Made by a program: the position numbers and the translations under genes. This document shows, in pieces, positions 1-41,501 of a stretch of 41,501 bases of DNA; the stretch's first letter is position 1; each line of letters begins with the position of its first letter. Where the stretch lies: positions 1 to 41,501 of the forward strand of contig WSNJ01000006.1 of the NCBI GenBank assembly GCA_013316045.1, written 5' to 3'. This stretch comes from Clostridia bacterium. Lineage in GTDB: Bacteria; Bacillota; Clostridia; Christensenellales; Pumilibacteraceae. Below the pieces are notes generated by a model. The model was given only the letters and a program-made list of their open reading frames with translations. It was not told where the DNA came from and searched no databases.

Positions 1-122
1 ATATTATATAACAAAAAAAATCAAAACGCAATGAATTTCCGCCGATTTTTATATTTATATGCCGATTTAGCATTAAATTTGAACTTCCGAGCGTAATTCG
101 GGATAAAACCGAGCTTGTTTAT

Positions 123-151
123 TTGCATTTTACGCGAAATTATTCTATAAT
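123..151 (+). promoter_or_regulatory. SigA-type promoter for lepA
   Basis: TTGCAT (123-128) and TATAAT (146-151) are separated by exactly 17 bases. Transcription would start near 158, giving a leader of about 130 nt before lepA. Only one -35 base departs from consensus. The 120 bases upstream are AT-rich and show no gene that I can recognise. Confidence 0.7.
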
Positions 152-155
152 AGAA

Positions 156-265
156 GTGAAAAAGCTTGCTTGCAATGGCTTTTTCACGACGTATTGCAAC
201 GTACGGCTGTTATCCGCGTTTAGCGGATAATAAAAGCGGTAGCGATGCAAAAATTTATTTTTGCA
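156..265 (+). other. Hairpin-rich 5' leader of lepA
   Basis: Three consecutive perfect inverted repeats lie between the promoter and lepA. Arms 156-165 and 178-187 form 10 bp around a 12-nt loop. Arms 210-217 and 223-230 form 8 bp around a 5-nt loop. Arms 246-254 and 257-265 are a near-continuous palindrome. None is followed by a T-tract, so they do not look like terminators. The first starts at the predicted transcription start and could stabilise the 5' end. Whether the leader is regulatory is unknown. Confidence 0.45.
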
Positions 266-290
266 AGCCGAGGAACGTTATAATATCACT

Positions 291-2093
291 ATGGACAGAC
301 AGCAAAGGATTCGCAATTTCTGCATTATCGCGCACATAGACCACGGTAAATCGACGCTTGCCGACAGACTTATAGAAAGTACGGGAACGGTTTCCAAGCG
401 TGAGTTGTCGGAACAGTTGCTCGACAGTATGGATTTGGAGCGCGAGCGCGGAATAACGATAAAACTTACGCCCGTAAGAATGTTTTACGAACACGACGGC
501 GTAGAATATATATTCAATCTTATCGACACTCCGGGGCACGTCGATTTTACTTACGAAGTGTCGCGGTCGCTTGCGGCTTGCGAAGGCGCAATACTTATAG
601 TCGACGCGTCGCAGGGCGTCGAAGCTCAGACGCTCGCCAACGTGTATTTGGCGATAGACAACAATCTCGAAGTTTTCCCCGTAATCAACAAGATAGATTT
701 GCCGAGCGCGCGCCCCGAAGAAGTAAAAAAGGAAGTCGAGGACGTTATAGGTTTGGACGCGTCCGACGCGCCGCTTATAAGCGCGAAAGACGGCATAAAT
801 ATAGACGAAGTTCTGCGTTCGGTAGTCGAAAAAGTTCCGCCGCCCAAGGGGAACCCGGAAGCTCCGCTCAAAGCTCTTATATTCGATTCGTACTACGATA
901 ATTATAAGGGCGCGGTATGTCTTGTTCGCATTATAGACGGTTGCGTAAAAGAAGGCGTTAAAATCAGAATGATGCAGACGGGCAAGACATTCGACGTAAC
1001 GGAAGTGGGTATATTCAATCCAAAGCCTACGCCTACGGCTCAGCTCGTTGCGGGCGACGTAGGGTATATAAGCGCGAGCATAAAGAACGTTGCGGATACA
1101 AGTCCCGGCGATACGGTTACCGAAGCCGACAATCCCACTGCCGAGCCTTGCTCGGGTTATAAAAAGGTTCAGCCCGTCGTTTACTGCGGAATTTTTCCCG
1201 TGGACGGGTCGCATTACAACGACCTGAAAGACGCGCTCGAAAAGTTGAAGCTGAACGATGCGGCAATGTTTTTCGAGCCGGAAGTTTCGGCGGCTCTCGG
1301 CTACGGTTTCAGATGCGGCTTTTTGGGGCTGTTGCATATGGAAATCATTCAGGAACGTTTGGAGCGCGAGTTCGACCTTGACCTTATTACGACCGCGCCG
1401 AGCGTAACTTATCACGCATATAAATTAAACGGCGAAATGCTTGCCGTTACAAATCCGTCGAATCTGCCCAATCCCGCCGAAACCGACAGAATAGAAGAAC
1501 CTATCGTAAAGGCGTTTATTTATACGCCGCCCGAGTATATAGGCGCGATTATGGACCTTTGCGCCGAAAAGCGCGGGGAATATATGGATATGGTATATCT
1601 CGACAAATCGCGCGTTCAGCTTCACTATGAAATTCCGCTGAACGAAATAGTTTTCGATTTCTTTGACAGCTTGAAATCGCGCACCCGCGGCTATGCGAGC
1701 CTTGACTACGAGATAAAAGGTTATAAGCCGTCCGACCTTGTAAAACTCGATATTCTTCTCAATAACGATATTTGCGACGCTCTGAGTATAATAGTTCACC
1801 GCGATAAGGCTTACGCGCGCGGTCGGTCGATTGCGGAGCGGCTTAAAGAAGTTATTCCGCGTCAGATGTTTGAAATACCGATTCAGGCGTCGATAGGGAA
1901 TAAAGTTATTGCGCGCGAAACCGTTAAGGCGCTAAGAAAAGACGTGCTTGCAAAATGTTACGGCGGCGATATAACGCGTAAGAAAAAGCTGCTCGAAAAA
2001 CAGAAAGAAGGCAAAAAGAGAATGCGCCAGGTCGGCTCGGTCGAAGTTCCGTCCGAAGCGTTTATGTCGATACTCAAACTTGACAACAAATAG
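291..2093 (+). CDS. lepA: Elongation factor 4 (LepA), ribosome-associated GTPase
   Basis: LepA/EF4 is a translational GTPase that binds ribosomes, acting in back-translocation and in initiation or assembly under stress. The 600-residue product is full length. GTPase motifs are visible: G1 AHIDHGKS (about 14-21), G2 RGITIK (53-58), G3 DTPGHVDF (79-86, with the catalytic His) and G4 NKID (133-136). The C-terminus carries the family-specific basic domain ([20 protein letters not shown]) typical of LepA rather than EF-G. I chose ATG at 291; an in-frame TTG at 261 would add ten residues but lies inside a palindrome. The only Shine-Dalgarno-like run (GAGGA at 270-274) is 16 nt upstream of the ATG, so the start is not certain. 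hemW overlaps the 3' end by 14 nt. Confidence 0.96.
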
Positions 2094-3183
2094 AGAAAAA
2101 TTCGGAATATACGTGCATATACCGTACTGCAAAAGCAAGTGCGGTTATTGTTCGTTCTGTTCAAGCGACGATTTTTCCACGCTGAAACTGTATTCCGACA
2201 GCCTTTATAACGAGATTTGCGAGCGCGGACGTGAAGAAGCGTGCGACACGGTTTATATAGGCGGCGGCACTCCGTCCGTTTTGCCGCGCGGCGAAATCGG
2301 AAAACTGATTTGGTTTTTGCGCGAGAATTTCAACATAGAAAGCGGGGCGGAAATAACGGTTGAAGCTAATCCCGACACTTGTACGGACGAATTTTTGTAC
2401 GAGTGCAGACGCGCGGGCGTGAACAGGCTGAGCCTTGGCTTGCAGTCCGACGACGACAGGCTTCTGCGTGTTGCCGGCAGACGGCATAATTACGCCGCGT
2501 TTGAAAAATGTCTGTACTCGGCGCTCGGTAAAGGCATTGAAAACATAAGCGCGGACCTTATTCTCGGACTTCCGTTTCAGACGCTTAAAGGCTTTGAAAA
2601 GACGGTAAAGCACGTTTCGTCTTTGCCGCTGAAACACATTTCGACTTACGCGCTTAAAGTGGAAGAAGGTACGGAATTTTACGATAACGAAGTCGGCGTC
2701 GACGAAGATTTGCAAGCCGAAATGTATTCCGCAGGCGTCGAGATTCTCGCAAACAACGGTTTTTTGCGGTACGAAGTCAGTAATTTCGCAAAAATCGGGT
2801 TCGAGAGCCGCCATAACTCGAAATATTGGAATCATTCGCCCTATATAGGCTTGGGGCTTGCCGCGCATTCGTTTGCAGACGGGTACCGCACCGAGAATAC
2901 CGCTAATATGTCGCTCTATATTATAGGAAAGCGCGAGAGCGGGCGGGAGAAGATTCCTTTGCAAGAGCTCAGAGAAGAATATATTATGCTTGCGCTAAGA
3001 ACGCGCGACGGCATGGATTTGAATCTGCTTAAAAGCGCATACGGCTGCGATTTGCTGAAAGAAAAGGCAAGCGAAATCAAAATGCTCAGAGATTTGGGAG
3101 CGGTGAAAATCGACGGCGGGCGGTTGAAAGCGTCGCCCGAAGCGTTCTATATTCTCGATTCCGTTATACTTAAATTGATATAA
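2080..3183 (+). CDS. hemW: HemW-like radical SAM heme chaperone (coproporphyrinogen oxidase-like)
   Basis: HemW is a radical SAM protein of the HemN family, now regarded as a heme-binding chaperone rather than a coproporphyrinogen dehydrogenase. The [4Fe-4S] motif CxxxCxxC is at residues 17-24 (C17, C21, C24) inside [12 protein letters not shown], with a further cysteine at 27. The glycine-rich IGGGTPS motif and a C-terminal HemN-like domain follow, and 367 residues is normal for HemW. The start is TTG at 2080, overlapping lepA by 14 nt; no strong ribosome-binding site is visible, so translational coupling to lepA is likely. The lepA-hemW-hrcA order is standard in Firmicutes. No other heme gene is nearby, which agrees with a chaperone role. 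Confidence 0.92.
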
Positions 3184-3189
3184 AAACGT

Positions 3190-3218
3190 TTGACATATAT
3201 TTGCGCTTGCTGTATAAT
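3190..3218 (+). promoter_or_regulatory. Consensus SigA promoter of the hrcA-dnaK operon
   Basis: TTGACA (3190-3195) and TATAAT (3213-3218) are both perfect matches to consensus with a 17-base spacer. The promoter begins 7 nt after the hemW stop codon, and the CIRCE operator begins 5 nt downstream of the -10 box. Confidence 0.9.
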
Positions 3219-3222
3219 ATAA

Positions 3223-3249
3223 TTAGCACTCGGATAGTACGACTGCTAG
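3223..3249 (+). promoter_or_regulatory. CIRCE operator (HrcA binding site)
   Basis: The CIRCE consensus is TTAGCACTC-N9-GAGTGCTAA. Here the left arm TTAGCACTC (3223-3231) is perfect, the spacer is exactly 9 bases, and the right arm is GACTGCTAG (3241-3249), with two mismatches. It covers the predicted transcription start, which is the normal position for repression of the operon by its first product HrcA. The weakened right arm may lower affinity. Confidence 0.9.
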
Positions 3250-3300
3250 CAAAGCCGAGCAAATCGGAAAATTACGGCAATGCCGAAAGGAGGTTCGCAA

Positions 3301-4416
3301 ATGGGTTTATCGTCGAGAAAAGAAAAGATAATAGAAGCCGTCGTAGACAGCTATATAAACAAGTGCGAGCCTATCAGCAGTTCCGAAATCAGAGAAAAGC
3401 ATTTGCCTATGCTGTCGAGTGCGACTATCCGCAACGAGCTTGCGGCATTGGAAGAAATGGGCTACGTAACTCAGCCGCATACTTCTTCGGGACGCGTTCC
3501 CACGGCGGAAGCGTACCGTCTGTACGTTGAAAAGCTGATGCCGCGCCGAAAACTGAGCCGCTCGGAGCTTAAAGTAGTCAAGAGATATTTCAACCGCAAG
3601 GTAACCGAGCTTGACGACCTTTTGAAGAACACCGCAAAAGTTATTTCGGAAATAACCAATCTTACTTCCGTTGCTTATTCTCAGAACGTCGACGACGCTA
3701 TTATCGAGAATATCAAGATAGTCAAAATCACCGACACCACCGCGCTTATAATAATAGTTACCGACAGGGGAATGCTTAAAGACACTACCGCAACAGTATC
3801 GGCTAACATTACCGAAGAATATTTTGAACAGGCGGCAAAGTTTGTTTCGGGCGTATTCGTAGGGCATAAGGTTTCGGAAGCGTCGAAGCCCAAGCGCATA
3901 ATCAAGGAAGTAAGGAAGGAATACGAGCAGGTATTCAATACCGTTATAAAAATTCTTAAAAACCACTCGCACGAAGAAATGGTCAGCGACATAGTGCTCG
4001 AAGGCAGTGCGAAAATTCTCGAACAGCCCGAATATGCAAACCTTACAAAGGCAAAAGCTATGCTCGAACTTCTCGACGCGAAAGAAGAACTTATACCCGT
4101 TCTTCAAAACAGCGACGATATGAGCCTGAACATTCTTATAAGCAAGGATAACGAGATAAAAGAGGGAATGCCCGAATGCGCGATAGTTACGGCGAATTAT
4201 TCCGTAAACGGCGTAAACATCGGAAAAGCCGGCGTTATAGGTCCTATAAGAATGGACTACCCGAAAGTTATTTCGGTTCTCGATTATATAGGTAAAACGA
4301 TAAATCATCTGCCCGAACCCAAGCACGACGGCGACGACGAAGTTGAAGAAGTCGAATACGCGCAAGGGGCGTTAAAGCAGGGTAAAAGCGACGAAGAAAA
4401 CGAAAAAACCGATTAG
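3301..4416 (+). CDS. hrcA: Heat-inducible transcription repressor HrcA
   Basis: HrcA represses class I heat-shock genes by binding CIRCE and needs chaperonin help to fold. The N-terminal winged helix reads RKEKIIEAVVDSYI...EPISSSEI...SATIRNELAALEEMGYV...HTSSGRVPT, a near-textbook HrcA DNA-binding domain. The GAF-like and inserted dimerisation domains follow, and the product is 371 residues. ATG at 3301 is preceded at ideal distance by AAAGGAGGT (3286-3294). An upstream in-frame ATG at 3280 lacks such a site. The last 25 or so residues form an acidic tail after the conserved PKVISVLDYI end of the family fold. It is first in an operon with grpE, dnaK and dnaJ, and autoregulation through the adjacent CIRCE is expected. 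Confidence 0.97.
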   Translation: MGLSSRKEKIIEAVVDSYINKCEPISSSEIREKHLPMLSSATIRNELAALEEMGYVTQPHTSSGRVPTAEAYRLYVEKLMPRRKLSRSELKVVKRYFNRKVTELDDLLKNTAKVISEITNLTSVAYSQNVDDAIIENIKIVKITDTTALIIIVTDRGMLKDTTATVSANITEEYFEQAAKFVSGVFVGHKVSEASKPKRIIKEVRKEYEQVFNTVIKILKNHSHEEMVSDIVLEGSAKILEQPEYANLTKAKAMLELLDAKEELIPVLQNSDDMSLNILISKDNEIKEGMPECAIVTANYSVNGVNIGKAGVIGPIRMDYPKVISVLDYIGKTINHLPEPKHDGDDEVEEVEYAQGALKQGKSDEENEKTD

Positions 4417-4477
4417 TATTGCCTGAATAAATTATAAACGCCAAATAAAATGTAAATAGTAATAGGAGACGTATTCA

Positions 4478-5023
4478 ATGCCGGAAGAAATGAATGAAGA
4501 TTCTCTGATGGAGCTGAGTAAAGAAGAATTCCAGACTATTCAGAATCAGGTTGCCAACCTTAACCAACAGCTTGCAATAGCGCAAGCCGTATTGCAAAAG
4601 GAAAAGAACCGTTCCGATGAGTTGAAGAATTATTCCGACAGACTCCAAGCCGATTTCGATAATTACCGAAAGCGCACGAACGAGAATAACAAGAAGCTGA
4701 AAGAAGACGGAATAGTCGAGGTTATCGAAAAGGTTATACCGCTTCTCGATACGATGAAACAAGGCATCACCCTGATTCCCGACGAAAAGGTTGCCGACGG
4801 ACTCAAAATGATTTATAAGCAGTTCAACGAAATGCTAGGGTCGTTCGGAGTTACCGAAATTCCTGCGCTCGGCGAACAGTTCGACCCGAATTTACACAAT
4901 GCCGTTATGCAGGTGAAAGTAAAGGACGAGAAGAACGTAAACGTAATCGTGGAAGTGTTTAACAAAGGTTACCGTATGGGCGACAGGATAATCCGCCACA
5001 GTGTGGTAAAAGTCGGAAAATAA
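4478..5023 (+). CDS. grpE: Nucleotide exchange factor GrpE
   Basis: GrpE releases ADP from DnaK and acts as a thermosensor of the DnaK cycle. The product has 181 residues. It has an N-terminal acidic segment, a long coiled-coil (about residues 15-75) containing the family motif LQADFDNYRKRT, and a C-terminal beta domain with FDPNLHNAVMQV and GYRMGDRIIRHSVVKV, both hallmark GrpE stretches. The ribosome-binding site AGGAG (4464-4468) fixes the ATG at 4478. It lies 61 nt after hrcA with no promoter or terminator visible between them, so it should be co-transcribed from the CIRCE promoter. Confidence 0.97.
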   Translation: MPEEMNEDSLMELSKEEFQTIQNQVANLNQQLAIAQAVLQKEKNRSDELKNYSDRLQADFDNYRKRTNENNKKLKEDGIVEVIEKVIPLLDTMKQGITLIPDEKVADGLKMIYKQFNEMLGSFGVTEIPALGEQFDPNLHNAVMQVKVKDEKNVNVIVEVFNKGYRMGDRIIRHSVVKVGK

Positions 5024-5075
5024 CAACAATAACGATAAATAATTTAGTTTTTAATTTTTGGAGGATATAAAAAGT

Positions 5076-6884
5076 ATGGGTAAGATTATAGGTATAGACC
5101 TTGGAACGACGAACTCTTGCGTTGCCGTACTCGAAGGCGGCGAACCGGTAGTAATTCCCAATGCCGAAGGTTCGAGAACGACCCCGTCCGTAGTTGGTTT
5201 TGCGAAAGACGGCGAAAGACTCGTAGGTCAGGTTGCTAAGCGTCAGGCTGTTGCAAACCCCGACAACACCGTTATCTCGATAAAAAGAGATATGGGTACG
5301 GACAGAAAAGTTAAGATAGACAAGAAAGATTATTCCCCGCAGGAAATTTCGGCAATGATTTTGACGAAGTTGAAGCAGGATGCGGAAGCGTATCTCGGCG
5401 AAAAGGTTTCGCAAGCGGTTATAACCGTTCCCGCTTACTTTACGGACTCTCAGCGTCAGGCTACGAAAGACGCAGGTCGTATCGCAGGACTCGAAGTTTT
5501 GCGTATTATAAACGAGCCGACGGCGGCGTCGCTCGCTTACGGTCTTGACAAAGGGCAGGACAGCAACCATAAAATATTTATTTTCGACTTGGGCGGCGGT
5601 ACGTTCGATATTTCGATTTTGGAAATCGGCGACGGCGTATTTGAAGTTGTAGCTACGGCGGGCGATAACAGACTCGGCGGCGATGACTTCGACCAGAAGA
5701 TTATGGACTATCTCGTAGACGAGTTCAAGAAAGAGAATGCAATAGACCTTTCGAAAGACAGAATGGCTATGCAAAGACTTAAAGAAGCCGCAGAAAAAGC
5801 AAAAATCGAGCTTTCGAGCTTGCAGAAGACTTCGATAAGTTTGCCGTTTATAACGAGCGGCGCGGCAGGTCCTTTGCATATGGACTACGAGCTTACGCGC
5901 AGTAAGTTCGACGCGCTCACTCAGCCGCTTGTAGATAAGACCATAAAGCTCACCAAGCAGGCTATGGCGGACGCGGGTTTCTCGAACTCGGATATAGACA
6001 AGGTTATTCTCGTCGGCGGTTCTACGCGTATTCCCGCCGTTGTTGAAGCTATCAAAAACCTTTCGGGCAAAGAGCCGTTTAAGGGCATCAACCCCGACGA
6101 ATGCGTTGCAATAGGCGCGGCTATTCAGGGCGGCGTGCTTGCCGGCGAAGTAAAAGACGTGCTGTTGCTCGACGTAACGCCGTTGTCGCTCGGTATCGAA
6201 ACCGTCGGCGGAATATTCACGAAACTTATTGCAAGAAACACGACAATACCTACGAAGAAATCGCAAGTGTTCTCTACGGCTACCGACGGTCAGCCTTCGG
6301 TTGATATTCACGTTTTGCAGGGCGAGCGCGAAATAGCCGCTCACAACAAGACGCTTGCACGTTTCGAACTCGGCGGAATTCCGCCCGCTCCGAGAGGCGT
6401 TCCGCAGATAGAAGTTACGTTCGATATCGACGCGAACGGTATAGTTCACGTATCGGCTAAGGATAAGGGTACGGGTAAGGAACAGCGCGTAACCATTACG
6501 GCTTCGACGAACTTGACCGAAAAACAGATTCAGGACGCTATCAAAGACGCGGAACAGTTCGCAGACGAAGACAACAAGCGCAAAGATCTCGTGGAAACGA
6601 AGAACCAAGCGGATATGTTAATATTCTCGATTGAGAAGTTCTTGTCCGAAAACGGAGATTCGATTGACCCGAATGACAAGAGCGAACTCGAAAAAGAGAT
6701 GGTAAACGTAAAAGAAGTTTTGAAGACCGACGATATGGACGCTATCAAAGACGCGGTAGAAGTGTTGCAAAAGCTGTCCAACGGAATATTCAGCAAACTT
6801 TATGAGAACGGCGGCGCGCAACAGCAAGCCGACGACGTAGTTGTCGAAGACGCGGAAGTTGTTGACGATAACAACAATAACTAA
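5076..6884 (+). CDS. dnaK: Molecular chaperone DnaK (Hsp70)
   Basis: Hsp70 ATPase that binds exposed hydrophobic segments with help from DnaJ and GrpE. The 602-residue product starts [14 protein letters not shown], with phosphate loop DLGGGTFD at 171-178 and NEPTAA near 147. The substrate-binding beta domain and helical lid follow. It lacks the roughly 24-residue N-terminal insertion of proteobacterial DnaK, as expected in a Gram-positive. ATG 5076 follows GGAGG at 5060-5064; an upstream in-frame TTG at 5058 precedes that site and was rejected. The C-terminus ends in an acidic, Asn-rich tail (VVDDNNNN). It is the third gene of the CIRCE-controlled operon. Confidence 0.98.
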
Positions 6885-6901
6885 CCGAAAGAGTGGAGTA
6901 A

Positions 6902-7984
6902 ATGGCAAAACCGTACTATGACATACTCGGCGTCCCCGAGACGGCTACCGAAGCGGAAATCCGCAGCGCGTACAGAGCAAAGGCTAAAAAGTATCACCCC
7001 GACTTGAATCAGGGGGACGAGCAGGCCGCCGATATGTTCAAAAAAGTTAACGAAGCGTACGAAACGCTTTCTGACCCTCAGAAAAAGGCGGCTTACGATA
7101 AGCCCGCCGGTCAGGGGTTCGGCGGCGCAAGAGCGGGCGGAGCAGGCGGCGCCGGCAGAGGCTCGTTCTTCGACGACTTTGTAAATATGTTCGATACGGA
7201 CGCGCGTGAAAGCGGCGGCGGGGGCGATATTTCGCTTAACGTAACGCTCACTTTCGAAGAAGCGGCTTACGGCGTGCAGAAAGACGTTTCCGTAACGAGA
7301 AACGAGCCTTGTGCGGCTTGTCGCGGAACGGGCGCAAAGAGCGGTACGCAATACGCAAAATGTAACGCGTGCGGCGGAACGGGTAAAGTGAGATTTGCGC
7401 AGGAAACGCCGTTCGGCAGAGTCGTAAGTATGAAAGCGTGTTCGGCGTGCGGCGGTAGCGGTAAGATAATCAAGGAAGCGTGTCCCGCTTGTAACGGCAG
7501 GGGGCACGTACGCAAGAACGTTAATTTGAGAATAACTTTCCCCGCAGGTATAGAACACGGGCAGATAATGACCGTTCCGGGCGAGGGAGAAAAGGGCAAG
7601 CACGGCACTAAGCCCGGAAATCTCGTTCTTATGATTAACGTAATGCCGCATAAGATTTTCAGACGCAAGGGTCTTGATTTGTCTGTTGACGTTCCGATTT
7701 CGTTCACGCAAGCCATTTTGGGCGATAAGATACTTATACCTATGCTTAAAGGGACGAAAGTTGCATTCCCGTTGCCCGAAGGAACTCAGAACGGAACGGT
7801 GTTCAAGCTGAAAGGTCAGGGTATCGAAAACGTAAAGAAAGGCGTAACGGGCGATTTGCTCGTAACGGTGGACGTGGAAATGCCCAAAAACCTTACCAAG
7901 GAACAGAAAGCGAAAATCAAAGAGCTGAGCGAACTGATTAAGCCCGACCAATACGATAAGATTAAAGAATTCAACAGAAGATAA
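6902..7984 (+). CDS. dnaJ: Chaperone protein DnaJ (Hsp40, type I)
   Basis: Co-chaperone that stimulates DnaK ATPase and delivers substrates. The J domain occupies residues 1-68 with the essential HPD at 32-34. A short Gly/Ala-rich linker follows (about 68-110). The zinc-binding region has four CxxCxGxG repeats: CAACRGTG 137-144, CNACGGTG 154-161, CSACGGSG 180-187 and CPACNGRG 194-201. The C-terminal substrate-binding domains complete the 360 residues. All four repeats are intact, so this is type I DnaJ and not CbpA. GGAG precedes the ATG closely, 17 nt after dnaK. A hairpin terminator follows the stop codon. Confidence 0.97.
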   Translation: MAKPYYDILGVPETATEAEIRSAYRAKAKKYHPDLNQGDEQAADMFKKVNEAYETLSDPQKKAAYDKPAGQGFGGARAGGAGGAGRGSFFDDFVNMFDTDARESGGGGDISLNVTLTFEEAAYGVQKDVSVTRNEPCAACRGTGAKSGTQYAKCNACGGTGKVRFAQETPFGRVVSMKACSACGGSGKIIKEACPACNGRGHVRKNVNLRITFPAGIEHGQIMTVPGEGEKGKHGTKPGNLVLMINVMPHKIFRRKGLDLSVDVPISFTQAILGDKILIPMLKGTKVAFPLPEGTQNGTVFKLKGQGIENVKKGVTGDLLVTVDVEMPKNLTKEQKAKIKELSELIKPDQYDKIKEFNRR

Positions 7985-7990
7985 TTCACG

Positions 7991-8028
7991 AAAAAGAGCG
8001 GCGGTAGCGTAATTTCCGCCGCTTTTTT
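7991..8028 (+). terminator. Intrinsic terminator after dnaJ
   Basis: AGCGGCGG (7997-8004) pairs with CCGCCGCT (8016-8023), with an 11-nt loop, followed by a run of six T (8023-8028). The upstream A-run extends the stem. It closes the hrcA-dnaJ operon. prmA starts only 22 nt later with no clear promoter of its own, so some read-through is likely. Confidence 0.85.
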
Positions 8029-8050
8029 CGGAAAGGAAAGTAAATACTTT

Positions 8051-8968
8051 ATGAAGTGGCAGAAAATTACGGTAAGCACGACGCACGAATTCGAAGAACT
8101 TGTTTCTTCGTGTATGCTCGACTTCGGGTCCGAGGGCGTGAGCGTTACGGATTATGCGGAGTTCCGCGACGCCGTTAAAAACAGAATATGGGACTATATA
8201 GACGAAAAATTGCTTGAAAAAGATGACGGAACGGTTCTTGTTTCGGGCTATTTTCCGTTGGATTTCGACAAAACGACGCTTGAAAGCGAGCTTGCGGAAA
8301 TCAAAGAGCGCTCGCCGTTTTGCACGGGTTCGCTTGAAACGCAAGCCGAAACCGTCGATTCCGCTACGTGGGAGAACGTCTGGAAAGATTACTATAAGCC
8401 GATAAAGAGCGGTAAACTGACAATAGTTCCGAAATGGCTCGAAAACCCCAATCCCGACACCGTACCCGTGTACATCAACCCGGGAATGGCATTCGGAACT
8501 GGAAGCCACGAAACGACGGGAATGTGCGTCGAACTTATGCAGCTTGCCGATATTAAGGGCAAGACTGTTGCGGACGTGGGGTGCGGAAGCGGAATACTCG
8601 GTATTTGCGCGCTTACGCTCGGAGCGGAAAGTTGCACGTTTGTCGATAACGACGAGAACGCCGTGGCGGCGACGAAAGAAAATTGCGGATATAACAAGGT
8701 CGGAGACCGCGCCGAAATAGTTCTCGGCAGTTTGCTCGACGGCGAAAGCACAGAGTTCGACGTTGTTTTGGCTAACCTTACCGTTGACCTTTTGCTTATG
8801 CTTAAAAACGGTATAAACACAAATTTGAAGAAAGGCGGCAAGGCTGTTTTCAGCGGAATAATAAACGGACGTGAAAGTGAAATTGCACAGGCGTTCGGAA
8901 AAGAGTACAGGCTTATAAAAGCCGAAAAGCGCGGAGAATGGCACGCGATGCTTTTTGAAAAGTTATGA
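8051..8968 (+). CDS. prmA: Ribosomal protein L11 methyltransferase
   Basis: PrmA trimethylates ribosomal protein L11 using S-adenosylmethionine. The product has 305 residues. The N-terminal L11-recognition domain spans about residues 1-130. The linker motif NPGMAFGTGSHETT, diagnostic for PrmA, leads into SAM-binding motif I VADVGCGSGILGI. The catalytic-domain motif LANLTVDLLL corresponds to the NPP-like motif of the family in modified form. The ATG is preceded by GGAAAGGAAAG. It sits directly after dnaJ, as in many Clostridia and Bacilli, and overlaps rsmE by 4 nt (ATGA), indicating translational coupling. Confidence 0.95.
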   Translation: MKWQKITVSTTHEFEELVSSCMLDFGSEGVSVTDYAEFRDAVKNRIWDYIDEKLLEKDDGTVLVSGYFPLDFDKTTLESELAEIKERSPFCTGSLETQAETVDSATWENVWKDYYKPIKSGKLTIVPKWLENPNPDTVPVYINPGMAFGTGSHETTGMCVELMQLADIKGKTVADVGCGSGILGICALTLGAESCTFVDNDENAVAATKENCGYNKVGDRAEIVLGSLLDGESTEFDVVLANLTVDLLLMLKNGINTNLKKGGKAVFSGIINGRESEIAQAFGKEYRLIKAEKRGEWHAMLFEKL

Positions 8969-9684
8969 GAAAATTTTTCGTAGACAATTTAACCGAAAAA
9001 GCAGTTCTGACGGGAGCGGAGCATAAACACCTTTCTGTCGTTTGCAGAGCCAAAAAAGGCGACAGAATAGTACTATGCGACGGATACTACGACGGAAACT
9101 ACGAGATTACGGATATAAAAAAGGATTGTACGCGTCTTTTGCTGACGGATAAGACCGCAAACCGTTCCGAAACGACGGCGGACGTCGATTTGTATTTCTG
9201 TTCGCTCAAAGGCGATAAGAACGATTTTATAGTGCAGAAATGTACGGAACTCGGCGTTAAGAATTTTTATCCCGTTATTTCGGAATACGTGCAGAACGGT
9301 GCAAAAAATGTCAATACCGAAAGACTTAAACGTATTGCCGAAGAAGCCGCGAAGCAGTGCGGCAGGGGCGCGTTGCCGAAAATTCATTCCGCCGAGTCAT
9401 TTGACGGCGCCGTCGGAAAAATTAAGGAATATCCGCTTGTCGTTTTCCCGTACGAAAGCGAAAAGAATCTCGATATAAGGTCGTTTTTGCAGGGCGCGGG
9501 AAAAGCCGATAAGATAGCCGTGCTCGTCGGTTGCGAAGGCGGTTTCTCGAAATCGGAAGTCGATATGCTGAAAGATGCGGGTATAGCTTCGGTAACGCTC
9601 GGTAACAGAATTTTGCGCGCCGAAACGGCTTGCATTGTTACCGCGGCGGTCGTTATGTACGAAAGGGGCGAGATGAATGTTTGA
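8965..9684 (+). CDS. rsmE: 16S rRNA (uracil1498-N3)-methyltransferase
   Basis: RsmE is a SPOUT-class methyltransferase that modifies U1498 of 16S rRNA. The product has 239 residues. It starts with the PUA-like domain (HLSVVCRAKKGDRIVLCDG), and the knotted SPOUT domain carries KCTELGVKNFYPV, EEAAKQCGRGALP, VGCEGGFSKSEVD and LGNRILRAETA, all family signatures. The ATG overlaps the prmA stop. The last codons and the TGA stop (9682-9684) lie inside a 12-bp-stem hairpin that belongs to the structured element downstream, so the C-terminus (MYERGEMNV) may have been remodelled by that element. Confidence 0.95.
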   Translation: MRKFFVDNLTEKAVLTGAEHKHLSVVCRAKKGDRIVLCDGYYDGNYEITDIKKDCTRLLLTDKTANRSETTADVDLYFCSLKGDKNDFIVQKCTELGVKNFYPVISEYVQNGAKNVNTERLKRIAEEAAKQCGRGALPKIHSAESFDGAVGKIKEYPLVVFPYESEKNLDIRSFLQGAGKADKIAVLVGCEGGFSKSEVDMLKDAGIASVTLGNRILRAETACIVTAAVVMYERGEMNV

Positions 9685-9806
9685 AAGTACATTCATCTCG
9701 GGATACGGGCTACGTTCGTCCCGCCGCCTTGGTCATTTATGAGAAATAAACTCCCGTCGGCGGCGAGCCGACAGTTGCCCGTCTACCGCGCGACTGTACT
9801 TTCAAA
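9669..9806. repeat. Inverted-repeat-bounded structured element between rsmE and mtaB
   Basis: Two perfect 12-bp inverted repeats share bases. CGAGATGAATGT (9669-9680) pairs with ACATTCATCTCG (9689-9700) around an 8-nt loop. TTTGAAAGTACA (9680-9691) pairs with TGTACTTTCAAA (9795-9806), enclosing about 100 nt. Inside lie CGCCGCC (9722-9728) complementary to GGCGGCG (9759-9765) and a hairpin GTCGGC/GCCGAC (9756-9772). No coding potential or T-tract terminator is seen. The two 12-bp pairings exclude each other in RNA. It may be a small non-autonomous mobile element (MITE-like) or an RNA switch; I do not recognise it. Confidence 0.6.
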
Positions 9807-9836
9807 AAAATTGTGGCAGGATGTAATGGCATATTT

Positions 9837-11114
9837 ATGAAATTCGTAGTTTTCACGCTCGGTTGCAAAGTCAATATTTACGAAGGACAGGCGATGATTT
9901 CGCGCCTTGAAAGCAAGGGCTTCGATGCTACCGACAAACTCGTACCCGCAGATTATTATATCATAAATACTTGTTCGGTTACGGGCGAAGCGGACCGTAA
10001 ATCGCGTCAGACAATCAGCAGGGTAAAGAGATTGAATCCGAAAGCCCGAATTTACGTTTGCGGTTGCAGTTCGCAAAACGACGGCGATATTTATGCCGAG
10101 AAAGACGGCGTTAAGATTGTAGGCGGCGTTGCGGATAAAATGAGTTTTATTGATAAAATAGTCGAAGACGTCGGGAACGCCGAATCGTCGGGAATGCTCG
10201 CGGACGACGTAAGAGCGTCGGAGCTTCCGTCCGTCTACGAAGACAATCTTTTTCCCGCTCACACGAGAACGCGCGGACTTATCAAAATTCAGGACGGCTG
10301 CAACAGATTCTGCTCTTATTGCATAATTCCGTATTTGCGAGGAAGAAGCCGCTCGCGCAGTATAGAAAGTATTGTTTCCGAAGCTGAAAAGGCCGCCGAA
10401 ATAACGCGGGAAATAGTGCTTACGGGCGTGGATATATCGGCGTTCGGTCTGGATACGGGCGAGAGTTTTACGGGGCTTATCAAGGCTCTCGGCAGCGTTA
10501 AAGCGCGTAAGCGTATAGGCTCGCTCGAATGTAGCGTTATAACGCGCGAGTTTTTGGACGCAATGGCGGAAAACGGATTCTGCGCTCACTTTCATTTGTC
10601 GATGCAGAGCGGAAGCAAGGGCGTGCTTGAAAAAATGAACAGGCGGTATACGCCCGAAGAATTTATCGGGAAAGTCGAATTTATCCGCGAAATTATGCCT
10701 TTTGCTGGTATTACGACAGACATAATAGCCGGTTTTCCTACCGAAACGGAAGCTCAGCACCGAGAAACGCTCGAAACGGTGGAGAGAATAAGATTTTCCG
10801 ACGCTCATATATTTCCTTACAGCGAGCGCAAAGGCACAAGGGCGGCGCGCTTGCCGCAAGTAGATAAATCCGTAAGAATCCGCAGAGCGGCGGAGCTTAG
10901 CGAGTTGCGCGACAAACACAAAACCGAGTTTTTGATAAAGAATTCGGGCACCGTCCGCGAAGTTTATCTCGAAGAAAAAGACGGCGAGTACAACGTAGGA
11001 TATACGGATAATTACATAAAAGTCTACTCGACCGCGGAAGAAAAAACCTGTACAAAACACATTCTGAAAGAAATTTATAAAGATGGAATAAAAGGAGAAA
11101 AAATTTATGAGTAA
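9837..11114 (+). CDS. mtaB: tRNA (N6-L-threonylcarbamoyladenosine37-C2)-methylthiotransferase
   Basis: MtaB is a radical SAM methylthiotransferase that converts t6A37 to ms2t6A37 in ANN-decoding tRNAs. The N-terminal UPF0004 domain carries the cluster cysteines in TLGCKVN, NTCSVTGEADRKSRQ and VCGCSSQ. The radical SAM motif CNRFCSYC follows in QDGCNRFCSYCIIPYLRGR, and a C-terminal TRAM-like region closes the 425 residues. The NTCSVTxxADxKSR form is that of MtaB rather than MiaB or RimO. I prefer ATG 9837 over GTG 9813 because homologues begin just before the KxxxxTLGC segment; the ribosome-binding site is weak for either. It overlaps the HIT gene by 8 nt. Confidence 0.93.
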   Translation: MKFVVFTLGCKVNIYEGQAMISRLESKGFDATDKLVPADYYIINTCSVTGEADRKSRQTISRVKRLNPKARIYVCGCSSQNDGDIYAEKDGVKIVGGVADKMSFIDKIVEDVGNAESSGMLADDVRASELPSVYEDNLFPAHTRTRGLIKIQDGCNRFCSYCIIPYLRGRSRSRSIESIVSEAEKAAEITREIVLTGVDISAFGLDTGESFTGLIKALGSVKARKRIGSLECSVITREFLDAMAENGFCAHFHLSMQSGSKGVLEKMNRRYTPEEFIGKVEFIREIMPFAGITTDIIAGFPTETEAQHRETLETVERIRFSDAHIFPYSERKGTRAARLPQVDKSVRIRRAAELSELRDKHKTEFLIKNSGTVREVYLEEKDGEYNVGYTDNYIKVYSTAEEKTCTKHILKEIYKDGIKGEKIYE

Positions 11115-11451
11115 CTGTGTTTTCTGTTCGATTATAGACGGTAAAATTCCGTCCGACAAAGTTTACGAAGACGAGCTTTGCGTGATATTCAGAGATATCG
11201 ACCCAAAAGCGAAAGCGCATTATCTTGCCGTGCCGAAAAATCATTTTCCGACTTTGGACGCAATGAGCGCCGACGACGAAAAAAATATCGGTAAAATCCT
11301 GAAAACGATTTCGGGGCTTAGTGAAAAACTCGGACTCGGCGGCGGTTACCGCCTTGTGATAAATCAAGGCGCAGACGCGGGTCAGACGGTTTTTCATTTG
11401 CACATTCATATTTTGGGCGGGCAGGCGTTGCCGTTTGACGATATGCGCTAA
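11107..11451 (+). CDS. HIT family (histidine triad) nucleotide hydrolase, HinT-like
   Basis: Small purine-nucleotide phosphoramidase of the histidine triad superfamily. The 114-residue product has CVFCSII at the N-terminus (two cysteines common in zinc-binding HinT proteins). Near the C-terminus it has the catalytic triad HLHIHIL (HxHxHxx), preceded by GYRLVINQGADAGQTVFH, the HinT signature. AAAGGAGAAAA gives a good ribosome-binding site. The ATG overlaps the mtaB stop region, so the two genes are coupled. Its physiological substrate cannot be read from the sequence. Confidence 0.93.
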   Translation: MSNCVFCSIIDGKIPSDKVYEDELCVIFRDIDPKAKAHYLAVPKNHFPTLDAMSADDEKNIGKILKTISGLSEKLGLGGGYRLVINQGADAGQTVFHLHIHILGGQALPFDDMR

Positions 11452-11456
11452 ACGGC

Positions 11457-11486
11457 GGCGTATGGGCTACGTGCGGCACGTCGGCT
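11457..11486. repeat. Short segment resembling the core of the 9669-9806 element
   Basis: Aligned by eye, 26 bases around GTATGGGCTACGTGCGGC match the 9702-9727 segment at about 19 positions, including an identical GGGCTACGT. An imperfect palindrome ACGTG-CGG-CACGT (11469-11481) is present. There is no obvious terminal inverted repeat. It could be a decayed copy of the same repeat or chance similarity. Confidence 0.3.
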
Positions 11487-11527
11487 CAATCAAATTATTT
11501 TCTTTCCGCAAATCGTCTCTCTTTTTC

Positions 11528-11556
11528 TTGACAAATTTTTTTTTAGCGATTATAAT
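11528..11556 (+). promoter_or_regulatory. Consensus SigA promoter of rpsU
   Basis: TTGACA (11528-11533) and TATAAT (11551-11556) are perfect boxes with a 17-base spacer. Transcription should start near 11563, giving a leader of about 41 nt before rpsU. Confidence 0.9.
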
Positions 11557-11603
11557 AATTCTTGCAAATAAAGGTTCTTTTAAGAATAAAGGCGGTGTAG
11601 ATA

Positions 11604-11783
11604 ATGTCGGTTATAAGAGTCGGCGAGAACGAATCTCTCGACAGCGCGCTCAAACGTTTTAAGCGCAAATGTCAGAAAGATAACATAATGGGAGATTTGC
11701 GTCGTAAGGAACATTACGAAAAACCGTCCGTAAGACGCAAGAAGAAGTCCGAAGCCGCGAGAAAACGCGGAGCGAAAGGCTGA
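11604..11783 (+). CDS. rpsU: 30S ribosomal protein S21
   Basis: S21 is a small basic protein of the 30S subunit near the anti-Shine-Dalgarno region. The 59-residue product reads [20 protein letters not shown], followed by a cysteine-containing RKCQK segment and a strongly basic tail ([16 protein letters not shown]). This is the typical Firmicutes S21 pattern and length. AAAGGCGGTG, one base off the ideal AAAGGAGGTG, lies upstream at good spacing. It has its own strong promoter and a terminator. The mtaB-HIT-rpsU order matches other Clostridia. Confidence 0.96.
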
Positions 11784-11797
11784 TTTGTAAAACGAAT

Positions 11798-11838
11798 AAC
11801 GCGCAACCGTCTTGATATGACCGAGCGCGTTTTCTTTT
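11798..11838 (+). terminator. Probable intrinsic terminator after rpsU
   Basis: AACGCGC (11798-11804) pairs with GCGCGTT (11825-11831), a 7-bp GC-rich stem around a 20-nt loop, followed by TTCTTTT. The loop is long for a classical terminator, but position, GC-rich stem and T-rich tail all fit. Confidence 0.65.
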
Positions 11839-11929
11839 ATCCGTATTCGCAAACGTGTGAGTATATTTTTGTAGAAATTTGACTTGTTTTTTCTATATTT
11901 GTCAAACCCGATTTTTTTTCTTTTCCGTA

Positions 11930-11938
11930 TGCTATAAT
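11930..11938 (+). promoter_or_regulatory. Extended -10 promoter for the 140-residue protein gene
   Basis: TGCTATAAT is a full extended -10 (TGn plus TATAAT). No good -35 lies at 17 bases; the T-rich stretch upstream offers only a weak match. The predicted start is near 11945, about 24 nt before the gene. Confidence 0.6.
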
Positions 11939-11968
11939 TTGCCTATAAAAATTTCGGAGGATAAAATT

Positions 11969-12391
11969 ATGGCTTTGAACGTAAAAGAATACGGAGAACT
12001 GAAAAAACGCGCGCTTATAGCAAAGCAAAGAATGCGTATGGGTTATTGGCAGACTATGAGCGAAGAAAAAGAGCGGGCGTTGCGCGCGGCGGGCGAGAGC
12101 TTCGCGTCGGTTCAACTCGTGCGCGACAGCCTGCACGCAAAATTCGAGCGCGACAACAACATAGTTTTAAACGGCTCGCAGGCGTTGAAAGACGAAAAAC
12201 TTTACGATAAAGTCTGCGAAATTCTCGACAACGACGAAGACGTAATAAATCCGATAGGAATGCTTGTAGAGCACGAAGTTTACGACTGTATGGACGACGT
12301 AGGTAAGCAACGCTATATTTTGGAACTTTCAAAGAAATTCCGCGAAATGAGCGAACGCTACGCAAAAGAACGTAAGAGCAAAAGCTGTTGA
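11969..12391 (+). CDS. Uncharacterised 140-residue charged helical protein
   Basis: I do not recognise this protein. ATG 11969 is preceded by TTCGGAGGATAAAATT, a strong ribosome-binding site, so the longer reading frame beginning at 11879 is not the real one. The product begins MALNVKEYGELKKRALIAKQ. It is rich in Lys, Arg and Glu, has no signal peptide, no membrane segment and no cysteine motif (two cysteines mid-protein and one at the C-terminus), and is predicted mostly helical. The last 30 residues (LSKKFREMSERYAKERKSKS) look like an amphipathic basic helix. It is monocistronic, between rpsU and yerC. A nucleic-acid or ribosome-linked role is possible only by context. Base composition matches its neighbours. 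Confidence 0.85.
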   Translation: MALNVKEYGELKKRALIAKQRMRMGYWQTMSEEKERALRAAGESFASVQLVRDSLHAKFERDNNIVLNGSQALKDEKLYDKVCEILDNDEDVINPIGMLVEHEVYDCMDDVGKQRYILELSKKFREMSERYAKERKSKSC

Positions 12392-12416
12392 CTTTTTCGC
12401 ACTATTGTGTTAAAAT
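12388..12416 (+). promoter_or_regulatory. SigA-type promoter of yerC-pcrA-ligA
   Basis: TTGACT (12388-12393) and TAAAAT (12411-12416) are 17 bases apart. The -35 box overlaps the stop codon of the preceding gene. Transcription should begin near 12423. Confidence 0.75.
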
Positions 12417-12417
12417 T

Positions 12418-12437
12418 TCCGTTACGAATATAACGGA
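12418..12437. promoter_or_regulatory. Palindrome over the yerC transcription start, candidate autoregulatory operator
   Basis: TCCGTTA (12418-12424), six bases, then TAACGGA (12431-12437) make a perfect 7-bp inverted repeat immediately after the -10 box. It straddles the predicted start site and runs into the ribosome-binding site (GGAG 12435-12438). A dimeric TrpR-like product of the downstream gene could bind here. In a read-through transcript the same bases would form a hairpin hiding the ribosome-binding site. Confidence 0.45.
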
Positions 12438-12445
12438 GATTTTTT

Positions 12446-12760
12446 ATGAACACGAAGTTAAAATCATCTGAAACGGACGAGCTTTTCAAGGCGCTGATGC
12501 TGCTTGAAAATACGGAAGAATGTTACAACTTCTTCGAAGACCTTTGCACTGTTACGGAACTTAAATCTTTAAGTCAACGCTTTCACGTGGCAAAACTTCT
12601 GAGCGAAGGCAAGACGTATATCGAAGTCGGGGAACTTACGGGCGCGTCTACCGCAACCATAAGCCGTATAAGCAAATGTTTGTCTTACGGCGCGGACGGT
12701 TATAACCTTATACTAAAACGGCTTAAAACCGCTTTTTTCACCGAAGAGGACAAAAAATAA
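12446..12760 (+). CDS. yerC: TrpR/YerC-family transcriptional regulator
   Basis: YerC/YecD proteins are all-helical, TrpR-like DNA-binding proteins. The 104-residue product contains FFEDLCTVTELKSLSQRFHVAKLLSEGKTY, followed by the helix-turn-helix IEVGELTGASTATISRISKCL, the diagnostic YerC pattern. Comparative-genomics work on Gram-positives has proposed this family (HisR) as a regulator of histidine genes; a his operon lies 21 kb downstream here. It directly precedes pcrA-ligA, as in Bacillus (yerC near pcrA and ligA). AACGGAG supports ATG 12446. A palindrome over its own start site suggests autoregulation. The target genes are inference. Confidence 0.9.
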   Translation: MNTKLKSSETDELFKALMLLENTEECYNFFEDLCTVTELKSLSQRFHVAKLLSEGKTYIEVGELTGASTATISRISKCLSYGADGYNLILKRLKTAFFTEEDKK

Positions 12761-16976
<4,216 letters not shown>

Positions 16977-16982
16977 TTTAAT

Positions 16983-17984
16983 ATGAGAACGGGCAAGCTG
17001 AACGCCGAAGAATTGAATAAGTACGTTTTTGCGCATATCGGCTCTTTCCGCGACGAAGTCGTGCTGAGCGCGGCGCTCGGAGAAGACTGTGCGGCGATAA
17101 AAACCGACGGCTTTATTCTGCTCTCGTCCGACCCCATAACGGCGCAAATGCCTAACGAATCGTTGGGCAGGCTTGCAATAGACGTTTCGTGCAACGATAT
17201 AGCCGCAAACGGCGGCGAAGCGATTGCCTTAACGCTGACCGTCATAATGCCGACTTTCTCGCGCGAAGAAGAAATCGGCGAGATAATGCGCGGCGCGGGC
17301 GAGCGGGCGAAAGAGCTTTGCGTCGATATAGTCGGCGGACATACGGAGTTTTCGGATTGCGTAACGCGACCGATAGTCAGCGCAACGGCAGTCGGCAAGG
17401 CAAAGCGGCTAATAGCAAAATCGGCTCTTTCCGCGGGCGACGAAATTTATATCACGAAAGTCTGCGGCATAGAAGGCACGGTTATTCTCGCCGAAAAGTA
17501 CGCAAGCGAACTTACGCCTAACGAGCGGCTTAAAGCGAATCGGCTCGCCGAAAGTCTGAGCGTAAGCGCAGAGAGCAAAATTCTGAAAAAATACGACGGC
17601 GTTACGACTATGCACGACGTTACCGAAGGCGGTATACTCGGCGCGGTTGCCGAGATAGCTCTCGCGGCGGGCTTGGGGGCGGAAATATTCGAGAAAGAAG
17701 TTCCCGTGGACTCCGTTACCGAAAAGCTTTGCTCGCGGCTCGATATCGACCCGCTCAAACTTATCGCAAGCGGTTCTATGATGTTCACGGGCAAGAATTT
17801 GAACAAGGCTGTAAAAGAACTTGAAAGCGCGGGCATAAAGTCCGCAAAAATAGGGAGCATAACAAGCGGAAAAGAAAACGTGCTTGTGCGCAGAAACGGA
17901 AAGAAAGAAAATTTTTCCACCGAACCCGATAAACTGCTTAGTGCGCTAATCAACGGAAACGACAAAAAGGAAAAAGACTTATGA
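16983..17984 (+). CDS. AIR synthase-related protein (PurM/HypE/ThiL superfamily)
   Basis: Member of the PurM-like ATP-binding fold. The 333-residue product has the N-terminal segment LGEDCAAI, SSDPITAQ, IDVSCNDIAANGGEAIALTL (the PurM/HypE metal and ATP-binding region) and DIVGGHTEFSD. The C-terminal half has MHDVTEGGILGAVAEIALAAGLG. It resembles HypE (hydrogenase maturation) most closely. However, it lacks a C-terminal cysteine, the residue HypE uses to carry the thiocarbamate or cyanide group, and no other hyp genes are nearby. ThiL and PurM are less likely. The substrate is unknown. It overlaps yicC by 4 nt. The start appears leaderless. Confidence 0.85.
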   Translation: MRTGKLNAEELNKYVFAHIGSFRDEVVLSAALGEDCAAIKTDGFILLSSDPITAQMPNESLGRLAIDVSCNDIAANGGEAIALTLTVIMPTFSREEEIGEIMRGAGERAKELCVDIVGGHTEFSDCVTRPIVSATAVGKAKRLIAKSALSAGDEIYITKVCGIEGTVILAEKYASELTPNERLKANRLAESLSVSAESKILKKYDGVTTMHDVTEGGILGAVAEIALAAGLGAEIFEKEVPVDSVTEKLCSRLDIDPLKLIASGSMMFTGKNLNKAVKELESAGIKSAKIGSITSGKENVLVRRNGKKENFSTEPDKLLSALINGNDKKEKDL

Positions 17985-18856
17985 AAAGTATGACCGGATA
18001 CGGAAAGGGAGTAATCGAAGCGGACGGAAGAACGCTTACAATCGAACTCAAATCCGTAAACAACAGATACCTTGATATAAATTCAAGACTGCCGAAAGCA
18101 ATGTCTGGTTGCGACGAAGCCTTGCGGCGCGAAATTCAATCGGTAATAAAGCGCGGAAGCATCGACGTGTATTTCAACTACGAGAACGTTTCCGAGAGCA
18201 GTAAAACCGTTACGGTGGATATGGCGCTTGCAAAGGAGTACGTTTCGGCGGCGAAAAAACTCAGAACCGAATTTTGCCTTGACGACGATTTCGGAACGAC
18301 CGCATTGCTCAGGTCGCCGGAAGTGCTTAAAATCGAATACGGCAAGGACGACCCCGAAGCGCTCGTTAAAATGGTAAGCGAATGTACGGCGATAGCCGTA
18401 AAAGAGCTCGATAAAATGCGCGAAACCGAAGGCGCGACTATCCGCGACGATTTGAACGCTCTTGTCAAAAATATCGTAAACGCGCTTGAAAAAGTAGTTT
18501 TCCGTGCGCCGAAAGTAGTCGAAGATTACCGCAAGAAACTCGAAGCCCGTATAAAAGACGCGCTCGGCTCGGTTGAAGTAGACGAAAACAAACTTTTAAG
18601 CGAAGTTGCGTTCTTTGCCGACAAGGCGGACATAAACGAAGAAATTTCAAGACTTTCGTCGCATATAACGCAGTTTATAGATTGTATAAAAAGCAACGAG
18701 CCGCAAGGCAGAAAGCTCGATTTCATATCGCAGGAAATGAACCGCGAAATAAACACTATGGGTAGCAAAAGCAACGACGCCGAGCTTACAAACGAAGTGC
18801 TTTATATGAAAAACGAGTTGGAAAAGATTAAGGAGCAAATAAGGAACATAGAATAA
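17981..18856 (+). CDS. yicC: YicC/YloC family endoribonuclease
   Basis: YicC-family proteins have been reported as endoribonucleases acting on RNA stability. The 291-residue product opens with the hallmark MKSMTGYGKG and LKSVNNRYLDINSRLP, and ends with the DUF1732 region (SSHITQFIDCI, GRKLDFISQEMNREINTMGSKSND). The ATG overlaps the previous stop (ATGA). The yicC-gmk-rpoZ order is conserved in Firmicutes, but the remA gene that often stands between yicC and gmk is absent: only 31 nt separate them. Confidence 0.93.
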   Translation: MKSMTGYGKGVIEADGRTLTIELKSVNNRYLDINSRLPKAMSGCDEALRREIQSVIKRGSIDVYFNYENVSESSKTVTVDMALAKEYVSAAKKLRTEFCLDDDFGTTALLRSPEVLKIEYGKDDPEALVKMVSECTAIAVKELDKMRETEGATIRDDLNALVKNIVNALEKVVFRAPKVVEDYRKKLEARIKDALGSVEVDENKLLSEVAFFADKADINEEISRLSSHITQFIDCIKSNEPQGRKLDFISQEMNREINTMGSKSNDAELTNEVLYMKNELEKIKEQIRNIE

Positions 18857-18887
18857 GCCGTTTGGCAGACAATATTCGGAGGATAAA

Positions 18888-19493
18888 ATGAAACAGGGAT
18901 TGCTTTTAATAATATCGGGACCGTCGGGAGCGGGGAAAGGCACTATTTACAACGAAGTGTTAAACCGTATGCCGTCCGTCAAAAAGTCTGTTTCGGTAAC
19001 GACGCGCGCGCCGCGTCCGCACGAGAAAGAAGGCGTTCATTATTATTTTAAGACGCTCGAAGAGTATCAGCATATGATTGCCGCCGGCGAGTTTCTGGAA
19101 ACCGCGTCGGTATACAGCAATTATTACGGGACTCCGAAAAAGCACGTTTTCGACCTTATAGAAAAAGGCGACGACGTTATGTTCGAGATAGATATTCACG
19201 GAGCAAGGCAAATTAAGAAGCGGTATCCGCGCGCCGTGTCTATATTCGTTATGACGCCCACGTTCGAGATTTTGGAACAGCGTCTGCGCGGCAGGGGTAC
19301 CGAAACGGAAGACAGCATTGCCCGCAGGCTCGGAAGCGCAAGAAACGAACTTTCGCAATACGAGCTTTTCGATTATATAGTGTTTAACGAAGATTTGGAA
19401 AAATCGGTCGAATCCGTTATAGACATTATCAAAGCCGAAAAGTGCAAGATGAAAACAAACGAGCAGAGAGTAAAAGCGTTGCTCGGCAATTAA
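18888..19493 (+). CDS. gmk: Guanylate kinase
   Basis: Phosphorylates GMP to GDP, linked to (p)ppGpp control. The 201-residue product has the P-loop GPSGAGKGT (about 10-18), the GMP-binding stretch VSVTTRAPRPHEKEGVHYYF, and the LID and ADP-binding region with RLRGRGTETEDSIARRL. TTCGGAGGATAAA is a strong ribosome-binding site. It is followed 25 nt later by rpoZ, the usual arrangement. Confidence 0.97.
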   Translation: MKQGLLLIISGPSGAGKGTIYNEVLNRMPSVKKSVSVTTRAPRPHEKEGVHYYFKTLEEYQHMIAAGEFLETASVYSNYYGTPKKHVFDLIEKGDDVMFEIDIHGARQIKKRYPRAVSIFVMTPTFEILEQRLRGRGTETEDSIARRLGSARNELSQYELFDYIVFNEDLEKSVESVIDIIKAEKCKMKTNEQRVKALLGN

Positions 19494-19518
19494 ATAAGTA
19501 AAAACAATTCAGGAGAAT

Positions 19519-19725
19519 ATGAATATTATGATGATTGAACCCCCCATTGACAAACTTGTCGACAAAGTCGGTTGTAAGTACGCTCTTGTTGCCGTAATTA
19601 CTAAGCGTTCGAGATATTTGCTCGATAAGAAGAACGAAATGCTCGAAAGCACGGGTCAGCGTGCCATTTCGGTTGCGGCGAAAGAAGTATACGACGGAAA
19701 AGTCGAAGCGAGATACGAGGACTGA
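19519..19725 (+). CDS. rpoZ: RNA polymerase omega subunit
   Basis: Small subunit that helps RNA polymerase assembly. The 68-residue product has EPPIDKLVDKVG, YALVAVITKRSRYL and the conserved AISVAAKEVYDGKV. Three in-frame ATGs (19519, 19528, 19531) follow AGGAG (19511-19515). The first leaves only 3 nt of spacing and the second 12 nt, so the true product may be 65 residues from 19528. The gmk-rpoZ-coaBC-priA order confirms the call. Confidence 0.93.
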   Translation: MNIMMIEPPIDKLVDKVGCKYALVAVITKRSRYLLDKKNEMLESTGQRAISVAAKEVYDGKVEARYED

Positions 19726-19731
19726 AACTGA

Positions 19732-20913
19732 TTGAAACTTGCGGGTAAAACGGTAGCGGTAGGCGTTACGGGCGGCATTGCCGCATATAAAGCGTGCGAA
19801 ATAGTTAGCTCTCTTAAAAAGCAGGGGGCTGACGTTTACGTTGCAATGACGGAAAACGCCACGCGGTTTGTTTCGCCTATGACGTTTGAAACGCTGTCGG
19901 GGCATCGCGTAAGCGTTGATACGTTCGACAGGAATTTCGAATACGACGTTAAACATATTTCACTCGCAAAGCGCGCCGATTTGTTTTTGATAGCTCCCGC
20001 TACGGCGAATTTCGTAGGAAAGTACGCTTGCGGAATTGCCGACGATTTTCTCACGACGACCGTGATGGCGACCAAATGTCCCGTCGTTATCGCTCCCGCA
20101 ATGAATACGGGAATGCTCACGAGCGCGGCATACAGGCAAAACGAAGAAACGCTTAAAAAGCGCGGCGTTATTTTTATAGAGAGCGGAGTAGGGCGGCTTG
20201 CTTGCGGCGACGAAGGCGCGGGCAGACTTGCCGAACCGAATACCGTTGTGGAACGCGTAATCGAAATATTGTGTCCAAAGACCGACTATGCGGGAAAAAC
20301 TCTGCTTATAACTTCGGGCGGCACGAAAGAGCCTATCGACCCCGTGCGCTTTATTACGAACCGTTCGAGCGGGAAAATGGGCGCGGCTTTGGCTGACGCG
20401 GCGGTAAGGCGCGGCGGAAAGGTCGTTTATATTTGCGGCGAAAACGCCGTTTTGCCCAAGTGCGACGCGGAAATAATAACCGTAAGAACGACGGAAGAAA
20501 TGCTTGCGAAGTGTTTGGAGAATTTTACGCGTTGCGACTATATAATAAAAGCCGCCGCGCCGTCGGATTATAAAGTCGAAAATTTTTCCGCCGACAAAAT
20601 AAAGTCGGAAAAACTCACTCTCAGTCTTGTTAAAAATCTCGATATTGCGGCAACGCTCGGCAAGAAAAAGGGCGACCGCAAACTTATAGTTTTTGCGGCT
20701 GAAACGTCCGACCCCGAGAAAAACGCGTCAAAAAAACTGCTTTCCAAAAATGCGGATATGGTCGTTCTTAACGACGTATCGAAAGCGGGCGCAGGGTTCT
20801 ACGTTGACACTAACATTGCTACGCTTATAACGAAAGAGAGTAAAACGGAATTGCCGCTTATGAGTAAAGCCGAGCTTTCCGACGTTATACTCGACGCGGC
20901 GGTAAAACTGTAA
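19732..20913 (+). CDS. coaBC: Bifunctional phosphopantothenoylcysteine decarboxylase / synthetase
   Basis: Catalyses two steps of coenzyme A synthesis. The CoaC half (about 1-185) is an FMN flavoprotein with GVTGGIAAYK, the catalytic His in HISLAKRAD, the PAMNTGM motif and the active cysteine in RLACGDEGAGR. The CoaB half (about 190-393) has TSGGTKEPIDPVRFITNRSSGKMG, AAAPSDY and the dimer lysine region DKIKSEK. The start is TTG at 19732, 6 nt after rpoZ, with GAGG upstream. The length of 393 residues is standard. Confidence 0.96.
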   Translation: MKLAGKTVAVGVTGGIAAYKACEIVSSLKKQGADVYVAMTENATRFVSPMTFETLSGHRVSVDTFDRNFEYDVKHISLAKRADLFLIAPATANFVGKYACGIADDFLTTTVMATKCPVVIAPAMNTGMLTSAAYRQNEETLKKRGVIFIESGVGRLACGDEGAGRLAEPNTVVERVIEILCPKTDYAGKTLLITSGGTKEPIDPVRFITNRSSGKMGAALADAAVRRGGKVVYICGENAVLPKCDAEIITVRTTEEMLAKCLENFTRCDYIIKAAAPSDYKVENFSADKIKSEKLTLSLVKNLDIAATLGKKKGDRKLIVFAAETSDPEKNASKKLLSKNADMVVLNDVSKAGAGFYVDTNIATLITKESKTELPLMSKAELSDVILDAAVKL

Positions 20914-20916
20914 GCT

Positions 20917-23112
20917 ATGTTTGCCGAAGTTATCGTAGACATAAGCAATTCCGAAGTCGACAGGATATTCGATTATTCCGTCGGCGACAGCGGCGCGCAA
21001 AAGGGCAGTCGCGTAAAAGTACCTTTCGGCAACAGAACGATTGAAGGGTACGTTATAGATTTGAAAGAAACGTCGGAACTTAATCCGGCTAAAATAAAAG
21101 ATATAGCCGAAACGCTCGACGATATGCCCGTCATAGGCGAAGAAATGCTTTCGCTTATGCGCTTTATGGCTGAAAAATACAATCTGCGGCTTGTAGACGT
21201 TCTCAGGCTTTTCATACCGTCGCAGATGCGCGGTGGGCGTGTAAAGGAGCTTACAAAGCAGTACGCAAGGCTTAATCCCGATTTCGAAAACGTTCCCGTA
21301 GAAGAATTTATACGTCCGTCGGCAAAAAGTCAGGCGGAGATTTACGAGCATCTTAAAACGGTCGGAAAGGATTCCACCACCGAAATTAACAAGAATTTCT
21401 CGGCGGCGGCGCTCAGAAACCTTACTATGCGCGGCATAGTACTTATAGAATCGGCGGAAGTTAAACGCACTCCGTATAAATTTCTTAGCGGAAACGATAA
21501 AAAAGTCGTGCTTACGGAAGCTCAGCGCGCGGTTGCCGACGCGATTTGCGAAAAGAGCGATACGTATTTGTTGCACGGCGTTACGGGTAGCGGAAAAACC
21601 GAAGTTTATATGGATTGCATTTCCCGTATGCTCGAAAAGGGCAAAACGGCGATTATGCTCGTTCCCGAAATTTCGCTCACACCGCAAGTGCTGAAAAATT
21701 TCAGGCTCCGTTTCGGCGAGAACGTGGCACTCTTGCACAGCGCGCTTTCGGCGGGAGAGCGCTTCGACGAGTGGCGGCGGTTACTCAAAGGCGAAGCGAA
21801 AGTCTGCGTGGGGGCGCGTTCGGCAATATTCGCGCCGCTTAAAAACGTGGGCGTTATCATAGTCGACGAAGAACACGACAACAGTTACGTTTCGGAAAGC
21901 AATCCGAGATATTCTGCTCTGCGAGTGGCGGCGTTCAGGCGCGAGTACAACGGTTGCTCGCTTGTTCTCGGAAGCGCGACCCCGTCGATAGAATCTTATT
22001 ACAACGCTAAAATCGGCGAGTACAAATTGCTCGAATTACCCGAGAGAATCAACAAACGCGCATTGCCGCAGATTTCCGTAGTCAATATGTGTTCGGAGAT
22101 TTACGACGGAAACAATTCGCTGTTTTCTCGCAGGTTGGAAAGCGAGTTGCACGAGTGTATGGACGGCGGAAATCAAGCAATAATTTTTATTAACCGCCGC
22201 GGTTACAGTTCGTTTATGATGTGCCGTTCTTGCGGTTATGTAGCAAAGTGTACCGATTGCGACGTTTCTCTTGTTTATCACCGCGAAGAAAACGTATTGA
22301 AGTGTCATTACTGCGGCAACAGGTATGCGGCTCTCGATATTTGTCCGCAATGCAAAAGTCCGCACATAAAACAGGGATACGTGGGAACGGAGCGCGTAAA
22401 AGAACAGCTCGAAAAAATGTTCCCCGATAAAACCGTTTTGCGTATGGATAACGACACTACGCGTGGCAAAGACGCTCATACGGAAATTCTTTCTAAGTTT
22501 GCGAAAAAGGAAGCCGATATTTTGGTCGGTACTCAAATGATAGCGAAAGGACACGATTTTCCCGACGTTACGCTTGTTGGGATAGTCGACGCCGATATGA
22601 GTCTGCATTTTTCGGACTACCGCAGTGCGGAGCGGACTTTTCAGCTTATAACGCAAGTAAGCGGCAGAGCGGGGCGCGATAAAAAAACGGGAAAAGTCGT
22701 TTTACAGACGTATACGCCGAATCACTACGTTTATAAATACGCCGTAAACAACGATTATAAATCGTTTTTCGATAAAGAGTGTAATTTGCGCGAAGTTACG
22801 AAGTATCCGCCGTTTTCCACCGTCGTAAGAGTGCTTGTGTCGAGCCAAAGCGAAAGCGACGCGATGGACGCGCTGAAAAATATTTTCGACAGAGTAAAGC
22901 CGCTTGCCGAAAGCGATAAATCGGCGTTTGCATATCTCGGGGCGATGCGTTCGCCGCTTAAAAGGATTCAGAATAAGTTCAGAGTGCAGATACTTGCGCG
23001 CATTACCGAAAACGCGGACAAATACATAAGCGAAATATACGGCATAGTGAACGACGCCGAAAACTCGAAGGTAAGTTGTTTTGTGGAAATAAATCCTGCC
23101 AACCTGAGTTAA
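20917..23112 (+). CDS. priA: Primosomal protein N' (PriA helicase)
   Basis: Replication-restart helicase that recognises forks and loads the primosome. The 731-residue product has an N-terminal 3'-DNA-binding domain (FAEVIVDISNSEVDRIFDYSV), Walker A GVTGSGKTEVY (about 218-228), DEEHDNSY (Walker B), and a zinc-binding cluster with CRSCGYVAKCTDC and CHYCGNRYAALDICPQC. Helicase motifs VGTQMIAKGHDFP, SGRAGR and a C-terminal domain follow. The ATG lies 3 nt after coaBC. All eight zinc cysteines are present. Confidence 0.97.
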   Translation: MFAEVIVDISNSEVDRIFDYSVGDSGAQKGSRVKVPFGNRTIEGYVIDLKETSELNPAKIKDIAETLDDMPVIGEEMLSLMRFMAEKYNLRLVDVLRLFIPSQMRGGRVKELTKQYARLNPDFENVPVEEFIRPSAKSQAEIYEHLKTVGKDSTTEINKNFSAAALRNLTMRGIVLIESAEVKRTPYKFLSGNDKKVVLTEAQRAVADAICEKSDTYLLHGVTGSGKTEVYMDCISRMLEKGKTAIMLVPEISLTPQVLKNFRLRFGENVALLHSALSAGERFDEWRRLLKGEAKVCVGARSAIFAPLKNVGVIIVDEEHDNSYVSESNPRYSALRVAAFRREYNGCSLVLGSATPSIESYYNAKIGEYKLLELPERINKRALPQISVVNMCSEIYDGNNSLFSRRLESELHECMDGGNQAIIFINRRGYSSFMMCRSCGYVAKCTDCDVSLVYHREENVLKCHYCGNRYAALDICPQCKSPHIKQGYVGTERVKEQLEKMFPDKTVLRMDNDTTRGKDAHTEILSKFAKKEADILVGTQMIAKGHDFPDVTLVGIVDADMSLHFSDYRSAERTFQLITQVSGRAGRDKKTGKVVLQTYTPNHYVYKYAVNNDYKSFFDKECNLREVTKYPPFSTVVRVLVSSQSESDAMDALKNIFDRVKPLAESDKSAFAYLGAMRSPLKRIQNKFRVQILARITENADKYISEIYGIVNDAENSKVSCFVEINPANLS

Positions 23113-23127
23113 AGGAGAAAAATTTTT

Positions 23128-23589
23128 ATGGCATTAAGACAAGTAGTTAAACTCGGCGACGAAGTTTTGCGCCAAAGAAGCAAAGAAGTAACCGTTTTCG
23201 ACGACAGATTGAAAATACTCATTGACGATATGTTTGAAACTATGGAACACGAAAACGGCGTGGGACTTGCCGCGCCGCAAGTCGGACTTTTGAAGCGCGT
23301 AATCGTTGTTTGCGTAGACGGCAAGAATAAATACGGCATAGTAAACCCCGTTATAACGAAAACGTCGGGCAGTCAGGTGGGAATCGAGGGCTGCCTGAGC
23401 GTTCCGGGGCAAAGCGGTTACGTAGAGCGTCCGAAAAAGCTCACGATAGAAGGGGTCGACGCAAACGGCAAGCCGATAAAAATAAAAGCCGACGGTTTTC
23501 TGGCTGTCGCGTTTTGCCACGAAACAGACCACTTAGACGGCGTTTTGTATATAGACAAGCTCGTAGAAGAGCCTGCGGGGCGTAAATAA
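23128..23589 (+). CDS. def: Peptide deformylase
   Basis: Removes the formyl group from nascent proteins. The 153-residue product carries the three family motifs: GVGLAAPQVG (44-53), EGCLS (87-91, metal-ligand Cys89) and HETDH (131-135, the HExxH metal site). This is the short type I form. AAAGGAGAAAAA is the ribosome-binding site. fmt, which adds the formyl group to initiator tRNA, begins 1 nt downstream. Confidence 0.97.
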   Translation: MALRQVVKLGDEVLRQRSKEVTVFDDRLKILIDDMFETMEHENGVGLAAPQVGLLKRVIVVCVDGKNKYGIVNPVITKTSGSQVGIEGCLSVPGQSGYVERPKKLTIEGVDANGKPIKIKADGFLAVAFCHETDHLDGVLYIDKLVEEPAGRK

Positions 23590-23590
23590 T

Positions 23591-24514
23591 ATGAGAGTTA
23601 TTTTCTTGGGAACGCCCGAATTTGCGGTTCTGCCGATAAAAAGCATTGCGCAATCGAAGCACGATTTGCTTTGCGTAATTTCGCAGCCCGACAGAGAAAC
23701 GGACAGGAAAAAGAATCTGCTTCCCACGCCTGCGAAAAAAGCGGCGCAGGAGTTGGGGATAGAAGTTTTTCAGTTTGAAAAAGTAAGCCGAGACGGCTTG
23801 GAAACGGTAAGAAAATTCAACCCCGACGTTATTGTAACGGCGGCGTTCGGTCAACTTCTGTCGCAGGAATTTCTCGATATTCCCAAGTTCGGGGTGCTGA
23901 ATATCCACGCTTCGTTACTTCCCGCATACCGCGGAAGCTCTCCGATACAGGCGGCTATATTGAACGGTGAAACCGAAAGCGGCGTTACCGTTATGAGAAC
24001 GGTTCTGAAAATGGACGCGGGGGAGATTCTGTTGCGGAAATCTCTGCCGATAGACGATAAAACCACTTATCTGTCATTGAGCGAAAGTATGTCGTCGCTC
24101 GGTGCGGATATGATTGTAAAAGCGCTCGATATGCTCGAAAGCGGTTCGGCAGCTTTTACTCCGCAAGACGAAAACAAAGCAACGTATACCAAGAAAATCG
24201 CAAAGTCCGACGGGCTTATCGACTTTTCCGTTTCCGCCGATAAAATCGTAAGGCAGATAAACGCGTTCAATCCTTGGCCGAGCGCGTACGTTATGCGCGA
24301 CGGAGAACCGCTGAAAATATTCTCGGCTCGCGCGGTTGAATGCGGCGGCGAAGTCGGAAAGGTTATAAGCGTAGGAAAAAGCGGTTTTACGGTTGCGTGC
24401 GGTAGCGGCGCGTTGGAAATTTTGGAAATTCAAGCAGCGGGCAAACGCAGAATGGGCGCAGACGAATATTTGCGCGGTGCGAAAATAAACGTAGGAGAAA
24501 GGTTTTCGGATTGA
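23591..24514 (+). CDS. fmt: Methionyl-tRNA formyltransferase
   Basis: Formylates initiator Met-tRNA using 10-formyl-tetrahydrofolate. The 307-residue product has VIFLGTPEFAVLPI at the N-terminus, the folate and catalytic motif LNIHASLLPAYRGSSPIQAAI (Asn, His and later Asp), and GVTVMRTVLKMDAGEIL. A C-terminal OB domain starts with NPWPSAYV. It is coupled to def upstream and overlaps rsmB by 4 nt (TTGA). Confidence 0.97.
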   Translation: MRVIFLGTPEFAVLPIKSIAQSKHDLLCVISQPDRETDRKKNLLPTPAKKAAQELGIEVFQFEKVSRDGLETVRKFNPDVIVTAAFGQLLSQEFLDIPKFGVLNIHASLLPAYRGSSPIQAAILNGETESGVTVMRTVLKMDAGEILLRKSLPIDDKTTYLSLSESMSSLGADMIVKALDMLESGSAAFTPQDENKATYTKKIAKSDGLIDFSVSADKIVRQINAFNPWPSAYVMRDGEPLKIFSARAVECGGEVGKVISVGKSGFTVACGSGALEILEIQAAGKRRMGADEYLRGAKINVGERFSD

Positions 24515-25746
24515 GCGTATCGGCGGACAAGACGGTTTATTTGCTTTTGCAGAAGACCGTAAACGAAAAGGCGTACGGTTCGATAGAGCTGAATAAGGCG
24601 CTTAACGCTATGGCGGACAAATCGGAGAATCCGTATATAACGGCGCTTTTTTACGGCGTTCTGAGAAAGAGCTTGCAGTTCGATTATATAATCGGCAAGT
24701 TGTGCGACAAAAGCCCGAAGAACGCGATACGGCTTATACTGAAAATCGGACTTTACAGATTGCGCTATATGAACGTTCCCGATTATGCGGCGGTAAGCGG
24801 CGCGGTTGAGCTTTGCAAGGCGCTCGGAAAGGGCGGCGCGTCGGGATTCGTAAACGCCGTTTTGAAGAAGTCGGGGAGCGTGAAACTTCCCGAAATAACC
24901 GACGGATTTTCGCTTTCAGTCGTTGCGTCTTTCCCCGAATTTTTAACGCGCTTACTTGTAAACGATTACGGATTCGGGTTTGCGAAAGATTTTGTTCTTG
25001 CGGAAACCGAAACCGAAACTCACGTGCGTAGAAACGGTTTGAAAATTTCGGACGTCGATTTTGCGTTAAAATACCCGTTTTTGAAAGAAAAAATTACCGA
25101 TACGGGGTACTATGTTACGCATAATGACCTTGAAAAACTCGAAAAAGGCGATTATGTGGTGCAATCGCGCGCGTCCGTGCTTGCAACGAGAAGATATTTC
25201 CGAAGCGGAGATAAGGACGTTCTCGATTTATGCGCGGCGCCGGGCGGCAAGTCGGCGTATCTGTACGAGCTTCACGGCGGAAGTGCGGAAATAACGGCTT
25301 GCGATATCCACCCGCACAGAGTGGAACTTATCTCGAAGTATGCTCGCGGAACGGGTGCGGAGTTAAAAGTAATGCGGAACGACGCTACCGTATTCAACGC
25401 CGCATTTGAAAATAAATTCGACTGCGTTATCTGCGACGTTCCGTGCAGCGGAATAGGCGTAGTGAATAAAAAGCCCGAAATATTGCTTAAAATTTCGCCG
25501 TCGGATTCGGACGCTTTGGAAGAAACGCAACGCGCGATTTTATCTACGGCGGCTCGGTACGTAAAGACGGGCGGACGGCTGTGTTATTCGACTTGTACCG
25601 TCTTAAAGCGCGAGAACGACGGAATTGTCGAAAATTTCCTGAAAGAGAACGCAGATTTTGCACGCGACGGCGAATATATGCGGCTGTTTCCGAACACCGA
25701 CGGATGCGACGGATTTTTCGTTGCTACTATGAAAAAGGTAAGATGA
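24511..25746 (+). CDS. rsmB: 16S rRNA (cytosine967-C5)-methyltransferase
   Basis: SAM-dependent m5C methyltransferase acting on 16S rRNA. The N-terminal NusB-like RNA-binding domain spans about residues 1-140 (NPYITALFYGVLRKSLQFDYII). The catalytic domain has LCAAPGGKSAYL (motif I), the CDVPCSGIG motif IV and the nucleophilic cysteine in YSTCTV. The product has 411 residues. The start is TTG at 24511, overlapping the fmt stop. The product is typically annotated RsmB/Sun, and the NusB fusion supports RsmB over other m5C enzymes. It overlaps rlmN by 4 nt. Confidence 0.94.
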   Translation: MSVSADKTVYLLLQKTVNEKAYGSIELNKALNAMADKSENPYITALFYGVLRKSLQFDYIIGKLCDKSPKNAIRLILKIGLYRLRYMNVPDYAAVSGAVELCKALGKGGASGFVNAVLKKSGSVKLPEITDGFSLSVVASFPEFLTRLLVNDYGFGFAKDFVLAETETETHVRRNGLKISDVDFALKYPFLKEKITDTGYYVTHNDLEKLEKGDYVVQSRASVLATRRYFRSGDKDVLDLCAAPGGKSAYLYELHGGSAEITACDIHPHRVELISKYARGTGAELKVMRNDATVFNAAFENKFDCVICDVPCSGIGVVNKKPEILLKISPSDSDALEETQRAILSTAARYVKTGGRLCYSTCTVLKRENDGIVENFLKENADFARDGEYMRLFPNTDGCDGFFVATMKKVR

Positions 25747-26777
25747 TAATGAAGATACTTGCCGATTACAATACGGACGAACTTAAAGAGATTGCGCGGA
25801 ATTTTTCGCAACAGTCTTTCCGCGGCGGTCAGCTTTTCAAATGGATAAGCGACGGGGCGGACTATGACGGAATGAGCGACATTCCGAAAGGCTTACGCGA
25901 AGAATTGGCGAAGGAATATATTGCCGTTCCGCTCGAAGCGGTTAAAACTCTTTCTTCGGTTGACGGGTCGAAAAAGTACTTGTATAAGCTTGCGGACGGG
26001 AACCTTATAGAGTGCGTTTATATGCCGCACGCTTACGGCAACACCGTTTGCGCGTCTACGCAGGTCGGGTGCCGAATGGGTTGCGAGTTCTGCGCGTCCG
26101 GCAAAAACGGACTCGAACGCAATCTTTCCGCGGGCGAGATATTGTATCAAGTGATTTCGGCGAATAAATCGGCGGGCGGAACGCGTAATAAGCGAGTTGT
26201 GCGTAACATAGTACTTATGGGGAGCGGCGAACCGCTCGACAATTACGATAACGTTTGCAAATTTATAAAGCTCGCCAACGAAGAAAACGGATTGAATATA
26301 GGTCAGCGCAATATTTCTCTGTCCACTTGCGGACTTTGCGACGAAATAGTCCGCCTTGCCGACGAAGGGTATTCCGTTACGCTTTCGGTTTCGTTGCACG
26401 CAACGACCGACGAATACCGCCGCAAGGTTATGCCCATTGCAAACAAGTATTCGATAAGCGATATAATTAAAGCCGCAAAGTATTATTTTGACAAAACGGG
26501 GCGGCGCGTTATATTCGAATATGCTATGATTAAAGAAATAAATATGAACTTTTTCGACGCGAAAAGGTTGTCGGAGCTTACGAAAGGATTTGCGAGCCAC
26601 GTTAATCTGATTATGCTTAATAAAGTCGACGGAAAAAACATAGCCGGTTGTACCCGCGCGGAAGCCGAACGCTTTATGAAAAAACTGAACGAATTCGGCG
26701 TTTCCGCGTCGATACGCAATTCGTCGGGGCAGGATATAGGCGGAGCGTGCGGACAGTTGCGCGGGCGGTACTTATAA
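25743..26777 (+). CDS. rlmN: Dual-specificity 23S rRNA / tRNA adenosine-C2 methyltransferase RlmN
   Basis: Radical SAM enzyme that methylates A2503 of 23S rRNA and A37 of tRNA. The 344-residue product has the CxxxCxxC cluster motif in QVGCRMGCEFCASG and the motif GSGEPLDNYDN. The C-terminal methyl-carrying cysteine is in SGQDIGGACGQLRGRYL, and the other mechanistic cysteine lies further upstream in TVCAST. The reading frame is open far upstream (to 25581), but ATG 25743 overlaps the rsmB stop (ATGA) and matches family starts. A second ATG at 25749 is possible. RlmN is favoured over Cfr by context. Confidence 0.95.
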   Translation: MIMKILADYNTDELKEIARNFSQQSFRGGQLFKWISDGADYDGMSDIPKGLREELAKEYIAVPLEAVKTLSSVDGSKKYLYKLADGNLIECVYMPHAYGNTVCASTQVGCRMGCEFCASGKNGLERNLSAGEILYQVISANKSAGGTRNKRVVRNIVLMGSGEPLDNYDNVCKFIKLANEENGLNIGQRNISLSTCGLCDEIVRLADEGYSVTLSVSLHATTDEYRRKVMPIANKYSISDIIKAAKYYFDKTGRRVIFEYAMIKEINMNFFDAKRLSELTKGFASHVNLIMLNKVDGKNIAGCTRAEAERFMKKLNEFGVSASIRNSSGQDIGGACGQLRGRYL

Positions 26778-26788
26778 AAAAATCGAAA

Positions 26789-27667
26789 ATGAAAGAAAAC
26801 AAATCAGACATAAAAGAATTTCGCGTTATAAAGTGCGAATCCAATACGTTTACGCTGGAACTGAGCGGAGAAAGAATTTCCGCGATTGCGCGTAAAAAGT
26901 TCAAGTCTTGCGGCGGTATCGTCGTGGGAGATTTCGCGCGCGTGGAAAGCGAAGACGGCGGTTTCGTGATAACCGAGATTTTGCCGCGCAAAAATTTTCT
27001 TATCCGCCCGCTGTCGGCAAATATCGACCAGCTCGTTATTCTCGTCGCGCCCGCGCCCAAGCCCGATTTTTTTCTTATCGACAAACTTATAATAAACGCG
27101 CACCGTCAGGGAATAGATACCGTAGTTTGCCTTAACAAATCCGATTTGCCGTCGGAGCTGTTCGGCGAGCTGAAATCGCAGTACGGTAACGTTGCGGACG
27201 CGGTTATCCGAATAAGCGCCAAACTTAACGAATTGGAGCCGCTGAAAGGAGTATTAAGGGGTAAACTTAGCTGTTTTGCGGGTCAGTCGGCTGTCGGCAA
27301 GTCGTCGGTTTCAAACGCTCTCTCAGGCGGCGAAAACAGAGCCGTCGGCGTGCTCAGTCAAAAGAATATGCGCGGAAAAAATACGACTACGAAAGCCGAA
27401 ATCTTAATGCCCGAGCCTGATTTGTATATAATAGATACGCCGGGGTTCTCGATGCTCGACATTCACGAAATTCCGTATGAGGAACTCGATTTGTACTATT
27501 CGGAGTACGTACGGCATTCCTCCGAGTGCCGTTATCATAGGTGTGCTCACATAAACGAACCCGATTGCGCCGTTAAAAGGCTTGTGGAAAGCGGCGAGCT
27601 CAATAAAGAAAGATATCTGCGCTACAAGCAGATGTACGAAGAACTTAAAAACAGTCGGCAGTATTGA
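26789..27667 (+). CDS. rsgA: Ribosome small subunit-dependent GTPase RsgA
   Basis: Circularly permuted GTPase that checks late 30S maturation. The 292-residue product has an N-terminal OB domain (about 1-70). G motifs follow in the permuted order G4 (CLNKSDL), then G1 (AGQSAVGKSS), then G3 (DTPGFS). The C-terminal zinc-binding segment reads CRYHRCAHINEPDCAV. The start is ATG 26789, 11 nt after rlmN; the open frame upstream overlaps rlmN and is not used. The prpC/prkC phosphatase-kinase pair that normally separates rlmN from rsgA in Firmicutes is absent. Confidence 0.95.
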   Translation: MKENKSDIKEFRVIKCESNTFTLELSGERISAIARKKFKSCGGIVVGDFARVESEDGGFVITEILPRKNFLIRPLSANIDQLVILVAPAPKPDFFLIDKLIINAHRQGIDTVVCLNKSDLPSELFGELKSQYGNVADAVIRISAKLNELEPLKGVLRGKLSCFAGQSAVGKSSVSNALSGGENRAVGVLSQKNMRGKNTTTKAEILMPEPDLYIIDTPGFSMLDIHEIPYEELDLYYSEYVRHSSECRYHRCAHINEPDCAVKRLVESGELNKERYLRYKQMYEELKNSRQY

Positions 27668-27721
27668 AACGGTCGGCTTATCGGGGTAACAAAACCGTAC
27701 TTAAAGAAAAGGAGAAAGAAA

Positions 27722-28372
27722 ATGAAAACTATGATTGCGCCGTCGATACTCAGCGCCGACTTCTCGAAAATGGGAGAAGAAATCAAGAGAATGGAGCTTG
27801 CGGGCGCGGATATTATACATTGCGACGTTATGGACGGCATTTTCGTGCCCAATATTACGTTCGGCATAAAAATGGTTGCGGACATAAGAAAGATTACTTC
27901 TTTGCCGCTCGACGTGCATCTTATGATAGTGCAACCCGAAAAATACGTCGAAAGATTTGCGGACGCGGGCGCCGATTATATAACAATACACGTGGAAGCT
28001 ACCGAAAAACTCAACGAAACGCTGAGCCTTATCCGCAAAAAAGCGTGCAAGTGCGGCGCGGTTATAAGTCCCGACACTCCCGTTTCGGCATTGAGCGGCT
28101 GTTTGGAACTTTGCGATATGGCGCTTCTTATGAGCGTTTATCCCGGGTTCGGCGGTCAGAAATTTATTGAAAAATCGTTGGACAGAATGAAAGAACTGTC
28201 GGCTCTCGCAAAAATCGAAAATCCCGACGTTTTGCTCGAAATCGACGGCGGCGTAAATCTTGACAACATATCGGCAATAAAGCAGGCGGGGGCGCAGATT
28301 ATAGTCGCGGGTAATACCGTGTTTTCCGCGACGGACCCGAAAGCGGTTATGCAGGAGCTGAGAGCTAAATGA
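27722..28372 (+). CDS. rpe: Ribulose-phosphate 3-epimerase
   Basis: Pentose phosphate pathway enzyme interconverting ribulose-5-phosphate and xylulose-5-phosphate. The 216-residue TIM barrel starts with APSILSADFSKMGEEI, then has HCDVMDGIFVPNITFG and LDVHLMI (metal-ligand His and Asp), MSVYPGFGGQKFI and the phosphate-binding VAGNTVF. AAAGGAGAAAG precedes the ATG. Its position between rsgA and thiN is standard. Confidence 0.97.
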   Translation: MKTMIAPSILSADFSKMGEEIKRMELAGADIIHCDVMDGIFVPNITFGIKMVADIRKITSLPLDVHLMIVQPEKYVERFADAGADYITIHVEATEKLNETLSLIRKKACKCGAVISPDTPVSALSGCLELCDMALLMSVYPGFGGQKFIEKSLDRMKELSALAKIENPDVLLEIDGGVNLDNISAIKQAGAQIIVAGNTVFSATDPKAVMQELRAK

Positions 28373-29031
28373 TGAAGAGCACGGATAAAGCGGTCGTCTT
28401 TCTGAACGGAACGCCGCCGAGCGCAGAACTCGTAAATTCAATAGGTGATTTGTGCGGTTACTTTACGGTCTGTACGGACGGCGCGTACAGCTATGCCGCG
28501 CAATATACGGACGTCGATTTGTTGCTCGGCGATTTCGATTCGCTCGATTTGCCGAACGTCCGCATTCCCGAAACTACCGAAATTATGCGATATAAAGCGG
28601 AAAAGAACTTTACGGACGGTTATCTCGCCGTAAAGGAATGCGCCGCCCGCGGAATCAAAAGCGCCGTAATTCTGGGCGCTTTCGGCGGCAGACCCGACCA
28701 CGAATACTGCAATTATTCGCTGTTGCCGCTTTGCCGAGAACTCGGCGTTTCCGCGCGTATGGCGGGCGAGAATTACGACGTGTATTTCGTCGATAACGTC
28801 ATAAAGTTAAAGGTTAAAAAAGGCGCGACCGTTTCCGTAGTACCTTTTTCCGATAAAGCGCATATATTGTATACAAAAGGACTGAAATACCCGAGCGACG
28901 GACTTACATACGATAAAATCGAAAATCTGTCGGCTGACGAACTCGTTATGGGCGTTTCAAACCTTGCCGAAAGCGAAACGGTCGAAATAGCTTTGGCCGG
29001 CGGGGTGGTTCTCGTATTTGTGGAGAGGTGA
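28369..29031 (+). CDS. thiN: Thiamine pyrophosphokinase
   Basis: Makes thiamine diphosphate from thiamine and ATP. The 220-residue product has CTDGAYSYA, the LLGDFDS motif, EKNFTDGYLA and GAFGGRPDHEY, in the order of the ThiN family, followed by the C-terminal thiamine-binding beta domain. The ATG overlaps the rpe stop (ATGATGA); a second ATG at 28372 is equally possible. It is followed 6 nt later by spoVM, as in Bacillus subtilis. Confidence 0.94.
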   Translation: MMKSTDKAVVFLNGTPPSAELVNSIGDLCGYFTVCTDGAYSYAAQYTDVDLLLGDFDSLDLPNVRIPETTEIMRYKAEKNFTDGYLAVKECAARGIKSAVILGAFGGRPDHEYCNYSLLPLCRELGVSARMAGENYDVYFVDNVIKLKVKKGATVSVVPFSDKAHILYTKGLKYPSDGLTYDKIENLSADELVMGVSNLAESETVEIALAGGVVLVFVER

Positions 29032-29037
29032 ACTTAT

Positions 29038-29115
29038 ATGAAAATCGTATGCGTAAAAGCGCCTAAATTTTTGTCGGGACTGTTGAGATTTTTTGTAAGA
29101 AAAAGGGAAAGATAA
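29038..29115 (+). CDS. spoVM: Stage V sporulation protein M (SpoVM), 25-residue peptide
   Basis: SpoVM is a tiny amphipathic peptide that marks the convex forespore membrane and anchors the spore-coat ATPase SpoIVA. The peptide begins MKIVCVKAPKFLSGLLRF and ends in a basic tail (VRKRER). Compared from memory with the 26-residue Bacillus peptide, it keeps Met1, Lys2, Lys7, Pro9, Lys10, Phe11, Leu12, Gly14 and Arg17; Pro9 is important for its membrane position. GGAGAGGTG is a strong ribosome-binding site. It lies between thiN and convergent rpmB, exactly as in Bacillus, which strongly supports the call despite its size. Confidence 0.9.
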   Translation: MKIVCVKAPKFLSGLLRFFVRKRER

Positions 29116-29139
29116 ACCGAAAAAATAAATACATAACAA

Positions 29140-29179
29140 AAAAAGGAAGAAGTAGCTTTTAAGCGATTTCTTCCTTTTT
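29140..29179. terminator. Bidirectional intrinsic terminator between spoVM and rpmB
   Basis: AAAAAGGAAGAA (29140-29151) pairs perfectly with TTCTTCCTTTTT (29168-29179) around a 16-nt loop. The A-run on one side and T-run on the other allow termination in both directions, fitting its place between convergent genes. Confidence 0.85.
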
Positions 29180-29203
29180 ACGTTAAAATTCGGACAAGCC
29201 TAA

Positions 29204-29386
29204 TTAACCTTTTCTGCTTGTTCTCATACAGCGTGTGCAAACGTATTCGGTGGATTCCACACCGTCGATTTCAACTCTCGTTTTGTGAACGTTCGCGCCG
29301 AATGTTCTCTTTGTTCTTCTGTTGGAATGGCTTACATTATTGCCGCTCGTTCTGCCTTTTCCGCAGATTGCGCATACCTTACTCAT
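29204..29386 (-). CDS. rpmB: 50S ribosomal protein L28
   Basis: The only minus-strand gene in the window. The 60-residue product starts MSKVCAICGKGRTSGNNVSH, then has SNRRTKRTFGANVHKTRV, and a second cysteine pair in YVCTRCMRTSRKG. It is therefore the zinc-binding (C+) form of L28 with two CxxC motifs. GAGGTGTT upstream of the ATG is a good ribosome-binding site, so the longer open frame to 29443 is not used. Its inverted orientation between spoVM and the Asp23 gene is conserved with Bacillus. Confidence 0.97.
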   Translation of the reverse strand: MSKVCAICGKGRTSGNNVSHSNRRTKRTFGANVHKTRVEIDGVESTEYVCTRCMRTSRKG

Positions 29387-29433
29387 TTTTATAACACCTC
29401 GTCTTAATGGTAAATTTTTTAAGTTGCCTTGAT

Positions 29434-29462
29434 ATAATATCACGAATTTGACCTTTTGGCAA
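29434..29462 (-). promoter_or_regulatory. SigA-type promoter of rpmB
   Basis: On the minus strand, TTGCCA (29462-29457) and TATTAT (29439-29434) are 17 bases apart. An inverted repeat GTTGCC (29423-29428) / GGCAAC (29458-29463) flanks the promoter core. Confidence 0.7.
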
Positions 29463-29523
29463 CTAAAAAAGGCTTGTTTTGACGCTATTTTAATAAAAAT
29501 TTACGAAAATGCGGGTAAAACTC

Positions 29524-29552
29524 TTGCAATATTTTATTCATTGGGTTAAAAT
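29524..29552 (+). promoter_or_regulatory. SigA-type promoter of the yloU-yloV-recG operon
   Basis: TTGCAA (29524-29529) and TAAAAT (29547-29552) are 17 bases apart. Transcription should start near 29559, about 30 nt before the gene, divergent from rpmB. Confidence 0.7.
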
Positions 29553-29588
29553 AGTATGTGTGGATACATATTTTAAGCGGAGGGTTCA

Positions 29589-29939
29589 ATGAGCGTACAC
29601 ACCGCAAACGCGTACGGCAGAATAACGATAAATGACGACGCCATTGCGCAGATAGCTGGAATTACCGCGCTCGAATGCTACGGAATAGTCGATTTGGTAT
29701 CCAAAAAACTTTCGGACAGCTTGTCCGACCTGATGAACAAAAAGAGAATTTCCCGCGGAGTCAAAGTTCTTACGAGCGGAGACCGCATTATAATCGATTT
29801 GTACGTTATCGTTAAATACGGCGTTTCGATAGACGCGGTAGCGCAATCGCTGAAAAAGACGGTAAAGTACGGAGTCGAAAAATTTACCGGTATGGTGGTA
29901 GATGCGGTAAACGTAAACGTTGCCGGAATTAAAGTATAA
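29589..29939 (+). CDS. yloU: Asp23/Gls24 family envelope stress response protein
   Basis: Asp23/YloU-like cytosolic protein, membrane-associated in some Gram-positives and linked to envelope stress and fatty-acid metabolism. The 116-residue product has the family pattern YGRITINDDAIAQIAGITALECYGIVDL followed by GVKVLTSGDRIIIDLYVIVKYGVSI and VNVNVAGIKV. GCGGAGGG is the ribosome-binding site. It precedes the DAK-domain gene, the usual yloU-yloV pair. Confidence 0.92.
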   Translation: MSVHTANAYGRITINDDAIAQIAGITALECYGIVDLVSKKLSDSLSDLMNKKRISRGVKVLTSGDRIIIDLYVIVKYGVSIDAVAQSLKKTVKYGVEKFTGMVVDAVNVNVAGIKV

Positions 29940-30032
29940 TTACGTTTCAAAAGTAATATAAATATAATAATATAGAATAATAAATACCATTATATCGAAA
30001 AAACACGATTAAATGGAGGAAAGAAAATTATT
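29940..30032. other. AT-rich intergenic gap
   Basis: This 93-nt gap between the Asp23-family gene and the DAK-domain gene is very AT-rich. I see no convincing promoter, hairpin or small gene apart from the ribosome-binding site TGGAGGAAAG before the next start. Confidence 0.5.
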
Positions 30033-31670
30033 ATGGTAAAATCGATTAACGGCGCAATGCTGCGCAAAATGATAATCAACAGCGCAAAGTTACTCGAAAC
30101 AAATAAAGATTATGTAGACTCGCTTAACGTTTTCCCGGTGCCCGACGGCGATACGGGTACGAATATGTCGCTTACGATGATGAGCACCGCAAAGGAAGTT
30201 TCTAATTGCCCGAGCAACAACATCGACGTTTTATGCGACGCTATGAGCAAGGGCGCGCTAAGGGGCGCAAGGGGAAACAGCGGCGTTATACTTTCTCAGA
30301 TAGTAAAGGGAATGAGTTCCGAACTGTCGCAACAAAAAGAAATCACCGCAAAGAATCTTGCCAAGGCGCTTGCAAGCGGAACGGAAGTAGCTTACAAAGC
30401 CGTAACGAAGCCCAAAGAAGGAACGATTTTGACGGTTGTGCGCGCAATGAGCGACGCAGCTGCCAAAATAACCAAAAAGAGCATAGAAGTATCCGAATTT
30501 TTAGAACGCGTTATAGATGCGGGCGAAGAAATGTTGAAGCAAACTCCCGAAATGTTACCCGTTCTTAAAAAAGCCGGCGTTATAGACGCAGGCGGACGGG
30601 GTTTGCTTATTATATTTAAGGGCTTTTACAACGTGCTTATCGGTCAGGAAGAAACGAACCTTACTTTCGACGACAGCGTTGCCGAAGGAAGTTCCAAATT
30701 CGACGAAAGCGCGCATTTCAGCTATAACGACCTTGCGGAAATAGAATTCGGATATTGTACCGAGTTTTTCGTAATTAACCTTAAAAAGCGCACTACCGAA
30801 GCGGATATCGACAGATTCCGCGAAAGTCTTATGACAATCGGCGACTGCGTTCTCGTTATCGGCGACCTTAATATGGTTAAGGTTCACGTGCATACGAACG
30901 AGCCGGGCGTTGCGCTTACCTACGCTTTGGAGCTCGGCGAAATCGATAAGATTAAAATCGAGAATATGTTGGAGCAGAACCGCGCTCTCATAGGTCAGAA
31001 AAAAGAAGATTTGAAGCCTTACGGTCTTGTATCGGTTTGCGCGGGCGAGGGTCTTACGAACATATTCAAGGATTTGCTCGTAGACAACGTTATAGAAGGC
31101 GGTCAGACGATGAACCCGAGCGCGGAAGATATTGCTGTCGCTTGCGACGCGGTAGCCGCAAAGGACGTTTTCGTTTTCCCGAACAACAAGAACATTATTC
31201 TGGCGGCTGAACAGGCAAAGGCGCTCTCCAAGCGTAATTTGCACATAATACCGACCAAGAACGTGCCGCAGGGACTTTCGGCGGTGCTCGCGTTCAACCC
31301 CGAAGATACGCTCGAAAACAACGAAACCAATATGAACGAGTCGATTGCGTCGATTAAGGCGGGTATGGTAACGTATGCCGTACGCAGTACGCAGGTCGAC
31401 AATTTCGATTTGAAAGAAGGCGATGTTATCGGTATCGATTCTAAAAATATCGTCGCAAAGGGCGAAAAGGTCGAAAAAGTTACTACCGACCTTATCGACA
31501 AGATGATGGACAGCAATATAAGCAATATTACGCTTTATTTCGGTAACGACGTGAAGGAAGAAGACGCCGAGCAAATTGCAAAGGCGCTTTCCGACAAATA
31601 CAGCCGTTGCGACGTGGATATTCATTTCGGCGGACAGCCGCTCTATTATTATATCGTATCGCTTGAATGA
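30033..31670 (+). CDS. DAK2-domain protein YloV, FakA-like fatty acid kinase
   Basis: FakA-type proteins bind ATP through the DAK2 (DhaL-like) domain and phosphorylate fatty acids presented by a FakB partner. The 545-residue product has the DhaL ATP-Mg motif NVFPVPDGDTGTNMSLTM at about residues 31-48, GARGNSGVILSQ, and AGVIDAGGRGL. The central and C-terminal DegV-like regions contain KVHVHTNEPG and HIIPTKNVPQGLSA. No fakB is in the window. GGAGG precedes the ATG. It overlaps recG by 4 nt. In Bacillus, sdaAB-sdaAA lie between yloV and recG; they are absent here. Confidence 0.9.
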   Translation: MVKSINGAMLRKMIINSAKLLETNKDYVDSLNVFPVPDGDTGTNMSLTMMSTAKEVSNCPSNNIDVLCDAMSKGALRGARGNSGVILSQIVKGMSSELSQQKEITAKNLAKALASGTEVAYKAVTKPKEGTILTVVRAMSDAAAKITKKSIEVSEFLERVIDAGEEMLKQTPEMLPVLKKAGVIDAGGRGLLIIFKGFYNVLIGQEETNLTFDDSVAEGSSKFDESAHFSYNDLAEIEFGYCTEFFVINLKKRTTEADIDRFRESLMTIGDCVLVIGDLNMVKVHVHTNEPGVALTYALELGEIDKIKIENMLEQNRALIGQKKEDLKPYGLVSVCAGEGLTNIFKDLLVDNVIEGGQTMNPSAEDIAVACDAVAAKDVFVFPNNKNIILAAEQAKALSKRNLHIIPTKNVPQGLSAVLAFNPEDTLENNETNMNESIASIKAGMVTYAVRSTQVDNFDLKEGDVIGIDSKNIVAKGEKVEKVTTDLIDKMMDSNISNITLYFGNDVKEEDAEQIAKALSDKYSRCDVDIHFGGQPLYYYIVSLE

Positions 31671-33673
31671 AACTCGGCGATATACGCGGACTCGGAGAAA
31701 AGAGAATACAGAAATTGCAGACCGCGGGGATAACAAGCCCCGCGAGTCTTATATTATACTTTCCTTATAAATATCTTGATTTATCGGTAACTCCCGATTT
31801 CGACGCGTTAAAAGACGGCGACGAAGTCGCTTTTTACTGCACGGTTGCGAAAGAACCCGTTTTTAAGTATGTTCGCAAAGGACTCGATTTTGTAAAAGCC
31901 GAAGTCGAAGTCGGCGGCAAAACGGTATCCTGCACCTGGTTTAATCAGAGATACGTGAAAAAACAACTTGTCGTCGGCAAAAAAATCGTAATTTCGGGCA
32001 AGATAAAGCGGTTTAAGACCAAGTTTGAAATATCCGCGCCGCAAATTGTCAAGGAGCTTCCGCGCGGCGGCAAAATTATACCGCTTTATAAAACCGTCAA
32101 GGGGTTGCCTATGAGCGTTCTTACGGAAGCGATTTCCGTTTGCGCCGATGCGGTAACCGTAAACGGATATCTGGACGCGAGCGACGCAAAGCGGTTTAAT
32201 CTTATGCCTTTGAACGACGCGGTAAAGATTTTGCATTTTCCTACGGATATGGAGAAAGTGCGTATAGCTTCGCGCTCGGTGGCGCTTGAAAATCTTTCGT
32301 ATACGTTGGCTGTTTTCAGTATTTTGAAGCTCGGCGGTCAAGGGTCGCGTAAATTCGTTTACGGCGATAACAGGGACAAGCTGGATAATTTTATAGGTAA
32401 GTTGCCTTTTGTGCTTACGCGCGACCAAAGAACGGCGATAGACGATATAATCGGTTCGCTGAACGGCTCTATGCGTATGAACAGGCTTTTGCAGGGCGAC
32501 GTGGGGAGCGGTAAAACGGTTATAGCGTTTCTTGCGATGTATTACGCGGCTTTGTCGGGGTATCAGAGCGTTCTTATGGCTCCTACCGAAATACTTGCAA
32601 AGCAACATTACAAAACGGCTCTCAAACTGTTTAATGGCGAAAATATCAACGTTGAATATCTGTCGGGAGCGCAGTCGGCGGCGCGCAGGGCGGAAAGCCT
32701 TTTCAATATAAAAAACGGCGTTGCGGATATGGTTATCGGAACGCACTCGGTTATATCGGGCGACGTTGAATTTGCACGGTTGTCGCTCGTTATAACGGAC
32801 GAACAGCACCGTTTCGGGGTGGCTCAGCGCGGCAATCTCGAAAATAAATCTTTCGGCGCGGACAGCCTTGTAATGTCGGCAACGCCCATTCCGCGCACGC
32901 TTGCCTTAACTCTTTACGGCGATTTGGAGCAGTCCGTTATAAAGACCGTGCCGAAAGACAAAGCAAAGATTTTAACTCGTATAGTTCCAATGGGCAAAAT
33001 TTCGGATATGTACGGGTACATTAAGCAAGACGCGCAAAAGGGGAAACGTTCGTATCTTGTTTGCGCGCGCATAGACGACGATGACGACAGGCTCGTTTCG
33101 GCAGTCGGGCTTTATAAATATCTTGAAAAATCTTTCTCTGACGTCGGTATCGGATTACTTCACGGGCAAATGAAAGACGCGGACAAAAACCGCATAATGC
33201 GCGATTTTTACGACGGAAAAATCTCCGTTTTGGTTACTACGTCTGTCATAGAAGTCGGCATAGACGTGAAAGAAGCCGCAAATATGGTTATTTTCAATGC
33301 CGAACGCTACGGATTAAGCCAGCTGCATCAGCTTCGCGGCAGAGTGGGCAGAGGCAATATAGACAGTTACTGTTTTCTGCCGCTCGACGAAGTCGGCGAA
33401 AGTTCGCGGGACAGGCTTGAAAATTTCGTGAAGAATTCCGACGGATTTGCGCTTGCCGAAGCCGATTTCGAAACGCGCGGCGCGGGGGACTTTTTGGGTA
33501 CGCGTCAGCACGGGAGAAATTCCGCGCTCGGTCTGGAACGGATAACGCCCGAACTTCTTATGCGCGCGAAAGAAATTTGCGACTACGTTTTATCTAACCC
33601 CAAACTGCAAAAAGCAGTCGCGGAAAGCGCGGGCGGCGGCGGAGAATATATAAAAAGTCTTACGCTTAATTGA
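31667..33673 (+). CDS. recG: ATP-dependent DNA helicase RecG
   Basis: Superfamily 2 helicase that remodels stalled forks and branched DNA. The 668-residue product has the N-terminal wedge/OB domain (about 50-150), Walker A LLQGDVGSGKTVIAFLA, MAPTEILAKQH, the DEQH box in VITDEQHRFGVAQR and MSATPIPRTLAL. It also has VCARI, VTTSVIEVGIDV and QLHQLRGRVGRG. All core motifs are intact. The start ATG overlaps the preceding stop. No terminator is seen after it; the his promoter follows within 10 nt. Confidence 0.97.
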   Translation: MKLGDIRGLGEKRIQKLQTAGITSPASLILYFPYKYLDLSVTPDFDALKDGDEVAFYCTVAKEPVFKYVRKGLDFVKAEVEVGGKTVSCTWFNQRYVKKQLVVGKKIVISGKIKRFKTKFEISAPQIVKELPRGGKIIPLYKTVKGLPMSVLTEAISVCADAVTVNGYLDASDAKRFNLMPLNDAVKILHFPTDMEKVRIASRSVALENLSYTLAVFSILKLGGQGSRKFVYGDNRDKLDNFIGKLPFVLTRDQRTAIDDIIGSLNGSMRMNRLLQGDVGSGKTVIAFLAMYYAALSGYQSVLMAPTEILAKQHYKTALKLFNGENINVEYLSGAQSAARRAESLFNIKNGVADMVIGTHSVISGDVEFARLSLVITDEQHRFGVAQRGNLENKSFGADSLVMSATPIPRTLALTLYGDLEQSVIKTVPKDKAKILTRIVPMGKISDMYGYIKQDAQKGKRSYLVCARIDDDDDRLVSAVGLYKYLEKSFSDVGIGLLHGQMKDADKNRIMRDFYDGKISVLVTTSVIEVGIDVKEAANMVIFNAERYGLSQLHQLRGRVGRGNIDSYCFLPLDEVGESSRDRLENFVKNSDGFALAEADFETRGAGDFLGTRQHGRNSALGLERITPELLMRAKEICDYVLSNPKLQKAVAESAGGGGEYIKSLTLN

Positions 33674-33680
33674 AATTCGC

Positions 33681-33709
33681 TTGACAAACGCGGTAAAACA
33701 ATATATAAT
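33681..33709 (+). promoter_or_regulatory. Consensus SigA promoter of the his operon
   Basis: TTGACA (33681-33686) and TATAAT (33704-33709) are perfect boxes with a 17-base spacer, starting 8 nt after the recG stop. Transcription should begin near 33716, giving an 83-nt leader. Confidence 0.9.
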
Positions 33710-33715
33710 CAATTC

Positions 33716-33798
33716 AACGCTTTGTTACTCTATCGCTTTATTGTGGCAAAGCAGAGCGACAATCGGATAATGAAAATCGAAAGGATTTATACGTTCGG
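33716..33798 (+). other. Leader of the his operon with competing short stems
   Basis: CAAAGC (33747-33752) can pair with GCTTTG (33719-33724), or its AAAGC part with GCTTT (33735-33739). TCGCT (33733-33737) can pair with AGCGA (33755-33759). These pairings partly exclude each other. No T-box sequence (AGGGTGG or similar), no run of His codons and no terminator T-tract were found, so classical attenuation is not supported. Confidence 0.35.
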
Positions 33799-33802
33799 AT
33801 GA
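33770..33802 (+). CDS. Possible 10-codon upstream open reading frame coupled to hisZ
   Basis: ATG 33770 opens a frame encoding MKIERIYTFG whose TGA stop overlaps the hisZ start codon (ATGA). hisZ itself has no good ribosome-binding site at normal spacing, while AAAGGA lies inside this short frame. Translation of the short frame could deliver ribosomes to hisZ. The frame has no histidine codon. It may be chance, since the ribosome-binding site for this frame is weak too. Confidence 0.3.
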   Translation: MKIERIYTFG

Positions 33803-34998
33803 AAAAATTTCAACTGCCTTACGGCGTGCAGGACTATCTTCCGCAAGAATGTTATAATAAGGAACTCGTCGAGAATAAGCTCTCGGAAGTTTTTTATAAA
33901 TGCGGCTATGAGAGAGTGGAGACTTCCGCGCTCGAATATTTTGATTTGTTCGACGGAATTCTGCCGCCGAGCGCAATAAATAAGATGTTCAAAATGACCG
34001 ATTCGGACGGTTCGCTTCTCGTTCTGCGCCCCGATACTACGTTGCAGATTTGCCGTATGGCGGCGGGAAATCTCGATACGGGCGAGATTAACCGCTTGTA
34101 CTATTGCGAGAACAGTTTTGAATTTTTAACCGATAATTCGACGGCGAGAACGCGCGAGTTTGCGCAGGTAGGCGTGGAACTTTTGGGGAACACGGGCATA
34201 GACGGCGATATAGAAATTATTTTGACGGCGATAGAAGCGCTCAAAGCCGCTGGTCTAAAAGATTTTCTGATAGATATAGGAAATCTCGATTATTTCGGCG
34301 GAATTATAGAAGAGTGCGGTTTCGACGCTTCGGACGCGAAAGAGATAACCGATTATATTAACAATAAAGACGTTTTGGGGATCGAAATGTTCCTGACTTC
34401 CAAGCGGACGGAAGCAAAGTTCCGCGACGCGCTTATCGGCTTGCCTACGCTTTTCGGAAAGGACAACGTGCTCGACAGAGCCGAAAAACTTTGCTCGAAT
34501 AAAAGGAGTCTTAAAGCGGTGCGCGACCTTAAAAAGACGGTTGCCGCCGTGCGCGAATGCGGGCTCGGGGACTATATTTCCGTAGATTTGGGTATGCTTT
34601 GCGGAAATTATTACAGCGGGCTGGTTATACGCGGCATTGCAAAGGATTTGGGCGTTTCGATACTCGACGGCGGAAGATACGACGGACTTTGCGGCAAATT
34701 CGGCGCTCCTATGCAGGCGGTCGGCTTTGCGATAGGAACGAAAAGGCTGTTGAAAGCGCTTGAAAACCAAGGCGCGCTGAGAGAAACGCTGCCGTGCGAT
34801 ATTGCTTACGTTCAGTTGAAGAATTTTTGCAAGGAAGAATACGCTTACGTAAACGAAATGAAAAAAAGCGGTAAGCGCGTGCAAAAAACGTTCTTTACCG
34901 AAAAAGAAGATTTGCTGTCGTACTGTCGGAAAAAATCCGTTCGGACAGCCGTGATTTTCGACGGAAAAAACTATGAAGAAATAAAGGTTAAGGGATAG
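33799..34998 (+). CDS. hisZ: ATP phosphoribosyltransferase regulatory subunit HisZ
   Basis: HisZ is a histidyl-tRNA-synthetase paralogue that activates the short form of HisG and carries its feedback response. The 399-residue product has class II synthetase-like motifs (LPYGVQDYLP, FKMTDSDGSLLVLRPDTTLQICRM, EFAQVGVELLG, GGRYDGLCGKFG) but no C-terminal anticodon-binding domain of true HisRS. It stands directly before a short hisG, so HisZ is much more likely than HisS. It is the first gene of the his operon. Confidence 0.93.
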   Translation: MKKFQLPYGVQDYLPQECYNKELVENKLSEVFYKCGYERVETSALEYFDLFDGILPPSAINKMFKMTDSDGSLLVLRPDTTLQICRMAAGNLDTGEINRLYYCENSFEFLTDNSTARTREFAQVGVELLGNTGIDGDIEIILTAIEALKAAGLKDFLIDIGNLDYFGGIIEECGFDASDAKEITDYINNKDVLGIEMFLTSKRTEAKFRDALIGLPTLFGKDNVLDRAEKLCSNKRSLKAVRDLKKTVAAVRECGLGDYISVDLGMLCGNYYSGLVIRGIAKDLGVSILDGGRYDGLCGKFGAPMQAVGFAIGTKRLLKALENQGALRETLPCDIAYVQLKNFCKEEYAYVNEMKKSGKRVQKTFFTEKEDLLSYCRKKSVRTAVIFDGKNYEEIKVKG

Positions 34999-35004
34999 AA
35001 AACT

Positions 35005-35640
35005 ATGCAACTTACGTTCGCTTTGGCAAAGGGCAGGCTTGCCGAAAAGGTTGCCGAAATACTCACTCAGTGCGGAATAGACTGTTCCACGCTGACCGCG
35101 CCCACGCGTAAACTCGTGCTGTTCGACAAAGACGGAAAGTACAGATTCATATTCGTAAAACCCGCAGACGTTCCTACTTATATAGAGCGCGGCGTTGCCG
35201 ATATAGGAGTGGTAGGCAAGGACACTCTCGTCGAAGAAAACAAAGACGTTTACGAAATGGCGGATTTGAAATTCGGCGCGTGCCGTATGTGCGTAGCGGG
35301 TTATCCCGAGCGCAAAAACGCCGTAACTTCAAACTGTTTGCGCGTTGCTTCGAAATACGTTAACACTGCTCGCAATTTCTTTTTGACAAAAGGCGTAAAC
35401 GTGGATATAATTAAATTGAACGGTTCGGTTGAGCTCGGTCCCGTGATAGGGCTTTCGGACGTTATCGTAGATATAGTAGAGAGCGGCAAAACGTTGGAAG
35501 CCAACGGGCTTGTAATACTCGAAGAAATTTTCAGAAGCAGCGCGCGGCTTATAGTGAATAAGGCGAGCCTGAAAACGCGGTACGACGAGATTATGCCGCT
35601 AATCGAAAAGATAAAGAAAGCAACGGAGGGCAAAGCATAA
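35005..35640 (+). CDS. hisG: ATP phosphoribosyltransferase, short form HisG
   Basis: First committed step of histidine synthesis: condenses ATP with PRPP. The 211-residue product is the short form lacking the C-terminal regulatory domain, which fits the adjacent hisZ. Visible motifs are FALAKGRLAEKV, IFVKPADVPTYIERGVADIGVVGKD, LNGSVELGPVIGLSDVIVDIVESGKTL (the PRPP loop region) and a C-terminal helix. It starts 6 nt after hisZ. Confidence 0.96.
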   Translation: MQLTFALAKGRLAEKVAEILTQCGIDCSTLTAPTRKLVLFDKDGKYRFIFVKPADVPTYIERGVADIGVVGKDTLVEENKDVYEMADLKFGACRMCVAGYPERKNAVTSNCLRVASKYVNTARNFFLTKGVNVDIIKLNGSVELGPVIGLSDVIVDIVESGKTLEANGLVILEEIFRSSARLIVNKASLKTRYDEIMPLIEKIKKATEGKA

Positions 35641-35641
35641 A

Positions 35642-36907
35642 ATGATACCCATAATAAAATCGAGCGGAGATTTGTCGAGAGTTTTCTCGCGTTCGCAATT
35701 CAACCGCGACGACGTTAACGCTTCGGTAAAGAAAATAGTAAACGACGTGCGCGAGCGCGGCGATAAGGTGCTTTTCGAATATACGGAAAAATTCGACGGC
35801 GTTGCGCTCGACGGCAAAACGGTAACGCTTACCGAAAAAGAGATTGACGATGCCGTTGCAAAAGTTCCGACCGAAACGCTCGAAGCTCTGAGAAAAGCCA
35901 AGCAAAATATACTCGCTTATCACGAGCGTCAGTTGAAAGACGGCGACACAAAGACCGTAAACGGGCGTACAACGGGTTTTACTTTCCGTCCCGTAAGTTG
36001 TGCGGGGGTCTATGTGCCGGGCGGTAAAGCGGCGTACCCGAGTTCCGTTTTGATGTGCGCTTTGCCTGCCGTGGTTGCGGGAGTAAAAGAAATAATTATG
36101 TGTACGCCTGCGGGAAAATACTTGAATCCGCTTACGGTTGCCGCGGCGCGCGAGTGCGGAATAAATAAGATTTACAAGGTCGGCGGCGCACAGGCAATCG
36201 CGGCTATGGCGTTCGGAACCGAGTCGGTAAAAAAAGCCGACGTGATAACGGGACCCGGGAATATCTATGTTGCAATGGCAAAGAAAGAAGTTTTCGGTTA
36301 TGCGGGAATAGATATGATTGCGGGTCCGAGCGAAATACTGATTATAGCGGACGAAACGGCGAACTTCAAGTTTGCGGCGGCGGATATGCTGTCGCAAGCC
36401 GAACACGACGAACTTGCTATGAGCACGCTTATTACTACCGATTACGACTTTGCGGTAAAGGTGCGCGACGAAGTGGAACGTCAGCTCGAAAAGTTGCCCA
36501 AAAAGCAGATAGCTTCGGCTTCGGTCGCGAAATTCGGAACGATAATCGTCGTTAAAAATTTAGACGAAGCCGCCGAGATTTCAGACAGGGTAGCGCCCGA
36601 GCATTTGGAACTTTGCGTAAGAGAACCAGAAAAGTTGCTTGAAAAAATCAACAATGCGGGCGCTGTATTTATGGGTAATTATTCGCCCGAGCCGCTCGGA
36701 GATTATTTTGCGGGGACTAATCACGTGTTGCCGACTTCGGGTACGGCGAGATTTTTCTCGGGTCTGTCGGTCGACAATTACCGCAAGCGCATAAGCATAG
36801 TCAACTACACGGCGGACGCTTTGAAACAAGACGCCGACTACATTATAAACTTAGCCGAAACGGAAGATTTGGCAGCGCACGCCAACGCAATAAGAGTAAG
36901 GAAATAA
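35642..36907 (+). CDS. hisD: Histidinol dehydrogenase
   Basis: Catalyses the last two steps of the pathway, histidinol to histidine, using NAD and zinc. The 421-residue product has CAGVYVPGGKAAYPSSVLM, GGAQAIAAMAFGTESV, ITGPGNIYVAMAKKEVFG, IAGPSEILI, and AEHDE with zinc ligands, then AGAVFMGNYSPEPLGDYFAGTNHVLPT. Everything expected for the family is present. GAGG lies upstream, and the ATG is 1 nt after the hisG stop. Confidence 0.97.
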   Translation: MIPIIKSSGDLSRVFSRSQFNRDDVNASVKKIVNDVRERGDKVLFEYTEKFDGVALDGKTVTLTEKEIDDAVAKVPTETLEALRKAKQNILAYHERQLKDGDTKTVNGRTTGFTFRPVSCAGVYVPGGKAAYPSSVLMCALPAVVAGVKEIIMCTPAGKYLNPLTVAAARECGINKIYKVGGAQAIAAMAFGTESVKKADVITGPGNIYVAMAKKEVFGYAGIDMIAGPSEILIIADETANFKFAAADMLSQAEHDELAMSTLITTDYDFAVKVRDEVERQLEKLPKKQIASASVAKFGTIIVVKNLDEAAEISDRVAPEHLELCVREPEKLLEKINNAGAVFMGNYSPEPLGDYFAGTNHVLPTSGTARFFSGLSVDNYRKRISIVNYTADALKQDADYIINLAETEDLAAHANAIRVRK

Positions 36908-36919
36908 GGAGAGAGATAA

Positions 36920-37498
36920 ATGCGTAAAGGAACGAAAGAGAGAAACACGCGCGAAACGAAGATTTCGGTTTCGCTTAATCTCGACGGCACGGGTAAAAAT
37001 TCGATAGATACGGGCGTGGGATTTTTCGACCATATGCTCGAACTGTTTGCCTGCCACGGCAAATTCGATTTGCAAGTGCGTTGCGACGGTGATACGAAAG
37101 TCGACGCTCATCATTCCGTCGAAGATATCGGCATAGTTATGGGCAAGCTGTTCTATGAGTTGCTCGGCGATAAAAAAGGCATAGAGCGCTACGCCACCGT
37201 ATACGTTCCTATGGACGAAAGTTTGGCGAGAACTGTGGTCGATATAAGCGGCAGACCGTATCTTTGTTTTGATGCGGAACTTAGCGGCAAGATAGGCGAG
37301 TTCGACGCGGAACTTATAGAGGAGTTTTTCCGCGCGTTCTGCACTTACGGGCTTATAACCGCGCATATCGACGTTATCCGCGGAAACAATCTGCACCACA
37401 AGGCGGAAGCGGCGTTTAAGTCGTTTGCGCGCGCGCTGAAAGCGGCGGTAGCGGTTACGGGTACGGAAATTCCGAGCTCCAAGGGGACGCTCGAATGA
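36920..37498 (+). CDS. hisB: Imidazoleglycerol-phosphate dehydratase
   Basis: Sixth step of histidine synthesis. The 192-residue product is the monofunctional dehydratase without the phosphatase domain of enterobacterial HisB. Metal-binding motifs are FFDHMLELFACHG, DAHHSVEDIGIVMG, and NNLHHKAEAAFKSFARAL. AAGGAGAGAGAT is the ribosome-binding site. It overlaps hisA by 4 nt. A separate histidinol-phosphate phosphatase would be needed and is not in the window. Confidence 0.97.
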   Translation: MRKGTKERNTRETKISVSLNLDGTGKNSIDTGVGFFDHMLELFACHGKFDLQVRCDGDTKVDAHHSVEDIGIVMGKLFYELLGDKKGIERYATVYVPMDESLARTVVDISGRPYLCFDAELSGKIGEFDAELIEEFFRAFCTYGLITAHIDVIRGNNLHHKAEAAFKSFARALKAAVAVTGTEIPSSKGTLE

Positions 37499-38208
37499 TT
37501 CTTTTTCCCGCTGTTGATATTCTTAACGGGCAAAGCGTCAGGCTTCTGCACGGAAATTTCGATAAAGTAACCGTTTACGGCGACCCCGTGGAAATGGCTG
37601 AAAAATGGGTGGGTCAAGGCGCGGAATTTCTGCATCTCGTAGACCTTAACGGCGCGCGCGAAGGCAAAGGAGTTAATTTTTCCGTAATCAAGCAAATAGC
37701 CGAAAAAGTGAAAATTCCCCTTCAACTCGGCGGCGGAATAAGAACTATGTCAGACATAGCCGAGCGATTGGAGTCGGGGGTTACGCGCGTTATACTCGGT
37801 ACGGCGTGTTGCAATAACCCCGAAATAGTCAAACAAGCCGTAAATAAATTCGGTGCGGAGAGAATTGTTGCTGGAATAGACGCGAAAGACGGAAAAGTCG
37901 CCGTTCACGGGTGGGAAGAAAGTTCCGACCTTTCGCCTTACGAACTCGGCGAAAAGATGTACTCGTTCGGACTCAGGTACGTTGTGTTTACGGACATTTC
38001 GCGCGACGGCGCTCTTACGGGTGTAAACGTTGATTCCTGCGTGAAAATGGCTGCCGAAACGGGACTCAACGTTATAGCGAGCGGCGGCGTCGGAAGTTTG
38101 GACGACCTGAGAGCGTTAAATGCGAAAAACCTGTACGGCGCGATACTCGGAAAGGCAATATACGAAAAGAAATTCAACGTTACCGAAGCAAAAGAGGTTA
38201 TAAAATAG
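37495..38208 (+). CDS. hisA: ProFAR isomerase (phosphoribosylformimino AICAR-P isomerase)
   Basis: TIM-barrel isomerase converting ProFAR to PRFAR. The 237-residue product starts [16 protein letters not shown], where the catalytic Asp sits in PAVDI, and has [49 protein letters not shown] (second catalytic Asp) and [11 protein letters not shown]. The PAVDI plus HLVDLNGA pattern marks HisA rather than HisF. It overlaps hisB by 4 nt and is followed 1 nt later by hisIE; hisF, usually next, is missing. Confidence 0.95.
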
Positions 38209-38209
38209 T

Positions 38210-38854
38210 ATGGATATCAAGGATATAAAATTCGACGCGAACGGACTTGTTCCGGCGATAGCGCAAGACGTGGTTACGGGCGAAGTTCTGATGCAGGCGT
38301 TTATGAATAAAGAAGCTCTCGAAAAAACGGTTTCGACGGGCAAGGCGCACTATTACAGCCGCAGTCGCAAAAAACTTTGGCTCAAAGGCGAAACGAGCGG
38401 ACATTTTCAGCACGTGGTTTCGATGTGTACCGATTGCGACAGCGACTGTATTCTTATGAAGGTGGTGCAGGACGGCAACGCTTGCCATACGGGCAGTTAT
38501 TCGTGCTTTTTCAACGAGATTAAAGAGTTCGACGAATACAAGGGCAAGAGCGGAGCAAACGCGCTGTTCGATTGTATAGCGACGATTGCCGAGCGCGCCG
38601 AAAATCCCGAAGAGGGTTCTTATACGAATTATCTTTTGGGCAAAGGACGCGAAAAAATCTGTAAGAAGATAGGCGAAGAAAGTTCGGAAGTCATAATTGC
38701 CGCTATGAAAGGCGATAACGACGAATTGAAGAACGAGCTTTCCGACCTTTTGTATCACGCTTTTGTACTTATGAAAGACAGAGAACTCGATTTTTCGGAA
38801 GTTTTGGACGTTCTGCACGCTCGGCATAGCGCGCCGCGCAAACGAAACTATTAA
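38210..38854 (+). CDS. hisIE: Bifunctional phosphoribosyl-AMP cyclohydrolase / phosphoribosyl-ATP pyrophosphatase
   Basis: Catalyses steps two and three of histidine synthesis. The HisI half (about 1-115) has [26 protein letters not shown] and the metal motif [13 protein letters not shown] with CH in [10 protein letters not shown]. The HisE half (about 118-214) has [29 protein letters not shown] and [14 protein letters not shown]. The fusion is common in Firmicutes. It is the last gene of the his operon. Confidence 0.97.
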
Positions 38855-38875
38855 GATTTCGATTACGGAAGAAGG

Positions 38876-41056
38876 TTGAAAAATCACAGATTTATAAATT
38901 TCAGAGCGTTTTTGATTATTGCCGCAAGTCTTGTATTTGCGGCAATTTTCGCGTTTGTGTCCTTTGCGGTTCAGTGGCTCGGTTGGACGTTGTTCGCTCT
39001 GTCGCTCGCTTTCTTTTTCGTAATGATATTTGTTTTGCTTTACCGCGGTGCGAAAAAGTACAAGGTGCTGACGTTCGCGCTATGTATCGTGCTGTTTACT
39101 GCCGTATTTTTCAATTTCATAATAACGGTAAATCTTTGGCAACGCGAAACTGTTATTCAAGACGAAAAGTATTCGGTAAGCGGCACGGTCGAATCGGTCG
39201 CCGATGTCGACGGTAAAGTCGTTATGGTACTTAAAAACGTTTCGATAGCGGGCGAGAAGCACAAGGGCAAAATTAAGGTTTACGCGTCGTTCGAAGAAAA
39301 ATTGATAACGGTAAAAGCAGGCGATACGGTTATTATGCCTGACGTAAGACTGTATAAAAACGAACTTTTGGAAAACGGAAAGGTCAACGCGTTCTATAAG
39401 CGCACGGATATTCGTTTCAACGTAAACGCTTTTGTAGGCGACGTGGAAGTTTATTCGGGAAGTCCGAGCTTAGGCGACAGATTTTCGCAGAGTATTAAAG
39501 ATTTGCTAATCGGCGCAATGGGTTCGACTTACGGCGGCGAAGCGTACGGAATGCTTACGGGCGACAAGTCCGGCATTTCGCGGGAAACGAAAAGCGCGTT
39601 CGATTTAAGCGGAATTTCTCACGTGCTTGCCGTTTCGGGTTTGCACATAGGTTTTGCCGCGGCGTTGATAACTTTTGTAATGCGTAAACTTCGAGCACGC
39701 AGAGTTTCCGTATTTGTTACCGTAACCGCATTTTTACTGCTTTATACGGCGTTGGCTGATTTTTCGCCGTCCGTAATCCGCGCGGCGGTTATGACGGAAA
39801 CGGGTCTTGCGGCAAGCGTATTCGGTCGGCGCAAAGACAGACTGTCGGCACTGTGTTTCGCGGTTTGCGTTATTCTCGTTTTTTCGCCGCTGTATTTGTT
39901 TGAAACGGGCTTTCAGATGAGCGTCGGCGCGGTACTCGGCATTATTCTGTTTGCGGACTTTTTCGGAAAAGCGCTGCAAAAGATAAAAATTCCGAAGTTT
40001 TTGTCAAACGGGATAGGGGCTTCCGTTTCCGTTCAGATAGGAATTCTGCCCGCGATTATTTACGGCTTTAACGAAATTCAAATCTATTCCGTAATAGCTA
40101 ACGTTATTTTAATGCCGCTAATCGCTTTTGTGTTTTGCAGCGTGTTCGTATCGCTAATATTGACCGCCGTTTTTTCGTTTATGAGTTTCGCGCTAAGGCT
40201 TTCTTCGTGGGGAATGTGGCTTTTGGATAAGTGCGCGACGGCTGTTAGTATGTTGCCGTTTGCCGTCGTTCCCGTTCGCTCCACCGCCGCAATCTTTTTT
40301 GCGTACCCCGTTTACTTTCTTATTAGCGGATTTTTTATGCTGAAAAGGGCGAAATATCCCGTTAAAATTCCGCTTGTACTGCTCGCTTGCGTGATTCTTG
40401 CTCACGGAACGTTTGCGGTTCCGCCTTATAATCTTAAAAACCTGATTATTCCCGTTGTCGATACGGATTCCGTCGTTTCGGTCGTTTGTACGGACGGAAA
40501 AACATATGTCGTCGGCGATTTGCTTTCGTATTATCCCGTGTACGAAACCTTGAACAGGTACGGGATAACGGAAGTAGACGCGGTGTATATGACGGGTCTT
40601 GACGAAAAGCGAGCGCGCTCAGCCGTAAAACTGAACCGTGCGTTCGCAATAGGCGCGTTCTATTCTCCCGAGAGCGAAGATATCGGCGGACTCGGCATTC
40701 TTGCGGAAGAAAAAATCGGCAATTATTATATGCTCGGCTCCGACGCAGAGCAAGACTCCGAAATAAAAGCCGTATATTCGGACGGTAATTTCGTTTGCTA
40801 TTCGCTTGCTTTTCTATCTTCCGGCGCGCTGTTTTTCGGACGCTATTCCGATTATACGCTTGCGAATGCGGAAATTATAAACTCCGCCGCCGTTATACGC
40901 GCGTTCTCGTATGCGGAAAAGTTCTCGGACAGATTGTTTATCGTCAACGATTATCTTTCTTCTTCCGCCGTTCCGCCGCGCGGCTTTTCCGTCGCCGAAA
41001 ACCCGAACCTTGTGTTCGATTACGCGAACGGCGAGTATTTAAGACTTGACGGTTGA
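38876..41056 (+). CDS. comEC: ComEC/Rec2-family DNA uptake channel with a degenerate C-terminal domain
   Basis: ComEC is the inner-membrane channel for DNA uptake in competence. The 726-residue product has three N-terminal membrane segments (about 12-82), an OB-fold DUF4131 region (about 98-190), and the competence domain with SGISHVLAVSGLHIGF (245-260), SPSVIRAAVM and further membrane helices to about 512. The last 210 residues align in position with the metallo-beta-lactamase domain (VVDTDSVVSVV...) but contain no histidine at all after residue 510. The HxHxDH site is replaced by a stretch reading AVYMTGLDEKRARSA. The start is TTG 38876, the only start possible after an in-frame stop at 38872-38874 of the upstream region near 38872. 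No comEA is in view. Confidence 0.88.
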   Translation: MKNHRFINFRAFLIIAASLVFAAIFAFVSFAVQWLGWTLFALSLAFFFVMIFVLLYRGAKKYKVLTFALCIVLFTAVFFNFIITVNLWQRETVIQDEKYSVSGTVESVADVDGKVVMVLKNVSIAGEKHKGKIKVYASFEEKLITVKAGDTVIMPDVRLYKNELLENGKVNAFYKRTDIRFNVNAFVGDVEVYSGSPSLGDRFSQSIKDLLIGAMGSTYGGEAYGMLTGDKSGISRETKSAFDLSGISHVLAVSGLHIGFAAALITFVMRKLRARRVSVFVTVTAFLLLYTALADFSPSVIRAAVMTETGLAASVFGRRKDRLSALCFAVCVILVFSPLYLFETGFQMSVGAVLGIILFADFFGKALQKIKIPKFLSNGIGASVSVQIGILPAIIYGFNEIQIYSVIANVILMPLIAFVFCSVFVSLILTAVFSFMSFALRLSSWGMWLLDKCATAVSMLPFAVVPVRSTAAIFFAYPVYFLISGFFMLKRAKYPVKIPLVLLACVILAHGTFAVPPYNLKNLIIPVVDTDSVVSVVCTDGKTYVVGDLLSYYPVYETLNRYGITEVDAVYMTGLDEKRARSAVKLNRAFAIGAFYSPESEDIGGLGILAEEKIGNYYMLGSDAEQDSEIKAVYSDGNFVCYSLAFLSSGALFFGRYSDYTLANAEIINSAAVIRAFSYAEKFSDRLFIVNDYLSSSAVPPRGFSVAENPNLVFDYANGEYLRLDG

Positions 41057-41125
41057 AAATTTTATTCCGCGCTTTCGACTTATTCCGTCATATTTTTCCG
41101 AATTCCGACATAGTTATATAGCGGT

Positions 41126-41501
41126 ATGTTGCGCTTCGATTTTTACGGCGTTTACCGCGACTTTCTCGATTTTGTGCGGTGCAATAAATTCAGATTGATA
41201 ATTGTGGCGGCATTTGCACTTGCGGGGTGCGGGCTCGGCATAAGCAAGGCTTTTACTCTTGCGAATTCCGAAGGCGTCGATTGCATTAAACGATACAATA
41301 TATATTTGCTTATTTGCGGCACGCGCGGATTTTGGGGTTACTTTATTTCGCGCGTTTTGTCGTGCCTGTTTCTTACCGTCGCAATGGCTTTTCTAAGCTA
41401 CCGCATATATACGGCGTGGGTGAATATAGGCATAGTGTTTCTGTTTTGCTATTATAATTTCCGTTCGGCTACGGCGGCGGTTATACTTCTTAAAATCACG
41501 T
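41126..41501 (+). CDS. Multipass membrane protein, truncated by the window end
   Basis: The frame from ATG 41126 is open to the last base, giving at least 125 residues with no stop. It starts MLRFDFYGVYRDFLDFVRCN, then has hydrophobic segments at about 23-40, 72-92 and 99-122. The layout (short cytoplasmic start, first helix, then clustered helices with SRVLSCLFLTVAMAF) recalls SpoIIM/DUF95-type membrane proteins, but I see no decisive motif and would not assign it. No strong ribosome-binding site precedes the ATG. It follows comEC by 69 nt; holA often follows comEC in Firmicutes, so this is an extra gene in that slot. Confidence 0.65.
   Translation, partial: MLRFDFYGVYRDFLDFVRCNKFRLIIVAAFALAGCGLGISKAFTLANSEGVDCIKRYNIYLLICGTRGFWGYFISRVLSCLFLTVAMAFLSYRIYTAWVNIGIVFLFCYYNFRSATAAVILLKIT

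What the first reader, a model, noticed from the sequence alone, without database searches (positions are those of the whole stretch)
9669..9806. Structured element with two mutually exclusive 12-bp inverted repeats at the end of rsmE
The segment TTTGAAAGTACA (9680-9691) is shared by two pairings: as part of a local hairpin (9669-9680 with 9689-9700) and with a distal arm (9795-9806). The left arm supplies the rsmE stop codon. Perfect terminal repeats around about 100 nt of GC-rich foldable sequence look like a small palindromic mobile element; the competing pairings also look like an RNA switch controlling mtaB. I do not recognise the family.
Basis: partly seen in the sequence, partly recalled or inferred. 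Interest (0 to 1): 0.6.

Follow-up and report, generated by a model that had tools for sequence, protein, structure and literature searches.

The report
Hairpin DNA repeats behind stop codons
The odd inverted repeats at the end of rsmE are one of about 60 copies of an undescribed small mobile hairpin element that sits, nearly always facing the same way, directly behind the stop codons of core genes in this group of gut bacteria, and that keeps its folded shape while its sequence changes.

Summary
Window 9680-9806 is a 127-bp imperfect palindrome; its 12-bp ends are the family's terminal stem. The genome holds about 60 copies, seven related genomes yielded 210 more, and none matches Rfam or integron attC sites. 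Sequence varies widely (median core identity 66%) but pairing is kept: 21 of 30 core pairs change on both sides, and 37 terminal stems have 36 different left arms. Near-identical copies have unrelated flanks, and orthologous rsmE-mtaB junctions are empty, so it is mobile. Two features stand out. In this genome 59 of 60 copies lie on the upstream gene's strand, often 0-3 nt behind its natural stop codon (24 observed, 2.8 expected); an alignable sister species has an empty site whose reading frame matches through the stop. And the opposite (bottom) strand folds better in nearly all copies, while sense-strand mismatches are not RNA-like, so the conserved fold is probably single-stranded DNA. The mobilising enzyme is unknown; Y1 transposase and integron integrase were not found in this genome. 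The RNA switch for mtaB is not supported: the competing hairpin 9669-9700 is peculiar to this copy.

The parts
9680..9806 (+). whole element (type A, 127 bp imperfect palindrome), inserted at the 3' end of rsmE
   Evidence: ends match the terminal stem in other type A copies; absent from orthologous rsmE-mtaB junctions
9680..9691 (+). left terminal arm TTTGAAAGTACA; its TGA (9682-9684) is the rsmE stop codon
   Evidence: 37 type A copies have 36 different left arms, 87.6% paired against 53% in shuffles
9795..9806 (+). right terminal arm TGTACTTTCAAA, perfect complement of the left arm
9692..9701 (+). type A outer module, left side TTCATCTCGG (family consensus TTCATCGCGG)
   Evidence: comparison of copies
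9788..9794 (+). type A outer module, right side GCGCGAC
   Evidence: comparison of copies
9702..9787 (+). conserved structural core matched by covariance model R1 (91.9 bits)
9710..9715 (+). conserved interruption, left side CTACGT; pairs with 9772-9777 leaving T.T and T.C mismatches
   Evidence: CTACG invariant in 17 of 17 aligned copies
9772..9777 (+). conserved interruption, right side CAGTTG (family consensus CTGTTG)
   Evidence: GTT invariant in the 17 aligned copies
9733..9753 (+). apical module: 3x3 internal loop TCA/CTC and covarying hairpin TTTAT-GAGAA-ATAAA
   Evidence: pairs 36-40/47-51 covary (T-A to C-G and G-C)
9669..9700 (+). competing local hairpin (9669-9680 with 9689-9700), private to this copy
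8965..9684 (+). rsmE, 16S rRNA m3U1498 methyltransferase, full length
   Evidence: NCBIfam NF008709 matched over residues 1-237 of 239
9837..11114 (+). mtaB-like tRNA methylthiotransferase gene, start displaced from the rsmE stop by the insertion (GTG 9813 is in the same frame)

Best explanation
It is one copy of a non-autonomous mobile DNA element, recognised by shape rather than sequence. Shown: a 120-130 bp imperfect palindrome with well-paired but freely varying stems and conserved internal mismatches; dispersal; orientation; placement directly behind natural stop codons; better folding of the strand opposite the upstream gene. Inferred: an unidentified enzyme binds the folded single (bottom) strand, as integron integrase binds attC, and places it at gene 3' ends; structure is kept because only well-folded copies with the right internal loops are mobilised. 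Any effect on mtaB expression would be a side effect of the insertion.
For: About 60 copies in the own genome and 210 in seven related genomes. 21 of 30 core pairs change on both sides, 92% of cells paired, no shuffle of 500 as good; terminal 12-bp stem 87.6% paired against 53% shuffled. Copies 98-100% identical with unrelated flanks. Empty junctions; in G002/G019, same genus, coding sequence aligns through the stop TAA and the insert begins right after it. 59 of 60 same-strand; 24 of 56 are 0-3 nt behind the stop, 2.8 expected; 187 of 222 same-strand copies within -30..+12 nt over eight genomes. Bottom strand folds better in 59 of 61 (RNA) and 61 of 61 (DNA) own copies, 112 and 111 of 114 others. 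Sense-strand A.C exceeds G.T 142 to 75, against 0 to 15 in tRNAs. Not found in IMG/VR by pattern.
Against: No mobilising gene was found; no target-site duplication of 2-8 bp was seen. The bottom-strand energy advantage comes from shared internal loops, so the copies are not independent tests. The tRNA control is small (10 tRNAs). Orthologous genes in different genera carry elements more often than random (39 pairs, 8-20 expected), which could also mean selection for a function at those genes. Orientation is weaker outside the own genome (163 of 204), and in G012 about a third lie on the other strand. A DNA-level enzyme has no obvious way to see a stop codon.
Confidence: 0.6

Rival explanations
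1. An ERIC/RPE-like palindromic repeat whose copies act as RNA in the mRNA: after insertion behind a stop codon the hairpin sets stability or processing of the upstream and downstream messages, and that function keeps structure, orientation and place.
For: Sits behind stop codons in the sense strand, as I recall for ERIC in Yersinia, where co-transcription and an orientation-dependent RNase E effect are reviewed in PMC2229807. Recurs at the same genes in several genera, such as lysS, nusG and purH.
Against: Sense-strand stems carry A.C rather than G.U mismatches; the other strand folds better in nearly all copies; element sequences at the same gene in different genera are no more alike than random pairs; patchy among genera.
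Confidence: 0.2
2. The folded molecule is an RNA transcribed from the bottom strand (an antisense or trans-acting RNA), moved around by reverse transcription.
For: Bottom strand folds better and its internal loops are G.A-rich; sense-strand A.C is bottom-strand G.U. One genome (G012) has a retron-type reverse transcriptase beside a degenerate copy.
Against: No promoter-like site in 9600-9900; G.U on that strand is still far rarer than in tRNA stems; reverse transcriptase domain absent from G009 and G020, which hold 59 and 30 copies.
Confidence: 0.08
3. An attC-like recombination site used by a chromosomal tyrosine recombinase, that is, a scattered integron-like system.
For: Similar anatomy to attC: length, hairpin with conserved unpaired bases, variable stem sequence, bottom strand, directly behind a stop codon.
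Against: No integron integrase above cut-off; attC R boxes in 0 of 177 copies; no element near any tyrosine recombinase locus examined; host genes are core genes with natural ends.
Confidence: 0.07
4. An RNA switch for mtaB made by the two competing 12-bp pairings.
For: Both pairings exist and exclude each other.
Against: Element absent from other rsmE-mtaB junctions; competing arm absent from the other copies; no Rfam match.
Confidence: 0.03

Closest known systems
ERIC / IRU (enterobacterial repetitive intergenic consensus)
   Same: 127-bp imperfect palindrome, dispersed, next to stop codons with an orientation bias (bias recalled from De Gregorio 2005; mobility and orientation-dependent mRNA effect reviewed in PMC2229807)
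   Different: No TA or other target duplication, no ERIC consensus, another phylum; sequence varies freely while pairing is kept
Integron attC sites
   Same: Imperfect hairpin with conserved unpaired positions and variable stem sequence, bottom-strand fold (PMC2727003), directly behind stop codons (general knowledge)
   Different: No IntI, no R boxes, dispersed behind native core genes instead of in cassette arrays
Rickettsia palindromic elements (RPE)
   Same: 100-200 bp palindromes with 12-bp terminal repeats (PMC2229807); some type C copies here extend the reading frame by about 8 codons
   Different: RPEs lie inside reading frames; these sit at the stop codon
REP / REPIN with RAYT transposase
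   Same: High-copy palindromic extragenic DNA, structure matters
   Different: Much longer, and no Y1 transposase in the high-copy genomes G000, G001 and G009
BOX / RUP of Streptococcus
   Same: Dispersed hairpin elements of Firmicutes (BOX is modular too)
   Different: Different structure; no stop-codon rule known to me for BOX or RUP

Membership tests
Bacterial MITE / palindromic interspersed repeat | short, non-coding, palindromic, many dispersed copies | tested here: met
   about 60 own copies of 120-130 bp
Bacterial MITE / palindromic interspersed repeat | target-site duplication | tested here: not met
   no excess of 2-8 bp direct repeats at the ends of 143 copies; some palindromic repeats lack one, so this is filed only under the wide sense of interspersed repeat
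Bacterial MITE / palindromic interspersed repeat | parent transposase in trans | tested here: inconclusive
   only a few families tested
ERIC | ERIC consensus sequence | tested here: not met
   at least 8 of 22 mismatches to either ERIC primer in 177 copies
ERIC | TA target duplication | tested here: not met
   TA near both ends in 17 of 61; no duplication excess
ERIC | next to stop codons in one orientation | tested here: met
Integron attC | R boxes RYYYAAC and GTTRRRY | tested here: not met
   0 of 177 copies
Integron attC | integron integrase in the genome | tested here: not met
   TIGR02249: none above cut-off in 41 genomes
Integron attC | bottom strand folds with asymmetric unpaired features | tested here: met
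   bottom strand lower in 59-61 of 61 and 111-112 of 114
REP / RAYT | Y1 (HUH) transposase PF01797 | tested here: not met
   absent from G000, G001, G009
Rfam RNA family or riboswitch | match to a known family | tested here: not met
   chance-level matches only
Rfam RNA family or riboswitch | sense-strand G.U tolerance in covarying stems | tested here: not met
   A.C 142, G.T 75; tRNA control 0 and 15
Rickettsia palindromic elements | insertion inside reading frames, in frame | tested here: not met
   copies lie at gene ends; only a few extend the frame by about 8 codons

The most novel reading that the evidence does not exclude
A new class of mobile DNA that moves as a folded single strand recognised by shape, like an integron attC site but without an integron, and that is directed to stop codons, so that insertion leaves the upstream gene intact.
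Probability: 0.25. Interest if true: 0.85.

Novelty: new variant of a known kind. Interest (0 to 1): 0.58.

Why it matters
Dispersed palindromic repeats are usually recognised by sequence and placed by a short target motif. Here sequence is free, shape is kept, and the place is the stop codon of core genes, which is hard to explain by any known DNA target rule. If a folded-strand enzyme is behind it, it would be a second system of the attC kind, and a possible tool for inserting DNA without harming genes. Pumilibacter intestinalis, a cultured isolate, carries about 12 copies, so it can be tested.

Tried and rejected
Exact core pattern in GTDB genomes and IMG/VR found nothing, because stems vary; a pattern on the conserved interruptions found 46 stretches in named Clostridia MAGs and Pumilibacter, none viral. 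Tandem repeat search of loci that looked like arrays: none; they are a full copy followed by a half copy ending near the apical loop. Statistics of half copies by regular expression were too loose to use. Reverse transcriptase as mobiliser: absent from two high-copy genomes; the copy beside the G012 enzyme is degenerate and fits the copy density. Tyrosine recombinases: one only in G012, none near an element. Uniform insertion between genes does not give the stop-codon placement. Vertical descent at shared genes: element sequences there are no more alike than random pairs (0.615 against 0.597). Intrinsic terminator: no T run behind the element on the sense strand; one minus-strand match, not above shuffles.

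Full report
Observation. rsmE ends at the TGA inside the shared segment. The region folds far better than shuffles (z = -5.2).

A repeat family. A nucleotide search of the own genome (1.89 Mb, 130 contigs) with 9660-9815 found dozens of partial matches. Aligning 17 cores showed what they share: conserved interruptions (CTACG against CTGTTG; TCA against CTC) between stems whose sequence differs from copy to copy but stays paired. 21 of 30 pairs have changes on both sides, 92% of cells pair, and no shuffle comes near. A covariance model (R1) finds 61 distinct copies in the genome and patchy numbers in relatives: tens of copies in G001, G009, G012 and G020, none in several others of the same family. 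In 297 genomes of the order the family is strongest in the window's own family (Pumilibacteraceae, from the named Pumilibacter record) with weaker relatives elsewhere; in 391 genomes drawn from the class only one further weak match appeared. Named hosts include Pumilibacter intestinalis and uncultured Clostridia MAGs. Neither pattern was found in IMG/VR, and nothing matches Rfam.

Anatomy. Three outer modules occur. The window copy is type A: a 12-bp terminal stem, then TTCATC.CGG/GCGCGAC, then the core. Over 37 type A copies there are 36 different left arms, 87.6% of positions pair (shuffles 53%, maximum 62%), and every position but the last has several pair types. So 9680-9691/9795-9806 is the terminal stem of the element. 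The other repeat, 9669-9700, pairs element with flank and occurs in this copy only.

Mobility. Cores 98-100% identical lie in unrelated flanks. In relatives rsmE and mtaB mostly abut or overlap, and none of the junctions read carries the element. G002 and G019 (same genus) give an alignable empty site: the same frame through the stop TAA, then the element in G019 only. At another gene both carry an element at the same stop codon, with different sequences (60% identity).

Placement. In the own genome 59 of 60 copies lie on the strand of the upstream gene, and 51 of 59 have their left end within about -24 to +10 nt of its stop codon. 24 of 56 are 0-3 nt behind it; uniform insertion into the same gaps gives 2.8, and no simulation of 200000 reached the observed number. 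Upstream genes are core genes with natural C-termini: rpsL, nusG, tpiA, tkt, gdhA, hypA, spo0A, htpG, purH. Over eight genomes and 271 copies, 222 of 264 are same-strand and 187 of those lie within -30 to +12 nt (gene calls come from a simple codon-usage predictor of my own). Genes are shared between genera more often than expected (39 pairs, 8-20 expected), lysS in four genera; the element sequences at shared genes are not more alike than random. I read this as repeated insertion at favoured gene ends, or rapid replacement in place; selection for a function at those genes remains possible.

Which molecule folds. Sense-strand stems carry more A.C than G.T mismatches (142 against 75; distinct contexts 89 against 50, p = 0.001), the opposite of tRNAs (0 against 15). 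The bottom strand folds better in 59 of 61 own copies with RNA and 61 of 61 with DNA parameters, and in 112 and 111 of 114 others. Because copies share internal loops this is one property rather than many tests, but it points to the strand opposite the gene, as in attC sites (PMC2727003). G.T on that strand is still rare, which I take as favouring DNA over RNA; this is inference.

Enzyme. Not found. Y1 transposase is absent from G000, G001 and G009, integron integrase is nowhere above cut-off, reverse transcriptase is absent from G009 and G020, tyrosine recombinases show no association. The tests cover few families and the genomes are draft assemblies.

Conclusion. A real family of mobile hairpin repeats for which I found no description, unusual in its combination of free sequence, kept shape, bottom-strand fold and stop-codon placement. 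The nearest kinds are ERIC, RPE and, for the way it might work, attC; it fails defining tests of each.

Noticed in passing
L019, L020, L021, L022 (own genome C61, C103, C119, C25): A sister hairpin family shares the apical module and the type A outer module but has another middle (GAAATAGTGCGTTAAG ... CTTGCCTTCTCTTTCGCGCGACT).
   Followed up: no
own genome C25:10078, C35:3788, C66:15228, left arms: A separate short palindromic repeat (GGCGTTCGCGCTACGCGCTCGGCT) sits inside or beside the left arm of three copies.
   Followed up: no
L003, L004, L016, L397: Other interspersed repeats (GTCATTTCGACCGAGCGAAGCGAGCGGAGAAATC; GTCATTGCGAGGGAATTT...GCAATCTCATGC) often lie just behind the element.
   Followed up: no
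L007 1629-1690, L013 1630-1690, L016: Half copies made of the left arm and ending near the apical loop; in L007 and L013 directly behind a full copy of the same subtype.
   Followed up: partly
L254 (G012 C43) 1204-2301: Retron-type reverse transcriptase gene with a degenerate element copy, itself carrying another repeat, directly upstream.
   Followed up: partly
L033, L037, L054 (type C copies): The reading frame runs into the element and gains a short tail ending in GGAGTHI or GGADTHI before a stop inside the element.
   Followed up: no
window 9813-9837: mtaB has two possible starts behind the element (GTG 9813, ATG 9837) and no clear Shine-Dalgarno sequence before the ATG.
   Followed up: no
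G000:C53 (L259): A diverged reverse-transcriptase-like gene beside a large serine recombinase gene in the own genome.
   Followed up: no
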